Origin: Flavobacteriales bacterium
GTDB lineage: Bacteria > Bacteroidota > Bacteroidia > Flavobacteriales > Flavobacteriaceae
Assembly: GCA_016777325.1 (NCBI GenBank)
Contig: JADHRQ010000001.1
Coordinates: forward strand, 1-64,000
Direction: 5' to 3'
Length of the DNA: 64,000 nucleotides
In this document: piece by piece, positions 1-64,000 of the stretch
Position numbering within the stretch: position 1 is the stretch's first letter
How the letters are laid out: each line of letters opens with the position of its first letter
Notes under the pieces: generated by a model
Told to the model about the DNA's origin: nothing
Databases searched by the model: none
Seen by the model: the letters and a program-made list of their open reading frames with translations, nothing else
Translations under genes and position numbers: made by a program

Positions 1-5
1 TTCCA

Positions 6-2051
6 GTGGTTAATTTTTATACCTTAACTTTATGTTTAATATTCTCATGTAATTCAGAAGTGAACATTAATAGTATTAATAAAAATCAACTTAGCAAAGA
101 AACTAGTCTTTATTTAAAGCAACACTCTCAGAATCCCATAAACTGGCAAAGATGGTCTAATGAAATATTTGATGTTTCACAGGAATTAGATAAACTTCTT
201 GTTATAAGTATAGGATATTCAAGCTGTCATTGGTGTCATGTTATGGAAGAAGAAACTTTTACCAATGATTCTATAGCAAAAGTTATGAATGATAATTTCA
301 TAAATATTAAAGTTGACAGAGAAGAAAATCCAGATGTAGACCAAGCATACATGACTGCTTCCCAATTAATGACTGGAATGGGTGGTTGGCCATTAAATGT
401 AATAACTCTTCCTGATGGCAGTCCAATATATGCAGGTACATATCATTCAACATCTCAATGGGATGACATCCTTAAAAGAATAATAAGGCTTAAAAAGGAT
501 AACTATGATGGTCTTAAAGAAATTGCGAAAAACGTAAAGAATGGTGTTACAGATGTTAATACTATCCAAAAGCAAGAAAAAATCAGTGAATTTAGTACAG
601 ATTTTCTTAAAAACAATATTGAAGAATGGATGAAAAAATGGGATACTGATTTTGGAGGAGATATAGCTCAACAAAAATTTGTTTCTCCCTCTAAATATCT
701 TTTTCTTTTAAATTATGGTAAAGTATATAATGATAAAAAAGTTTTAAGTCATGTTAAAAACACTCTTGACATAATTGCTTCTAGCGGTTTAAATGATTTC
801 ATTGAAGGAGGATTTTACAGGTATACTGTAGATAATGAGTGGAAAATACCTCACTTTGAGAAAATGCTATATGATCAAGCACAAATGATCAGTCTTTTCT
901 CCATGGCTTATAAGGTTTATGGAGATAAACTATATAAAGATATAGTTGATAAAACCATAACGTTTCTAAATTTAAAAATGTCCTCAAATGATGGTTTATA
1001 TTATGCAGCTATGGATGCAGATACAGATGGAGAGGAAGGAAAGTATTACTCATTTACAAAAGATGAGTTAGAAATAATTTCAAAAAATACAGATTTTAGT
1101 GTTTTTACTAACTACTATAATATTGACATAAAAAAACCTTGGGAAAATAATAGATTCTTGCTCTTACCAAAAAAAGCCAATAATGAACTTAATGATTTAA
1201 TACAAATTTGGGAATCTAATATTATTAAATTAAAGGAAGAAAGGACAAAACCTAGAATAGATGATAAGATAATAGTTTCATGGAATTCACTAGCTATTGT
1301 TGGTTTAGTTGATGCTTATGAAGCACTTCAGAATTATGATTATCTAGTTCTTGCAAAATCAATGTTTGAAGAGTTAAAAGACAATTCATTTAGAAATAAT
1401 AAACTTATTCATACTTATAAAGAAAACCAATTTCAAGAAGGTGTTCTAGAAGACTATGCATACCTCTCTAAAGCTTCAATGAGGTTGTTCCAGGCTACAG
1501 GAGACGAGTCATACTTTGATTTTTCAAAAAATATTATAGATAATTCTTTAGAGCTTTTTGATGATGATCAATCTGATTTATTAAGATATAGTAATAACAA
1601 TGAATTATTTACAAAAGTGATTTCTGTAGATGATGGCGTAATTCCTTCACCAAATTCTATAATTGCTGAGCAATTATTTAATATAGGACATATAATATTT
1701 GATGATGAGTATCTTAATTTGTCAGATAAGATGGTTTCTTCAGTTCAAGATATCATTGATGGCAACATAAACTCATATTCTGTTTGGGCAAATAATATTC
1801 TAAATAGAGTTGAGCCATTTTTTGAAATTGCTATTATTGGTCCTAATGCTAACTCAATTACAGATGATATAACAAATTATTTTACTCCAAATACTATTGT
1901 AGTTCAGTCTCAAATAGAGAGTGACATACCTCTCTTTATTGATAGATATTTTGAAGACGAGACATATATTTATGTCTGTCAAAATAAAACATGTCAAAGA
2001 CCTGAAACAAAGATTAATTTAGCTCTTGAACAAGTTCCTTATATAAATTAA
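6..2051 (+). CDS. DUF255 thioredoxin-domain protein (YyaL/SPATA20 family), 5' end probably outside window
   Basis: Two domains are visible. A thioredoxin-like domain at about residues 27-190 carries the family motif SSCHWCHVM with its CHWC pair at residues 74-77. An alpha/alpha-barrel region resembling N-acylglucosamine 2-epimerases follows, with GGFYRYTVDNEWKIPHFEKM near residue 270. The family is widespread but its reaction is unknown; a redox or sugar-related role is inferred from the folds. The frame stays open to the window edge. The first start codon inside (GTG at 6) would give a hydrophobic stretch ending in a Cys at 15 but no basic N-terminus, so the true start and the full lipoprotein signal probably lie just upstream of base 1. 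It is followed after 2 bp by a small lipoprotein gene. The family call is firm and the start is not. Confidence 0.9.
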   Translation: MVNFYTLTLCLIFSCNSEVNINSINKNQLSKETSLYLKQHSQNPINWQRWSNEIFDVSQELDKLLVISIGYSSCHWCHVMEEETFTNDSIAKVMNDNFINIKVDREENPDVDQAYMTASQLMTGMGGWPLNVITLPDGSPIYAGTYHSTSQWDDILKRIIRLKKDNYDGLKEIAKNVKNGVTDVNTIQKQEKISEFSTDFLKNNIEEWMKKWDTDFGGDIAQQKFVSPSKYLFLLNYGKVYNDKKVLSHVKNTLDIIASSGLNDFIEGGFYRYTVDNEWKIPHFEKMLYDQAQMISLFSMAYKVYGDKLYKDIVDKTITFLNLKMSSNDGLYYAAMDADTDGEEGKYYSFTKDELEIISKNTDFSVFTNYYNIDIKKPWENNRFLLLPKKANNELNDLIQIWESNIIKLKEERTKPRIDDKIIVSWNSLAIVGLVDAYEALQNYDYLVLAKSMFEELKDNSFRNNKLIHTYKENQFQEGVLEDYAYLSKASMRLFQATGDESYFDFSKNIIDNSLELFDDDQSDLLRYSNNNELFTKVISVDDGVIPSPNSIIAEQLFNIGHIIFDDEYLNLSDKMVSSVQDIIDGNINSYSVWANNILNRVEPFFEIAIIGPNANSITDDITNYFTPNTIVVQSQIESDIPLFIDRYFEDETYIYVCQNKTCQRPETKINLALEQVPYIN

Positions 2052-2053
2052 AT

Positions 2054-2482
2054 ATGAAAAATATTAACTATACTTCTATACTGTTAATTCTTTTGTCCTT
2101 TATGACAATTAATTGTTCTAGTAATGACTCTGGTGAGTGTTCAAACTTCCTAGAATGTCTTGATGGTACTTATTGGACTAATAATAATAATCAATCTATA
2201 TGGACTTTTAATGATGATAAAGATGGGGCTTATTTAGAAGTATACATTTCAGGATTCGATTGTTATACATATGAAAATAATTTTATAGTAAATGCGGAAT
2301 TTAAATATCAGACTAAACTTAGTTTATCAGAAGATTTCAATGATTCTAACTGGTTTTATACTATAGTTAACGATAGTGTCATTGAAAAGACTAAATCAAC
2401 AGGGGGAAGTACAATTTTTTTCTACAAAACTGATAAATCATTCTTAGATGATTTATTAGAATTTGATGAGTGTAATTACTAA
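2054..2482 (+). CDS. small Cys-containing lipoprotein, unknown function
   Basis: This is a 142-residue protein with a basic N-terminus, a hydrophobic stretch and a lipobox-like MTINC with the lipidated Cys at about residue 21. The mature part contains four further Cys residues, enough for two disulfides, and is rich in Asn, Asp and aromatic residues. I do not recognise a family. It starts 2 bp after the DUF255 gene, so the two are probably co-transcribed. Its thiol content next to a CxxC protein is suggestive but proves nothing. Its end overlaps the convergent acetyltransferase gene by 4 bp. Confidence 0.7.
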   Translation: MKNINYTSILLILLSFMTINCSSNDSGECSNFLECLDGTYWTNNNNQSIWTFNDDKDGAYLEVYISGFDCYTYENNFIVNAEFKYQTKLSLSEDFNDSNWFYTIVNDSVIEKTKSTGGSTIFFYKTDKSFLDDLLEFDECNY

Positions 2483-3561
2483 AGTTTTATAAAAATCTTT
2501 TTCTTAAATAAATAGTTAGCTGGAATGTAAATTATAATTACATACATTATAGCATAAAGTAATGAGGCAACTTTTGGATATATACCCGAATCTACAAGTG
2601 AGTTAACAAAGATTGTGTTAAGCTTAATTCCAATTATATAATCACTATAAAATATTGATCCAAGAATACCAGCTAGTACGTATGTAAAAATTGAATTTGT
2701 ACCGAAAACCTGAGACATTTTAAAATTTTTATAGCCATTAACATCAATTAAGTATGTAAATGCTGCTGTTAACATAAAAGACATTCCAGCCATTAAGAAG
2801 GTGTATGATGTACTCCAAAGATTCTTGTTCACTGGAAAAGACCAACTAAAAAAGTCACCTACAAACACAAGAATCAAACCAATATAAAATAGATTGAGCA
2901 ATTTATCTTTAATATCTGAATTGCTAATTAGTATTGTACCGGCAATTAGTCCAAAAACTCCAGTAATTATTGATGGAATAGTAGTAAGTATACCTTCTGG
3001 ATCCCAGGTTCCTTGCCACATTATACCTGGTAAATAATTTTTATCAATATAATGTGCCATATTTAATTCAGGTATACTTAGATCCGGTTGACCTATACCG
3101 GGTATTGGTATGTACAACATTATAAACCAATAAAGAATTAATGTTATGGCAGACAAATACATAAAATATTTTTTATCTATAAACATATATATCATTCCAC
3201 AGAAAAGAAAAACAAATGAAATTCTTTGAAGAACTCCAGTCCACCTTATATTATCAAAGTCAAAAGATGGGAATATCCATAAAAACAAACCAACTAAATA
3301 AATTTTAAAAGCTCTCCATATAATTTTTCTGATTGTTTTGTTTCTATCTAACCCTTTTTTATTATTTAGTGATAGAACAATTGATATACCAACAATAAAA
3401 AGAAAGTTAGGAAATATATAGTCTGTTGGGGTCAATCCATTCCAATCTGCATGAAGTAAAGGTGCAAAGACATTTTCCCATGAGCCAGGTTGATTAACAA
3501 TTATCATAAAGATTAAAGTCATTCCTCTTAAAACATCAATTGATAGAAGTCTCTCTTTCAT
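2479..3561 (-). CDS. HGSNAT-like membrane acetyltransferase (COG4299, DUF5009 family)
   Basis: This is a 360-residue polytopic membrane protein with roughly ten hydrophobic segments. The N-terminus (LSIDVLRGMTLIFMI) and the loop HADWNGLTPTDYIFPNF are characteristic of the heparan-alpha-glucosaminide N-acetyltransferase-like family. The His in that loop (residue 37) corresponds, as far as I can align by eye, to the luminal catalytic His of the human enzyme. Members are thought to move acetyl groups across a membrane onto amino sugars, or to process GlcNAc-type sugars. It lies 38 bp downstream of a GH20 hexosaminidase on the same strand, which fits a role in handling released hexosamines. The family is secure and the substrate is inferred. 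Confidence 0.85.
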   Translation of the reverse strand: MKERLLSIDVLRGMTLIFMIIVNQPGSWENVFAPLLHADWNGLTPTDYIFPNFLFIVGISIVLSLNNKKGLDRNKTIRKIIWRAFKIYLVGLFLWIFPSFDFDNIRWTGVLQRISFVFLFCGMIYMFIDKKYFMYLSAITLILYWFIMLYIPIPGIGQPDLSIPELNMAHYIDKNYLPGIMWQGTWDPEGILTTIPSIITGVFGLIAGTILISNSDIKDKLLNLFYIGLILVFVGDFFSWSFPVNKNLWSTSYTFLMAGMSFMLTAAFTYLIDVNGYKNFKMSQVFGTNSIFTYVLAGILGSIFYSDYIIGIKLNTIFVNSLVDSGIYPKVASLLYAIMYVIIIYIPANYLFKKKIFIKL

Positions 3562-3599
3562 ATTGTAAAAGTTAAAAAAAATAATTGATAAATCTAAAT

Positions 3600-6083
3600 T
3601 TACTTATCAACTTGAATTGGATAACCGCCCCTGCCCTTATTATCAAATAATCTAAGATTTACAATATCATCTTGATTTAGTTTTACAGGATTATTATAAT
3701 TCATGCTTTCAATATTAGGTAAAGAACCATCAAGTGTATACTTAATATTTAATCCTGGAAAGACAGAGTTAGCATAGAGAGAGTCATTTTTGATAATACC
3801 ACCTGGTTTTGGGAGATCATAATTTAATCCACCATAGATATTATCAATAATTGGGAGAACTCTCTGACCTATTGTATTTGTAAATTTATTCCACTCATAG
3901 TCTAAAGTAATTTCTCTCTTACTTTTATCTGAAACTTTCATCCACTCAGGATCCTGAGCCCATGCTTTTTGAGAAAAAACTATGATATTTGGCATGAACA
4001 TATAATCAAGAATATCTTCATTCCTGATAGTCTCACTCCAAATTTGAGATTGGATACCGATTATATTATCTCTATTACTAGGATTTAACTTTTCAGAGGA
4101 TTCAATGTATTCTTTTGAAATATTATTTTTTTCAACTCCATATGAATCATTAAAAATATCGAAAACATCCACTGTCCACATATCCTTGTAATCTGCATAT
4201 CCACTCCATGAAAGTCCAACATTATCTAAATCTTTATCGTCTACCATATCAAAATAAAAGGCACTGGAATTACTCATTACGGTTTTATATCCAAGGTTTG
4301 CATATTTGTAGATCATATCTTGTCTCCCCTGACCCCAATCGTTTTTCCATACAAATAACAATATGTCATCTCCCTTAAAAAAGTCTTTTATTTTTGTTTC
4401 AGACTGATTCTTCTCTGTTAATTTTAATAAGATATCATCCCAGCCAGTCATGGTTGCATTATATGATGAAAGTTTATCATAAACTCGTCTCTGCATTATT
4501 TCATAAAGAGCATTATAGTCACCTGCTATTGAATTTTCTTCCATGAATTGATCACAGATTGGTGATTTTTGCCATGCACCGTAAGGAAGTTCATCAGCTG
4601 CAACACCAAACTTGTTTAATTCCACGCCTGCTTCCTGATACATAAGATATATTTCATCGATTACTTTCTCATAAAATGTGAAAGCACTTTCCCTGCATAT
4701 ACATGCTATATTATCATTAAACCCCTGCGCTGAGTAATACTCACTTTCATCATCTGGATCAGACAATAAATATTTTTCAGCTTCTTCTTGATTACCAAGC
4801 TCCATATATTTTTGATATCTAACATTCATTGAAATAATTGCTGATCTCATATGAGATGGATAACTTATTTGAGGTATTATTTTAATATTTCTGTGATCAG
4901 CATATTGAAGTATTTCAATAAAGTCCAATCTAGAGAGATAACCAGACCCAGTAGAATTTATATCTGGACCTGAGCCATACATAGGTATCAAACTCTCAAA
5001 TTCATCCTTAGTAAAAGCTCTTTTTGAACCTACCTCAGTAAGTTCCTCTAAACCAGGAATTTCCAACCTCCACCCTTCGTCATCTGTTAACCTAAAATCC
5101 AAATGATTAATTTTAAAAAAAGATAAATAATCTAAAATTTGTTTAATCTTATCTGGACCATAAAAATTTCTTGAGATATCCAGCAACATACCTCTATATG
5201 AGAATCTAGGAGAGTCACTAATATTCATGTGTTTAAGCATATTGCTCTCAAGACTAGAAGCAAGAAAAAGTTGTTTTAAGGACTGTAATCCATAAAGTGC
5301 TCCTGCTCTATCTGATGCTTCTATTGAAATTTTATTTTTATCTATAGACAATAGATATGATTCTTCTAGTAAATTATCTATGTATTGAACTGAAATATCA
5401 TAATCTGAAGAATTTATTATATCTACATTAATATTTTCCGCAAAAAGAGACTTTACGGTACTAATGTCAAGATCTAAAGATTCATCTAAGAAAACTTTAT
5501 ATTCAGATTTAAGAGAAGATTCACCTTCTAATAATCTAATTTCACTTGGGGTTGGAATGATTATTTCAAGTTCAGATTTATCAAGAACATTACCTGGAGC
5601 ATATAAATCAAAGCGATCTTCAGAAGAGGGTACATCAAGTTTTTCAATTCCCTCTGCATTTTTCCAGTTGTAAGTAAATTTTACATCAATTATTTCATTA
5701 TCTGAAACTATAAAACCACCAACTGGTAGATCTGATATTCTTCTAACTATTCCTGATTGGTTAAAGTCTACGCTTATCGATTCATTTGAATTTAGATAAT
5801 AATCTTTACCAAATGATAAGATGTTGTATGATTGACCTGCAACATATTCATATTCAATATTTTCAGGGATAGATTCATTATTTACTATTGAACTCTGTTG
5901 ATTCCAGTGCAATGACCAAACAGAGTCAAAATCAACATTTGTTGAATTTAATACAGAGAGACTAACATCAAAGTTCCAATCATTCATTTTTTTAATTTCA
6001 TATACTACTTCTATTTCTTTTGATTGAATACTACATGAGAGTACAAATAAAAAAGCTATATATAGAAAGAATCTTTGAGACAT
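3600..6083 (-). CDS. GH20 beta-N-acetylhexosaminidase, lipoprotein
   Basis: This 827-residue exo-hexosaminidase is predicted to release terminal GlcNAc or GalNAc from glycans. A lipoprotein signal ends at Cys17 (FVLSC). An N-terminal carbohydrate-binding-like domain lies at about 25-170, the GH20b domain at about 175-290 and the catalytic barrel at about 293-735. A C-terminal chitobiase-type domain includes the TLDGSLPN segment. The substrate-assisted catalytic pair is D497-E498 in FGVAADELP; the usual GGDE is changed to AADE. The DDEGWRLEIPGL segment after LDFRL is typical of the family. It sits 4 bp downstream of the FG-GAP lipoprotein and upstream of the HGSNAT-like gene. With SusC/SusD nearby it suggests use of an amino-sugar glycan such as chitin oligomers or glycoprotein chains. 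Confidence 0.93.
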   Translation of the reverse strand: MSQRFFLYIAFLFVLSCSIQSKEIEVVYEIKKMNDWNFDVSLSVLNSTNVDFDSVWSLHWNQQSSIVNNESIPENIEYEYVAGQSYNILSFGKDYYLNSNESISVDFNQSGIVRRISDLPVGGFIVSDNEIIDVKFTYNWKNAEGIEKLDVPSSEDRFDLYAPGNVLDKSELEIIIPTPSEIRLLEGESSLKSEYKVFLDESLDLDISTVKSLFAENINVDIINSSDYDISVQYIDNLLEESYLLSIDKNKISIEASDRAGALYGLQSLKQLFLASSLESNMLKHMNISDSPRFSYRGMLLDISRNFYGPDKIKQILDYLSFFKINHLDFRLTDDEGWRLEIPGLEELTEVGSKRAFTKDEFESLIPMYGSGPDINSTGSGYLSRLDFIEILQYADHRNIKIIPQISYPSHMRSAIISMNVRYQKYMELGNQEEAEKYLLSDPDDESEYYSAQGFNDNIACICRESAFTFYEKVIDEIYLMYQEAGVELNKFGVAADELPYGAWQKSPICDQFMEENSIAGDYNALYEIMQRRVYDKLSSYNATMTGWDDILLKLTEKNQSETKIKDFFKGDDILLFVWKNDWGQGRQDMIYKYANLGYKTVMSNSSAFYFDMVDDKDLDNVGLSWSGYADYKDMWTVDVFDIFNDSYGVEKNNISKEYIESSEKLNPSNRDNIIGIQSQIWSETIRNEDILDYMFMPNIIVFSQKAWAQDPEWMKVSDKSKREITLDYEWNKFTNTIGQRVLPIIDNIYGGLNYDLPKPGGIIKNDSLYANSVFPGLNIKYTLDGSLPNIESMNYNNPVKLNQDDIVNLRLFDNKGRGGYPIQVDK

Positions 6084-6087
6084 TTGA

Positions 6088-9000
6088 TTACTTTATTTTA
6101 GTAAATTCTATTAGATCATCATTCTTAGCTGTTAAAATGTAATCATCATTATTTAATGTAATAAACTCCATGTCTTTAACATCACCATTAATAAATAGTC
6201 CACTTTTTTGAGTAGATATTGCCTCAAAGCCTGAATCAGGAGTATATTTTAAATAAACACCAACACTTCCATCATTTCTTGGAGTTTCAACTTCAGAATT
6301 ATACATGTTTCCTGAAACAACTATATCCATATATCCATCTTTATCTATATCCTTTTTAAGAATTTTGTTAATAGAAGACAACTGAGTTAAAGTTGGTAAA
6401 TTGCTCATTTTAAATGAGTTACCAGTATTCTCTAAATAGACAGATGAAAATGTTTTTGTAAAATAATGTAGAGAATTTTCTAATGCCGGCTCGGTATAAA
6501 CATCTTCAAGAGTTGCTATAGAAAATGCATCATAATCCTGAAATTTCTTTTTAATTGCTGGAATTTGATCTGAGGAACACTGTCTGCCCCTAAGTGGATA
6601 TTGTTCCCCATCATTATAGTAACTAAGTACAATATCACCAGTACTGTTTTGGTCAAAGTCATTATAAAAAATATCAAATGTTTCATCACCTGATGTTTGA
6701 TATTTATAATTGTTCCCAAGGTTTCCAACTACTAGATCCATATCACCATCTTTATCAAAGTCCTCAGCAATAATATCATACCACCACCCTCTTGTAGAAT
6801 CTACGTCTATTAGGGATGTGTCATCAGAAAATTTACCATCATTATTTTTATAGAACTTAATTGGTGTCCATTCTCCAACAACAATTAGGTCTGTCCATCC
6901 ATCATTATTATAGTCAGCCCAGACTGATGATGTTACTAATCCAATCTCTTTGAATGAAAATACAGATTCATCAGCATTTCTAAACTTTATTCCATTACCA
7001 TCTGAAATATTTTCAAGTAAAAAACTTTCAGCAGGTAGTGGATAACTGCCAGGAACCACTCTTCCACCTACAAATAAGTCTATATCACCATCTTTATCAT
7101 AGTCTGAAGATGTAACCCTCATACCGCTTGAAAAATTATCTGGCAGTGAGACATTGCTGAAATTAAATGAGCCATTACCATTATTAATATATAATCTATC
7201 CTTAAGGATTGGAGTATTCGGTTCAAATTCATTCCCACCTGACACTACATATAAATCGTTATCACCGTCATTATCAAAATCTTCAAGAATCATATCCATA
7301 TCCTCATATTTAGCATGTTCTTTAGAGAATGTGAAACTCTTACTGTAGAATGATCCATCTGACTTTTGGATATAAAATGCAGTAGGTTGATCTTTAGCAC
7401 CTCCTACAACAAAATCATCAATTTTATCTCCATTAATATCTCCAATTGCAATACCAGGACCCAATCTTGAATTTTCATGAGGAAGTAAAACCTCTTTTAT
7501 GTAATCATTATACTCATTCTCGTTATGTTTATGCTTTACGACCTCAATATTTTCAAAATATAGGTTTGATTCACCAGTTTCTATTTTTGATACAGACTTG
7601 GAGTTCAATATATCAAATTCAATTATTGAATTAATTTTAAGATCTTTCAATTCTTCAGAATTACCATTTGACCAAACAACCTTAATTGATTTTATCATTT
7701 CATCAGTACCTATACCAAAATTTAGATAAGGAGAAACAGAAGACTGAAAGCCTCTTGACAATGTAAGTTCTTGCATCTGGCTTGAATTTTCAGTTTCTAA
7801 ATACACCCTACTATCAATTCCAAATCTATTTCCACCATCACCCTTAAGCTTAACCTTCACAAAATTATTAGTGGAATTGTTCCTGTAAATTTGAGCTTCC
7901 TGATCTATATTATTTACAATAATTTCTAGATCTCCATCATTATCAAGATCAGCATATGTAGCTCCATTAGAAAAGTTTTTATCATCTAGACCCCAATCAA
8001 CAGATACATCAGAAAAAGTTAAATCCTTGTTATTCTTAAAGGCAAAATTTGATATGGCTTCTGAAGGTATTTGATTCGTGTAATACAATAGGCTGTCATT
8101 AGACATTGGTCTTAAATTAATTTCATTAAAGTAATCTTTATTGTTTATTTCTCTTCTAGTTCCGTTAGAGATAAATAAATCTTTCCAACCATCATTGTCA
8201 AAATCAGCAAGAAGAGGTCCCCAACTCCAATCAGTTGATGAAATTCCTGATAATCTAGAGATATTACTAAAAAATGGTTTATCATTCTCTATACGCCTAT
8301 TTAATTGAAGTGTATTGTGCATGTATTGATAATGAAAGCCATAATTAACAGTACTCCAAAATAGTTCAGGATTCATACTTGCCATATTAGCCTTAGATCT
8401 TCTATTGTCTTTTGCATCCATATCTACTTGAACATAATCAAGATGTTGATCGTTGTTAAAATCAGCTATATCAACTCCCATTCCATAAAATGAAGTCTGA
8501 TTAGTTGATTCTTTAACAATATCTGTGAATGTTCCATCACCATTATTCATATACATGAAGTCTGGTGAACTAAAATCATTTGAAATATAAATATCCGGAT
8601 ATGAATCATTATTTAGATCTCCAACAGTGGCACTTAGGGTAAGACCATATGTTCTTAAACCTGCCTCCTCAGTGACTCTTGTAAATGACAACCCATCATT
8701 TCTGTATAAATTATCAGTCTCATAGTCATCTGTATTTTTCATTTTATAATAGTAATAGCTTCTTGGAGCATCAAAAGGAGTCATTGGATAATTTGCTACA
8801 TAAAGATCTAAGTCTCCATCTTTATCATAATCAAGAAAAGTAGCTTGAACTCCATTCCCTATATCGTCAACTCCATATTCATTAGCCATTTCAGTAAATG
8901 TATTATCACCATTATTTATGTATAACTCATTATTTTTTATGCCATCTAATCCAGCAACAGAAAGATAAATATCTAGAAAACCATCATTATTAATATCTAC

Positions 9001-9354
9001 CATAGTAGAACCAGTATACCATCTGTTATCTCCAGAAGTACCTGATGTGACTGTTATATCTTCAAAATTTAGATTTCCTTTATTTAAATACAGTTTATTT
9101 GAGGTCATATTACCAGTAAAGTAAATATCATCTAAATTGTCATTATTTATATCCCCCACAGATACTCCTCCTCCCATATATATGTATGGATATGTAAAAT
9201 AATTAAAAGAATTATCTTCATTAAGTTGATTATTAAAATCAATACCTGTTTGATTAATAGTTAGCAAAGTAAATTGTTTCTCATTATTATCTATATCACA
9301 TGATATAGTTATAATTGAAAGTATAAAAGCCAAAAGTAGGATTGTTCTTGTCAT
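6088..9354 (-). CDS. FG-GAP/VCBS repeat lipoprotein with ASPIC/UnbV domain
   Basis: This is a 1088-residue secreted lipoprotein with a lipobox Cys at about residue 19. It contains about a dozen acidic loops of the form DxNxDGxxD (for example DINNDGFLD, DYDKDGDLD, DFDNDGWKD, DYNNDGWTD), which mark FG-GAP/VCBS beta-propeller blades likely to bind calcium. Between the two propeller sets, at about residues 500-570, is an ASPIC/UnbV segment (SRGFQSSVSPYLNFGIG). Such proteins are frequent next to SusC/SusD in marine Flavobacteria and probably bind glycan or protein at the surface; no catalytic residue is recognisable. It follows susD but is separated from it by a strong terminator hairpin, so its expression may depend on read-through. 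Confidence 0.9.
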   Translation of the reverse strand: MTRTILLLAFILSIITISCDIDNNEKQFTLLTINQTGIDFNNQLNEDNSFNYFTYPYIYMGGGVSVGDINNDNLDDIYFTGNMTSNKLYLNKGNLNFEDITVTSGTSGDNRWYTGSTMVDINNDGFLDIYLSVAGLDGIKNNELYINNGDNTFTEMANEYGVDDIGNGVQATFLDYDKDGDLDLYVANYPMTPFDAPRSYYYYKMKNTDDYETDNLYRNDGLSFTRVTEEAGLRTYGLTLSATVGDLNNDSYPDIYISNDFSSPDFMYMNNGDGTFTDIVKESTNQTSFYGMGVDIADFNNDQHLDYVQVDMDAKDNRRSKANMASMNPELFWSTVNYGFHYQYMHNTLQLNRRIENDKPFFSNISRLSGISSTDWSWGPLLADFDNDGWKDLFISNGTRREINNKDYFNEINLRPMSNDSLLYYTNQIPSEAISNFAFKNNKDLTFSDVSVDWGLDDKNFSNGATYADLDNDGDLEIIVNNIDQEAQIYRNNSTNNFVKVKLKGDGGNRFGIDSRVYLETENSSQMQELTLSRGFQSSVSPYLNFGIGTDEMIKSIKVVWSNGNSEELKDLKINSIIEFDILNSKSVSKIETGESNLYFENIEVVKHKHNENEYNDYIKEVLLPHENSRLGPGIAIGDINGDKIDDFVVGGAKDQPTAFYIQKSDGSFYSKSFTFSKEHAKYEDMDMILEDFDNDGDNDLYVVSGGNEFEPNTPILKDRLYINNGNGSFNFSNVSLPDNFSSGMRVTSSDYDKDGDIDLFVGGRVVPGSYPLPAESFLLENISDGNGIKFRNADESVFSFKEIGLVTSSVWADYNNDGWTDLIVVGEWTPIKFYKNNDGKFSDDTSLIDVDSTRGWWYDIIAEDFDKDGDMDLVVGNLGNNYKYQTSGDETFDIFYNDFDQNSTGDIVLSYYNDGEQYPLRGRQCSSDQIPAIKKKFQDYDAFSIATLEDVYTEPALENSLHYFTKTFSSVYLENTGNSFKMSNLPTLTQLSSINKILKKDIDKDGYMDIVVSGNMYNSEVETPRNDGSVGVYLKYTPDSGFEAISTQKSGLFINGDVKDMEFITLNNDDYILTAKNDDLIEFTKIK

Positions 9355-9365
9355 TATATAAATTT

Positions 9366-9397
9366 AAAAAAAAAAGGGTGAATTAAATATTCACCCT
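9366..9397 (-). terminator. intrinsic terminator between susD and the FG-GAP gene
   Basis: On the minus strand a perfect 9-bp stem (AGGGTGAAT / ATTCACCCT) with a 5-nt loop is followed directly by about ten T residues. It lies 30 bp after the susD stop and 12 bp before the next start. There is no room for a new promoter between the hairpin and the downstream start, so the hairpin probably lowers expression of the downstream genes relative to susCD without isolating them. Confidence 0.9.
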
Positions 9398-9426
9398 GTT
9401 AATTTTTTACTCTAATTTAAAATAAA

Positions 9427-11112
9427 CTAGTGACCTGGATTTTGAGATAAAGCACCCTCAGAAGAGTCAATAGCGTTTAGAGGTATAGGTAAAGTATTAT
9501 GCTTAGAAGAAACAGTATTTACTCTTGAAGCAAAAGGAGGAATTGTTCTTCCTTCATGCCCAATATATGTATTTAGTGTCTCAACCATATTACCCCATCT
9601 TCTTAGATCAAAAAGTCTGTGACCTTCCATTCCAAGTTCAATTCTTCTCTCGTGCCTTACAGCAGATCTAGCAGCAGATGCATCAGTCCAAGCTGAGTTA
9701 TATGTATCTATAACATAGTTAGGGCCAGAATCAGCTGTCGGTGAGTTCTTAGCTCTTGATCTAACTTGATTAACATAACCTCTAGCTTTTTCAAGATTAC
9801 CAGATTCAGCAGCAGCCTCAGCTGCCATTAATAAAACATCGGCATATCTAATAATGTGATAGTTTATACCTGTTCTCTGTTCTCCCCATCCACCTGTTCC
9901 TCTGTTGGAATCATCACCAGAAGTATAGAAGTTTTTCTTTGTCATATAAGGACCAGATATATCAGTAAAAGATGCTCTAATGTTTTCTTTTCCAGTAAAT
10001 ACACCAAAACCATTAAAATCAACACCTCTTCTAGCAATCGTATAATCAATTCTAGGATCTAAATTACCTGTGTGAGGAGTAAATGCATCACTTGACTCAA
10101 TACCTGCATCATTTGCAATATCGGAAGATGCCCAGTTAGCTAACGGAAGACCATTAGAATCTGTTTGGAAAGCATTAGCTAAGTTTTGAGTTGGTTGATA
10201 GAAACCACAACATAGACCACCAGTCATAGGACCAATAGGCATATTTAGTGTTCCCCCTCTATTTCCTTGAAAAGATTGACCACCATCTGAAGCATATTGA
10301 ATTGCAAATACCATCCCTGGACCATTTTCACCATCAGATCTCCAATTTGAGAAGTAGTCTAAAGCGAGTGAATAATCACCAGAGTTGATCGCTGATTCAA
10401 GTGAAGTTAGAGCCTCACTCCATTTATTTTGATGAAGTAATGCCTTTCCATGATATGAAAGCGCAGTAGATTTAATTGGTCTACCTGGCTCAGCATAATC
10501 ACCACCTCTTGAAGTTGGTAAATTTGCAGCGGCATAAGCAAAATCAGCTTCAATTTGACTCCATATTGGACCACTGTTTGGCTGGTTAAACTCACTTGCA
10601 GCAAAGTTTTCATCTGAGATGTAAGGCACATTCACCCATTTCTTTTGTAACTCAAAATTAAAGTGTCCTCTTAAAAAACGAGCTTGAGCCATCTCAACTG
10701 TGAATAAACTAGGATCTTCAGAAGTATTAATAAGATTAATTACTGAGTTTGATCTGTTTATACCAGCAAAAACTGCTCTCCAGTTATTATATATATAAGG
10801 ATTTGTTGTATCCCATGTATAGAGTTCTAATGCTAATAAGTCAGCTTGATCACCATCAGTTGATCCTTTATGAGCATCATCAGATAGAACATCCAACCAC
10901 CAGTTATCTCCACTTACGTGCCAGTCATCTCCATGTCCCTGACGGATACCGTCAAGCATAGAGTATGCACCAACAAGCAATAGGTCAACACCAGTTGCAT
11001 TCTGTAGAGAAGCATCACTTAATGCACCTACAGGATTAATGTCTGTAAAATCATCAGAACACGATACTAGAAGTAACGAGGCTGATAAAAAATATGTTAG
11101 AAATTTTTTCAT
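9427..11112 (-). CDS. SusD/RagB family outer-membrane glycan-binding lipoprotein
   Basis: This 561-residue partner of the SusC porin captures glycan at the cell surface. The signal ends at Cys18 (LLLVSCSDDF), followed by an acidic DDFTD segment of the kind that often directs surface exposure in Bacteroidetes. The N-terminal helical (TPR-like) half and the C-terminal RagB/SusD domain are present. Typical family landmarks are VRSRAKNSPTADS, ERRIELGMEGHRLFDLRRWG and the C-terminal LPIPLNAIDSSE. It lies 18 bp downstream of susC and is clearly co-transcribed with it. The substrate cannot be read from sequence, but the nearby GH20 points to an N-acetylhexosamine-containing polymer. Confidence 0.96.
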   Translation of the reverse strand: MKKFLTYFLSASLLLVSCSDDFTDINPVGALSDASLQNATGVDLLLVGAYSMLDGIRQGHGDDWHVSGDNWWLDVLSDDAHKGSTDGDQADLLALELYTWDTTNPYIYNNWRAVFAGINRSNSVINLINTSEDPSLFTVEMAQARFLRGHFNFELQKKWVNVPYISDENFAASEFNQPNSGPIWSQIEADFAYAAANLPTSRGGDYAEPGRPIKSTALSYHGKALLHQNKWSEALTSLESAINSGDYSLALDYFSNWRSDGENGPGMVFAIQYASDGGQSFQGNRGGTLNMPIGPMTGGLCCGFYQPTQNLANAFQTDSNGLPLANWASSDIANDAGIESSDAFTPHTGNLDPRIDYTIARRGVDFNGFGVFTGKENIRASFTDISGPYMTKKNFYTSGDDSNRGTGGWGEQRTGINYHIIRYADVLLMAAEAAAESGNLEKARGYVNQVRSRAKNSPTADSGPNYVIDTYNSAWTDASAARSAVRHERRIELGMEGHRLFDLRRWGNMVETLNTYIGHEGRTIPPFASRVNTVSSKHNTLPIPLNAIDSSEGALSQNPGH

Positions 11113-11130
11113 AATTATTATTTATTGGGG

Positions 11131-14100
11131 TTAAAATTTAATATTTACACCAATTGACGATGTACTATTTGAAGGATACTGACCATCATACCATCCTAAT
11201 AGAAGAGAGCCTCCATTAGGAACATCAGGATCAAAACCATCAAAGTCTGTCAAGGTTAAAAGATTTGTACCGTTGTAATATATTCTTGCACTAGATGCTC
11301 CAAGCTTAGAAGTTAGAGAATCAGGAAGAGTATATCCAAGTTGAAGAGATCTTAATCTCACGTATGAACCATCTCTTATAAAGAAAGAGTTAGATGAAGT
11401 AAACTCATTATTTAAGATTGTTTCACTTAATGCAGGATAAGTTGCATCAGGATTAGAAGGAGACCAAGCATCTAATACTTTAGTACTTCTATTTGAGTTA
11501 AAGAAAGCTGGACTTTCGTAGTATAAAGCTGTATTGTCAAAAATGTCATTTCCAACTGATCCATTAACAAACATACTTAAATCCCAGTTTTTATATCCTA
11601 GGCTAAGGTTTACACCAAATAAAAAGTCTGGGTGAGGATCACCTATTTTAGTTCTATCATTATCGTTGATAACACCATCACCATTAACATCTTCGTATTT
11701 AAAACGACCTGGTGCAGCACCATCCTGAGTAGCATGTGCAGCTACTTCAGCATCATTTTGAAAAATACCTAAAACATTTCTACCATAAAAATATGCTATT
11801 GGTTCACCTACTGAAGTTCTTGATACTGATCCAACTCTATCACCAAACCCACTGAATGAGTCTGCGATAAGTTCTTTAACTTCATTTGAAGCTTTAGTTA
11901 TATTAGCAGAAAGATTATATCTCATACCAGATGAGGTTTGATCACCATAAGAAAGAGATAAATCAAATCCAGAAGACACAATCGAACCTAAGTTTGTAAA
12001 AGGCGCACTTGAGTCAATAGCAGTTGAGCTAATTTTATTTGTGTCTTCTCCAACTAGACCATTAGTCTCGTTCTTAAAAACATCAATAATAGCAGTAAGC
12101 TTATTATCAAAGAATCCCATATCAAAAGCAACATTCATTGCTGTCATTGTTTCCCAAGTTAAGTTAGGATTACCTTTTGAGATTAAAGTAGCTCCAGGAG
12201 AAGCTAAACCACTTCCTTGGAAGTTATAATATGCTATAAACTCATTTTGATCTGAAATATTTACATCTAAGTTTGAACCACCAATTTGTTGGTTACCTAG
12301 TTCACCATATGATAATCTTAATTTTAATATATCAAACACTTGACTGTCAAACCAATCTTCATTACTTAATAGCCAGAAAGCACTTGCTGAAGGGAAAACC
12401 GCATCAGAAGTTGCTCTAGCAAATCTTGAAGTATCATCTTTTCTAACTGTTGCAGTAGCACCATATTTTCCACCCCATGACCAGTTTGCTGTTGCAAACA
12501 ATGAGAATATTGAAGATGAATTTTGGCTAGCATAGCTTACAACAGGTGTTCCTGCACCATTACTCATTAAGTAAAAATCTGGAGATTCATATAGATAATC
12601 CGTTCTTAGAATTTGACTTCCTTTAAAATTTTGTTTTAAGGCCTCTGTTCCAACCAAAACATCTAGAGAGTGTTCACCAAATGTATTTCTATAATTTAAT
12701 GTATTAGTAACAGACCACTCATCTTGTCTAAAGTGTTGCTCTGTTAAGGTATTAACAGTTAAAGCCTCACCATGCTCAGGATTCAATGCTGTAAAGTATC
12801 TTCCATGAAGATCTCTCATTTGAATACCAGCAGCAGTTTTAAATCTAAGCTCAGGTGTTATTTCCCATTGAAGGAACATGTCACCAATTGCACGAAGATT
12901 TTTGTTATAATCATCTCTTGATCTGTAAAGCTCAGAAATTGGGTTATTATGAATACCTAATCTTGAAGCATTAGTGTAGGTTCCAGCAAAGTTACCATTA
13001 GTATCACGAACAGGTACAAGTGGTGAAGATCCTGTAGCTCTTTGAATTGGGTCATTCGGAGCAGTTGATTCTTTATCAAAAGTTACATTTAATCTAGATC
13101 CAACAATAATTTTATCTCCAATTTTAAATTCTGAGTTAAGTCTTGTGGATGCTCTTTCAAAGCCTGTGTGAACCATCACACCACCTTGATTAAGGTAATT
13201 AGCTGAAAGATGAAATCTACCAGTTTCAGAACCTCCAGATGCAGAAAGAGAAACTTGCTTTGTTTCAGCAGTTTCAAATAACTCATCTAACCAGTTAGTT
13301 CCACCAGGTTGAACCTGAGCTTGAGCGCCAACATATGCTTGACCACTTGGCATTGGAACATTCAAAAATGTAGGTATTTGTGGTGTGGATCCATTACCAT
13401 ATTGAGGGTGAGTTGGAGTATTTCCATCATTAAGAATACTCTGCCATGTCATATCAGCATGTTGCTGAAGATTTAACATATCAGGTTTTCTTGTAACCGT
13501 GCTTAAACCATAATTAGCATCAACCTCGAATGTATTAGCAGAATTATAATTACCTTTTTTTGTAGTTACAACTATAACACCATTTGATGCACGAGCACCA
13601 TATATAGCAGCTGAACCATCTTTTAGTACACTTATATTTTCAATATCTTTTGGATTTATATCTCTCATTACGTTTGCATCAGTAGTCTGAATTCCATCTA
13701 TAACATAAAGAGGGTTATTATCGTTGGTTGTACTATATCCACGGACTCTAACTATTGGAGCTGCACCAGGTGCACCACCAGAGATAACTTGAACACCAGC
13801 AACTCTTCCTTGAAGAGCTTCAGCTGAGTTAGTTACTTGAGTCTTGAAGGCCTCATCAGTATCTACTGTACCAATTGCACCAGATAAAGTTCTTCTTGAC
13901 TGAGTTTGATATCCAGACACAACAACTTCATCAAGAATATCGACACTTGCAGCAAGTGATATATTAATCATTGATTGAGTTCCAACTGTAATTGTTTGAG
14001 AAGAGAATCCCAAACTTGAAAAGGTCAACTGATCTCCAGATGACGCGTTTATTTGATAATTACCATCAAAATCTGTTACAACACCAATATTTGTTCCTTC

Positions 14101-14223
14101 AACTACTATTGTAGCTCCGGGGATAGGGTTGTTATTTGCATCAGAAACACTACCAGAAATAGAGTTTTGAGCAAAAATTAGACTTGACGATAACATCAAT
14201 ACAACTAAAAAAGCGTTTTTCAT
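11131..14223 (-). CDS. SusC/RagA TonB-dependent outer-membrane transporter
   Basis: This 1030-residue outer-membrane barrel imports oligosaccharides using TonB energy. The order is a signal peptide ending near LIFAQ, a carboxypeptidase-regulatory-like domain (GSVSDANNNPIPGATIVVEG), a TonB-box-like stretch LDEVVVSGYQ, and the plug with VRVRGYSTTNDNNPLYVIDG. The beta-barrel ends with an aromatic C-terminus (IGVNIKF). No anti-sigma/FecR-type signalling extension is present at the N-terminus and no sigma/anti-sigma pair lies nearby, so regulation probably acts through the upstream region. That region (14224-14409) contains a palindrome and a weak promoter. The codons look somewhat less AT-extreme than in neighbours, which would fit high expression; I did not compute this. 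Confidence 0.96.
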   Translation of the reverse strand: MKNAFLVVLMLSSSLIFAQNSISGSVSDANNNPIPGATIVVEGTNIGVVTDFDGNYQINASSGDQLTFSSLGFSSQTITVGTQSMINISLAASVDILDEVVVSGYQTQSRRTLSGAIGTVDTDEAFKTQVTNSAEALQGRVAGVQVISGGAPGAAPIVRVRGYSTTNDNNPLYVIDGIQTTDANVMRDINPKDIENISVLKDGSAAIYGARASNGVIVVTTKKGNYNSANTFEVDANYGLSTVTRKPDMLNLQQHADMTWQSILNDGNTPTHPQYGNGSTPQIPTFLNVPMPSGQAYVGAQAQVQPGGTNWLDELFETAETKQVSLSASGGSETGRFHLSANYLNQGGVMVHTGFERASTRLNSEFKIGDKIIVGSRLNVTFDKESTAPNDPIQRATGSSPLVPVRDTNGNFAGTYTNASRLGIHNNPISELYRSRDDYNKNLRAIGDMFLQWEITPELRFKTAAGIQMRDLHGRYFTALNPEHGEALTVNTLTEQHFRQDEWSVTNTLNYRNTFGEHSLDVLVGTEALKQNFKGSQILRTDYLYESPDFYLMSNGAGTPVVSYASQNSSSIFSLFATANWSWGGKYGATATVRKDDTSRFARATSDAVFPSASAFWLLSNEDWFDSQVFDILKLRLSYGELGNQQIGGSNLDVNISDQNEFIAYYNFQGSGLASPGATLISKGNPNLTWETMTAMNVAFDMGFFDNKLTAIIDVFKNETNGLVGEDTNKISSTAIDSSAPFTNLGSIVSSGFDLSLSYGDQTSSGMRYNLSANITKASNEVKELIADSFSGFGDRVGSVSRTSVGEPIAYFYGRNVLGIFQNDAEVAAHATQDGAAPGRFKYEDVNGDGVINDNDRTKIGDPHPDFLFGVNLSLGYKNWDLSMFVNGSVGNDIFDNTALYYESPAFFNSNRSTKVLDAWSPSNPDATYPALSETILNNEFTSSNSFFIRDGSYVRLRSLQLGYTLPDSLTSKLGASSARIYYNGTNLLTLTDFDGFDPDVPNGGSLLLGWYDGQYPSNSTSSIGVNIKF

Positions 14224-14249
14224 GTTAATTTAAGTTTAGTTTATTTTGT

Positions 14250-14281
14250 GCAATTTAAGTTAAAATATTGTTAAACTGCAA
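14250..14281 (-). promoter_or_regulatory. possible susC promoter (weak match)
   Basis: On the minus strand TTG (14281-14279) is followed after 21 nt by TAAATTGC (14257-14250). The spacing fits the Bacteroidetes -33/-7 pattern, but the -7 box is degenerate against TAnnTTTG. It lies about 27 bp upstream of the susC start. I could not find a better candidate. Confidence 0.35.
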
Positions 14282-14296
14282 GATTTTTTTAGTAAA

Positions 14297-14317
14297 AATT
14301 GTGATGTATTCACAATT
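14297..14317. promoter_or_regulatory. palindromic operator candidate upstream of susC
   Basis: There is a perfect 8-bp inverted repeat, AATTGTGA, 5-nt spacer TGTAT, TCACAATT. The core TGTGA/TCACA looks like a CRP/FNR-family half-site pair, but with a 5-nt spacer instead of the usual 6. It lies about 75-95 bp upstream of the susC start, just upstream of the possible -33 element, a suitable place for an activator or repressor. It is the only strong palindrome in the 255-bp susC/acylase gap. The rest of that gap is AT-rich with no other recognisable element except the divergent promoter. Confidence 0.45.
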
Positions 14318-14409
14318 AATTAACAATTATTAAGAATTTGGCAACTTAATCTCTATTGGTGACTTGATGAATGATAAATAATCTTAGTAAATGATAAAAC
14401 TATATTTTA

Positions 14410-14440
14410 TTTGATAAAAAGGATCTCATCAATACTTTTG
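14410..14440 (+). promoter_or_regulatory. Bacteroidetes-type promoter for microprotein and acylase
   Basis: TTTG (14410-14413), 19 nt, TACTTTTG (14433-14440) is an exact match to the Bacteroidetes sigma consensus TTTG-N19-TAnnTTTG. Transcription should start near 14445, leaving a leader of about 33 nt before the ATG at 14479. Confidence 0.75.
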
Positions 14441-14478
14441 CTTTGAGAAATAAATATCTTTAAAGAAAATAATCTATT

Positions 14479-14565
14479 ATGGAGTGGTACGAAAAAAACA
14501 GAAAAATAATTGTATTTGCATTACTATGCTACTTTTTATTTAGAGCACTAACCTATATATTATAA
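14479..14565 (+). CDS. 28-residue predicted membrane microprotein, coupled to the acylase gene
   Basis: The reading frame encodes 28 residues: a charged start (MEWYEKNRK) followed by one hydrophobic helix (IIVFALLCYFLFRALTYIL). Its TAA stop shares one base with the ATG of the acylase gene (TAATG at 14563-14567), the classic arrangement for translational coupling. A good promoter ends 38 bp upstream of its ATG, so this is the first frame on the transcript. It could be a real membrane peptide or a short leader that only delivers ribosomes to the acylase. I recognise no homologue, and its small size limits certainty. Confidence 0.6.
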   Translation: MEWYEKNRKIIVFALLCYFLFRALTYIL

Positions 14566-16610
14566 TGAATAAAATATTTTATCTTATAATAGCAACATCA
14601 ATTGCTCACTCTCAGATTAAACCAAACAATATAGAAATTGTAAGAGATCAATTTGGAGTACCTCATATTTATGCTCAAACAGATGCAGAAGTTGCATATG
14701 GACTTGCATGGGCAAATGCTGAAGATGACTTCTCAACAATTCAGGAGGCTTATCTTGCAGGAAACGCAATGCTATCTAATCATATTGGTCTTAAGGGTGC
14801 TGCAGCTGATTTTATAACTCAGTTTATTGGCTCAAAGAGTTTAATTGAAGATAAAATTGAAGATATTTCTGAAGATTATATGGAAGTAGTAGAGGGATAT
14901 TCTCAGGGCTTAAATGCATACGCTAGAAATAACCCTGATAAAATACTGCATAAAAAACTCTTTCCAATTACTCCAAAAAAAATGTTGATGTATAGTCAAC
15001 TTCAACTTTTCATTTCAAATGAAGGAGCATACTGGGCTGGTAGGATATTGAATAATGACACACAAGATGATTTTTTAGATCAAAACCTAACTGGATCAAA
15101 TGTTATTGCAATGAACAGCAGTAAAACAAAATCTGGCGAAACTTTTTTAGCAATTAACACTCATCAACCCCTTGAAGGTCCTACATCATGGTATGAAGTT
15201 CACCTAAATAGCGAGGAAGGAACTAATATTATTGGCACAATGTATCCAGGTACACCTAATATATTAATTGGTGTAAATGAACATCTTGGGTGGTCTCACA
15301 CAGTCAATTACCCAGATAAAACTGATGTGTTTAAACTTAAAATGAAAAACAAGAAAAAATATATTGTTGATGACGAGGAATATGAACTAGAAAAATTGAA
15401 GGCAAAAATTACTGTTAAACTTCTTGGCATTCCTATTAAAATAAATCGAAAGTATTATAAAAGTATTTATGGCCCAACATTAAAAAACAAATCAGGATAT
15501 TATTCAATTAGAACCCCTACGCTTTTTAACATTAAAGCGTTAGAGCAATGGTGGAGAATGGGTAAGTCTAAAAATTTCACTGAATTCTATAATACCTTAA
15601 AGATGAAGCAAATTCCGGGTTTTAATATTGGATATGCTGATAAGTATGACACAATATTTTATATGTCAAATGGTATAATTCCCAAAAGAGCTGAAGGATA
15701 TAATTGGAAAGGAATTGTTCCAGGAGATACTAAAAAAACATTATGGACTGAGTATTATGACGTTGAGGATCTTCCTCAAGTAATTCAGCCAGATGCTGGT
15801 TTTATTTACAATGCAAATCACTCCCCTTTTAAATCTACAACATCGGAAGAAAACCCAAAAGAAGAAGATTACGATCAGAGAATGGGATATGAGACATACG
15901 ATAACAATAGATCAACTAGATTAATTGAATTAATCGAAAGCTATGATAAAGTATCATATGAAGATTTTAAAGATATTAAATACGATAATTCATTTCCATC
16001 AAAGTTCAATTATAATTTTATGAACATTAGTATTGTTGAAACATTAAAACTTAAAGAAGAAAATGATTTGTTTGAATTACTTGATATTATTCAGAAATGG
16101 GATAGAAAGGCAGATACTGACTCTCATGGCGCAGGAATTTACGGTATTCTGTATTATCAATTAGTTTGGAATTTTAGAAATGAAATTTATGAAAATGATA
16201 ATACCGTTAGTAAAGAAACACTACTATCAGCTTTAAGAGAAGTAAAACGATACTTATTTGATAATTTTGGATCAATTGATATTACTCTTGGAGACTTCCA
16301 AAAACTAGTTAGAGGGGATAAAGAAATTCCTATTTGGGGACTTCCTGATGTAATAACCGCTATGTCATCTAGACCCTATAAAGATGGTAAAAATAAGGTT
16401 ACTCAAGGTGAATCATATATTGGACTTGTAAGATTTAATGAAAAGGGACCTATTTTAGAAAGCATTATATCATATGGAAACTCTGATGATCCCGATTCAG
16501 ATCATTATACTGATCAGATGGAAAAATACTCAAAATTTCAGACTAAGAAGATGACTTTTGATAGAGATGAAATTTATAAAGAAGCTAAGAAAATTTATAA
16601 CCCTAACTAG
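14565..16610 (+). CDS. penicillin acylase family Ntn-hydrolase
   Basis: This 681-residue secreted amidase has a short signal (IIATSIAHSQ), then an alpha-subunit region starting EIVRDQFGVPHIYAQT. The autoprocessing site GSN lies at residues 177-179, with Ser178 the predicted N-terminal nucleophile of the beta subunit. The following SSKTKSGETFLAINTHQPL corresponds to the family's usual 'S.SRTASG.P.LAN.PH' region. Members cleave amide bonds in N-acyl amino acids, acyl-homoserine lactones or beta-lactams; the substrate cannot be predicted here, and quorum-quenching is only one possibility. The gene overlaps the upstream microprotein stop by one base and ends convergent with bshA, overlapping it by 4 bp. 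Confidence 0.92.
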   Translation: MNKIFYLIIATSIAHSQIKPNNIEIVRDQFGVPHIYAQTDAEVAYGLAWANAEDDFSTIQEAYLAGNAMLSNHIGLKGAAADFITQFIGSKSLIEDKIEDISEDYMEVVEGYSQGLNAYARNNPDKILHKKLFPITPKKMLMYSQLQLFISNEGAYWAGRILNNDTQDDFLDQNLTGSNVIAMNSSKTKSGETFLAINTHQPLEGPTSWYEVHLNSEEGTNIIGTMYPGTPNILIGVNEHLGWSHTVNYPDKTDVFKLKMKNKKKYIVDDEEYELEKLKAKITVKLLGIPIKINRKYYKSIYGPTLKNKSGYYSIRTPTLFNIKALEQWWRMGKSKNFTEFYNTLKMKQIPGFNIGYADKYDTIFYMSNGIIPKRAEGYNWKGIVPGDTKKTLWTEYYDVEDLPQVIQPDAGFIYNANHSPFKSTTSEENPKEEDYDQRMGYETYDNNRSTRLIELIESYDKVSYEDFKDIKYDNSFPSKFNYNFMNISIVETLKLKEENDLFELLDIIQKWDRKADTDSHGAGIYGILYYQLVWNFRNEIYENDNTVSKETLLSALREVKRYLFDNFGSIDITLGDFQKLVRGDKEIPIWGLPDVITAMSSRPYKDGKNKVTQGESYIGLVRFNEKGPILESIISYGNSDDPDSDHYTDQMEKYSKFQTKKMTFDRDEIYKEAKKIYNPN

Positions 16611-17734
16611 CTAATATTTAAAGCCTCATTATAAATCTTTTCATACAGAGGAATTACTTTTTTAATGTCATATTTTTTTGCATTCTCAAAAGCTTGTGTT
16701 CTATATTTTTTCTCCAGTGAGCTATCTGTTAAAATCTTAATTGCATTTTGAGCCATAGAATCAATATCACCAACATCACTAGTATATCCTGAATTTCCAT
16801 TTATATTCAAATCCTTTAAACCCCCTGCATTTGATGATATAACAGGTACCTTAAGCGCCATTGCTTCAAGAGCAGCAAGCCCAAAACTTTCTTTTTCAGA
16901 TGGTAATAAAAACAAATCAGATGAACATAATATTTCATCAACTTGATTTGTTTCACCTAAGAAGATAACTTTGTTTTTTAAATTATGTTTTCTAAGAAAT
17001 TCTTTTGCTTTTTTCTTATCAGGACCATCCCCTACCATTATCAATTTTGAATTGATTTTTTCATTAATTTTTTTGAAGATCTCTAAAACATCTTTAATTC
17101 TCTTTAATGGTCTAAAATTACTTACGTGAACTATGATTTTTTCATCCCCATCAGCTATCATATTTCTTTCACATAAGTTGTGTTTTTTATCATACTTATC
17201 TATATCAATAAAATTTGGAATTACTTTAATTTCTTTAGTTATCCCAAAGAACTCTCTTGTATCTTCCATTAGACTTTTGGAAACGCATGTGACAATATCA
17301 GATTTATTAATACTAAAAGTTACAGCAGGTTTATAAAAAGGATGATTTCCAACTAGTGTTATATCAGTCCCATGAAGAGTTGTAATTATAGGGATATTAT
17401 AACCATTTTCATTTAAAATTTTCTTTGCCATATAAGCTGCATATGCATGAGGAATTGCATAATGAACATGAAGAACGTCTATCTTATGCTTTGAAATAAC
17501 ATCAAATAACTTACTTGACAATGCTAGTTCATATGGTTCGTATTTAAATAAAGGATAATCAGGGACATTTACTTCGTGATAGTGAAGATTAGATGACAAT
17601 GCATCTAGTCTAACTGGTTGACTATAAGTTATAAAATGAACCTCATGACCTTTCTTAGACAACTCAATACCTAACTCAGTTGCTACTACACCTGAACCAC
17701 CAAAGGTAGGATAACATACTATTCCAATTTTCAT
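16607..17734 (-). CDS. bshA: N-acetyl-alpha-D-glucosaminyl L-malate synthase BshA
   Basis: This is a 375-residue GT4 glycosyltransferase for the first step of bacillithiol synthesis, joining UDP-GlcNAc to L-malate. The N-terminal MKIGIVCYPTFGGSGVVATELG and the segment HVHYAIPHAYAAYMAK are diagnostic for BshA. The nucleotide-sugar site contains the EX7E motif at E282-E290 (ESFGLAALE). It is the last gene of the long minus-strand operon and overlaps the upstream GH3 gene by 4 bp (stop/start). No bshB or bshC lies in the window. Bacillithiol is a known low-molecular-weight thiol in many Flavobacteria, which fits the redox proteins upstream. Confidence 0.95.
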   Translation of the reverse strand: MKIGIVCYPTFGGSGVVATELGIELSKKGHEVHFITYSQPVRLDALSSNLHYHEVNVPDYPLFKYEPYELALSSKLFDVISKHKIDVLHVHYAIPHAYAAYMAKKILNENGYNIPIITTLHGTDITLVGNHPFYKPAVTFSINKSDIVTCVSKSLMEDTREFFGITKEIKVIPNFIDIDKYDKKHNLCERNMIADGDEKIIVHVSNFRPLKRIKDVLEIFKKINEKINSKLIMVGDGPDKKKAKEFLRKHNLKNKVIFLGETNQVDEILCSSDLFLLPSEKESFGLAALEAMALKVPVISSNAGGLKDLNINGNSGYTSDVGDIDSMAQNAIKILTDSSLEKKYRTQAFENAKKYDIKKVIPLYEKIYNEALNIS

Positions 17735-20616
17735 TTTGAATCTATTAATGATTTGTAAACAATCTCTTGAGCTCTTGTTCTTATATTACTAGTTTGGAGT
17801 AAAGTATTTTCTCTAGTTGGATAGGTTCTGTTTGAAAGAAAAATAAAAATTATTTCTTCATCTGGATCAGCCCAAGCAATTGATCCTGTATAACCATAAT
17901 GGCCGAAACTGTTCATTGAAACTCCTCCAAAAGTTGAACCATGTTTACCTTCAACTTGAGGCTTATCAAATCCGACACCACTTCTATTATCATTATCACA
18001 GTAATAACAATAATTAAAAGTGTTAAATGAATTTTCAGAAAACAATCTCTGATTATTATAAGAACCTTTTTGAATCATAGCCTGAAGAACAATGGCTACT
18101 TCGTATGCATTAGAAAACAATCCTGCATGACCTGAAATGCCTCCAAGCATTGCAGCTCCTTCATCATGGACATGGCCATGAAGTTTAGAATGTCTAAAAA
18201 AATCATCTCTTTCACTAGGAACAATTTCCTCTAAACTAATACTTTCATGGGGGTTAAACATTGTTCTTTTTAATCCTAATGGTTCAAAAATCTTTTCATT
18301 AGCTAAAATATTAAGAGGTTTATTATACAAATCTTCAAACCAAAATTTTAAAAAATAAAATGGCAAATCGGAGTATTTATATTCAAGAGTATCCCTTAAT
18401 TCACTATCTAAAATTGATTTAAATATTTTTTCTCGATAATTTGACTTTAGAAAAAGGTTTTCCGACACCCGAGTTGAAAAAGTAGATTTGGAGTTTGATT
18501 TATAAAATCTTGATTTTGGCTTTTCTTTTCTATTTAGCGTTTCTTCATAGAAGGGGATCCATGGTCTCAATCTAGCATAATGAGATAACATTTCTTTTAT
18601 AGAAATACTGCCCTTTTCATTAAGTTTTTTTTTTGGGAAAAGTTCAGATAAATTTGTCTCAAGAGAAATATTTTTATTGTCAAACTCCTGAAGTACAAGA
18701 GGCATAGTAGCTAATATTTTTGTAATTGATGATAAATCAAAAACATGATTATTTTCAAGCTTATTTACTTTTTCATAGGTGTGATACCCAAAACTTTTAT
18801 TATAAACAATTTTACCCTTTCTAGAGACTAGCATTTGAATTCCAGGAGTCATCATAGAATCAATTGCATTTTTTGCAATAGAATCAAGATATGACAATCT
18901 TGCTGTATCAAAACCCTCGTATGATGGACGAGAAAAACCTATTATGTTTTTTTTATTAAATGTTAATCCATGATTAACTTTAAAGAAATTATTAGAGACT
19001 GGGATTTTTCCTTTAAAAGAACTAACACCAAATAGTAAATCAGCCAAAACTTCTTGTGAAATCATGTTATTTTGGTAACCTATCACAATAGATTCAAAAT
19101 TCTCAATAGATTTAAAAGAATTTAAGCTGTAAGGATTAAGAAATAAGTTTAAAACTACATTGTTGTTAACACTAATACTGTTAATCTTTTCAACTATTTC
19201 TTTAGGAATAATATTAGACGCATATGGACTTTTGCTTGAACCATGATATGAAATTAGAATTCCATCATATTTTGTTTTATTAAAAAGAGGTGTAATATCA
19301 TCATTTGTGTATGTATCAACATTTAAGTATTTATTCATTTTATCATAAAGATGATCTCCTCTATCATTCTCTCCAAATGCAACATGTAGATATTTTTTAT
19401 TATTGGTCAATGGAAGAATATTATTTGTATTTTTTACTAGAGTAATAGCTGAACTCATAGCTTTAGAATAAAGAAGAGTATCTTTTGAGGTATTAACCTT
19501 AGATAATATATTTTCTGTTGAAATATTTTTAAAATTTTTAAGATTTGATTTAGCTTTTAAAGAAAGAATTTTTTTAACAGAACTTGATAATCTTGATTCT
19601 GAAATTTTTCCTTTTTTGAATGATTCTGAAATAAGCTTAACACCTTGTGATACATTTGTTGACATTAAAATAATATCATTCCCAACTTCAAAAGCTCTCA
19701 AATCAACGTTTATGTTAGGATCCTGTAGAACACCCTTCATATCAAGAGCATCTGTTATTGTAATTCCATTAAACTCATAATCATCTCTTAAAAGATTGTT
19801 TACAGTTTTGTAGGATAATGAAGATGGATATTTTTCATCTAATGCTGGAACACTGAGGTGAGCTAGCATTATAGACTCAGCTATTCCATCCTCAATAAGC
19901 CTTCTAAAGGGATAAAGCTCTACATTATTTAATCTTTTAATATCACCATTAATAACAGGTAATGTTTTATGAGAATCTTTATCTGTATCTCCATGACCTG
20001 GAAAATGTTTAATAGATGTGAAAACTCCAGCATCTTTATGTCCTTGTATGTAAGCTTTTGCTTTTAAATACACATTATTAGGATCCTCTCCAAAAGATCT
20101 ATTTCCAATAATTGGATTTTTAGAATTATTATTAACATCAACAGATGGAGAGAAATTATAATGAATACCAAGAGCTTTATTTTGTTCCGCCATTCTCTTT
20201 GATATATCTCTAACCAGAGAATTGTCCTGGATTGCACCAAGAGTCATGTTCCATGGGTGAGCAAAAACATCAGTTAGTCTTTGAGAGGGTCCCCATTCTG
20301 CATCCATAGCAACTAAAAGAGGTGTTTTAGCTATAGTTTGAAATTTATTTAACCATTCTATATGAGAATTAGTTGTTCCTATAGAGAAAATCAATCCTCC
20401 TATTTTATCCTCTTCAACCAACTTCCTTATAACATTAAAATCAGATTGTTCTGGAGAAACCCAATTAATAAATAATTGAGATACTTTTTCCTCTAACGTA
20501 AGAGATGTATATACACTGTCAACCCATTTTTTCTCAGATTGAATTAAACTAGAATAGATATCCTGAGAAAAAACAAAAGAAATATTTAATAATAAAATTA
20601 GGGTAATCCTTAACAT
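17731..20616 (-). CDS. GH3 beta-N-acetylglucosaminidase fused to serine beta-lactamase-like domain
   Basis: This 961-residue secreted fusion begins with a signal peptide ending near FVFSQ. The GH3 (NagZ-like) domain covers about 30-360, with KHFPGHGDTDKDSH at 203-216 (general-acid His/Asp loop) and the nucleophile Asp at about 289 in ITDALDM. A second, GH3 C-terminal-like domain lies at about 385-570. A class C beta-lactamase/DD-peptidase-like domain covers about 590-955, with SITK in DLSSITKIL, YSD in EYKYSDLPF and the HYGYTG segment near the end. The architecture suggests removal of GlcNAc from, and peptide or ester cleavage in, peptidoglycan or muropeptides. The fusion is known in Bacteroidetes. 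An A10 homopolymer (18625-18634) lies inside the coding frame. Confidence 0.93.
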   Translation of the reverse strand: MLRITLILLLNISFVFSQDIYSSLIQSEKKWVDSVYTSLTLEEKVSQLFINWVSPEQSDFNVIRKLVEEDKIGGLIFSIGTTNSHIEWLNKFQTIAKTPLLVAMDAEWGPSQRLTDVFAHPWNMTLGAIQDNSLVRDISKRMAEQNKALGIHYNFSPSVDVNNNSKNPIIGNRSFGEDPNNVYLKAKAYIQGHKDAGVFTSIKHFPGHGDTDKDSHKTLPVINGDIKRLNNVELYPFRRLIEDGIAESIMLAHLSVPALDEKYPSSLSYKTVNNLLRDDYEFNGITITDALDMKGVLQDPNINVDLRAFEVGNDIILMSTNVSQGVKLISESFKKGKISESRLSSSVKKILSLKAKSNLKNFKNISTENILSKVNTSKDTLLYSKAMSSAITLVKNTNNILPLTNNKKYLHVAFGENDRGDHLYDKMNKYLNVDTYTNDDITPLFNKTKYDGILISYHGSSKSPYASNIIPKEIVEKINSISVNNNVVLNLFLNPYSLNSFKSIENFESIVIGYQNNMISQEVLADLLFGVSSFKGKIPVSNNFFKVNHGLTFNKKNIIGFSRPSYEGFDTARLSYLDSIAKNAIDSMMTPGIQMLVSRKGKIVYNKSFGYHTYEKVNKLENNHVFDLSSITKILATMPLVLQEFDNKNISLETNLSELFPKKKLNEKGSISIKEMLSHYARLRPWIPFYEETLNRKEKPKSRFYKSNSKSTFSTRVSENLFLKSNYREKIFKSILDSELRDTLEYKYSDLPFYFLKFWFEDLYNKPLNILANEKIFEPLGLKRTMFNPHESISLEEIVPSERDDFFRHSKLHGHVHDEGAAMLGGISGHAGLFSNAYEVAIVLQAMIQKGSYNNQRLFSENSFNTFNYCYYCDNDNRSGVGFDKPQVEGKHGSTFGGVSMNSFGHYGYTGSIAWADPDEEIIFIFLSNRTYPTRENTLLQTSNIRTRAQEIVYKSLIDSK

Positions 20617-20617
20617 T

Positions 20618-21100
20618 TTAAAAAAATTTTGAAAGCCAAGATGAACTTATTTTTAATTCAAAATCACTTGATAGTTCTTCTTTTGTCTTTACAGTTGTAT
20701 TGAAGATAATAGTTTTAGGTGAGAAGGTTCTATTTTTAATTTTATTTTTTAAGTCTCCTAACTTAATTGATTTAATCTTGTTATCTGATCTATAATTAAC
20801 TAACAGTCTATCTAAAAGATCTAAATTAATTTTAGCTGAAATATCATTTATTAATTGAAGTGAATAATCTATTGAGCAACCCCCTATTGGGTTATATTTT
20901 TCATTTACAGCTATAACAAGGAAACGTCTTTCTTTAATCAAATATGAAGCTTGTAAGTCTTTTCCATGAGCTTTCCAATTATCTAAAAATAGTGTTGCCT
21001 TATTTTCAATTATTTTAATTTCAGAATCACTTAAGTCTTTGTTGGACTGATATACCCAAATCCTGGAATCATCAGGAATATTTTTAAAATCTATAATCAT
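20618..21100 (-). CDS. conserved Bacteroidetes protein (often mislabelled 'ABC transporter ATPase')
   Basis: This 160-residue soluble protein has no signal peptide. Landmarks are DSRIWVYQSNKDLS, FLDNWKAHGKDLQASY and the central NPIGGCSIDYSLQL with a single conserved-looking Cys. Proteins of this kind occur in the same flavobacterial operon and are sometimes named ABC transporter ATPase, but there is no Walker A, Walker B or signature motif here, so that name is not supported. Its start overlaps the end of the upstream Fe-S gene by 4 bp, and the GH3 gene follows after 1 bp. The function is unknown. Confidence 0.8.
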   Translation of the reverse strand: MIIDFKNIPDDSRIWVYQSNKDLSDSEIKIIENKATLFLDNWKAHGKDLQASYLIKERRFLVIAVNEKYNPIGGCSIDYSLQLINDISAKINLDLLDRLLVNYRSDNKIKSIKLGDLKNKIKNRTFSPKTIIFNTTVKTKEELSSDFELKISSSWLSKFF

Positions 21101-21870
21101 AAGTCTTCAGCTTTTTCTATCATTTGCGCTATATCAAGAACATCTATGTCTTTTTGTTTAGAGGTCATTCCATCGCTCATCATCGTATTACAAAAAGGAC
21201 AACTAACAGCTACTATCTTAGAGTCTGTTTTTATAGCCTCTTCAGATCTTTTAATGTTTATATCTTCATTACCTTTTTCAGGCTCTTTAAACATTTGAGC
21301 TCCTCCTGCTCCACAACATAAAGATTTTGATTTACAACTTTTCATTTCAACTAATTCAGCATCAAGTTTTTCAATTACTTCTCTTGGTGCTTCATATATA
21401 CCGTTTGCTCTGCCTAAATAACAAGGATCATGATATGTGATCTTTTTACCTTTATAAAATCCACCTGATATAGTTATTTTATTGTCCTTTATAAGGTTAT
21501 TTATAAATGTTGTATGATGAATGACATTATAATTCCCTCCAAGGTCAGGATATTCATTTTTAATAGTATTGAAACAGTGTGGACAAGTTGTTATAACATT
21601 TTTAATATCATAAGAATTTAATATCTCAATATTTGAAATTGCTTTCATTTGAAAAAGAAATTCATTACCAGATCTCTTTGCAGGATCTCCCGTACATGAT
21701 TCTTCTTTACCCAAGATAGCATAGGAAATATTAGCTTTATTTAAAATTTTTATAAAAGCCTTTGTTACTTTTTTAGACCTATCATCAAAGCTTCCAGCAC
21801 AACCAATCCAAAAAAGATACTCTGGACTTTCACCTCTTGACTTTAATTCTGATAAAATAGGTACTTTCAT
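21097..21870 (-). CDS. (Fe-S)-binding protein with CCG domains (HdrB/LldE/GlpC-like)
   Basis: This 257-residue soluble protein has the Cys-rich motifs of the CCG domain family, including TTCPHCFNTIKNEYP, HDPCYLGRANGIYE, CCGAGGAQMF and SCPFCNTMM. Such proteins coordinate an unusual [4Fe-4S] centre and act as the electron-transfer subunit of heterodisulfide-reductase-like or hydroxyacid-dehydrogenase complexes. It is encoded near a membrane-bound 4Fe-4S protein of the same operon, so the two probably form one membrane oxidoreductase. The electron donor and acceptor are unknown. Confidence 0.9.
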   Translation of the reverse strand: MKVPILSELKSRGESPEYLFWIGCAGSFDDRSKKVTKAFIKILNKANISYAILGKEESCTGDPAKRSGNEFLFQMKAISNIEILNSYDIKNVITTCPHCFNTIKNEYPDLGGNYNVIHHTTFINNLIKDNKITISGGFYKGKKITYHDPCYLGRANGIYEAPREVIEKLDAELVEMKSCKSKSLCCGAGGAQMFKEPEKGNEDINIKRSEEAIKTDSKIVAVSCPFCNTMMSDGMTSKQKDIDVLDIAQMIEKAEDL

Positions 21871-21875
21871 ATTAA

Positions 21876-22325
21876 TTATTTTTTAGATTCTTCATCATCA
21901 AAAACTTCAATTGTAACAGTTTTTTCAATAAGATCAGTAAACTTTCCATTATACCTAGTTGCTTTTACAAGGTGATTATCTATCCAGTGATAGTTCCCTC
22001 CTCTTGGTTTGCCCATGAGTAAACTGTGATATTTAAATCCATTATCTTTTAGCCATTTCTCAGTAACTTCTCTATGAGCTTCTATTCTGGCTGTAAAAAA
22101 GCAAATCATATGACCTTTTTCAAACCAATTATTAATAGTTTCAAGTGCATCAGGATAAAGTTCTGCAGTAACCATTCTCTCTGGCTCTTCATTAGGAATA
22201 TCATCACATATAGTTCCATCTATATCTATAAGATAATTTTTAATTCCATCTGGAAGAATTGGACTAACAGTTTCTCCTTTTTCAATCTTTTGGTGTAAAT
22301 AATTTTCTACTTCTTCTTTTTTCAT
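21876..22325 (-). CDS. HAD-like small phosphatase-type protein
   Basis: This 149-residue protein has HAD motif I DIDGT (D34 and D36) and a motif II Thr at 78 in CFFTAR. A Lys lies in LLMGKPRGGNYHWID, possibly followed by the acidic motif IV. There is no clear cap domain. Flavobacterial homologues are often labelled phosphoheptose isomerase, which the sequence does not support (no SIS fold). It is placed between the two Fe-S protein genes, 3 and 5 bp from its neighbours. A phosphate ester hydrolase is likely; the substrate is unknown. Confidence 0.78.
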   Translation of the reverse strand: MKKEEVENYLHQKIEKGETVSPILPDGIKNYLIDIDGTICDDIPNEEPERMVTAELYPDALETINNWFEKGHMICFFTARIEAHREVTEKWLKDNGFKYHSLLMGKPRGGNYHWIDNHLVKATRYNGKFTDLIEKTVTIEVFDDEESKK

Positions 22326-22328
22326 ATA

Positions 22329-23648
22329 TTAAGTTTCTTGTATCCATAACTCTCTATCCTGCTGATTATATGGCCATGGAGCTCCGTTATTTTCAATGTT
22401 ATTCATCATATTATTTAGATCCGGATGAGCGGATGACTCTTCCATTATTAAGTATTGCCTCATGTCCATTATAATAGACAAAGGATCAATGTTAATTGGA
22501 CAAGCTTCAACACATGCATTACAGGAAGTGCATGCCCAAAGTTCTTCTTTTGATATATAGTTATCTAACAATCTATCACCATCATCTATAAACTTACCTT
22601 TATTTTTTGCTATATTTTTTGATACTTTCTCTAGTCTATCTCTTGTATCCATCATAATTTTCCTCGGAGAAAGCTTCTTTCCTGTCATATTAGCAGGACA
22701 TTCACTTGAACACCTACCGCATTCAGTACAAGAATATGCATTCATTAGCTGTACCCAATTTAAATCAAGTACATCTGATGCTCCAAACTTATCAATATTT
22801 TGATTATTCTGAGATGCTTTTTCAGGGTAAAACATAAGTAGAACTTCATTTTTCACTGACTCTAAAACATTAAATTTTCCTTTATCTTCCATATTAGCAA
22901 AATATGTGTTTGGAAAAGCAAGCAGAATATGAAGATGCTTTGAATAATATAAATAATTCAGAAAAAAGAAAATTCCAATTATATGTGACCACCAAAATAT
23001 TCTTTCTAAATAATAAACAGAAGATGTAGATAATGAATCAAATAAGGGTACTAAAAAAGTTGAAATAGGGAAAGAGCCAGCTGAATAATAATTATCATAG
23101 TTTCTTTCTTGAAGAATTAAGTCCGTTGCATTCATTGATAAAAACAACAACATTAAAATTACTTCAAAATAAAGAATATTATCAGCATCAAATTTAGGCC
23201 ACCCTTTCATTTCAGCACTTAAAAATCTTTTAATCTTAACAATGTTTCTTCTTGACCAAAAAACAATTACTGAAATTAAAACAAGCAATGCAAGAATTTC
23301 AAAAGAAGCAATTAAAAAATTATAGATATATGTATTGAAAATCTTTGAAAAAAATCTGTGGGAACCTGTTATTCCATCTATTATGATTTCTAAAACTTCA
23401 ATATTAATTATTATAAACCCTATATAAACTATTAGATGAAGGATACCTGAAATTGGCTTATTTACCATTTTTGATTGACCCAATGCAATCATAATCATAT
23501 TTGAAAGCCTTTTACTTGGATTATCAAACCTATCAACTGCTTTACCTAGCTTAATAACTTTGATTAGTTTTCTGATATTTAAGGAAAAAAATCCAACTGA
23601 AATTATCAAAAGGAAAGTAAAAATTATATTAGGTAGTATACTGATCAT
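22329..23648 (-). CDS. membrane-anchored 4Fe-4S oxidoreductase subunit (HdrC/NarI-like fusion)
   Basis: This 439-residue protein has an N-terminal membrane domain of about five to six hydrophobic helices (about 5-240), including His residues suitable for haem ligation. A cytoplasmic double cluster domain follows with CTECGRCSSECP and CTSCNACVEACPI. It resembles the (Fe-S)-binding proteins of flavobacterial amidase/MCE operons and, with the CCG protein, a quinone-linked reductase of heterodisulfide-reductase type. Only 3 bp separate it from the HAD gene and it abuts the mlaD-like gene. The membrane role is clear and the physiological reaction is unknown. Confidence 0.9.
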   Translation of the reverse strand: MISILPNIIFTFLLIISVGFFSLNIRKLIKVIKLGKAVDRFDNPSKRLSNMIMIALGQSKMVNKPISGILHLIVYIGFIIINIEVLEIIIDGITGSHRFFSKIFNTYIYNFLIASFEILALLVLISVIVFWSRRNIVKIKRFLSAEMKGWPKFDADNILYFEVILMLLFLSMNATDLILQERNYDNYYSAGSFPISTFLVPLFDSLSTSSVYYLERIFWWSHIIGIFFFLNYLYYSKHLHILLAFPNTYFANMEDKGKFNVLESVKNEVLLMFYPEKASQNNQNIDKFGASDVLDLNWVQLMNAYSCTECGRCSSECPANMTGKKLSPRKIMMDTRDRLEKVSKNIAKNKGKFIDDGDRLLDNYISKEELWACTSCNACVEACPINIDPLSIIMDMRQYLIMEESSAHPDLNNMMNNIENNGAPWPYNQQDRELWIQET

Positions 23649-24563
23649 TTATTTTCTTCCAAAAACTGAGAAATGAACATACTTTTTTGGATTTGTTTTT
23701 ATATCATTAATTAATAGGTTTATATTTTCAATAGATAAATTCAAATTATTATAAACTTCGTCGTTACTGATTAATTTTCCTAAACTTGAATTATTAGAAT
23801 TAAGATTAGTAACAATTAAGTTTATACCATCAACTGATTTCTCGAGATTAGAAAGAACATTAGCTAAGCCAAAATCGTTTAACTCTTTAGACACATTTGA
23901 CAGATTAGCAGTAATAGATTCTATGTTGTCTATGGAATTATTTATTTGACTATTTTTTTCTGTAAGTGTCTTCTCTATTATTAAAGATGAATTGTTAATT
24001 GCTTTTACAGCAGAAGTTAATGTGTTTAATGATTCTTTAATATCATTTTGAGTTTCCTTATTTAAAACATATGAAGCCCCTGAGAAGATTGAATCAGCAC
24101 TAGTTAGAGTACTTTCTAATTTTCTCTGGAGTGGTTCTATTTGCCTATTGATTAGTTCAGTAAGACCAGGTCTAATATTTGAATTTAAAGTATCGCCAGA
24201 TTTAACAATCATCCCTTGTTGAAAAATAGGTTCAATAGCAATTGCCAAACCTCCCAAAACTCCAGTTTCATATATTGTTGCAGAACTATTAGAAGAGAAG
24301 TTAATTTTATCTTTTATTTTAAGTGTAACTACTATTTTAGTTGAATTTGGAAGAAAATTAAGGTCAGTGACATTACCTATTGATAATCCATTAATCATAA
24401 CATTTGCTCCAACTAACAAACCGTCAACTTCGTCATATACAGCATAGACAGTTTTTTGCTTATCCAAAATTGAAGAACCCTTCAAAAAATTAAATCCAAA
24501 AATGAATAAAAAAATTGTGGATAATACAAAAATAGCAGCTTTAATTTCTTTAGATAGAGTCAA
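23649..24563 (-). CDS. MlaD/MCE family lipid-transport protein, TTG start
   Basis: This 304-residue protein has one N-terminal transmembrane helix (AAIFVLSTIFLFIFGFNFLK), an MCE domain at about 37-115 (VDGLLVGANVMINGLSIGNV), and a long helical tail predicted to form coiled coils. MCE proteins form ring-shaped tunnels carrying phospholipids between inner and outer membranes. The start is TTG at 24563: no ATG occurs in frame nearby, and LSKEIKAAI matches the usual N-terminus of the flavobacterial family. The partner MlaE and MlaF genes are not in the window. Confidence 0.9.
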   Translation of the reverse strand: MTLSKEIKAAIFVLSTIFLFIFGFNFLKGSSILDKQKTVYAVYDEVDGLLVGANVMINGLSIGNVTDLNFLPNSTKIVVTLKIKDKINFSSNSSATIYETGVLGGLAIAIEPIFQQGMIVKSGDTLNSNIRPGLTELINRQIEPLQRKLESTLTSADSIFSGASYVLNKETQNDIKESLNTLTSAVKAINNSSLIIEKTLTEKNSQINNSIDNIESITANLSNVSKELNDFGLANVLSNLEKSVDGINLIVTNLNSNNSSLGKLISNDEVYNNLNLSIENINLLINDIKTNPKKYVHFSVFGRK

Positions 24564-24626
24564 GATGATTTGGTTTATATTGTAAAAATAAGAATAATTT
24601 GATTAGTCAAAACGTTAAATAATATA

Positions 24627-25676
24627 TCAATTAACACTAAGGACTCTATTGTTTTGATAAGTGATAATAAAAGAAGTCTTGAAACCGTATTTTTTTGCTA
24701 TAATTAGAGATTCATTGGCATCTTTTAAAGTTTTATGTTTTCCATATAAATATTTATAAACACTTCCCTCCTTTACTACTTCAACTGATTTAAGACCATT
24801 AAAATTATAAGGTTTTAAATCAAGCAATTTATTACTGGCCGCAATTTGAACTCTGTATGATAAATCTTTATTTAGATCTTTATTAATAATTGATGATGTT
24901 GATAAGTTTTTAAAGAAATCATTCTTATACTTTAGAACTGCTAATGAGATAGCATTAGCCATTTCAGTTTGACCTTTTTTTGAATTTAAATATAATCCTT
25001 CATTTTTATTAGTTAAAAAACCGGTCTCAACTAAAACGCTAGGCATGTAAGTGTATTTTAAAACAATGAATCCAGCTTGTTTTACATTTCTATTTTTTCT
25101 TCTAAGCCTCTCTACAAAACTATTCTGGATATAAGAAGCAGCAATAATACTTTGGTCTAAATACTCTTCCTGCATTAGTGTTAATCCAATTACTGATTCA
25201 GGATTGTTTGGATCAAAACCTTCATAAGTATTTTCATAATTATCTTCAAAAAATATTACTGAATTTTCTTTTTTTGCAATTTCAAAGTTACGCTGGTTAG
25301 CATGTAATCCTAAAACAAATGTTCCAGCACCATAGGCCTGAGAAGTATGAGAGTCGCAATGAATAGAAATAAAAAGTTGAGCATCAGATTGATTTGCAAT
25401 ATTTGCTCTTTTAAACAGATCTACAAAGACATCTTTTTTTCTTGTATAAATTACATTCACCCCATTGTTTTCAAGTAATCTTCCTAAACTAAGAGAGATT
25501 TTAAGAGCAATGTCTTTTTCAATAAATCCATTTCCTGTATTTCCTGGATCTTTTCCCCCATGACCTGCGTCTATAACAACAGTAAATTCAGAATTTAGAG
25601 CAGAACTATCTTGACAAAAAGAGAAAAAAAAATAAAACTGAAAAAAAATAATATAAAATAACCTGAGTGAATTCAT
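24627..25676 (-). CDS. N-acetylmuramoyl-L-alanine amidase (Amidase_3) with SPOR-like tail
   Basis: This 349-residue secreted zinc amidase cleaves the lactyl amide bond of peptidoglycan during cell separation. After the signal peptide (about 1-22) the catalytic domain shows VIDAGHGGKDPGNTG with His39, Glu53, ISIHCDSH with His106, and VLVETGFLTN with Glu217. The C-terminal 70 residues (from LSYRVQIAAS) look like a SPOR domain, which binds denuded glycan strands at the septum. It is the first gene of the eight-gene operon running to bshA and is divergent from lptD across a 78-bp gap. Confidence 0.93.
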   Translation of the reverse strand: MNSLRLFYIIFFQFYFFFSFCQDSSALNSEFTVVIDAGHGGKDPGNTGNGFIEKDIALKISLSLGRLLENNGVNVIYTRKKDVFVDLFKRANIANQSDAQLFISIHCDSHTSQAYGAGTFVLGLHANQRNFEIAKKENSVIFFEDNYENTYEGFDPNNPESVIGLTLMQEEYLDQSIIAASYIQNSFVERLRRKNRNVKQAGFIVLKYTYMPSVLVETGFLTNKNEGLYLNSKKGQTEMANAISLAVLKYKNDFFKNLSTSSIINKDLNKDLSYRVQIAASNKLLDLKPYNFNGLKSVEVVKEGSVYKYLYGKHKTLKDANESLIIAKKYGFKTSFIITYQNNRVLSVN

Positions 25677-25730
25677 TGGTATAAATAGTTATAATTAAAA
25701 TTATGATTAATTTTGAATAACTTAAGCACC

Positions 25731-25740
25731 TTGTTGATAA
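25731..25740. promoter_or_regulatory. TTGTTGATAA site (DnaA-box-like) in the amidase/lptD gap
   Basis: TTGTTGATAA reads TTATCAACAA on the other strand, one mismatch from the DnaA box TTATCCACA. The same 10-mer occurs twice in the rnpB/dnaX gap. Chance occurrence in AT-rich DNA is possible. The remaining part of the gap is AT-rich; a -7-like TAATTTTG at 25708-25715 points toward lptD but lacks a good -33 element. Confidence 0.25.
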
Positions 25741-25754
25741 CTCAATTTTAAATC

Positions 25755-28352
25755 TTGAAAAAAAAATATTTAAGCTTTTTTATAATTTTTATTTTTTTAG
25801 GATTAAACCACTCGTATTCTCAAGAAAACACTGTAGCTAAAGATTCAATGTTTAATGATGATGAAATTAGCAAATCAGTGCTTTTAGATAATATAAAGTA
25901 TGACGCTAGTGATTCAATAAGAATTGATCAAAAAAACAATAAAATTCTTCTGTATAATAATGCTAAGATTGTTTATGGTGACATAACACTAACTTCGGGT
26001 CTTATAATTTTAGATTATAAAGAAAATATTGTAACTGCAGGAAGAGTTTCTGATTCCGAAGGAAATCTTAGTCAGTACCCAACTTTTATTCAAGGAGGAA
26101 ATACAGTTAACCCAGATTCGATTAAATATAATTTTGATAACCAAAAAGCACTAATTTGGAATTCAAAATCTGAGGAAAATGGAATGAATATATTATCTAG
26201 TCTTACTAAAAAACAAAATGATTCAGTATACTACTTAAAAGATGGAAAAGTTACAACTGGAGGAAATCTTTTAGGAGGCGAATCAGAAGAAGCAGACTAT
26301 TATTTTAAGATTAGAAAAGGAAAATTGGTTCCAGGAGGAAATATAATCACCGGTTTTACAAACTTATTTATTAAAAATGTTCCTACGCCTATTGGACTTC
26401 CATTTGCTTACTTTCCCTCTCAACAAACTAAAGATTCAGGTTTTATAATTCCTAATATTAGCGATAGTAATGAAAGAGGGTATTCATTTCAAAATGGAGG
26501 TTATTATCTTCCAATTTCAGAATTTTTTGATCTAACTGTATTAGCAGATTATTATACAAATGGTAGTTACGGAATGAATATTAGTAGCCAATATAGAAAG
26601 AGATATAGATACACTGGTAATTTTACAGTTAGATATGAAAACTTAATTAATAGTGAAAGGGGATTACCTAATTATGGGAAATCTACTGTTTATAATATTA
26701 GATGGACACACTCTAAGGATTCTAAATCCTCTCCAAATTCTAGCTTTAGTGCTTCTGTTAATTTTGGGAGTAGTGACTATTTCCGTCAATCTGTAAACCA
26801 GTTAAATACTGCAAATTTTTTAAATAATAACCTTAGTTCATCTATAAATTATTCCAAAAGTTTTCCTGGTTCGGCTGGAATTAGGCTTTCATTAACAGCT
26901 AACATGTCTCAAAATACTCAAACTCAGGAAGTAAATTTAACTTTACCAACCCTTACTTTAAACTCTAATAGATTTTATCCATTTGAGAGAAAAGGAAAAT
27001 CAAAAAAAGGTTTTTTTCAAAATATAAATATTCAGTACTCATCAAAAGCTGACAATAGAGCAATTTTTGCAGATGATTTATTATTAAAAAAGGGGATGTT
27101 TGAAAATGCTAAGTCTGGAGTTCAACACAATATACCTTTTACTACTAACTTCAAGATGTTTAAACATTTTAGTGTTAGTGTGGGAGGAAGATATCAAGAA
27201 ACATGGACTGGTAAAACAATTAACTACAGTGATTATATTGAAGATGTAGGGGCTATAAAGGATACAGTATCGGGATTTGATAGATTTGGAGTTTATAATT
27301 ATAATGCTAGTGTTACAACTAAAATTTATGGAATTGTAAATTTCAAACCAAAAAATAAAGTTCAATCTATTAGACATACTATGACCCCTAGTATATCTTA
27401 TTCAAATAATCCTAGTTTCGAAAAGTACTATGACACTTATATAATAGATGCTAATGGAAATACAGCTGAATATACTAGATTTCAAGGAGGACTTTATGGA
27501 GCCCCTGGTAAGAATTATTCAAGCAGTATAGGTTTATCTATTCAAAATACATTAGAGGCTAAAGTAAAATCAAAAGACTCAACGGAAACTGAATTAAGAA
27601 AGATTAATATTTTCAAGAACCTAAATATATCTACTAGCTACAATCTTGCTGCTGAGGAGTTTAAGCTTTCCCCTATTAGAGTTACTGGTAGTATTGATAT
27701 TGCAAAGGGCTTTGCTGTTAATACAGGGGCAACATTTGACCCATATGCACTTGATGAAAACAACCAACGAATTAATGAGTTTAACTCAAAAAAAGGAGGC
27801 GGCTTGTTTAGAATGACCAGTGCTAATATTTCTACACAATATCAAATTAATAATGACACATTTAAAAGAGGTCAATCTGAAAGTCAAATAGAAGAATCAA
27901 CTTCTGGAGGAGGAAGAGCTGATGATTTATTTGGAGTATCTCAAGATTTTTCAGACTCTAGACAAAATCAAGAAGATGAAGAAGATAAAGAAGAAATTGA
28001 TTTAACTAACTACATCTATAAAATGCCCTGGTCCTTGAACTTAGCATATTCTTTAACATATAATAATTCAAGAGGTCAAAAAGATTTTTCTACAAACTCC
28101 TTAATGATATCATCAAATTTATCTCTAACTCCCAAATGGACAGTTGGAATATCATCAGGATACGACTTTAAGCAAAAGGGATTTACTTATACTCAATTAA
28201 GATTTGATAGAGATTTAGATAGTTGGAAATTAGACTTTTCTTGGGTACCTTTTAGCCCAAGAGCTTCATGGAATTTTTTCATAGGTATAAAGTCAGGATT
28301 ACTTAGCGATCTTAAATATGAAAAAAGATCAGAGCCAGACAGATCATTATAA
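25755..28352 (+). CDS. lptD: LPS assembly outer-membrane protein LptD, TTG start
   Basis: This is an 865-residue LptD homologue, the outer-membrane barrel that inserts lipopolysaccharide. A signal peptide (about 1-22, ending NHSYSQ) precedes an OstA-type periplasmic domain (DQKNNKILLYNNAKIVYGDI). A long beta-rich barrel follows with the family landmark PIGLPFAYFPSQQTKDSG. The start is TTG at 25755: a stop codon lies two codons upstream and only this start gives the full basic-hydrophobic signal peptide. Near residues 720-755 is a very acidic, low-complexity insertion (QNQEDEEDKEEID). The gene continues into ridA after 5 bp and is divergent from the amidase gene. LptE is not seen. Confidence 0.92.
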   Translation: MKKKYLSFFIIFIFLGLNHSYSQENTVAKDSMFNDDEISKSVLLDNIKYDASDSIRIDQKNNKILLYNNAKIVYGDITLTSGLIILDYKENIVTAGRVSDSEGNLSQYPTFIQGGNTVNPDSIKYNFDNQKALIWNSKSEENGMNILSSLTKKQNDSVYYLKDGKVTTGGNLLGGESEEADYYFKIRKGKLVPGGNIITGFTNLFIKNVPTPIGLPFAYFPSQQTKDSGFIIPNISDSNERGYSFQNGGYYLPISEFFDLTVLADYYTNGSYGMNISSQYRKRYRYTGNFTVRYENLINSERGLPNYGKSTVYNIRWTHSKDSKSSPNSSFSASVNFGSSDYFRQSVNQLNTANFLNNNLSSSINYSKSFPGSAGIRLSLTANMSQNTQTQEVNLTLPTLTLNSNRFYPFERKGKSKKGFFQNINIQYSSKADNRAIFADDLLLKKGMFENAKSGVQHNIPFTTNFKMFKHFSVSVGGRYQETWTGKTINYSDYIEDVGAIKDTVSGFDRFGVYNYNASVTTKIYGIVNFKPKNKVQSIRHTMTPSISYSNNPSFEKYYDTYIIDANGNTAEYTRFQGGLYGAPGKNYSSSIGLSIQNTLEAKVKSKDSTETELRKINIFKNLNISTSYNLAAEEFKLSPIRVTGSIDIAKGFAVNTGATFDPYALDENNQRINEFNSKKGGGLFRMTSANISTQYQINNDTFKRGQSESQIEESTSGGGRADDLFGVSQDFSDSRQNQEDEEDKEEIDLTNYIYKMPWSLNLAYSLTYNNSRGQKDFSTNSLMISSNLSLTPKWTVGISSGYDFKQKGFTYTQLRFDRDLDSWKLDFSWVPFSPRASWNFFIGIKSGLLSDLKYEKRSEPDRSL

Positions 28353-28357
28353 GAATT

Positions 28358-28741
28358 ATGGAAAAAAAAATTATTAATACAAGTAAATCTCCTGCACCGA
28401 TAGGTCCATATAATCAAGCAATACTTAAAGGAAATACACTTTATATATCAGGTCAAATTGCTTTAGATGGAGAATCAATGAAATTAAATAACAAATCAAT
28501 TAGTGATGAGACTCATCAAGTGATGAAAAATCTTAAGAATATTTTAGAAGAAGCAAAGATGAGTTTTAATGATGTTGTAAAGTCGTCAATTTTTCTATCT
28601 GATATGTCATTATTTAATGAGGTAAATGAAATATATGGAAGTTATCTAACACCTGGAAATGAACCTGCAAGAGAAACAATAGCAGTTAAAACACTTCCAA
28701 TGAATGTTAATGTTGAGATATCAATGATTGCAATTATCTAA
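28358..28741 (+). CDS. ridA: RidA family enamine/imine deaminase
   Basis: This 127-residue member of the YjgF/YER057c/UK114 family hydrolyses reactive 2-aminoacrylate-type enamines released by PLP enzymes such as threonine dehydratase. The start PAPIGPYNQAI, the middle LYISGQIALD and the end RETIAVKTLPMNVNVEISMIA match the family, including the Arg of the active site. It lies 5 bp after lptD, a linkage often seen in Flavobacteria. Its stop abuts the convergent kinase gene. Confidence 0.95.
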   Translation: MEKKIINTSKSPAPIGPYNQAILKGNTLYISGQIALDGESMKLNNKSISDETHQVMKNLKNILEEAKMSFNDVVKSSIFLSDMSLFNEVNEIYGSYLTPGNEPARETIAVKTLPMNVNVEISMIAII

Positions 28742-29599
28742 TTATTTTAAAATATTTCTTTTGTGATAATCAACTAAACCGGTAATTGGTCTCTGAATAA
28801 ATTTTCCAGTTTTAAGATTATATTTCTTACCAATTTTAGTTATTTCATCTTTTAAATAATAAGCTATAGATCCAACATAATGTACATCAACTTTACTAAA
28901 GTCATCATATTGAAGAATTTGATAATCTATAAACCTCTCTAAACCTTTAAAAATAATTTCTTTAAAATACTCATTAGATTTATTTTCAATTAAAAACCTT
29001 GCAAATCCAGCCAAATAAGTATTTGGATTTTCTTCCCTATAAAGTTTATTCTTTATAGAATTTGGAGATAAGTCATAATTATTCGAGAATTCATCTCTTA
29101 AATATTCAGGCATTTTGTTAAAATAATAAGCTCTAATTAAATATTTACCATAATAGTTACCACTAGCGTAATCCATTAAAACATATCCCAAAGACTGAAC
29201 TTTTTGGATTACATTTTTACCATCATAATAAGAACAATTTGAACCTGTTCCAATAATATTTACAATTGAAGGAACACCTTCATCAACTGCTGAATATACT
29301 GCAGCGTATGTGTCTTCCTTTATATCAAACTCACTATTTACAAAAATTGATTTAAAGACTTTAAGTATTCGATTTTGAGTATCTTTCACTCCACATCCTG
29401 CTCCATAAAAAAAAAGATTATTTACTAACTTTCTATTTTTATAGATATCAAAATTATTTTTGATTCTTTCATTTAATATTTCATTAGAAAGCATTTGAGG
29501 ATTAAGACCTAAAGTTTGAGTAGAAAATATTTCCTCACCTTCATTATCTAGAGCTATCCAGTCAGTCTTAGTAGAACCACTATCAACAACTAAAATCAT
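28742..29599 (-). CDS. BadF/BadG-type ATPase, N-acetylglucosamine kinase-like
   Basis: This 285-residue protein of the ASKHA fold has a phosphate-1 loop MILVVDSGSTKTDW at the N-terminus, a second loop NIIGTGSNCSYYDG near residue 115, and an adenosine segment near VHYVGSIAYYLKD. The size and loops match the N-acetylglucosamine kinase-like branch found in Bacteroidetes, which would phosphorylate GlcNAc or a related amino sugar. It follows gapA after 8 bp, so it is probably co-expressed with pfkA and gapA. This also fits the hexosaminidase genes elsewhere in the window. Substrate not certain. Confidence 0.85.
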   Translation of the reverse strand: MILVVDSGSTKTDWIALDNEGEEIFSTQTLGLNPQMLSNEILNERIKNNFDIYKNRKLVNNLFFYGAGCGVKDTQNRILKVFKSIFVNSEFDIKEDTYAAVYSAVDEGVPSIVNIIGTGSNCSYYDGKNVIQKVQSLGYVLMDYASGNYYGKYLIRAYYFNKMPEYLRDEFSNNYDLSPNSIKNKLYREENPNTYLAGFARFLIENKSNEYFKEIIFKGLERFIDYQILQYDDFSKVDVHYVGSIAYYLKDEITKIGKKYNLKTGKFIQRPITGLVDYHKRNILK

Positions 29600-29607
29600 A
29601 ATCTATA

Positions 29608-30615
<1,008 letters not shown>

Positions 30616-30623
30616 TTATTAAA

Positions 30624-31610
30624 TTAAATTGAAATTATATCACACACTCTAACTAAATCCTTATCTAATGACTGGCCTCCCTTAATAGCATCATTGATAG
30701 GTGTTGCAGTCATTTTATCGTCGATTATACCTACCATGATTTTACTTTTATGTTGAAGTAAACAGTCAACTGCATAAACACCCATTCTAGATGCCAAAAC
30801 TCGATCAAAACAGGAAGGAGTTCCACCTCTCTGAATATGTCCTAAAATAGATACTCTAATTTCGTAATGAGGAAGATTTTTTTCTATGTATGAAGAAAAA
30901 TTAAAAACATTCTCACCTATTTTATCCCCTTCAGAAACTACAATAATGCTTGAAGATTTTCCAGATTTTTCACTCTTTTTGAGAGAATCCAGCAATCTTT
31001 CTAATCCCATGTTTTGTTCTGGGATAAGAACCTCTTCTGCACCCGCTCCTATTCCAGCATTAAGAGCAATGTGCCCTGAACCTTTACCCATTACTTCTAT
31101 AAAGAAAAGCCTGTTATGAGAACTAGCAGTATCTCTAATTTTATCTATAGCTTCTACTGCAGTATTTAGAGCAGTATCGTATCCTAAGCTACATCTTGTT
31201 CCAACTAGGTCATTATCAATAGTTCCCGGAATACCAATTACATTAATTCCATGTTCTTCTTCTAGTAAAAGTGCTCCAGTTAAAGAACCATTTCCACCAA
31301 TAACAACTAATGAATCAATTTCATGTTTATCTAAAGTGTTTTTTGCCTTAATTCGACCTTCTTTAGTTCTAAATTCCAAACATCTAGCAGATTTTAATAT
31401 AGTTCCACCTTTATTTACAATATTGTTAACTCCTCTAGCATTAAGCTTAACCAAATCATTTGTAATTAAACCTTCATAGCCCTTATAGACACCATAACAT
31501 TCAATATTATTAAACACAGATGCTCTAACAACTGCTCTAACTGCAGCATTCATTCCTGGGGCATCACCACCTGAAGTTAAAACAGCTATTTTTCTTACTT
31601 TTTTTGCCAT
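30624..31610 (-). CDS. pfkA: ATP-dependent 6-phosphofructokinase
   Basis: This 328-residue enzyme phosphorylates fructose 6-phosphate. ATP-site TSGGDAPGMNAAVRAVVR, catalytic GIPGTIDNDLVGTRCSLGYDTA and FIEVMGKGSGHIAL are typical of the ATP-dependent group A. Gly (not Asp) in the GGDAPGMN loop agrees with ATP rather than pyrophosphate as donor. A -7 promoter box lies 13 bp upstream of its ATG, so it can be transcribed independently of tamB. It leads the pfkA-gapA-kinase unit. Confidence 0.97.
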   Translation of the reverse strand: MAKKVRKIAVLTSGGDAPGMNAAVRAVVRASVFNNIECYGVYKGYEGLITNDLVKLNARGVNNIVNKGGTILKSARCLEFRTKEGRIKAKNTLDKHEIDSLVVIGGNGSLTGALLLEEEHGINVIGIPGTIDNDLVGTRCSLGYDTALNTAVEAIDKIRDTASSHNRLFFIEVMGKGSGHIALNAGIGAGAEEVLIPEQNMGLERLLDSLKKSEKSGKSSSIIVVSEGDKIGENVFNFSSYIEKNLPHYEIRVSILGHIQRGGTPSCFDRVLASRMGVYAVDCLLQHKSKIMVGIIDDKMTATPINDAIKGGQSLDKDLVRVCDIISI

Positions 31611-31623
31611 TTTTTAAGTTGCA

Positions 31624-31631
31624 CAAATTTA
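31624..31631 (-). promoter_or_regulatory. -7 promoter box for pfkA
   Basis: TAAATTTG on the minus strand (31631 to 31624) matches TAnnTTTG exactly. The transcript would start near 31619 with a leader of about 9 nt before the pfkA ATG. No TTG at the right distance is visible, so the -33 element is unclear. Confidence 0.5.
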
Positions 31632-31671
31632 ATTATAAAATTTAAAGATATTAAGTAATAACAAGAAATTA

Positions 31672-34600
31672 TTAATTATTATTTGCTATAATCTTTGATA
31701 ATAAATCTCTAAAAGTTTGAAAGTCGACTTGATAAGATAAACCTACACCCTGAGTGTAACCCAATTCATCTCCAATATATCTAAATTCATTTTCTTTATT
31801 AAAAACTTTTGCTTTTAAACTTCCATCTTCATTTAAAATAAAATCTATTTGAACATCACCTATTATAAGCGTTTCTTCAATTCCTCCAATCGGAACTCCT
31901 ATTTTTCCGTTGAATAAAATTTTATCACTGATTTTTGTTGAAAGAGTAACACCAAACCTGTCTTCAGTCTTTATATCTAAAATATCACTTTTATCACCCT
32001 GCAGATAATTTAAACCCACCTCCAAGGGACCTTGTGAGCCTCCAAGAATATCACTGAATACCTCAGAAACTTTTTCATAAATATTATTTGTAACCCCTTC
32101 AATAGATACACTTACTTCATTAATGAATATTCCTTGAGTTAAAAGAGATATAGCTTGAAGTTGTCTTATTTCTGGATCATTTAACTTGTAGTTTATTTCT
32201 GATGTAACTGTACTGCTTGTATTAGGGAAAAATATTTCAAAATCTGGACTATCTGGTTTTGTTAAATCTCCAGTAAGATTTATCTCTACATCAGTTGGAA
32301 TTTTTTTATTAAAATTAGGGTTATCAAGAAGTAGAGCAGGATTTGCTCCTCCTGGAACATTATATGTAGCCTGGATATTCATTTGAGCACCCAAAGGCTC
32401 ACCATCCCAGATTATGCTACCTCCTTCTTTTAATTGAAACTTCTTGTCAATTAATGCCAGATTTCTAAAGTTATAAATCCCTTCCTTAGTGGTGAAATCA
32501 CCGAACATATTAAATTTACCGTCTGAATCTATTTCCATAAACAAATTACCATTCCCATTTCCACTAATATAACTTCCAGTTTCTCTATCAATCGTTATTT
32601 CAATATCTGCACTATTATTGATTTCTAGATTCATATTCAAATCAAGAGTTTTAACAGTTTTCAATACTTGATTTTTAGATTTTGAATCTACATTTGAGTA
32701 AGAATTTATATCACTAAATTTTATAAATGAAAATTCTTCAACTGAATAGTTTTGAGAGTTAGGAATTATTATAGAAGTTCCATCCATTGTAATTCCATCA
32801 ATATTAATTCTCACATTATTTGTTGGACCATTTATTAAAATATCTCCCCCTATAAAAGCTTTTCCATAAAAATTTTCATTCTCAGAAAATTCTTTATTAA
32901 TAATATATAATCTATCTGAATTAAAGGCTAGATCTAAATTCCAATTTTTATAATCTTCATGAAATATTTTACCATTTAAAGATGTAATTGATTCTGAATC
33001 AATTGTCTTAATTGAGACATTATTTAATTCAAAATTCTGGTTATATAAAGTTATTTCTGATTTATCAGATAACAAGTACTCAACATTAAGGTAAGGAACA
33101 ATAAAACTTGATTTATTTAAAAAAAGTTTACCATTATGCTGAATATTGTCATAAGCACCCCACAAATTCACCTCACCTGAAACATTACTTGATATTTCTG
33201 ACATTGTTTTTAAACCTATTCTTTCTATGAAGGAAATATCAAAATTATTAATCAACAAATCAATATCTATGTTTGGTTTTTCATTAATTGCAATAATAGT
33301 CCCCTCCCCTTTAATTTGGTTATTTGATTTATCAGAAAGATCCAAATCAACTGCGTAAGAGTTATAATCTGTATTTCCAAAAACTTTAAGATTTAGTTCG
33401 CCTAAATCATAATCTTTTAATTTAATATCTGAAATATTAGAATTAAATTCTAAAGTTCTGTTTTCTAAAGTTCTATTAAACCCTATATTTGATATTATAT
33501 TTCCACTTATTGGGTTTTGATTTATTTTATAAAAATTTGATACATATAAATCTGATATTTGAATGTTAAAATCTAAATCATTTTCATTTTTATAGTATCC
33601 TGAAAAATTAAATCGATCCCCTAAATAAGAATTAATAGAAAATTTATCATTTGAATAAATAATGCCAAAGTCATAATTAGTAATATTTTCAATAAAATTT
33701 GCATCCAATAGATTATTAATTTCTGCAAAAGACTCTAAATGAATTTCATTTTCAGAATTCTTTAAATATATGTTTTGAAGAGAGACTAATGATTTAATAT
33801 ATTCTAGTTCTGAAAAATCAACATCTATAATAGCTTTTGTTTGAAAGCTTAAAGATTGTGCGTCAGGAATTATTAAATCCATATCACTATTAATCTTATA
33901 TGTTTTATTTAAGTTATTGCCTGAAATATTCGAAAAAATTTTAATATTCTCTGACGATAAATCTACTTTGGCATTTAAGTCATTATTGTTTATTAAAGAA
34001 TTAATGTCTAATGTAAAATCTTTATCATCTTTAATAATAAATATAGAAGACTCCATAGAGAAAAATTGATCTTTTGTTCCCGAAATATTAGAGTTTATTT
34101 TGAGGGAATTTAAATTTAGAATGTCTAATATTTTATCTTCTGAAGCAATAGAAGAATTCAGAGTAAAACTATAAGATAAAGTATCATCTAGTTTAGCAAT
34201 TCCATCAATGGATAAGTTAGTTTTAGTTTTATCAACTTGATTAAACTTATAAGTGATTATATTATCATTTAGAGTCAAATCCCCGGAAACAGATGGATAG
34301 TTAATTCTATCATCAATTTTATACTCAGTGTTTATTTTATCTTTATTAAAGTCTAAATTTTTTAAATCAATTTTTACAATTGGATTAGAAGAAAGTCCAT
34401 TTTCAATAACTATTTTTGAATCTACATTAAAAAAATCTGAAAAGAATAAAGCCTTTTCTATCGATAAGTTATTTTTTGATCCTAAAAAACTTAATTCTCC
34501 AGAAATAAATTTTGGAAAAAAATTATTGTCTATGTTTAAAATATCTGAATCAACTTTAAATTTAATATATGAGTCATTAAAGTTTTTTATGGAAAAATCA

Positions 34601-35274
34601 TCATTTAAATACAAATCTAAATCTCCTTCTAAATACTGATTTTCATTTGATAATAAGAAGTTTTCGAAGACTACTTTATCATCATTTAATTTAAACTTAC
34701 CACTAAATTGATCTATAGAGTAGTTGTCAATATTGCCTTCAAAAATTGATATATCAAAATTAATTCCATTTGTGTTTTTTTGAATCTGAATAATATTCAA
34801 ATTATTTATATCTATTTTATGTTGAATCGTGTCATTGACTATAAATAACTTAGATTTTGATATAGAAAGATTATCAAAAAATAAATTATTAATTACATCA
34901 TCTTGCAAGTTTTTAAATTCAACTTCGCTGTTTTTTTGATTCAAAAAAACCTGTAAACCTTCAAGTTTTAGGGAAGTGTCATATTGATTATCTGAAATGA
35001 AGGGAAGATATCTAGTTTTTAACGTCTCTAATAATAGAATTGTATCAGCGTTGTTATTTGATAATAATATATCTGAGATTACTAGCTCACCTTTTAAATT
35101 AAATTTTGAATTTCGAATTTGAATATTACTGTTTGTTTGTGTGTTAACATAATCTACTAAACTATTTTTAACATACTCTTGGAAACCTAGCGAATTAATA
35201 GTTATTAAAACAGCAGATATAACAAGGATTACTATGCCTGAAATAATTAAAACTATTTTTTTTGAATTCTTAAT
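31672..35274 (-). CDS. tamB: TamB-like translocation and assembly module protein, non-canonical start
   Basis: This is a large periplasm-spanning protein of the TamB/AsmA group, which moves lipids or outer-membrane proteins between membranes. The C-terminal DUF490 domain (about the last 350 residues) includes FGDFTTKEGIYNFRNLAL, MNIQATYNVPGGANP and a final VGLSYQVDFQTFRDL. The rest is repetitive beta-strand sequence typical of the bridge. The first canonical start (TTG at 34944) would remove the membrane anchor. The frame continues upstream without a stop for 110 codons and encodes KNSKKIVLIISGIVILVISA, a normal anchor, followed by an AsmA-like region. The best start is ATT at 35274 (1200 residues). 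It is divergent from tsaD with 38 bp between them. Family firm; start uncertain. Confidence 0.88.
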   Translation of the reverse strand: MKNSKKIVLIISGIVILVISAVLITINSLGFQEYVKNSLVDYVNTQTNSNIQIRNSKFNLKGELVISDILLSNNNADTILLLETLKTRYLPFISDNQYDTSLKLEGLQVFLNQKNSEVEFKNLQDDVINNLFFDNLSISKSKLFIVNDTIQHKIDINNLNIIQIQKNTNGINFDISIFEGNIDNYSIDQFSGKFKLNDDKVVFENFLLSNENQYLEGDLDLYLNDDFSIKNFNDSYIKFKVDSDILNIDNNFFPKFISGELSFLGSKNNLSIEKALFFSDFFNVDSKIVIENGLSSNPIVKIDLKNLDFNKDKINTEYKIDDRINYPSVSGDLTLNDNIITYKFNQVDKTKTNLSIDGIAKLDDTLSYSFTLNSSIASEDKILDILNLNSLKINSNISGTKDQFFSMESSIFIIKDDKDFTLDINSLINNNDLNAKVDLSSENIKIFSNISGNNLNKTYKINSDMDLIIPDAQSLSFQTKAIIDVDFSELEYIKSLVSLQNIYLKNSENEIHLESFAEINNLLDANFIENITNYDFGIIYSNDKFSINSYLGDRFNFSGYYKNENDLDFNIQISDLYVSNFYKINQNPISGNIISNIGFNRTLENRTLEFNSNISDIKLKDYDLGELNLKVFGNTDYNSYAVDLDLSDKSNNQIKGEGTIIAINEKPNIDIDLLINNFDISFIERIGLKTMSEISSNVSGEVNLWGAYDNIQHNGKLFLNKSSFIVPYLNVEYLLSDKSEITLYNQNFELNNVSIKTIDSESITSLNGKIFHEDYKNWNLDLAFNSDRLYIINKEFSENENFYGKAFIGGDILINGPTNNVRINIDGITMDGTSIIIPNSQNYSVEEFSFIKFSDINSYSNVDSKSKNQVLKTVKTLDLNMNLEINNSADIEITIDRETGSYISGNGNGNLFMEIDSDGKFNMFGDFTTKEGIYNFRNLALIDKKFQLKEGGSIIWDGEPLGAQMNIQATYNVPGGANPALLLDNPNFNKKIPTDVEINLTGDLTKPDSPDFEIFFPNTSSTVTSEINYKLNDPEIRQLQAISLLTQGIFINEVSVSIEGVTNNIYEKVSEVFSDILGGSQGPLEVGLNYLQGDKSDILDIKTEDRFGVTLSTKISDKILFNGKIGVPIGGIEETLIIGDVQIDFILNEDGSLKAKVFNKENEFRYIGDELGYTQGVGLSYQVDFQTFRDLLSKIIANNN

Positions 35275-35295
35275 GATTATTCTTGTTTAAATTTG
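35262..35295 (+). promoter_or_regulatory. promoter for tsaD-rsmE
   Basis: TTG (35262-35264), 23 nt, TAAATTTG (35288-35295) matches the Bacteroidetes pattern at the long end of the spacing range. The predicted start lies near 35300, about 13 nt before the tsaD ATG. The -33 part lies inside the first codons of divergent tamB. Confidence 0.55.
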
Positions 35296-35312
35296 TTGTT
35301 ACAAAGATAATA

Positions 35313-36332
35313 ATGTCAATTAAAGATATATATATACTTGGTATTGAATCATCATGTGATGATACATCTGCTTCTGTGTTAAAAAACGGAGAGGTTCTAT
35401 CTAATGTTATTGCTAACCAAAATATTCATAAAAAATATGGTGGAGTTGTACCAGAGTTAGCATCTAGAGCTCATCTCTCAAACATTATCCCTGTAGTTGA
35501 TTCAGCCCTTAAAGAGTCTAATGTTTCAATAAATAAAATATCAGCTATTGCTTTTACTAGAGGTCCAGGATTAATGGGTTCTTTAATAATAGGTACTGAA
35601 TTTGCAAAAGGACTTGGTTTATCATTAAATATTCCAGTAATAGAAGTAAACCATATGCAAGCTCACTTATTAGTTCACTTTATTAAAAATAATTTAAAGA
35701 AACCTTTATTTCCCTTCTTAGGTGTGACTATTTCAGGTGGACATACTCAATTTATTTTAGTAGAAGATTACTTTAAAATGAAAATTTTAGGACAAACATT
35801 AGATGATGCAATTGGTGAAGCATTTGATAAATGTGGAAAAAAAATTGGTTTAGGGTATCCTGCAGGTCCTGAAATTGATAAGTTGGCAAAGATTGGCAAT
35901 GAACTAAAATTTAAATTTCCATTACCTAAAGTTGAGGGAGGAGATATTAGCTACAGCGGAACGAAAACAGCATTTATAAATTTTCTATACAAAGAAAAAA
36001 ATAATAACAAAGACTTTATAGAAGATAATTTAAATGATATATGTGCATCAATACAGAAAAATTTGATTGATAATTTAATAAGCAAAATTGAATTACTATC
36101 ACTTAAGAATAAACTAAATAGAATAGTTCTAGGTGGAGGAGTATCAGCTAATTCATATTTAAAGGAAAGACTTAATATAGAATCTAAAAAGAATGATTGG
36201 GAAATTTTCGTTCCTAAGTTAGAATATACAACAGATAATGCAGCAATGATTGGAATTGTAGGTCATTTGAAATATAAAGAATCTATTAAATCAAGTCTAA
36301 ATACAACACCATCACCAAGGTTAGCTTTCTAA
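35313..36332 (+). CDS. tsaD: tRNA N6-threonylcarbamoyladenosine transferase TsaD
   Basis: This 339-residue protein transfers the threonylcarbamoyl group to A37 of ANN-decoding tRNAs together with TsaB and TsaE. ILGIESSCDDTSASV, the metal-binding HMQAH (His114 and His118), GVTISGGHTQFILV and the C-terminal DNAAMIGIVG are diagnostic. An upstream TTG (35283) is in frame, but the -7 promoter box overlaps that extension and family members begin as MSIKDIYILGIESS, so ATG 35313 is chosen. Its TAA shares one base with the ATG of rsmE, indicating coupling. Confidence 0.97.
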   Translation: MSIKDIYILGIESSCDDTSASVLKNGEVLSNVIANQNIHKKYGGVVPELASRAHLSNIIPVVDSALKESNVSINKISAIAFTRGPGLMGSLIIGTEFAKGLGLSLNIPVIEVNHMQAHLLVHFIKNNLKKPLFPFLGVTISGGHTQFILVEDYFKMKILGQTLDDAIGEAFDKCGKKIGLGYPAGPEIDKLAKIGNELKFKFPLPKVEGGDISYSGTKTAFINFLYKEKNNNKDFIEDNLNDICASIQKNLIDNLISKIELLSLKNKLNRIVLGGGVSANSYLKERLNIESKKNDWEIFVPKLEYTTDNAAMIGIVGHLKYKESIKSSLNTTPSPRLAF

Positions 36333-37021
36333 TGAATCTATTTTATTCAAATTTTAATAATGATGATAAATTAATTACTATTAATCAAACTGATAGTAAA
36401 CATATAACTAGGTCGTTTAGGAAAAAGATTGGAGATATTATCAAAATCACAAATGGAAGAGGATCAATTTGTGAAGCAAAAATACTAGAAGAAGGTAAAA
36501 ATATTAAGGTTGGAATTAAACAAATTCTAAATTACAAACGTGAGAAACTATCAATTCACATTGCAATTTCTCCATTAAAGAATAGCTCAAGGTTTGAATG
36601 GTTTGTTGAAAAAGCAACTGAGCTAGGGATTAATGAAATAACTCCAATTATTACGGAATTCACCGAGAAAAAAAAAGTTAATATTGAAAGATTAGAGAGA
36701 ATAATCATCAGTTCAATGAAACAATCTAATCAATGCTACAAACCTATTATAAATGATGTAGAAGACTATCTAAGTTTTATTTCAAAGAATAATGATGAAA
36801 AGATTATGGCAAACATGAAAACAGAAAATCAATTAAAAAAAGATTTTATAAAGAGCGATAATATATGCTTAATGATAGGACCTGAAGGAGGATTTTCGGA
36901 TAGAGAAATTGTTCATGCTTTAGAAAGTAATGTCAAAGAAATTACTTTAGGAAAAAATAGATTAAGAACAGAGACAGCTGCAATTTATTCTATATCTGTA
37001 ATAAAGTCATTTACTAATTAA
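36332..37021 (+). CDS. rsmE: 16S rRNA (uracil1498-N3)-methyltransferase RsmE
   Basis: This is a 229-residue SPOUT methyltransferase acting on 30S subunits. The N-terminal PUA-like region contains HITRSFRKKIGD. The centre has EKATELGINEITPI, and the knot contains LMIGPEGGFSDREI and LGKNRLRTETAA, the SAM-binding signature. It starts on the last base of tsaD. Its end overlaps the convergent asparaginase-like gene by 8 bp. Confidence 0.96.
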   Translation: MNLFYSNFNNDDKLITINQTDSKHITRSFRKKIGDIIKITNGRGSICEAKILEEGKNIKVGIKQILNYKREKLSIHIAISPLKNSSRFEWFVEKATELGINEITPIITEFTEKKKVNIERLERIIISSMKQSNQCYKPIINDVEDYLSFISKNNDEKIMANMKTENQLKKDFIKSDNICLMIGPEGGFSDREIVHALESNVKEITLGKNRLRTETAAIYSISVIKSFTN

Positions 37022-37496
37022 TTGTTTCAAAAACATTTTTTTCTAAATTCTTTCTAACATTATCTGGATTGAATACTTGACCATTTATTACAATATACAC
37101 TCCATTGTTTAAAATTTGAGCAGAAGTCAAAGCTGATCCAACGTTAAAAATAGCATCATTATCAATAAATATTGCAGGTTTTAATGAGCCAGTAAGAACA
37201 ATAGTTTTATCTGTAATTTTTTTTAAGTAAATAGCTGTTTCAACAATAGAATCTGTTCCATGAGTAATCAAAAAATTATTTACATTAGAATTTATTATAT
37301 ACTTTAGAATTACCTCACGATGAATATCAGTCATATCCAGACTGTCAATTCTCATTAAAGATTTAACTTTAAAGGAAATATTCACATTCATTTTATGAAG
37401 CAATTCCTCTACGAAAGGATCTCCAACTTCATATTTGCTTTTTTTATCAAAATAAACTTTATCGATAGTACCTCCAGTTGTTAAAATCTCAAGCAT
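37014..37496 (-). CDS. stand-alone asparaginase N-terminal-domain protein
   Basis: This 160-residue protein corresponds only to the N-terminal domain of type I/II L-asparaginases. It has the first catalytic motif TTGGTIDKVYFD (nucleophile-type Thr in GGTID) and the second motif FLITHGTDSIVETA (Thr-Asp pair), with VLTGSLKP after it. The C-terminal domain of full-length enzymes (about 330 residues) is absent, and no remnant of it follows in any frame. Single-domain proteins of this size are known in marine bacteria, so it is probably an intact gene. Whether it hydrolyses asparagine is unknown. It is last in the sulfatase operon, 6 bp after the nitronate monooxygenase gene. Confidence 0.85.
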   Translation of the reverse strand: MLEILTTGGTIDKVYFDKKSKYEVGDPFVEELLHKMNVNISFKVKSLMRIDSLDMTDIHREVILKYIINSNVNNFLITHGTDSIVETAIYLKKITDKTIVLTGSLKPAIFIDNDAIFNVGSALTSAQILNNGVYIVINGQVFNPDNVRKNLEKNVFETIN

Positions 37497-37502
37497 TATA
37501 TA

Positions 37503-38480
37503 TTAGTAAATATTTTTGCTAAAATCTAAATTGTTTTTCTGTAATTCTATTGACTCTATAAACTCTTTCTTAAGTTTATCAACTAGGTCTTTTGTAGTAG
37601 GATTATCACTAATTGAGCTAACACCATGACCTGCAGACCATATTGTCTTCCATGCTTTAGCTTCAGCTTCTGCCATATCCTTACCAAAATCAATTTTCTT
37701 TGAATCATTCCAAACATCTTCAGTTACACCCATTGCCTCTAGACTAGGTCTTAAGAAATTAGCATGAACACCTGATACAGCGGCAGTATAAACGATATCC
37801 TCTGCTGAAGAATTAATGATCATTTCTTTATATGCCTCTTCAGCCATACTTTCTTTTGTGTTAATAAATCTAGTACCCATATAAGCAATATCTGCACCCA
37901 TTTGAAGAGCAGAAGCTATATCTCTTCCATTAGATATTGATCCTGATAAAATGATTGTTTTCTTAAAGAACTTTTTAATTAGAGAAATCATTGCCATTGG
38001 ATTTTTTAATCCTGAGTGACCACCAGCACCTGCAGTAACCAACACCAGTCCATCAACATTTGCCTCTGCTGCCTTTTCTGCATGTCTTTTTTTAATTATA
38101 TCATGGTATACGAGACCACCATAACTATGAACTGCATTTACTATATCTGGAACAGCTCCTAGTGAAGTAATAATTAAAGGGACTTTATGTTTTACACAAA
38201 TATCTAAATCAGCTTTAATCCTAATATTTGATGGATGAACTATTAGATTAACACCAAAAGGAGCTGGCTTAATCCCTGTCTCTTTTTCATATTTATCTAA
38301 TTCATCTTTAATTTGAATAACCCATTCTTCAAAACCTTCAGAGGTTCTTTGATTTAATGCAGGAAAAGTTCCAACGATACCTTTTTTACAACATTCAATT
38401 ACCAGTTTTGGACCAGATATTAAAAATAGCGGAGCTGCAATTACTGGCATATTAAGTTTATTATAAAAATCTTTATCCAT
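37503..38480 (-). CDS. nitronate monooxygenase / 2-nitropropane dioxygenase family
   Basis: This 325-residue FMN-dependent TIM-barrel oxidises alkyl nitronates such as propionate-3-nitronate. Family signatures are MPVIAAPLFLISGPKLV at the start, VTAGAGGHSGLKNPMAMI, and SGSISNGRDIASALQMGADIAYMGTRF at the phosphate-binding loop. The start at 38480 (MDKDFYNKL) gives an 8-bp overlap with the DUF4442 gene. A longer frame starting at 38543 would overlap it by 71 bp and adds nothing family-like. Confidence 0.93.
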   Translation of the reverse strand: MDKDFYNKLNMPVIAAPLFLISGPKLVIECCKKGIVGTFPALNQRTSEGFEEWVIQIKDELDKYEKETGIKPAPFGVNLIVHPSNIRIKADLDICVKHKVPLIITSLGAVPDIVNAVHSYGGLVYHDIIKKRHAEKAAEANVDGLVLVTAGAGGHSGLKNPMAMISLIKKFFKKTIILSGSISNGRDIASALQMGADIAYMGTRFINTKESMAEEAYKEMIINSSAEDIVYTAAVSGVHANFLRPSLEAMGVTEDVWNDSKKIDFGKDMAEAEAKAWKTIWSAGHGVSSISDNPTTKDLVDKLKKEFIESIELQKNNLDFSKNIY

Positions 38481-38931
38481 TTTTTCTTTTTTTACATGAC
38501 CATTCAAAATCAAATTCAGAGACTTGATCTCCAACTTCATCATATCCTTTAGCCTTAAACCATGCCTTAGATGTAGTCTTTTGAATAGTTAAATTAATTA
38601 ATTGTTTTGCAATTTCACCTTCATCACAGACAAATGTTATTTTGCCAACTGCTTTTTTATAAAAACTTGATTTGTTACTTACAAGTAACATTGAGATATC
38701 AGTATTTGAGTCTTGAATAGATTTTGTTAAAAGCATACCTGTTGTTAGCTCTGCAGCCATTGCCTGAACAGCCCAGAACATAGATCGATAAGGATTTTGA
38801 TTAATCCATTTAAATCTAACTTTGACTTTACATTTATCCTCATCAATTAAGCTAAGTCTTACCCCAGTTAACCATGCAGCAGGAAGCTTAAAAAGCATCC
38901 ATCTATTTATTTTTTTAGGTGTATATTTCAT
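38473..38931 (-). CDS. DUF4442 hotdog-fold thioesterase-like protein
   Basis: This 152-residue protein belongs to the PaaI/DUF4442 group. The N-terminal RWMLFKLPAAWLTGVRL, the central helix region NPYRSMFWAVQAMAAELTTG and the following beta-strands match the hotdog fold; the Glu of AAELTTG sits where thioesterases carry their catalytic acid. It may hydrolyse an acyl-CoA, but no substrate is indicated. It abuts the FGE-like lipoprotein gene and overlaps the nitronate monooxygenase start. Confidence 0.85.
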   Translation of the reverse strand: MKYTPKKINRWMLFKLPAAWLTGVRLSLIDEDKCKVKVRFKWINQNPYRSMFWAVQAMAAELTTGMLLTKSIQDSNTDISMLLVSNKSSFYKKAVGKITFVCDEGEIAKQLINLTIQKTTSKAWFKAKGYDEVGDQVSEFDFEWSCKKRKNG

Positions 38932-39507
38932 TTATTCTGTTAAAATACTAAATCCAATATGAATATTACCCGTTTCTTTATCAACATATAATTCTCTTTC
39001 CTCTTGTGTTCCATGACAAGTATCAATAGAGCAAAAGAGAGAGCCACCAGCTAACCTAACCTGATTAGAATTTTCTGGCTCTGTAATATCCCATACATTA
39101 CCTATGATGTTTACAGATTCAACAGAAGAAATTGGATACATTTTATCTGAGACAATTAACCTATCATCAGAAGATACTAATTCCCAATACTGATCATAAG
39201 TTGGAAGACTAACGCCTGCCCATTTACAATATTCAATTGCATCGTTATAACTAACTTGTGTAACAGGTAAAAAATCTGCAGAAAGATTAATTCCATCAGG
39301 CTTTAACCAATTAGCACCATTTACAATTTTATAATCATAAACATCTTGCTGAACAAATGACCAACCATATTGTTCTGCATTAGTTATATACCCTGTAGCA
39401 TTAATAAATTCTTTAAATTCTTTAACAGAGACTGTTTTAAGGTTGTAGTCTTTTGGAGATGAACATGAAACTAATATAGCTAATAAGAGTAAGTATAATT
39501 TTTTCAT
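38932..39507 (-). CDS. short formylglycine-generating-enzyme-like lipoprotein
   Basis: This 191-residue lipoprotein has a signal ending at Cys15 (LVSCSS). It keeps the core landmarks of the FGE-sulfatase/SUMF1 fold: NATGYITNAEQYGWSF, PVTQVSYNDAIEYCKWAG, LPTYDQYWEL, GNVWDI, RLAGGSLFC and a final HIGFSI. Cys159 and Cys164 have the CxxxxC spacing of the copper-binding active-site pair of aerobic FGE. The usual first 60-100 residues (with the GGxFxMGS start) are missing and replaced by the signal peptide. It lies 1 bp downstream of a Cys-type sulfatase gene, so it may oxidise that enzyme's Cys to formylglycine, outside the cytoplasm. Gliding-motility GldJ/GldK-type non-enzymatic relatives are the alternative, but those lack the Cys pair. 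Confidence 0.82.
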   Translation of the reverse strand: MKKLYLLLLAILVSCSSPKDYNLKTVSVKEFKEFINATGYITNAEQYGWSFVQQDVYDYKIVNGANWLKPDGINLSADFLPVTQVSYNDAIEYCKWAGVSLPTYDQYWELVSSDDRLIVSDKMYPISSVESVNIIGNVWDITEPENSNQVRLAGGSLFCSIDTCHGTQEERELYVDKETGNIHIGFSILTE

Positions 39508-39508
39508 A

Positions 39509-41137
39509 TTAATTATATATAAAGCTTTTATCTAATTCCTCTGAGTCTTTATATTTAACTCTCATATCTATTAGTTCATTTGTTAATTTTACAACAACAT
39601 CCTTATAATTAGGATCATTATAAACATTATTCATTTCATTTGGATCGTTTATACGATCATATAATTCCCATTCATCAACATCATAATAAAAGTGAGTAAG
39701 CTTATATTCTTTATTAACAATACCATAATGTCTTTTTGCCATGTGTACTGATGGATACTCATAGTAATGATAATATACTGCCTCCCTGTCCCATTGATCA
39801 GAATTTCCTTTTAATAATGGTATAAGACTTTCACCTTGCATATCTGCAGGTGCTTGAATCATTGCAGCCTCTAAAAAAGTTTGAGCAAAATCAAGATTTT
39901 GAACCATTTCATCATTTGTTGTTCCAGGTTTAATTTGATTAGGCCATTTAATCATTAGTGGTGTTTTGAAAGACTCATCATAAATAAACCTCTTATCAAA
40001 CCATCCATGCTCACCTAAATAGAAACCTTGATCTGAAGTATAAATAACAATAGTATTTTCATCTAACCCTGACTCTTCTAGAAAATCTAAAACTCTACCA
40101 ACATTATCATCAACAGATGAAATTGTTGCTAAATAGTCTTGCATATATCGTTGAAATTTCCACTGCATTTTCTCCTTATCATTCATATTTGGCCAATTTG
40201 TTTCAAAATCTTTACTGATTTTATCTAATGTGATATCATATTTTTTCTTTTGCTCCTTATTGGCTCTACCATAACGGTTATTAAAAGAATTAGAGCTAGG
40301 TTCAAAGAAAGTACCGTCACCCCTAGCATAAACAATTTTTGGCTCAACATTTTCCATGTTTTCAAAAACTGAAGGCCTAACCTTACTGTCTTGCATATAC
40401 TGCATGTGTGTTAAAAGATTCATCTCTGCAGTTTTAGCGGCAGTACCCCTTCCAGAATAATCATCAAATAAGGTTTCTGGTTCTGGAAATTCCTTATCAT
40501 AAAACTCGGCAAACTTTTCTGGACTTGGCCACCATGCTCTATGGGGAGCTTTATGAAGGTAGAAAGTCAAAAAGGGTTTGTCTTTATCTCTTTTATTTTT
40601 AAACCAATTTAAAGTTAAATCAGTTATTACATCCGTTACATATCCTGTTATTATAGTATCCTTATCCTTTCCTAAAAATCTAGGATTAATATAGTCTCCC
40701 TGACCTGGAAGTATTTGAAAATCATCAATTCCTTTTGGATTATTTCCAAAATGCAGTTTACCAAACATTGCTGTTTGATATCCAGCTTCTTTAAATAATT
40801 GAGGAAAAGTCATTTGAGAATCATCAAATTTTGCAATGTTATCTATTTTTCCATTAATATGGCTGTGTTTGCCAGTTAGTATAACAGCTCTTGAAGGTGC
40901 ACATATTGAATTTGTTACAGATGCATTTGTAAATAACATCCCTTCATCAGCTATTCTATCAATGTTAGGAGTTTGAATCAACCTGCTATCATATGCGCTT
41001 ATTGCTTGATAAGCATGATCATCAGACATGATAAATAATATATTCGGTTTTGTACTGGTGTCTATATCACTAGTACATCTTAAAATAAAAAAGGCAACAA
41101 AAAATAAAAGTGGGATTATATGGCTAAAAAATTTCAT
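39509..41137 (-). CDS. type I sulfatase with CAPSR formylglycine motif
   Basis: This protein of about 542 residues hydrolyses sulfate esters. After an N-terminal hydrophobic signal, possibly a lipoprotein signal ending at RC, the metal-binding PNILFIMSDDHAYQA, the modification motif ICAPSRAVILTGKH (Cys about 79) and LHKAPHRAWWPSP are visible. A calcium-binding VIYTSDQGFYLGEHGWFDKR lies near residue 370. The HKAPHRxWxP segment resembles glycan exo-sulfatases of the S1_11-type group acting on GlcNAc-6-sulfate, but that subfamily call is by eye. Start ATG 41137 (MKFFSH) was chosen; ATG 41146 is equally possible. It leads the operon with the FGE-like gene; sulfated marine polysaccharides are the likely target. 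Confidence 0.92.
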   Translation of the reverse strand: MKFFSHIIPLLFFVAFFILRCTSDIDTSTKPNILFIMSDDHAYQAISAYDSRLIQTPNIDRIADEGMLFTNASVTNSICAPSRAVILTGKHSHINGKIDNIAKFDDSQMTFPQLFKEAGYQTAMFGKLHFGNNPKGIDDFQILPGQGDYINPRFLGKDKDTIITGYVTDVITDLTLNWFKNKRDKDKPFLTFYLHKAPHRAWWPSPEKFAEFYDKEFPEPETLFDDYSGRGTAAKTAEMNLLTHMQYMQDSKVRPSVFENMENVEPKIVYARGDGTFFEPSSNSFNNRYGRANKEQKKKYDITLDKISKDFETNWPNMNDKEKMQWKFQRYMQDYLATISSVDDNVGRVLDFLEESGLDENTIVIYTSDQGFYLGEHGWFDKRFIYDESFKTPLMIKWPNQIKPGTTNDEMVQNLDFAQTFLEAAMIQAPADMQGESLIPLLKGNSDQWDREAVYYHYYEYPSVHMAKRHYGIVNKEYKLTHFYYDVDEWELYDRINDPNEMNNVYNDPNYKDVVVKLTNELIDMRVKYKDSEELDKSFIYN

Positions 41138-41202
41138 GTTTCTCATTACTTTATATACAAGAATCAAAACAAGAATCCTTAATTTTAAATAATTAAAAAT
41201 AG

Positions 41203-41276
41203 TGATCGCGATAGGATTCGAACCTATGACCGTCTGGTTAGAAACCAGATGCTCTATCCAGCTGAGCTACGCGACC
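41203..41276 (-). tRNA. tRNA-Arg (anticodon UCU)
   Basis: The minus strand folds into a full cloverleaf of 74 nt: acceptor GGTCGCG pairing with CGCGATC (one G-U), D-arm, anticodon arm with loop TTTCTAA giving anticodon TCT, and the T-loop with GGTTCGAATCC. Discriminator A; CCA is not encoded. It reads AGA, a common Arg codon in this AT-rich genome. Confidence 0.96.
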
Positions 41277-41285
41277 TTTTTACTG

Positions 41286-41369
41286 CGGAGAGACAGGGAT
41301 TCGAACCCTGGCGACGTTTACACGTCGACAGATTAGCAATCTGCTCCATTACCACTCTGGCACCTCTCC
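41286..41369 (-). tRNA. tRNA-Ser (anticodon GCU)
   Basis: An 84-nt class II tRNA on the minus strand. Acceptor GGAGAGG pairs with TCTCTCC, the anticodon loop TTGCTAA gives GCT, a long variable arm (CGACG...CGTCG) is present, and the T-loop is GGGTTCGAATCCC. Discriminator G, as expected for tRNA-Ser. It lies 9 bp upstream of tRNA-Arg, so both are probably cut from one transcript. Confidence 0.96.
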
Positions 41370-41418
41370 AAAAAGATTTTACAAATTTAGATAAAAAAAT
41401 GACCTGAAAAAGAAATAT

Positions 41419-42651
41419 TTAATCTTGTTGCTCTAAAAGATTTTTCATTTCCATATAACCAATATTATCTCCAATGGTTCCGTAGATATTCATAAGAGTT
41501 CTAATAGCTTCAATATTATTATCAATAGATATAAGATCTTTTAAAATAGGAATACATTGTTTATAAAGATTTTCTCTTAATTCCTTAAGTTCATCATATT
41601 TTATATTATCAGATCTTGAAGTTCCCAAACTATTCATCTGAGATACTATTTCTTGTTCACCCTCTAGAATCAAAGCAACTAAGTTTAAATAACTGTTTTC
41701 ATTATTTGGATCTAACTCTATAGATTTTTCATAATATGAAATTGCATCATCTTTTTCTCCAAGATCAGCACTAACAACACCTAAATTATAATAAAGAATA
41801 GCATTGTTTGGATCTTTTTCAATAGCTTCAGCCATTGAAACCTTAAAAGCTTCTTTATTGCCAAGCTCAAAATAAATATTTGCAGCAGTCATTATTAAGC
41901 CTACATCATCAGGATTAGATGATCTTGCAGCTTCAATTGCAGCTAATGCTTTATCATTTTGACCTAGTTCTTTGTAGATCAGAGCAATATTTTTAACTAT
42001 TTCCGGAAATTTTGAATCTGTCTCCTCTTCTCTAGGATTTTCGTAATCTTTTGATTTTTGTATTAAATTAAATTCTGTTTCGGAATTTATCTCAATTTCA
42101 TCTCCAGATGAGACCTCAGTAATGAAAAATTTTGTTTCAATACCTTCATACTTGATATCCCTTAATAGCTCATAATAGTTAAGTGCTAAAGGATAATCAA
42201 GAGAATTAACAGCAGAGGAAGCAGCATAATATAAATATTCTTGATTTGTTTCAATATTTAAATCATAAACCATTTTAAGTTTTTTAGCTGCACTACTAAA
42301 ATTTTTAGTTTCATTATCACCTACTGCACTAGTTATGATAGCAGTTTCAAGTTTTCGAATCTCAGGATTTAAAATTTGATCAGTAATGCCCAAGTTTTTT
42401 GACATATCGAATGCTTTCATAGCCAACTCAAAATCTTCCATAGAAGTGTGAATTTTTCCATAAAGTAACATAGCTTGAGATTTGATTTTTTCATCACTTG
42501 AATCAAAAAGATCTTTTGCTGAGTCTAATAAATCAATAGCAGATGAATATTCACCAGACATAAAAAACTTATTTGCGTTTCTTAGTTCCTTATTTTGTGC
42601 TGATGAAAAAAAGACCGTGAATAATAAAGTAAGTAGTATTAGTTTTTTCAT
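41419..42651 (-). CDS. TPR-repeat secreted protein
   Basis: This 410-residue protein has a signal peptide (LTLLFTVFFSSAQ) and several tetratricopeptide repeats. The clearest are near 215-250 (NIALIYKELGQNDKALAAIEAARSSNPDD by position) and near 285-320, where YYNLGVVSADLGEKDDAISY precedes ELDPNN. TPR arrays form protein-binding superhelices; the partner is unknown. It starts 11 bp after gyrA on the same strand, the usual flavobacterial arrangement, and precedes the two tRNA genes. Confidence 0.88.
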   Translation of the reverse strand: MKKLILLTLLFTVFFSSAQNKELRNANKFFMSGEYSSAIDLLDSAKDLFDSSDEKIKSQAMLLYGKIHTSMEDFELAMKAFDMSKNLGITDQILNPEIRKLETAIITSAVGDNETKNFSSAAKKLKMVYDLNIETNQEYLYYAASSAVNSLDYPLALNYYELLRDIKYEGIETKFFITEVSSGDEIEINSETEFNLIQKSKDYENPREEETDSKFPEIVKNIALIYKELGQNDKALAAIEAARSSNPDDVGLIMTAANIYFELGNKEAFKVSMAEAIEKDPNNAILYYNLGVVSADLGEKDDAISYYEKSIELDPNNENSYLNLVALILEGEQEIVSQMNSLGTSRSDNIKYDELKELRENLYKQCIPILKDLISIDNNIEAIRTLMNIYGTIGDNIGYMEMKNLLEQQD

Positions 42652-42662
42652 ATTTCAGTTAG

Positions 42663-45149
42663 CTAAATAGTATCTCCTGTAAATTCAATTTCGTTAACGT
42701 CTTCTATATCATCCTCATCTTTCATTACTTTAGCAACAGCAGCAATGCTATCACCGTCTTTGAGACTTATAACTTTTACACCTTGAGTTGCTCTTCCCAT
42801 TACCCTAAGATCTTCAACCTGCATTCTAATAGCAATACCCGATTTATTAATAATCATTAAGTCATCATTATCAGAGACACTTTTCAATGACACTAATTTA
42901 CCAGTTTTTTCTGTTATAGATATAGTTTTAACACCTTTACCACCTCTATTAGTTATTCTGTAGTCTTCAAGAGATGATCTTTTACCGAAGCCATTTTCAG
43001 AAACAACCAATATGTTAGCATCCATATCATTGACAGAAATCATTCCAACAACCTCGTCTTTTTTATCTTTTAATCTAATACCTCTTACACCAGAAGCATT
43101 TCTACCCATTGGTCTAGTTTTGCTTTCTTCAAATCTGATTGCTTTTCCTGATTGAACAGCTAGCATAATATGACTATTTCCATTAGTCAGCTTAGCTTCC
43201 AGCAGTTCATCTCCATCTTTTATTGTAATAGCATTAATACCATTAGATCTAGGTCTTGAATATTGTTCCAAAGAGGTTTTCTTTACTTGACCCATTTTTG
43301 TTGCCATAATTACATAATTACTATTTACATAATCTTCATCCTTAAGATCTTGCGTACAAATGAAAGCTTTAACCATGTCATCTTGCTCTATGTTAATAAG
43401 GTTTTGAATAGCTCTTCCTTTTGAATTTTTTGAGCCTTCAGGAATTTCATAAACTCTCATCCAAAAACATTTACCTTTTTGGGTAAAAAACAACATATAC
43501 TGATGATTTGTACCAACAAATAAGTCCTCTAAAAAGTCTTCATCTCTCGTTTTTGTTGCTTTTTGACCAACTCCTCCTCTATTTTGAGTTTTATATTCAG
43601 TAAGAGGAGTTCTTTTTATATATCCTGCATGTGATATAGTGATTACAACTTTTTCATCTGGAATAATATCCTCAACTCTAAAGTCACCACCTGCATATTC
43701 AATTACAGATCTTCTCTCATCACCATATTTATCTTTAATAACCGTAAGTTCTTCCTTAATAAGATCCATTCTCATAGACTTACTATCTAATAGTTCTTTA
43801 AAACCTTTAATTACTTTTTGAAGTTCGTCATACTCTTCTCTTAATTTATTTTGTTCCAGCCCCGTTAGCTGTCTTAATCTCATCTCAATTATTGCTTTAG
43901 CTTGAATCTCCGTAAGCTTATATTTTTTTTCAAGCTTTAGTCTTGCATCTTCAGCGTTTGAGGATTTTTTTATCAAATCAATAACATCATCAATATTATC
44001 ACTAGCTATAATTAGTCCTTCTAGAATATGTGCTCTTTGTTCAGCTTTTTTTAGCTCATAGTTTGTTCTTTTCACGACAACATCATGTCTATGATCTACA
44101 AAATGATGAATTAAATCTTTAAGATTTAGAAGCTGAGGTCTTCCGTTTACCAGAGCAACATTGTTAACACTAAATGAAGATTGAAGAGAGGTATACTTAA
44201 AAAGTTTATTTAAAACTATATTTGGAATTGAATCTCTCTTAAGTACGTAAACAATTCTCATTCCATTTCTATCTGACTCATCTCTAATTGTTGAGATTCC
44301 TTCAATCTTTCCATCATTGATTAAATCTGCAGTTTTTTTAATCATATCAGCCTTATTAACCTGATATGGAATTTCAGATACTATTATACATTCTCTGTCG
44401 TTAACATTTTCAATAATAGCTTTTCCTCTCATAACAACCCTTCCCTTACCTGTATGAAAAGCTTCTTTTACTCCATCATAACCATAAATAGTTCCTCCGG
44501 TTGGAAAATCTGGAGCTTTAATATGTTTGATAAGTTCGTCTATTGTAACATCATTATTATCTATGTATTCCATTATCCCATCTATAACTTCAGAAAGATT
44601 ATGAGGAGGCATGTTTGTAGCCATTCCAACTGCAATTCCAGAGGCACCATTTATAATGAGAGCTGGAACTCTAGTAGGTAAAACCGTAGGTTCCATTATA
44701 GTGTCATCAAAATTAAGTTGAAAATCAACAGTCTCTTTATCAATATCAGATAAAAGATCTTCAGATATTTTTTGCATTCTAGCCTCAGTATATCTCATTG
44801 CAGCTGGGCTATCACCATCCACAGATCCAAAGTTACCCTGTCCATCAACTAAATTGTATCTTAGACTCCATTCCTGAGCCATTCTAACCATAGTGTCATA
44901 TACCGAGCTATCACCATGAGGGTGGTATTTACCCATAACATCACCAACAATTCTTGCAGATTTTTTATAAGAAGATGAAGATCTAACCCCCATTTCATTC
45001 ATTCCAAAAAGCACTCTTCTGTGAACTGGTTTAAGTCCATCCCTTACATCTGGCAATGCTCTTGAAACAATTACAGACATCGAATAATCGATGTAAGCTG
45101 ACTTCATTTCATCTTCAATCTTAATTGGAATTAATTTATCTTTTTCCAT
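42663..45149 (-). CDS. gyrA: DNA gyrase subunit A
   Basis: This 828-residue topoisomerase subunit breaks and rejoins DNA to introduce negative supercoils with GyrB. The catalytic Tyr is at residue 120 in AMRYTEARM. The quinolone-resistance region [15 protein letters not shown] has Ser81 and Asp85 at the positions of E. coli Ser83 and Asp87, so no classical resistance change is visible. The C-terminal six-bladed wrapping domain contains the GyrA box QNRGGVG (by position in the family's QRRGGKG). It could be confused with ParC, but the GyrA box and length favour GyrA. Confidence 0.96.
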
Positions 45150-45283
45150 AATATTATATTAATGCTAAAATAATTAATCAATGGTTATTTACATCAAATA
45201 TTTTGTTTTAAAAAAAGAATATTTATTAACATTATTGATTGAAAAGTTTTATCTCAAAATAAATAATTAGTATAATAATTTTC

Positions 45284-45312
45284 TTTGTTTATTTAGTTTA
45301 ATGATATATTTT
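45284..45312 (+). promoter_or_regulatory. possible clpC promoter
   Basis: TTTG (45284-45287) is followed after 17 nt by TATATTTT (45305-45312), one mismatch from TAnnTTTG. It is about 20 bp upstream of the clpC ATG. The rest of the 182-bp gyrA/clpC gap is AT-rich with no other recognisable site and no clear gyrA promoter. Confidence 0.4.
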
Positions 45313-45331
45313 AGACGATAAATATTTGAAA

Positions 45332-47884
45332 ATGGACGATAATTTTTCATCAAGGGTTAAAGATGTAATTTCTTACAGTAAGGAAGAAGCCCTTAGATTA
45401 GGGCATAAACAAATAGGAACAGAGCATTTACTCCTAGGAATGCTTAGAGATGGAGGAGGTAAAGCTATCTCAATTTTAAATTCAATTGAGATAAATCTTG
45501 ATGAACTTAGAAAAAAAATTGAGCTTTTAAATCCTGCAATTATTGATAGTTCATCTATTAATCTTAACGAAAAGAAAAATCTTCACCTAACAAGACAAGC
45601 TGAAAGAGCACTTAAAACAACTTTTTTAGAAGCTAAACTGTTTCAAAGTACAAATATTAATACTGCTCACTTGCTATTATGTATTCTAAGAAATGATAAT
45701 GATCCAATTACAAAAGTTTTGTCTAAAATGGATATTAGCTACGATAGTGTCAAAGAGAAATTTAAATCTATGATAAATGAGACTGGATCTGACGATATAA
45801 TTGAATACCCAACCTCTTCTACTTTTCCTGATGAAAGAGATGAATCTGAAGAGTCTTCAAGCAATCCATTTTCTTCAAAACAAAAGATAAAATCAACTTC
45901 TAAAACTAAAACTCCTGTTTTAGATAATTTTGGAAGAGACATGACTTTTCTGGCTGAATCTAACAAATTAGATCCTGTTATAGGCAGGGATAAAGAGATT
46001 CAAAGAGTATCTCAAATTCTTAGTCGAAGAAAAAAAAATAACCCCCTTTTAATTGGAGAACCAGGTGTTGGTAAGTCTGCTATCGCAGAAGGGTTAGCAT
46101 TAAGAATAATTCAGAAAAAAGTTTCAAGAATACTTTATGGTAAAAGAGTTATAACTCTTGATCTTGCTAGCTTAGTAGCAGGTACAAAATATAGAGGCCA
46201 GTTTGAAGAAAGGATGAAGGCTGTTATGAATGAACTTGAGAAAAACAGAAATATAATTTTATTTATTGATGAAATTCATACAATAGTTGGTGCTGGTGGT
46301 GCAACTGGGAGTTTAGATGCTTCTAACATGTTTAAACCTGCATTAGCTAGAGGAGAGATACAATGTATTGGAGCTACTACATTAAATGAATACAGTCAGC
46401 ATATAGAAAAAGATGGTGCGCTCGAAAGAAGATTTCAGAAAATTCTTGTAGAAGAGACTAACAAAGAAGAAACAGTTGAAATTTTAAGAAATATAAAAGA
46501 TAAATATGAATCTCATCATAATGTCAATTATACTGACGAAGCTTTAATTGCTTGTGTTGAACTAAGTCAAAGATATATTACCGATAGATTCCTTCCAGAC
46601 AAAGCTATTGATGCTTTAGATGAAGCTGGCTCTAGAGCCCATATAAATAATATGGATGTTCCAGAAGAAGTTATTCTTATGGAAAAACAACTTGAAGATG
46701 TTAGAGAATTAAAAAACTCTGTTGTGAAAAAACAAAAATATGAAGAAGCAGCTAAGCTTCGAGATGATGAAAAAAGAGTTGAAAAAAAGCTAGTTGAAGC
46801 TCAAAACAGATGGCATGAAGATTCAAAACTAAATAGGGTTACAGTTGATGAAAATGAAATTGCTGATGTTGTTTCTATGATGACGAATATTCCTGTTAAT
46901 AAAATTGTATCAACTGAAAAGAATAAATTATCAAAGCTTGAAAAAATTATTAAAGACAAAATTATTGGCCAAGATCAGGCTGTATCTAAAGTAGTTAAAT
47001 CAATTCAAAGAAATAGAGCTGGGTTAAATTCTCCAAACAGACCTATAGGTTCATTTATTTTCCTTGGCCAAACTGGTGTAGGAAAGACTCAGTTAGCTAA
47101 AGTTTTAGCCTCAGAGATATTTGAATCAGAGGAAAACTTGATTAGAATTGACATGAGTGAATATATGGAGAAGTTTTCAGTATCTAGATTAATTGGAGCT
47201 CCTCCTGGGTATGTTGGATATGAAGAAGGAGGACAATTAACTGAAAAAGTGAAACGAAGACCTTATTCAGTTGTTTTATTTGATGAAATTGAAAAGGGTC
47301 ATCCTGATATATATAGTATGCTTCTTCAAATTCTTGATGATGGTTTTCTAACAGATAGTGTTGGTAGAAAAATAAACTTTCAAAATACTATTATAATCAT
47401 GACATCTAATATAGGTGTTAAACAAATTAATGACTTTGGTATTGGAGTTGGTTTTGAAACTAAATCCTCTGTTGATCAAACATCTCAAACTGAACAAAAG
47501 GTAATACAGAGAGCATTAAAGAATACATTTGCTCCAGAATTTTTAAACAGAGTAGATGATTGTATAATATTTAACTCACTTTCTATGAAAGACATTAATA
47601 AAATTGTTACAATTGAGGTAAATAAACTTAAAGAGAGAGTTAGTAATATTGGTTATGATCTGTCAATTTCTACTAAAGCTAAGTCTTTCATTTGTGAAAA
47701 AGGATTTGATAAAAAAAATGGTGCTAGACCTCTTAACAGAATGATTCAAAAGCACATTGAAGATTTGATTGCTGAAAACCTAGTTTCAGATAAAATAAAA
47801 CCTGGAGACAAATTACACGTTGATCATAAATCGGATTTAGATAATTTGACATTATTAATTAATAAAAAAGAAATAGCTTCTTGA
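45332..47884 (+). CDS. clpC: ATP-dependent Clp protease ATPase subunit ClpC
   Basis: This is an 850-residue AAA+ unfoldase that feeds proteins to ClpP. The double Clp N-domain begins [21 protein letters not shown]-1 has Walker [10 protein letters not shown] and Walker B LFIDEIH. A UVR-type linker ([16 protein letters not shown]) marks ClpC rather than ClpA or ClpB. AAA-2 has [12 protein letters not shown] and [13 protein letters not shown], and the C-terminal D2-small domain ends [13 protein letters not shown]. The start is ATG 45332 ([12 protein letters not shown]), matching the family; an upstream in-frame TTG (45326) adds two residues only. Its TGA overlaps the TTG of thrA, so the stress gene and threonine operon are joined. 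Confidence 0.96.
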
Positions 47885-50325
47885 AAGTACTAAAGTTTGG
47901 CGGCACTTCTGTTGCTGATTCAAAATCTATATCAAAGGTTATATCCATTTTAAAAAATAATGAGGACAACTTAATTATTGTTGTATCGGCATTTAGCGGT
48001 ATTACTAATCTACTTCAAAAATGTCTTGACTTAAAAGGAAAATATACTGAAGATGTAATCAATGAAATTGAAAATAGACATCTAGAGGTAATTGAAAAGC
48101 TTTCTAGTTTAGATGGGCAAAGTTCGTTGAAAAGCTTTCTTAAAGAAAAACTAAATGAGCTTGAGGAAATTTTAGACGCCATATCAACTATAGATGAAGT
48201 AACACAAAAGACAATTTCAAAAGTTTTAACTCTCGGAGAAATACTTTCAAGTAATATAATTTTTGAGATTTTAAAACAAAATAGTTTTGATATATCTATT
48301 ATAGACTCCAGAGAGGTTATTTATAGCAAAAACTTCAATAATAATGAGATATTAGACAATGATAAATCATCTATAAATATTAAAAATAGACTTGACTTAA
48401 TTAAATCAAAAATGATTATTGCTCCAGGATATATTTGTTCAAATGAGAAGAATGAAATTTCAAACTTGGGGAGAGGAGGGTCTGACTATAGTGCTGCTAT
48501 ATTTGCAAAATACAGCAATGCAAAATCTCTTGAAATTTGGACTGATGTTAGTGGAGTTTACAGTGCTAATCCTAAAATTGTTAAAAAAGCATTACCAATT
48601 GAATTTCTTTCATACAAAGAAGCTATGGAACTATCTTTTTTTGGAGCAAAAGTTATTTACTTTCCAACTCTTCAACCTTTAATAGAGGATAATATACCTG
48701 TTTATATTAAAAACACATTTAATCCAGAAGCTGATGGAACATGCATATCAAATTCAACAAAACTTGATGATGATGAAATTGTAAAAGGGATTAGTCACAT
48801 AGAAAATATTTCTATTCTTAATTTTGAAGGCTCTGGTATGGTTGGAGTTCCAGGTTTCTCAAAAAGATTTTTTGAATCTCTATCTATACATCATATTAAT
48901 GTAATAATGATAACTCAAGCTTCTTCAGAATTTTCAATTTGTATTGCTATTAATTCAGACGATGCTTCAACTGCAAAAAAAGTGATTGATAAAGAATTTC
49001 AATTTGAAATATCCCAAAATAGGATAAATAAATCTCAAATAGAGACTGGATTATCAAATATTGCAATTGTTGGAGATAAGATGAAAAGTAAAAAAGGTAT
49101 AAGTGGAAAGCTCTTCAATACATTAGGGCAAAACAATATAAATATTAGAGCTATTGCTCAAGGTGCATCTGAGAGAAATATTTCAATTATTATTGACGAA
49201 AAAAATACCAAAAAAGCACTAAATGCATTACATGAAACCTTTTTTGAAGATAACTTCAAAGATATCCACCTATTCATAACTGGAGTAGGAAATGTAGGAG
49301 GATTTTTGATTGATCAAATAAAAAATCAGAAAAATTTTATTGCAAAAAATCTTAAACTAAATTTAAAAGTAATTGGAATATCTAATTCTAGAAAAATGAT
49401 TATATCAGATTCTGAAGTGGATCTAGATACTTGGAAAAAACAATTGGAAGAATCAGAAATTATCGCTGATAGTAATATTTTTCAAGAAAAAGTTTTAGAA
49501 TTAAATTTAAGAAATAGTTTGTTTGTAGATAATACAGCAAGCGACTTAATACCAAATACTTATAGGAATTATTTAAAAAACGGAATAGGTATAATAACAT
49601 GTAACAAAATTGCAAATTCAGATATTTTTTCTAACTATGAAGAACTGAAATCTTTATCTAGAAATAATAATGCTCCATTTTTATATGAGACTAATGTTGG
49701 AGCTGCTCTACCAGTAATAAGCACACTGAATAATCTAATAAATTCAGGGGATAAAATAATTAAAATTGAAGCTGTTCTTTCTGGAACTTTAAATTATATT
49801 TTTAATAATTTTCAAGAAATTGATACTTTTCATGAAATAGTATCTAAGGCTGTGGATCTTGGATACACTGAACCAGATCCAAAAATTGACTTATGTGGAG
49901 TTGATGTATCAAGAAAAATATTAATCTTAGCTAGAGAAAGCGGCTATAAACTTGAATTTGATGATATTAGTAAAAATCATTTTTTACCTAATGATTCAAT
50001 AAATACAAAATCTAAAGAAGATTTTTTATTGTCATTAATAAAAAACAAAGAACACTTTAACGACATTTTAAACAATGCAAAAGATAAAGGCTCAAGGTTA
50101 AAGTTTGTAGCAAAACTTGATAAAGGTAAAGCTAGTGTTGGACTTGAAGCTGTTGGAAATGATCATCCATTTTACAACTTAGTAGGAAGTGATAATATTA
50201 CTGTTTTTTATACAGAGAGATATAACAAATCCCCTTTGGTTGTCAAAGGAGCAGGTGCTGGAGGGGAATTCACTGCATCTGGTGTGTTTGCTGATATAAT
50301 AAAAGCAAGTCAAGAAAATGGATAA
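47881..50325 (+). CDS. thrA: bifunctional aspartokinase I / homoserine dehydrogenase I, TTG start
   Basis: This 814-residue enzyme catalyses the first and third steps from aspartate to threonine and methionine. The kinase domain starts [15 protein letters not shown], with NLGRGGSDYSAAIFAKY and IWTDVSGVYSANPKIV further on. Two ACT-type regulatory domains cover about 310-455. The dehydrogenase domain begins FITGVGNVGGFLIDQI and contains GLGYTEPDPKIDLCGVDVSRK by position near 660. The fused form in gene order thrA-thrB-thrC suggests feedback control by threonine. The start is TTG at 47881, overlapping the clpC stop as TTGA; no ATG would preserve the FGGTS loop. Confidence 0.96.
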   Translation: MKVLKFGGTSVADSKSISKVISILKNNEDNLIIVVSAFSGITNLLQKCLDLKGKYTEDVINEIENRHLEVIEKLSSLDGQSSLKSFLKEKLNELEEILDAISTIDEVTQKTISKVLTLGEILSSNIIFEILKQNSFDISIIDSREVIYSKNFNNNEILDNDKSSINIKNRLDLIKSKMIIAPGYICSNEKNEISNLGRGGSDYSAAIFAKYSNAKSLEIWTDVSGVYSANPKIVKKALPIEFLSYKEAMELSFFGAKVIYFPTLQPLIEDNIPVYIKNTFNPEADGTCISNSTKLDDDEIVKGISHIENISILNFEGSGMVGVPGFSKRFFESLSIHHINVIMITQASSEFSICIAINSDDASTAKKVIDKEFQFEISQNRINKSQIETGLSNIAIVGDKMKSKKGISGKLFNTLGQNNINIRAIAQGASERNISIIIDEKNTKKALNALHETFFEDNFKDIHLFITGVGNVGGFLIDQIKNQKNFIAKNLKLNLKVIGISNSRKMIISDSEVDLDTWKKQLEESEIIADSNIFQEKVLELNLRNSLFVDNTASDLIPNTYRNYLKNGIGIITCNKIANSDIFSNYEELKSLSRNNNAPFLYETNVGAALPVISTLNNLINSGDKIIKIEAVLSGTLNYIFNNFQEIDTFHEIVSKAVDLGYTEPDPKIDLCGVDVSRKILILARESGYKLEFDDISKNHFLPNDSINTKSKEDFLLSLIKNKEHFNDILNNAKDKGSRLKFVAKLDKGKASVGLEAVGNDHPFYNLVGSDNITVFYTERYNKSPLVVKGAGAGGEFTASGVFADIIKASQENG

Positions 50326-51247
50326 AATTAAAGTTTTTTCACCTGGAAGCATTACTAATTTATCCTGTGGATATGATATTTTAGGCGTTTGTCTTAATAA
50401 TAGAGGAGATGAAATTACGGTTACAAAGACAGAAAATAAAGGCATAATTATCAAGTCAAATGATAACTACAATATATCTAACGATATTAATAAAAATGTA
50501 GCTGGAATAGCGGCCCAAGCTCTACTTAAAAACACTTCTACTGAATTTGGTTTTGAGATTGAAATAAAAAAGGGTATCAAGCCTGGAAGTGGGATTGGTA
50601 GCTCTGCTGCTAGTTCAGCTGGAACAGTTTTTGCAATTAATCAACTTCTTGATTCACCATTTAGTCAATTGGATTTGATTAAATTTTCAATGGAAGGTGA
50701 GAAGTTTGTAAGTGATTCATATCATGCAGATAATGTTGCACCAGTTATTTTAGGTGGAATTACCTTAGTTAGATCAATTAATGAAATTGATGTTATTAAA
50801 CTTCCAACACCAAAAAGTTTAGAGGTTATTATAATTAGACCCAACATTGAGATTAAAACTTCAGATTCAAGAAAAGTTTTGAGAAAAAAGATTAAAATTG
50901 AAGAAATGGTTCAACAATCTGCTAATCTAGGGTCCTTTGTTAGTAGTTTATATAATGAAGATTTTAATCTAATGTCAAGATCAATTGTAGATATTATTGC
51001 TGAGCCAAATAGAAAAATTTTAATACCAGAATTTGATAATATAATAAAACTATCAAAAATTAATGGTGCAATTGCTGCAGGAATTTCAGGTTCTGGACCT
51101 TCAATTTTTTCACTATCAAACGACACTGTTATATCAGAAAAAATTCTAAAAACTACAACTGACCATTATAATAAACTTGGTATTAGTTATGATGGATTTA
51201 TTTCTAAAATTAACTCAACAGGCATTAAAATACTCGAGTCAAATTGA
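50318..51247 (+). CDS. thrB: homoserine kinase
   Basis: This 309-residue GHMP kinase phosphorylates homoserine for threonine synthesis. The N-terminal KIKVFSPGSITNLSCGYD, the phosphate loop KPGSGIGSSAASSAG and the third motif AAGISGSGPSIFSL are the three GHMP signatures. Its ATG lies inside the end of thrA (8-bp overlap), and its TGA forms TTGA with the thrC start. Confidence 0.97.
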   Translation: MDKIKVFSPGSITNLSCGYDILGVCLNNRGDEITVTKTENKGIIIKSNDNYNISNDINKNVAGIAAQALLKNTSTEFGFEIEIKKGIKPGSGIGSSAASSAGTVFAINQLLDSPFSQLDLIKFSMEGEKFVSDSYHADNVAPVILGGITLVRSINEIDVIKLPTPKSLEVIIIRPNIEIKTSDSRKVLRKKIKIEEMVQQSANLGSFVSSLYNEDFNLMSRSIVDIIAEPNRKILIPEFDNIIKLSKINGAIAAGISGSGPSIFSLSNDTVISEKILKTTTDHYNKLGISYDGFISKINSTGIKILESN

Positions 51248-52545
51248 AATATATAAGCTTAAATCATAACTCATCTCCTGCCTCATTTAAGAAGGCTGTT
51301 ATAAATGGATTAGCTCCAGATAAAGGGTTATATTTTCCTGAAAAGAATATTAAACTACCTGTAAGTTTTATTGAATCATTAAAAAGTCTAGATGACATTG
51401 AAATTTGTTATGAAGTTATAACAAGTTATATAGGTGATGAAATTCCAAAAAATAAATTATTAGAAATAATAAAAGATACTATTTCTTTTAAAATTCCTTT
51501 AAAAAAAATAGAACAATCAATTTATTCGCTTGAATTATTCCATGGACCAACATTAGCTTTTAAGGATATAGGTGCTAAGTTTATGGCATCATGTCTAAAT
51601 TATTTCAAAGATAGTTATACATCCAAAAAAATTACTGTTTTAGTCGCAACTTCAGGTGATACTGGTGGAGCTGTAGCAAAAGGATTTTCTAATACAAAGG
51701 ATATTGATGTTTGTATTTTATACCCTAAAGGTAAGATTAGTGAGGTTCAAAAAAAACAAATAACAACAAATGGATCATATGTTAATGCAATTGAAGTAGA
51801 AGGTGACTTTGATTTGTGTCAGTCTATGGTTAAAAAAGCATTTAACGATGAGGAAATTAACAGGAATATTGCTTTAACATCTGCAAATTCAATCAATGTA
51901 GCTAGATGGCTTCCTCAAATGTTTTATTATTTTTTAGCATATAAAAAAATTAATAATAAAAGAAATGTCTTTTCTGTTCCAAGTGGAAACTTTGGAAACA
52001 TATGCGCAGGAATTCTTGCAAAATCAATGGGTTTACCAATTGATCACTTCATTGCTGCAACTAATATAAATGATACTATTCCTAGATATATAAAGGAAGG
52101 TATCTTTGAGCCTAATAATACATATCCTACAATTTCCAATGCAATGGATGTGTCAAATCCAAGTAATTTTGTAAGAATTCAGAAAATATATAACAATGAT
52201 TTACAAAAAATAAGAAAGAATATATCTGGATTTAGCTATGATGATAAAACAACTAAACAAGCAATTAAAAAATTATTTACTTCAGAAAATTATCTCACAG
52301 ATCCACACTCAGCAATTGGCTATCTAGGGTTAAAAGAGTATATGGAAAGTAAAAATGATGAAAGTTTAAATGGGATATTTTTATCTACAGCTCATTCAAT
52401 TAAATTCAAAGATGTAGTTGAAGATTCTATTAGTTCAAAAATAAAATATCCAGCTTCAATAAAAAATATCCTAAATAAAGAAAGCAATAATCAGTCAATT
52501 GGAAGCTACTCTGAACTAAAAGAGATACTACTTAATAGAAATTAA
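51244..52545 (+). CDS. thrC: threonine synthase, TTG start
   Basis: This 433-residue PLP enzyme converts O-phosphohomoserine to threonine. KYISLNHNSSPASFKKAV and GLAPDKGLYFPE are the family N-terminus. The PLP Lys is K107 in HGPTLAFKDIGAKF. VATSGDTGGAVAKGF and SVPSGNFGNICAG bind the cofactor phosphate and substrate. The start is TTG at 51244, sharing TTGA with the thrB stop. The gene ends convergent with the M24 peptidase gene (4-bp overlap). Confidence 0.97.
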   Translation: MKYISLNHNSSPASFKKAVINGLAPDKGLYFPEKNIKLPVSFIESLKSLDDIEICYEVITSYIGDEIPKNKLLEIIKDTISFKIPLKKIEQSIYSLELFHGPTLAFKDIGAKFMASCLNYFKDSYTSKKITVLVATSGDTGGAVAKGFSNTKDIDVCILYPKGKISEVQKKQITTNGSYVNAIEVEGDFDLCQSMVKKAFNDEEINRNIALTSANSINVARWLPQMFYYFLAYKKINNKRNVFSVPSGNFGNICAGILAKSMGLPIDHFIAATNINDTIPRYIKEGIFEPNNTYPTISNAMDVSNPSNFVRIQKIYNNDLQKIRKNISGFSYDDKTTKQAIKKLFTSENYLTDPHSAIGYLGLKEYMESKNDESLNGIFLSTAHSIKFKDVVEDSISSKIKYPASIKNILNKESNNQSIGSYSELKEILLNRN

Positions 52546-53975
52546 TCCTTAATATCTGGAAGTATTAATTGATTAATAGGACTCTCTAACTTCATGATTT
52601 TTTCAATTTCACTTGATGACCTAGGAGCATCTGCTGAAAGATTTATAGGTTCCGAATCAGTTATTAATATGTCATCCTCAATCCTTACCCCAATATTCCA
52701 CCATTTTGGATCACAATCACTGTTTTCAGGAATATAAATACCTGGTTCTACTGTTATCACCATATTCTTTTCTAATATTCTTGATCCAGGATCATGAACA
52801 TCTAAACCTATATGATGTGAAACTCCATGAGGATAGTATTTTCTAGCTTCATTCGCATCATTTATAATCCCTAATTTTATTAGACCCTTTGAGATTATTT
52901 GAAGACTCTCAATGTAAATATCATTAAAAGTATTTCCAACTATAGCTTTTTTTATAGCCTCTTCCTGAGATTTATATACTAAATCATAAATTTCTTTTTG
53001 TTCTGGAGAGAATTTACCATTTACTGGAATTGTCCTAGTTACATCTGCGGTATAACCTCTATATTCTGCACCAAGATCCATAAGGATTAATTCATTATCA
53101 ATGTTGATATCCTCATTAGTAACATAATGTAGAATACACGAATTTGCTCCAGCACCCACAATTGAATTATAACCCTCGTGAGCAGCACCATATTTTCTAT
53201 AAATAAATTCATGTATCCCTTGAACCTCTCTTTCCGTCATGTCTCCATGTATTGCCTTCATAACCTCAATTTGAGCTAAGGAAGAAATTTTTATAGCTTT
53301 GGTTAAAAGTTTAATTTCTAAAGGATCCTTAGTTTGTCTTAAACTAGACATAATATTATCAAGTGAAATATTATTTAATTCTTTTTTCATATCACCTGTC
53401 CCAATTATTACTTCTTTATCAGTAATAATTTCAAGAAATTTATTTTGAATATCATATAGATCATATTTATCATCTTTAAAATCTCTTACATCATCTCGAA
53501 TATCCATGTTTAAAATATTTGAAAAACTTTGAATTTGGATGGGATTTTTAATAAAATCTGATCTAAGCTTAACCCTATCAAAGTTCATTTTTTTTGCACC
53601 CTGTAAACCGAGTCTCCTACCATCCCACATTTCTCTGTATTCATTCTTCTCTCTTACATAAAGAATTTCATTGAACAAACCATTATCATCTTGTTGATCA
53701 TCTTTAAATATTACAAGGACACCATGTGGCTCTCTCCAACCAGATAAATAATAAAAGTTAGGATCTTGATGATACATAAAGTCTGTATCATTAGATCTTT
53801 TCATTATAGGAGAAGTGAAGAAAAATGCAATACTATTTTGAGGCATTTTATCCCTAAATTCTTGTCTTTTCTTTTTATGAAATTCTGAACCTAAATCATC
53901 AATATATTGTTGACCTGAAAGAATACTTGAAGAGGAAAAAATCAAAAGTAAAAAAAGAGTATTTTTGAATTTCAT
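52542..53975 (-). CDS. secreted M24 family Xaa-Pro aminopeptidase
   Basis: This is a 477-residue metallopeptidase of the aminopeptidase P group, which removes N-terminal residues before proline. A signal peptide (about 1-22) precedes the N-terminal creatinase-like domain. The pita-bread catalytic domain has metal ligands in LILMDLGAEYRGYTADVTRT, HGVSHHIGLDVHDPG, ITVEPGIYIP and GVRIEDDIL. The start is ATG 53975 (MKFKNTLFLLL), which gives a clean signal; an upstream TTG at 53996 adds seven residues and reaches to 4 bp from the divergent gcvT start. Probably periplasmic. Confidence 0.93.
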   Translation of the reverse strand: MKFKNTLFLLLIFSSSSILSGQQYIDDLGSEFHKKKRQEFRDKMPQNSIAFFFTSPIMKRSNDTDFMYHQDPNFYYLSGWREPHGVLVIFKDDQQDDNGLFNEILYVREKNEYREMWDGRRLGLQGAKKMNFDRVKLRSDFIKNPIQIQSFSNILNMDIRDDVRDFKDDKYDLYDIQNKFLEIITDKEVIIGTGDMKKELNNISLDNIMSSLRQTKDPLEIKLLTKAIKISSLAQIEVMKAIHGDMTEREVQGIHEFIYRKYGAAHEGYNSIVGAGANSCILHYVTNEDINIDNELILMDLGAEYRGYTADVTRTIPVNGKFSPEQKEIYDLVYKSQEEAIKKAIVGNTFNDIYIESLQIISKGLIKLGIINDANEARKYYPHGVSHHIGLDVHDPGSRILEKNMVITVEPGIYIPENSDCDPKWWNIGVRIEDDILITDSEPINLSADAPRSSSEIEKIMKLESPINQLILPDIKD

Positions 53976-54000
53976 AATAATATATTTAGAGTTCAAATTA

Positions 54001-55074
54001 ATGAAAAAAACAGTTCTTTTTGGTAGACATAAAAAATTAAATGCAAAAATTGTTGAATTTGCTAATTATCTTATGCCAATTAGCTATTCATCTGTTAATG
54101 AAGAACACTTGCATATAAGAAATGAGGTTGGAGTGTTTGATGTTTCCCATATGGGCGAAATTGAAATTTCAGGATCTAATTCTCTAAAATTTATTCAACA
54201 AATATGTTCTAATGATATTTCAAAAATTAAAATTGGAAAGGCTCAATATAACTGCTTAACAAATGAGCTTGGAGGTATCATTGATGATCTCATAGTTTAT
54301 AGACTTCAAGAAAATAAATATCTACTAGTTGTAAATGCTTCAAATATATCTAAAGATTTGGATTGGATCCTTAAACAGAATAGAGAATTTAATTGTTCCA
54401 TAGTTAATATTTCTGATGAAATGTCACTTCTTGCTGTACAAGGACCAAAAGCTGAAGAATTATGTCAAAAATTTACTAATGAAGATTTATCATTAATCTC
54501 TAATTATTCATTTATTGTTTCCTCATTTGCAGGGTTTAATAATATTATTATCTCAAAAACTGGATACACTGGGTCTGGAGGTTTTGAACTATATATACCT
54601 AATCATATAACAGGTTCTGTTTGGGATGCATTATTTAGTTGCAAAGAATTTAATCTAAAACCTATTGGCTTAGCTGCTAGGGATACATTAAGAATTGAGA
54701 TGGGGTATTGTTTATATGGAAATGATATTAATGAAGATGTAACAACAGAAGAGGCAAATTTAAGATGGATTACTAAAATTGAAACAAATTTTATAGGCAG
54801 TCAAATTATTAATGAGCAGATTCAAAAAGGTTGCGATATAAAATTAGTTGGATTTAAATTAAAAGAAAAATCAATACCAAGAAAAGGCTATGAAATATTT
54901 GACAATGATAATAAATTAATTGGCAAGGTTACTTCAGGGACATTTTCACCAGTTCTAAAGAAAGGGATTGGTCTTGCACATATTAATTCTGCAAATCAAA
55001 AAGATCATTTAATTTTTATAAAAATTAGAAATAGCATTTATCAAGCTGAAATTACAAAAACACCATTTATTTAA
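54001..55074 (+). CDS. gcvT: glycine cleavage system T protein (aminomethyltransferase)
   Basis: This 357-residue folate enzyme takes the aminomethyl group from the H protein and releases ammonia, giving 5,10-methylene-tetrahydrofolate. NAKIVEFANYLMPISY, VGVFDVSHMGEIEISG, KTGYTGSGGFELY and LAARDTLRIEMGYCLYG are family signatures, with the catalytic Asp in the RDTLRIE region's vicinity. ATG 54001 is preferred over an in-frame TTG at 53965. The other gcv genes are not in the window, as often in Flavobacteria. yebC follows after 2 bp. Confidence 0.95.
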   Translation: MKKTVLFGRHKKLNAKIVEFANYLMPISYSSVNEEHLHIRNEVGVFDVSHMGEIEISGSNSLKFIQQICSNDISKIKIGKAQYNCLTNELGGIIDDLIVYRLQENKYLLVVNASNISKDLDWILKQNREFNCSIVNISDEMSLLAVQGPKAEELCQKFTNEDLSLISNYSFIVSSFAGFNNIIISKTGYTGSGGFELYIPNHITGSVWDALFSCKEFNLKPIGLAARDTLRIEMGYCLYGNDINEDVTTEEANLRWITKIETNFIGSQIINEQIQKGCDIKLVGFKLKEKSIPRKGYEIFDNDNKLIGKVTSGTFSPVLKKGIGLAHINSANQKDHLIFIKIRNSIYQAEITKTPFI

Positions 55075-55076
55075 TT

Positions 55077-55793
55077 ATGGGAAGAGCATTTGAATTCAGA
55101 AAAGCCAGAAAAATGAAAAGATGGTCTAATATGGCTAAAACTTTCACTAGAATTGTTAGAGAGATAATAATCGCTGTAAAAGACTCAGGACCTGATCCAT
55201 CTACAAATTCAAAATTAAGAGCAATTATTCAGAACGCAAAGGCTGCTAACATGCCTAAAGATAATATTGAGAGAGCTATTAAAAAGGCTTCTGAAAAAAG
55301 CACAGAAAATTTTAAAGAGATTTTACTAGAAGGTTATGCTCCACATGGTATAGCTATTCTTGTAGAAGCTGCTACAGACAATAATAATAGAACTGTTGCT
55401 AATATTAGAAGCTATTTTAATAAGTGTGATGGGAATCTTGCAACATCAGGATCAGTTGATTTTTTATTTAATCATTTGTGCTTCTTTCAAATAAAAGATG
55501 AGGGATTAGATATAGAAGAATTAGAGTTAGACTTAATTGACTTTGGAGTTACAGATTTAAGCAAATCAGAAAGTGAAATAAGTATTACAGCAAAATTTGA
55601 AAACTTTGGATCTCTTCAAAAAGAATTAGAAAGAAGAAATTTTGATATTACATCAATTGAATTTGAAAGAGAGGCAATTACTTTGAAAGATCTTGACGAG
55701 GATGAAATAATTAAAGTAGATAAACTAATAAATATGATTGATGAAGATGACGATGTGCAAAATGTTTATCACAATATGAAATCTTATGATTAA
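55077..55793 (+). CDS. YebC/PmpR (TACO1) family protein
   Basis: This 238-residue three-domain protein begins MGRAFEFRKARKMKRWSNMA, and RIVREIIIAVKDSGPDPSTN, MPKDNIERAIKKAS and GYAPHGIAILVEAATDNNNR match the family throughout. Members have been described as DNA-binding regulators and, more recently, as ribosome-associated factors that relieve stalling at proline stretches. The C-terminus is acidic. It is cotranscribed with gcvT, which is a common flavobacterial linkage. Confidence 0.95.
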   Translation: MGRAFEFRKARKMKRWSNMAKTFTRIVREIIIAVKDSGPDPSTNSKLRAIIQNAKAANMPKDNIERAIKKASEKSTENFKEILLEGYAPHGIAILVEAATDNNNRTVANIRSYFNKCDGNLATSGSVDFLFNHLCFFQIKDEGLDIEELELDLIDFGVTDLSKSESEISITAKFENFGSLQKELERRNFDITSIEFEREAITLKDLDEDEIIKVDKLINMIDEDDDVQNVYHNMKSYD

Positions 55794-56323
55794 ATTTTAT
55801 TTCTAACAATTACATCACTTACCATTTTTTCAAGCTCATTAAAATCATTGTCAATATTACCTGTTGGATGATATAGGTTATTAATCTTAACTTCTTTTCT
55901 GTTATAATCAAACGATACCATTAGTATAGGTAACTTGGTTTTTAGTGAAATATAGTAGAAGCCTGTCTTCCATTTGTTTACTTTCTTCCTTGTTCCTTCT
56001 GGAGCAATTGCAAGAATTTCAATCTTATTAGTTTTAAAGAGATCTACAACTGCATCAACAAGATTTGCATTCTTGCTTCTATCAACAGGAATTCCACCAA
56101 GGAATTTAAAAAAGAATGATGTAATCGGATTAAATAACTCCTTTTTACCGATAAATTTAATTTTCAAACCAGAATAAGTCCTTATCAAAACAGCTACTAT
56201 TAAATCAAAATAGCTAGAATGAGGAACAACAGCAATAATATATTTATCATTAATAGGCAAACCCCCCTTAACTCTCCATCCAAAAACTTTATTTAAAATA
56301 AACTTTGATAGAATTTTAATCAT
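55790..56323 (-). CDS. PlsC-like 1-acyl-glycerol-3-phosphate acyltransferase family protein
   Basis: This 177-residue lipid acyltransferase has the catalytic H-x4-D at His35-Asp40 (HSSYFD), the block GGIPVDRSKNANL near 76-88 and the acidic block APEGTRKK near 107. It lacks a clear N-terminal transmembrane anchor but has an amphipathic start. ATG 56323 gives an 8-bp overlap with the end of kdsB; a start at 56347 would overlap by 32 bp. Linkage to kdsB suggests an envelope lipid role. The exact acyl acceptor is unknown. Confidence 0.88.
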   Translation of the reverse strand: MIKILSKFILNKVFGWRVKGGLPINDKYIIAVVPHSSYFDLIVAVLIRTYSGLKIKFIGKKELFNPITSFFFKFLGGIPVDRSKNANLVDAVVDLFKTNKIEILAIAPEGTRKKVNKWKTGFYYISLKTKLPILMVSFDYNRKEVKINNLYHPTGNIDNDFNELEKMVSDVIVRNKI

Positions 56324-57038
56324 TTTGAGAATTGAATTTTTCTGCATTAATAAGATCTTCAGGTGTGTCTATCGACATACCATGAAAGGAAGTTATAATC
56401 ATTTTTATTTTTTTTGAATTCTCAACAATTCTATTTCCTTCAAGGTTTTCTATTATTTCAAGTTTTGATCTTTCTAATTTAGAGAAATCAATTAATGAGT
56501 CTTTTAAAAATGCATAAACACCTATATGCCTATTGTAATCTTGAATATTGTTTGAACCATAAGGAATTGGTTGACGAGAAAAATAAATAGCATTACTCTT
56601 ATTGTTTACAATAACCTTAACATTATTGGGATTTTTTATTTCATCAAAAGATTTAAACTTAGTCATTAGTGAAGCTATGTGAACATTAGGATCTTTAAAT
56701 GAATTTATTAAATCACTAATAGCATCTTTATTAATAAATGGTTCATCTCCTTGAAGATTTACAACAATATGATGATCTATATTAGCTGCTGCTTCAGCAA
56801 TTCTATCAGTTCCCGAAGAGTGATTTTTTAAAGATTTAAAAACATGTCCGCCCTCAGAAACTATAAGATCTAAAATCTCATCATTACCACTGACTACATA
56901 TACTTCATCAAAAAGTTCAGTGTCTATTGCAGATCTATAAGTTTTAAGTATAATAGGAATTCCATTAATTTTTTTTAATAATTTATTAGGAAACCTTTCG
57001 GATTCAAGTCTAGCAGGTATTAAAGCTATAGTTTTCAT
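56316..57038 (-). CDS. kdsB: 3-deoxy-manno-octulosonate cytidylyltransferase
   Basis: This 240-residue enzyme activates Kdo as CMP-Kdo for lipopolysaccharide core synthesis. MKTIALIPARLESERFPNKL is the nucleotide-binding N-terminus, and SGTDRIAEAA, VVNLQGDEPFI and YFSRQPIPYG are typical of KdsB. With LptD in the window this shows a real LPS-producing outer membrane. The C-terminus overlaps the acyltransferase start. Confidence 0.97.
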   Translation of the reverse strand: MKTIALIPARLESERFPNKLLKKINGIPIILKTYRSAIDTELFDEVYVVSGNDEILDLIVSEGGHVFKSLKNHSSGTDRIAEAAANIDHHIVVNLQGDEPFINKDAISDLINSFKDPNVHIASLMTKFKSFDEIKNPNNVKVIVNNKSNAIYFSRQPIPYGSNNIQDYNRHIGVYAFLKDSLIDFSKLERSKLEIIENLEGNRIVENSKKIKMIITSFHGMSIDTPEDLINAEKFNSQND

Positions 57039-57072
57039 TTAAAATATTTTTCTAATATAATTCATTTATATA

Positions 57073-57105
57073 TTGTATTACGAAAAAAAAAAAATTGTAG
57101 ATTTG
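57073..57105 (+). promoter_or_regulatory. promoter with A12 tract in its spacer
   Basis: TTG (57073-57075), 22 nt, TAGATTTG (57098-57105) matches the Bacteroidetes promoter pattern. Twelve consecutive A residues (57083-57094) lie within the spacer. The transcript should start near 57110, about 17 nt before ATG 57127, which supports that ATG over the in-frame TTG at 57073. Confidence 0.6.
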
Positions 57106-57126
57106 TTAGAATCAAAAATTACCAAA

Positions 57127-57783
57127 ATGAATAAAAAACGTGCATTATTTTTCTTTTTATGGTGTTTATCAATCTTTTTTGCATCACAAATATACAGTTC
57201 TATTAATGGACCTATAAAATTTAATAAAGTAAAAAACGAGAGATATACTCAAGTTATAAATAGGCTAAAAGATATAAGAAATGCTCAGATTGCTCACAAA
57301 GATGTAACTGGCTTTTACGCAAATAACTTTGATAGCTTAGTAAGTTTTATTGACAATGGGATATTTACACTTATAGAGAAAAGGGATTCATCTTATCTTG
57401 AGTATAATAGATTATACAGAATTGATATGTTAAAAGAGGTTGAAATCGTTGATACTCTTGGTTTTGTTTCAGTTAAAGATTCACTATTTGGTCAAAATGA
57501 ATCATATAAAATGATGGCAAAAGTTCCTATCAAAGGAACAGATTCAGAGTTTTCTATTAAAGCAGATATAATTGATAAAAATGGTTATCAGGTCCCAGTA
57601 TTTGAAGTTAAAGTCACAAAAGATATTGTCCTGTTTGATCAAAATAAAGATTTACTAGATCAAGAGAATAAGGTTATTTCGGTTGATGGTGTTAATGGAA
57701 AAGAGATTATTTTAGGTTCTATGTCTGAGGTAAGTACTAGTGGAAACTGGCCTTCTATTTTTGATGCAAAAAACAAAGAATAA
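57127..57783 (+). CDS. membrane-anchored conserved flavobacterial protein, unknown function
   Basis: This 218-residue protein has a basic start, one transmembrane helix (ALFFFLWCLSIFFASQIYSS), then a helical segment RYTQVINRLKDIRNAQIAHK and a beta-rich extracytoplasmic region. The layout, a long N-terminal helix leading into a small globular domain with a GFYANNFDSLVSFID stretch, recalls pseudopilin-like proteins. It has no prepilin peptidase site, however, so this is only a resemblance. It overlaps the DUF3822 gene by 20 bp, and the order kdsB, this gene, DUF3822, rsmD appears to be a conserved flavobacterial neighbourhood. An alternative TTG start (57073) would add 18 residues. Confidence 0.75.
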   Translation: MNKKRALFFFLWCLSIFFASQIYSSINGPIKFNKVKNERYTQVINRLKDIRNAQIAHKDVTGFYANNFDSLVSFIDNGIFTLIEKRDSSYLEYNRLYRIDMLKEVEIVDTLGFVSVKDSLFGQNESYKMMAKVPIKGTDSEFSIKADIIDKNGYQVPVFEVKVTKDIVLFDQNKDLLDQENKVISVDGVNGKEIILGSMSEVSTSGNWPSIFDAKNKE

Positions 57784-58513
57784 CACTAAAAAAATATTTG
57801 TTTATCAATTTGAAACCTACTTTCTTATTGAATCAGCAACAGATAATCATAAAATTTATTTTTCAGATAAAGATTATCTCTCAAAAGCTAATCTTGTTTT
57901 TGAAAAATTAGATAAACACTTTGTTGAAGTTGTTTATTTAAATTCTCAACCAACTATTGTTCCCAGTTCATATTATGAAGAAAACATTAAGTCCAAGTAC
58001 TTGGAAGCAAACACAATTATTTCTAAGTCTATTGTATCTGATACGTCAAATGATAAAAAAATAAACGTTATTTATACAATTTCAGATGAATTAACTGAAG
58101 TAGTGGTTAAAAATAACCTGAAATACTCAAACAAGAACTACTTTACATATTTATACAACTTCTTAGTTAAAAGAATTTCAAAATCAGATGGATTTTCCTT
58201 CTATATTTACATGAACTATAAATCGTTTGACATAATTATTTTTAATAGTGACGAGTTTATTTTCTTTAATTCTTTTAAAATCAATGATGAAAATGAGTTC
58301 TTATACTATTTGTTTTTTGTGTTAAATAACTATGAAAGCACAAATAAAACAGATAAAATTATGTTTTTAGGTAAATACGAAAAATTTAAAGATTATTATG
58401 AAATTGCTTCTAAGTATTCTATTATTGATTTCGTTGACTTCACTAATAATTCTTCAATAATTAATGATTCACTATTTTTTTCTATTGTAAATGAGAATTA
58501 TATCAGGAACTAA
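57764..58513 (+). CDS. DUF3822 family protein
   Basis: This 249-residue protein looks like the Bacteroidetes DUF3822 family: a divergent ASKHA-like pair of half domains with no recognisable active site, rich in Asn, Tyr and Phe. The segment VVYLNSQPTIVPSSYYEE fits the family's 'lvP..ly.e' region. In Flavobacteria it is usually found directly before rsmD, as here; it overlaps the start of rsmD by 23 bp. The function is unknown. ATG 57764 is chosen; ATG 57740 is an alternative that would overlap the upstream gene further. Confidence 0.75.
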   Translation: MQKTKNNTKKIFVYQFETYFLIESATDNHKIYFSDKDYLSKANLVFEKLDKHFVEVVYLNSQPTIVPSSYYEENIKSKYLEANTIISKSIVSDTSNDKKINVIYTISDELTEVVVKNNLKYSNKNYFTYLYNFLVKRISKSDGFSFYIYMNYKSFDIIIFNSDEFIFFNSFKINDENEFLYYLFFVLNNYESTNKTDKIMFLGKYEKFKDYYEIASKYSIIDFVDFTNNSSIINDSLFFSIVNENYIRN

Positions 58514-59036
58514 AAAAAGTATCTCAATAAGAGCTCCAAAAAATCTCCCAGTTAGGCCAACTACAGATAAGGTTAAAGAATCTCTATTTAATATAATTTC
58601 AAATAAATTTGATATTGCTGGATTAACTGTGTTAGACTTATTTTCTGGAACAGGAAACATTTCATATGAATTTGCATCAAGAGGTTGTTCTGATTTAGTA
58701 TCAGTTGACAATAATCATAATTGTATAAAATTTATAAGTAAAACTTCATTGAAGTTTGAGTTTAATATTCAAACAAAAAAAATAGATTATAAAACTTATT
58801 TAAAGAATACTAAAAAAAAATTTGATATAATTTTTGCAGACCCACCTTATGATTTTTTAAAAAAACAATACATTGAAATGATTAATCAAATAAAAGAATT
58901 TGATATCCTAAATAAGGATGGAGAAATAATAATTGAACATAGTTCAAATGTAATCTTATTTGATTCAAATGAAAATATAGAAGAAAGAAAGTATGGTTCT
59001 TCTGTATTAACTATTTTAAAAAAAGCAAGCCTATAA
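58491..59036 (+). CDS. rsmD: 16S rRNA (guanine966-N2)-methyltransferase RsmD
   Basis: This is a 181-residue SAM-dependent methyltransferase. MRIISGTKKSISIRAPKNLP, RPTTDKVKESLFNII, the SAM loop VLDLFSGTGNISYEFASRG and the catalytic DPPYDF are diagnostic. It starts inside the DUF3822 gene. Its last four codons (59025-59036) coincide, on the other strand, with the 3' end of the RNase P RNA gene. Confidence 0.96.
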   Translation: MRIISGTKKSISIRAPKNLPVRPTTDKVKESLFNIISNKFDIAGLTVLDLFSGTGNISYEFASRGCSDLVSVDNNHNCIKFISKTSLKFEFNIQTKKIDYKTYLKNTKKKFDIIFADPPYDFLKKQYIEMINQIKEFDILNKDGEIIIEHSSNVILFDSNENIEERKYGSSVLTILKKASL

Positions 59037-59306
59037 GCCGGATTCTGTCGAGTCTTATCATTTATCTAGATGTAATATTACTATTACATTCATACCGCCT
59101 ACCCTTCTACTTAAAACGAGCAATTTTAAAATGTAGATATACTTGGCGTTTCACCATGCAGAGTTTACAAGATTCCACTACAGCATTACCTGTACATACT
59201 TTCTGTTGCACTATTCCTATCTATAAATAGATGACGGGTGTTACCCGTTGCATTGCTCTTTGGTGTCCGGACTTTCCTCTGAATAAACAGCGATAAGTCA
59301 GCTTGC
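59025..59306 (-). ncRNA. rnpB: RNase P RNA (bacterial type A), compact
   Basis: The minus strand carries the conserved RNase P segments in order: GAGGAAAGTCCGGACACC near the 5' end, CAACAGAAAGT, AATGCTGTAGTGGAATC, GGTGAAACGCCAAG, and GACTCGACAGAATCCGGCTT near the 3' end. The ends are set by a perfect 6-bp P1 helix, GCAAGC (59306-59301) with GCTTGC (59030-59025), followed by seven T residues that probably terminate transcription. This gives 282 nt, shorter than the roughly 350-400 nt typical of the class, so one or more peripheral helices seem reduced. The RNA is the catalytic part of the enzyme that trims tRNA 5' ends. Its 3' end overlaps rsmD by 12 bp. Confidence 0.95.
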
Positions 59307-59310
59307 ACAG

Positions 59311-59318
59311 CAAATATA
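59311..59318 (-). promoter_or_regulatory. -7 promoter box for rnpB
   Basis: TATATTTG on the minus strand (59318 to 59311) matches TAnnTTTG exactly and ends 4 nt before the P1-defined 5' end of rnpB at 59306. That is the expected distance to the transcript start. No TTG at the right spacing is visible for the -33 element. Confidence 0.65.
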
Positions 59319-59319
59319 G

Positions 59320-59333
59320 TATTTGTTGATAAT
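59320..59333. repeat. 14-bp direct repeat, copy 1 (TATTTGTTGATAAT)
   Basis: The sequence TATTTGTTGATAAT occurs here and again at 59383-59396. Each copy contains TTATCAACA on the reverse strand, close to the DnaA box TTATCCACA. Copy 1 lies just upstream of the rnpB -7 box. Confidence 0.6.
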
Positions 59334-59355
59334 TTTATTAAAAAAAATATATCAT

Positions 59356-59388
59356 TTGTGAATAATTTTTTCTCAATCTCTATATTTG
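59356..59388 (+). promoter_or_regulatory. dnaX promoter, nearly leaderless
   Basis: TTG (59356-59358), 22 nt, TATATTTG (59381-59388) fits the Bacteroidetes consensus. Using the rnpB promoter as a guide (start 5 nt after the box), transcription should begin near 59393, only 2 nt before ATG 59395. Confidence 0.65.
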
Positions 59389-59396
59389 TTGATAAT
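59383..59396. repeat. 14-bp direct repeat, copy 2 (TATTTGTTGATAAT)
   Basis: Second copy of the repeat at 59320-59333. It overlaps the dnaX -7 box, the predicted transcript start and the first two bases of the dnaX ATG, so a protein bound here could block dnaX transcription. Confidence 0.6.
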
Positions 59397-60456
59397 GAAT
59401 AAATCCTCAATTTCATCAGCATCTGAATACAGACCTAAAGATTTCAGTGATATGATTGGGCAAGATGCCATAGTCAAAACACTTTCAAATGCTATAAAAA
59501 ATGATCAAATACCTCAAGCTCTTCTCTTTTGTGGACCAAGAGGTGTAGGCAAAACATCCTGCGCAAGGATTCTTGCTAAACAAATAAATGATCTAGATGA
59601 AAACTTTGAGTATAATATTTTTGAACTTGATGCAGCATCTAATAATTCTGTTGAAGATATTAGAAATATTACTGATCAAATTAGGATACCTCCTCAAATT
59701 GGAAAATATAAAGTCTATATCATTGATGAAGTGCATATGCTTTCAAATGCTGCATTTAATGCATTCTTAAAATCATTGGAAGAGCCTCCAAAACATGTTG
59801 TATTTATTTTAGCAACAACTGAAAAAAATAAAATTATACCAACAATTCTATCTAGATGTCAAATTTATGATTTTAAGAAAGTTGACAGCTTGTCAATTAC
59901 CAAACTTTTAACTAGCATTTGTAATGATAAAAAAATTAAGTTTGATGAAAATTCGTTAGCATTGATAGCAGAGAAATCTGATGGATCAATTAGAGATTCA
60001 CTCTCAATGTTTGATAGATTGGTAAGTTTTACGGATTCTAATTTAACAATCGCTGATGTAACATCTAATTTAAATGTTTTAGATTATGATACATATTTTG
60101 ATTTATCAAGCTTAATTAAAAATAAAGATATTCCAGGAATTCTAACAAAATACAATGATGTTTTTAGTCGTGGTTTTGATGATGTCAATTTTTTAAATGG
60201 ATTATCTAGACACTTAAGAGAAATGTTAATTAGCAAGTTAGATTATTCAGATAAAATATCTAATTTAAACGATGAACTAAGGGCAAAATATATAAATCAA
60301 TCAAGTGATTTTCAGGATGAAGATCTTATTCAAATGATTCAAATAATTAATGAATCTTTAATAAATTATCAAAAAATCAATGATAAAAGAATTCATGTTG
60401 AGCTTTGCTTGATGAGAATAGCTTCAATTGATAGCATTAAAAAAAAAACTCCTTAA
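59395..60456 (+). CDS. dnaX: DNA polymerase III subunit gamma (dnaX zero-frame product)
   Basis: This 353-residue clamp-loader ATPase has Walker A GPRGVGKTSCARIL at 47-60, Walker B IIDEVHML around 109-116, and the SRC motif LSRCQ with the Arg finger at 154. The collar domain III ends near 345. The four-Cys zinc module of proteobacterial DnaX is absent, as is usual in Bacteroidetes. The zero frame ends with KKKTP right after an A10 run (60439-60448), which is the gamma/tau boundary. The tau tail is encoded in the -1 frame immediately downstream. The start is ATG 59395; an upstream in-frame TTG (59386) lies within the -7 promoter box. gyrA, ppx and ppk are not functionally linked. Gamma would be an active loader lacking the polymerase- and helicase-binding tail. 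Confidence 0.95.
   Translation: MNKSSISSASEYRPKDFSDMIGQDAIVKTLSNAIKNDQIPQALLFCGPRGVGKTSCARILAKQINDLDENFEYNIFELDAASNNSVEDIRNITDQIRIPPQIGKYKVYIIDEVHMLSNAAFNAFLKSLEEPPKHVVFILATTEKNKIIPTILSRCQIYDFKKVDSLSITKLLTSICNDKKIKFDENSLALIAEKSDGSIRDSLSMFDRLVSFTDSNLTIADVTSNLNVLDYDTYFDLSSLIKNKDIPGILTKYNDVFSRGFDDVNFLNGLSRHLREMLISKLDYSDKISNLNDELRAKYINQSSDFQDEDLIQMIQIINESLINYQKINDKRIHVELCLMRIASIDSIKKKTP
60439..60448 (+). other. dnaX: A10 slippery run at the dnaX gamma/tau boundary
   Basis: Ten A residues are read as AAA AAA AAA A in frame zero (codons 349-351). A -1 ribosomal shift, or one extra A in the mRNA, moves reading into the -1 frame (AAC TCC TTA). That frame is open for 186 codons to 61007. No strong downstream stem-loop or upstream Shine-Dalgarno-like stimulator is visible, so transcriptional slippage, as reported for the A9 of Thermus dnaX, fits better than the E. 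coli ribosomal mechanism. Confidence 0.75.
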
Positions 60457-61007
60457 TTAAAACTTCAGAGATAATCAATCTTATAAAAAAGGAATCAAAA
60501 GAACTTGATAATAGTTCTGAATCTATAAATAAAAAATTGTTTAGTTCACCTCAGCTTGAAGAAGTTTCATCTTTATCTTTAGCTAGCTTAAGCTTTAAAA
60601 ATTCCAATGATGAATTAGAAGAGCAAAAATTAGATGATTTACCTTCAGATAATTTTACAGAAAATGATTTTAATATTGCTTGGAAAAAATTCTGTGATAT
60701 AGAAAAAGATAAAGGAAACAAAAATATTCTTTCTCTTTTAAACATGAATAATCCCACTATTAATAATAATATTATTTCAATATCTACAGTTAATAAAATG
60801 AATTATAAGGAAGTTAAAGGTTACAAGAGTACAATTCAAACTTTTTTGTCAAAGGAATTAAATAATTATTCAATATCAGTAGATGTTACATTATCAGAAG
60901 AGACTACAAAAAGCTCATACTTAGATAGTAAAGATAAACTTGATTTATTAATTAAAGACAATAAAAACATAGGTAAATTAATTACTGAATTGAAGTTAAG
61001 AATCTAA
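60449..61007 (+). CDS. dnaX: tau-specific C-terminal part of DnaX, in the -1 frame
   Basis: From the A10 run the -1 frame reads without a stop for about 186 codons (start NSLIKTSEIINLIKKE) to the TAA at 61007. A charged linker is followed by a domain with FNIAWKKFCDIEKDKGNKN, VKGYKSTIQTFLSKELNNYS and LDLLIKDNKNIGKLITEL. This layout (Trp-containing helix, repeated basic helix, final conserved-length tail) resembles the C-terminus of flavobacterial DnaX. There is no convincing separate start or promoter; a TTG at 60537 begins inside the linker. Joined to the first frame by one -1 shift the product would be about 537 residues, consistent with a full tau. Its end overlaps the convergent ppx gene by 12 bp. 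Confidence 0.8.
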
Positions 61008-61892
61008 ATTACTGGAACTATTTTCATAAAATATTTCATTTATAATACCATCTACTAAACCTACCTTAGGGACAAAAATCTTATTGGCTTTAACAAATTC
61101 CATAGTTGATATGAATATTTTCAAAGCAGGAATTATTACATCAGCTCTATCTGGATTTAGATCAAACTTAACCATTCTCTCTTGGTAATTAAATTCTGTT
61201 AAAATGTTTGATAAATCTTTTATAGAAAGATAAGAAATAGGTTTACCAGATTTTGAACCTGTCATTGATTGAATTTTATTTATGTTACCACCTGTTGCAA
61301 ATAATTTAATTTTATCATCAATATCTATATTAGATTTTAACCAATGTTTTATTTCCATTAATATTGAATCATCAACTAAATTATTAAGAAGTCTAACAGT
61401 ACCTATTTTAAAAGACTTAGATATCTTATCAGCACCTTTTCTTAAAATTGATAATTCAGTGCTTCCTCCTCCAACATCAACATATATAAAGATTTTATTA
61501 AAATCAATTTGTTCAAGAGAATTTCCCTTAGAAATTAATTTAGCCTCCTTTAAGCCAGAAATAAGCTCTATATTTAAACCTGTTTTCTTTTTTATAATTG
61601 ATATCACTTCTTTTGAGTTTTTTGATTCCCTAAGAGCTGACGTAGCGTATATCTGATAATCTTTTACCTCATGAACTTTCATTATATACTTAAAAGATAA
61701 TATTGCGTTAGTAAGTAAAGTGATTTTCTGATTTGATATCACACCATTTTTAAATGCATCTTCGCCAAGTCTTAAGGGTAATCTTAAATAAGAATTTTTT
61801 TGAAAAATATGTTCATCTTCCGAAGAAATAACATAACAAATAAGCATTCTAACAGCGTTAGAGCCAATATCAATTGCAGCAATTTTTTTCAA
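60996..61892 (-). CDS. Ppx/GppA family exopolyphosphatase
   Basis: This 298-residue ASKHA-fold phosphatase releases phosphate from polyphosphate chains or pppGpp. The N-terminal AAIDIGSNAVRMLIC and YVDVGGGSTELSIL are the phosphate-binding loops, and ATSALRESKNSKEV is typical. It corresponds to the short two-domain form without the C-terminal HD domain. It lies 1 bp after ppk1, so synthesis and breakdown of polyphosphate are encoded together. Which of the two substrates is preferred cannot be told. Confidence 0.93.
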   Translation of the reverse strand: MKKIAAIDIGSNAVRMLICYVISSEDEHIFQKNSYLRLPLRLGEDAFKNGVISNQKITLLTNAILSFKYIMKVHEVKDYQIYATSALRESKNSKEVISIIKKKTGLNIELISGLKEAKLISKGNSLEQIDFNKIFIYVDVGGGSTELSILRKGADKISKSFKIGTVRLLNNLVDDSILMEIKHWLKSNIDIDDKIKLFATGGNINKIQSMTGSKSGKPISYLSIKDLSNILTEFNYQERMVKFDLNPDRADVIIPALKIFISTMEFVKANKIFVPKVGLVDGIINEIFYENSSSNLDS

Positions 61893-61893
61893 A

Positions 61894-63936
61894 TTAAGAT
61901 ATATTGTTTTTAAAGTAAGTGTAGGTATCTATCTGAGATCTAATAGTTCTATTTGAATTATTAGCAAATTCATTTTGAACATTATAATTGATTAGTCTAG
62001 TTTTTACGTTATCATTATCACTAATGTAAAGAGTTTCTAAAATTTGTTGTTTAAGGTTCTCTTGATAGATTGGACAGGCAACCTCTACACGTTTTTCAAT
62101 GTTTCTTGTCATAAGATCAGCAGAAGATATATATACTTTTGTTTTGCCTCCATTTTCAAAAACATATACTCTAGAATGTTCAAGATATTTATCTACAACA
62201 CTTTTAACCTCAATATTTTCACTCATACCAATTTTATTCGGTATTAAACAACATATCCCTCTAACTAATAATTTTATTTTAACACCTGAATTGCTTGCCT
62301 CATATAGCTTGTCAACTAGTTTATAGCTGGTAAAACTGTTTAATTTAAGTATGACAAGACCTTTTAAACCTTTCTTAACATTTGAGATTTCATTATCTAT
62401 AAGTTCAAAAAGTTTTTTAGAAGTCTGATGAGGAGAAACAATTAAATGCTTGTAATCATGTATTTTATAATTAGCTTTTAGAAAATCAAAAACTTTATGA
62501 ACTTCTTTTAATATTTTTTGATTTGAAGTAAATAAAGTAAAATCTGAATATATTTTAGCTGTAGACTCATTAAAATTTCCTGTACTAACAAACCCATAAT
62601 ATCTTTTTTTATTACCCTTAAACCTCTCAATTAAACATATTTTTGAATGAACTTTTAAACCTTTGACTCCAAAAATTAAATCAACTCCAGCTGCTTTTAA
62701 TTGTTGGGATACCTTAATATTATTTTCTTCATCAAATCTAGCTTGAAGTTCAATTTGAACTAAAACTTTTTTACCATTTTTAGCAGCATTAATTAGGGAA
62801 CTTATAACATTTGATTTTTTTGATAGTCTGTATAAAGTGATTTTAATAGACTTAACACTAGGATCAATTGCAGACTGTCTTAAGATAGTCACCAAATAAG
62901 AAAACGAATGATATGGAGTGTACATTAAAAAATCCTCTTTTGATATTTGATCTAAAAGGTTAGATTCAATTTTTAAACCATTTATATCTAATGCTTTTTC
63001 TTTTGGATATAATAAATCAGATCTTCCTAAATCTGGAAAATTCATGTAATCACTTCTATGATGGTATTTACCTCCAGGTATTAAACTATCATAAGAAGAA
63101 ATTTTAATTTTTTTGATAAGATAATTTAAAGTTGAATTAGAGATATTTTCATCATACACTAGCCTTACAGGGTTACTAATTTTTCTCTTATTAACGTATT
63201 CTTGAATTTTCTTAATATAGCTCTTAGATAGATCAATATCATCTATATCAAACTCTGCATTTCTGGTAATTTTTAGCATATTAGCTTCAATATCAGAGTA
63301 GTTAAAAAAACTAAAAATTATATCTAAATGATATCTAATTATGTCATCAATAAGCATAATGTACTGATTTTTATCTTTTTTAGGAAGAACAACAAACCTG
63401 CTTATTTCTTGAGGTATTTCAACTAATGCATAGATATTACTATCATCTATAAGCTTAATGTTAGTTATTAGAAATGCCTTATTGTCCTTAAAATCATGAA
63501 GTTTGTTATTTGATAAAATAACAGTAACTAAATAAGGACTAATTTTTCTAATGAAATAATCTTTTAAAAACTCTTTATGAGAATCCAAAACCTCTTTTTC
63601 ATTAATAAAAACTATGTTTTCATTTTTTAATGATTTTTCAATTGAATCTAGAATTATTGAACTTTCTGATTGAAGACTTATAACTTTAGAAGTAATTTGA
63701 TCTAGAAGGTTCTTTGCTGCTATATGATCTTTATTATTTTTAGAATTTGGTTTTGTATCAGCTATTCTTTTTACAGTTGCATATCTAACTTGAAAAAATT
63801 CATCTAAATTATTTGAAAAAATTCCTATAAACCTTAATCTTTCAAGGACTGGAACCTCTTTATTTGAAGCTTCTTGCAGAACTCTTGCATTAAAGTCTAG
63901 CCAACTTAGCTCTCTGTTTATGTATTTAGATTCCAC
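61894..63936 (-). CDS. ppk1: polyphosphate kinase 1, GTG start
   Basis: This 680-residue enzyme reversibly transfers the ATP gamma-phosphate to polyphosphate chains. The N-terminal domain begins YINRELSWLDFNARVL and IFSNNLDEFFQVR. The two phospholipase-D-like catalytic halves contain GLKVHSKICLIERF, with the autophosphorylated His, followed by FVSTGNFNESTAKIYSDF, and VACPIYQENLKQQI near the end. The start is GTG at 63936, within the last codons of an upstream partial gene. It is co-transcribed with ppx. Confidence 0.96.
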   Translation of the reverse strand: MESKYINRELSWLDFNARVLQEASNKEVPVLERLRFIGIFSNNLDEFFQVRYATVKRIADTKPNSKNNKDHIAAKNLLDQITSKVISLQSESSIILDSIEKSLKNENIVFINEKEVLDSHKEFLKDYFIRKISPYLVTVILSNNKLHDFKDNKAFLITNIKLIDDSNIYALVEIPQEISRFVVLPKKDKNQYIMLIDDIIRYHLDIIFSFFNYSDIEANMLKITRNAEFDIDDIDLSKSYIKKIQEYVNKRKISNPVRLVYDENISNSTLNYLIKKIKISSYDSLIPGGKYHHRSDYMNFPDLGRSDLLYPKEKALDINGLKIESNLLDQISKEDFLMYTPYHSFSYLVTILRQSAIDPSVKSIKITLYRLSKKSNVISSLINAAKNGKKVLVQIELQARFDEENNIKVSQQLKAAGVDLIFGVKGLKVHSKICLIERFKGNKKRYYGFVSTGNFNESTAKIYSDFTLFTSNQKILKEVHKVFDFLKANYKIHDYKHLIVSPHQTSKKLFELIDNEISNVKKGLKGLVILKLNSFTSYKLVDKLYEASNSGVKIKLLVRGICCLIPNKIGMSENIEVKSVVDKYLEHSRVYVFENGGKTKVYISSADLMTRNIEKRVEVACPIYQENLKQQILETLYISDNDNVKTRLINYNVQNEFANNSNRTIRSQIDTYTYFKNNIS

Positions 63937-64000
63937 TTTTTAAATTATTAATATAAGAAGTTGGTTTTAACTTTAAAATATCTGACCATGAATTAGAGTC
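63926..64000 (-). CDS. 3' end of an upstream gene (partial)
   Basis: The minus-strand frame from 64000 to the TAA at 63926 is open for 24 codons (DSNSWSDILKLKPTSYINNL and on). It overlaps the GTG of ppk1 by 11 bp, the tight coupling usual in this genome. In Flavobacteria a SixA-type histidine phosphatase often precedes ppk1, and the lone Trp near the C-terminus would fit, but 24 residues are too few to decide. The rest lies outside the window. Confidence 0.5.
   Translation of the reverse strand, partial: DSNSWSDILKLKPTSYINNLKSGI

Follow-up and report, generated by a model that had tools for sequence, protein, structure and literature searches.

The window, a stretch of 64,000 nucleotides from a Flavobacteriales bacterium, carries a dnaX gene (59395-61007, plus strand) that is divided into two adjacent open reading frames (ORFs) joined by a -1 change at the DNA level. 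The zero frame (59395-60456) encodes the gamma form of the clamp loader subunit, a protein of 353 amino acids; its start is taken here at ATG 59395, and the ORF finder sets it at TTG 59386 instead. The gamma protein matches N-terminal DnaX models (TIGR02397, E = 4.7e-110; also PF13177, PF22608, and PF12169) and contains the AAA+ part, the lid, and collar domain III, the last of which (PF12169) spans residues 219-350. Because the N-terminal match extends to collar domain III, the frame break lies at the gamma/tau boundary. The junction itself is a slippery run of exactly ten As (A10, 60439-60448, plus strand), conserved in the loci of the same genus and family. Across the run the zero frame reads AAA AAA AAA ACT CCT TAA, that is, KKKTP followed by the gamma stop (60454-60456), two codons past A10. 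The +1 frame stops after two codons at TAA 60458-60460, and together these stops close both non-tau frames within a few codons of the run.

The -1 frame is uninterrupted from 60441 to the stop at 61005-61007 and provides the tau-specific tail (60450-61007, plus strand; 185 codons and a stop). A Pfam search of this tail gave no match above the cut-offs; in NCBIfam, it matches positions 473-612 of 614 in the full-length DnaX model PRK14971 (E = 1.1e-14). Since the match covers the C-terminus of the model, the -1-frame product is the tau tail. Thus, the original prediction of a zero frame ending in KKKTP at A10, of a DnaX-like C-terminal tail in a -1 frame open from the run, and of a break after collar domain III is borne out. 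Gamma serves in clamp loading, and tau combines clamp loading with polymerase tethering through its tail. The zinc-binding four-cysteine module present in E. coli DnaX is absent from the window protein (59395-59700) and from the other family loci inspected; the four-Cys pattern occurs in 34 of the 281 loci of a wider dnaX set. Just upstream of dnaX, on the opposite strand, lies a class A RNase P RNA (RF00010, 190 bits, E = 2.1e-61; 59018-59309, minus strand).

In the genus of the window, dnaX was found at threshold in 22 of 25 genomes, the remaining three being drafts of 72-78% completeness. All 22 loci have A10-A12 at the junction; 14 are split (A10-A11), and eight are continuous. A set of 42 loci from public assemblies, about 19 of them from the same genus genomes, also has A10-A12 throughout. 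The first tau-frame codons past the run (SLIKTSE-like, before TTG 60537) are alike in split and continuous species. The tau-frame Leu-Ile codons of the genus (TTA ATT, CTA ATT, CTG ATT, and TTG ATT) contain stops of the non-tau frames (TAA or TGA), again in both kinds of species. Locus L073 shares the A10 and aligns to the window over 1250 bp at 99.04% identity, with 12 mismatches and no gaps; judging from this identity, it seems to come from another strain of the same species. The near relatives L004-L008 have A11 followed by T in place of the A10 and C of the window and are split at the same stop. The dnaX contigs of L073 and L071 are of the window's kind and come from bins labelled Campylobacteraceae and Gammaproteobacteria, respectively; both are probably mis-binned.

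The wider survey covered the family (probably Flavobacteriaceae) and the class (probably Bacteroidia). The family sample consists of 129 genomes, one per genus; dnaX passed the threshold in 128, and all 128 loci were examined. The run was taken as the longest stretch of As in an interval reaching from 100 nt upstream to 200 nt downstream (160 nt in one survey) of the point where the match to the window gamma protein ends. It has at least nine As in 127 of the loci: A10 in 107 loci, A11 in 15, A9 in four, and A13 in one, with the mode at 10; the remaining locus has A6. It is kept in all 13 loci with a GC content of at least 44%, and the GC content of run-bearing loci goes up to 50%. Among the family loci with at least 42% GC, of which there are 22, all bearing the run, AAG accounts for 46% of the upstream Lys codons (226 of 492). 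Since the run needs two or three consecutive AAA codons while AAG is common, what is kept appears to be the letters themselves and not just the lysines. The run is found in all three codon phases (116, 7, and 4 loci), and only one of the 128 genes has a second run of at least nine As in its upstream gamma-coding part. The non-tau frames stop within five codons in 234 of 254 cases, compared with 41% of 12,800 random control positions in the same genes.

Outside the family, 60 loci were picked by hand to spread over families, not at random: 20 from 23 genomes of the order, 20 from 37 genomes of the class, and 20 from more distant genomes. Runs of at least nine As are present in 18 of the 20 loci from the rest of the order, 18 of the 20 from the rest of the class, and 11 of the 20 from the rest of the phylum; in these loci the run can be some distance beyond the end of the match, as in L233 (127 nt). 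Stops close to the run are less pronounced than in the family: the non-tau frames stop within five codons in 27 of 35 cases in the order, 32 of 36 in the class, and 13 of 22 in the other classes. The class and more distant loci were drawn from a phylum search in which 226 of 296 genomes passed the dnaX threshold, and some of the surveyed loci come from draft or metagenome assemblies.

The frame state varies among these loci. Tau is in the template frame in 103 of the 127 family loci with the run; the other 24 are split, 20 needing a -1 change and four a +1 change (one of the four, L194, is doubtful, being counted at its second run). L187 is a +1 split with A10 in a one-contig genome, and L195, outside the 128-locus family set, is a further +1 split. 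In g132, a large genus, all 17 loci are split with A10. The original prediction held that most flavobacterial dnaX genes are continuous, which agrees with the 103 loci above, and that the window arrangement would be lineage-specific. The latter does not hold: the run is found in every one of the 22 genus loci and in nearly all family loci, and the split recurs in the 24 family loci. The relatives are thus not uniformly runless with an uninterrupted dnaX, the outcome that the original prediction named as contrary to it; the run is near-universal among them.

The smallest numbers of frame-state changes on trees of the gamma part are 22 and 23 by two tree methods (169 rows), four changes falling within the genus; this count is approximate, as support is poor at many nodes of the family tree, 71 of 170 being open. 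Four doubtful rows are omitted from the 169: L024, which has N bases next to the A-run; L194, with its two runs; L100, which lacks a long run; and L151, truncated by a contig end. With all four included, 23 changes are obtained on 173 rows. In L194 (genome G106), two long A-runs lie about 70 codons apart, and the zero frame reads through the first and ends shortly past the second. L100 (G066) is counted as the single family locus without a long run, beside the 103 continuous and 24 split ones; its dnaX is split at the same place, with GGAAAAG replacing the long A-run, which may reflect a change to ribosomal frameshifting or a faulty assembly. L237 (G051, a 345-kb contig with a locus GC of 20%) belongs to a very reduced genome; its dnaX ends near the gamma boundary and has only A7, and the tau tail seems to be lost.

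Long A-runs are rare in the coding part of the window genome. In 292 non-overlapping ORFs (about 350 kb), we observed four runs of at least ten As vs. 18.6 expected (40 synonymous shuffles, minimum 12). A9 is mildly avoided (25 seen vs. 37.2 expected), and A7 and A8 are not avoided. Two of the four longest runs are at codons 2-3 of their ORFs, one is in the middle of a GH3 gene, and one is that of dnaX. Following the logic in the accessible part of PMC1088944, such avoidance is expected of a genome whose polymerase slips at these runs.

We consider it probable that A10 is a conserved slippage site, at which slippage of RNA polymerase gives both gamma and tau and around which the templated frame drifts. 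On A10, the polymerase would make mRNAs whose A-runs differ in length from the template. The mRNAs of templated length, or off by three, would give gamma, translation stopping two codons later; those with one A more or two fewer would have the tau tail in frame; and those in the third frame would meet an immediate stop and give a gamma-like product. A single gene would then be the source of both proteins. In most relatives, the same run would act on a template that encodes tau, and slippage would yield gamma: the continuous loci have the same run and close stops in the other frames and are therefore predicted to slip too. Since the frame would be scrambled at the run in either case, it seems of little consequence which product is templated, and the template frame has changed repeatedly. 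Less firmly, we lean toward a broader scenario in which dnaX is frame-indifferent throughout the class (probably Bacteroidia): a near-obligatory poly-A slippage site would determine the gamma:tau ratio to such a degree that the template frame would be nearly neutral, flipping freely among 0, -1, and +1. The proposal of slippage as the likely source of both proteins, already part of the original prediction, gains support from the conservation of the run at the junction and from the closeness of the non-tau stops.

Another scenario is that ribosomes, and not the polymerase, change frame: -1 programmed frameshifting in the A-run, as in E. coli dnaX, would make tau here and gamma in the continuous relatives. 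The run contains A_AAA_AAA, the split of the window needs a -1 change, as do 20 of the 24 run-bearing family splits, and the reversed dnaX type is treated as ribosomal in the accessible text of a 2016 review (PMC5009743). Of the 128 family loci, 87 have a 4-base SD-like motif within 18 nt upstream of the run, and in L011, L014, and L023 the structure after the run ranks in the top tenth, both of which are compatible with a ribosomal share. However, the 4-base motif is found in only one of the 22 genus loci and not in the window, and a 5-base motif in the same interval is absent from all 128 family and 22 genus loci. A stimulatory hairpin was not found in the window or in the split loci. The 70 bases starting 4 nt after the run, ranked against other stretches of the same loci, fall at percentile 0.375 in the window, in line with the absence of an evident downstream hairpin stated in the original prediction. 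The structure is no stronger than elsewhere in the loci, with a median percentile of 0.66 for 126 family loci and 0.68 for 22 split ones, none of the latter being at or below 0.1; in the genus, the median is 0.62, and the three of 22 loci at or below 0.1 (L011, L014, and L023) are all continuous. The A_AAA_AAG heptamer is not present at the window run, where C follows A10. Moreover, the conserved run length of 9-11 exceeds the need of a 7-base site, stops are close in both other frames, and -1 shifting would not give tau in the +1 splits. By a criterion found in the accessible text of PMC3711429, the occurrence of both -1 and +1 splits favours transcriptional slippage, since a -1 ribosomal shift is unable to join +1 frames. 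Ribosomal frameshifting as the source of the second product is thus unlikely. Based on the sequence data, it is most likely the polymerase that slips, possibly with a ribosomal share; the preference of the original prediction for RNA polymerase slippage is supported by the lack of evident stimulators and by the presence of both -1 and +1 splits.

A homopolymer error in sequencing or assembly, with the real gene being one continuous frame, was regarded in the original prediction as the main alternative. The genome is a draft (18 contigs, 54.7% complete), and homopolymers are error-prone. However, the identical A10 is found in another strain (L073); the run of L004-L008 differs from that of the window by a C-to-A substitution and not by an indel, yet these loci are split at the same stop, which counts against an error; and 12 of the 14 split genus loci are in different public assemblies, some seemingly single-cell (AG-...) and others marine MAGs. 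With the second strain, the substitution-only relatives, and the split loci across different assemblies, we reject this explanation as having a negligible probability. Alternatively, tau may have been lost, with gamma alone being made and the tail being a decaying remnant or a separate small protein starting from TTG 60537. An ORF from this TTG exists, and the very small genome of L237 seems to retain only a gamma-length dnaX. On the other hand, the tail has a dN/dS ratio of about 0.2, as in continuous relatives: the medians are 0.22 among split genus members (76 pairs) and 0.29 among continuous ones (19 pairs), and those of the gamma part are 0.09 and 0.11, respectively; these pairs are what remained of 91 split and 28 continuous pairs after saturated or nearly identical ones were dropped. 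As judged by these ratios, the tau tail is under purifying selection, and hence in use, among the split relatives. Split and continuous species have similar early tau-frame codons upstream of the TTG, the split state is common to many species and genera, and the tethering of polymerases is an established role of tau. Loss of tau is therefore very improbable. Finally, replication slippage at the run could produce mixed populations with gamma or tau templates, that is, phase variation at the DNA level. The frame state does vary among relatives of one genus, and long A-runs mutate. Nevertheless, the run length is equal in two strains at 99.0% identity, the loci of g132 are uniformly split with A10, and an essential replication gene would be a poor contingency locus; we regard this scenario as extremely improbable.

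The window dnaX is a new member of a kind already published. Antonov et al. 2013 (PMC3711429, accessible text) reported two-ORF dnaX with poly-A for 17 genes of 12 genera, nine of the genes having 10 As, with three named examples of the Chlorobi type; transcriptional realignment was proposed for this type, whose splits are -1 only. Some of the 12 genera may belong to the family surveyed here. As in that type, gamma of the window ends in the zero frame at a conserved poly-A, and tau needs a -1 change at the DNA level. Unlike in that type, nearly every family genus examined here has the run, the splits go both ways, and there are many switches. In dnaX of Thermus thermophilus, transcriptional slippage at A9 has been demonstrated (Larsen 2000, via PMC1088944 and PMC5009743). 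Both genes have at least nine As at the gamma/tau boundary and stops in both non-tau frames, and gamma and tau come from one gene in Thermus, as is predicted for the window. The Thermus template encodes tau and its slippage has been shown, whereas the window template encodes gamma and slippage is predicted; a Thermus-like tau template is found in eight of the 22 genus loci and in the 103 continuous family loci. Published figures put slippage in Thermus dnaX at 50% and the share of full-length transcripts from broken endosymbiont genes at 30%.

The -1 ribosomal frameshift of E. coli dnaX leads to the same two products as predicted for the window, but that gene has A_AAA_AAG, an SD-like element, and a hairpin (as given in the accessible parts of PMC5009743 and PMC3711429), and the window is without all three. 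In Shigella mxiE and in Buchnera and Blochmannia genes, a longer product is considered to be recovered from split frames by slippage at a long A/T run (accessible parts of PMC1088944 and PMC3017870), as is proposed here; dnaX of Blochmannia is broken inside the tau-only region, whereas that of the window is broken at the gamma/tau junction. According to the available text of Atkins et al. 2016 (PMC5009743), a one-base change can reverse the templated product if shifting is near 50%, and dnaX is named as a case. The same text assigns the reversed type, with gamma in frame and tau made by shifting, to ribosomal frameshifting in a few bacteria, and mentions suspected stimulators for the reversed dnaX of Chlorobium phaeobacteroides. 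The near-universal distribution in the family, the +1 splits, and the repeated switching were not found in the literature searched, as far as its main texts were openly accessible.

The bacterial need for gamma is debated. As stated in the accessible part of a 2012 review (PMC3290774), most bacteria besides enterobacteria and Thermus have no maintained dnaX frameshift signatures and may not make gamma. The run is kept in 127 of 128 family genomes, also at high GC, and long A-runs are avoided elsewhere in the window genome, which suggests that both forms are selected. These conservation patterns suggest that making gamma and tau is selected over the whole family, and probably beyond; for this family, the survey thus suggests otherwise than the review. 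If the frame-indifferent scenario is true, gamma made by slippage would be a selected trait of the whole class, contrary to the tau-only view of most bacteria. The surveyed loci form a natural series of genes with a switched templated product, in which the effect of the frame state on the gamma:tau ratio is directly testable. For annotation, split dnaX genes in this family should not be labelled pseudogenes or errors.

Two other long A-runs of the window were noted. The gene for a GH3 and beta-lactamase-fold protein (17734-20616, minus strand) contains an A10, in frame, at codon 660. This run was rejected as a further slippage site for lack of conservation: at least ten As are present at only five of 17 corresponding places in the genus, the window included, and the other 12 have A4-A8. 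In G006, the corresponding run has a length of A11, and the gene is matched as two separate pieces, one with internal stops. An ORF at 57073-57780 (plus strand) starts with TTG and has A12 at codon 3; its true start is perhaps later, in which case the run would possibly lie upstream of the gene.
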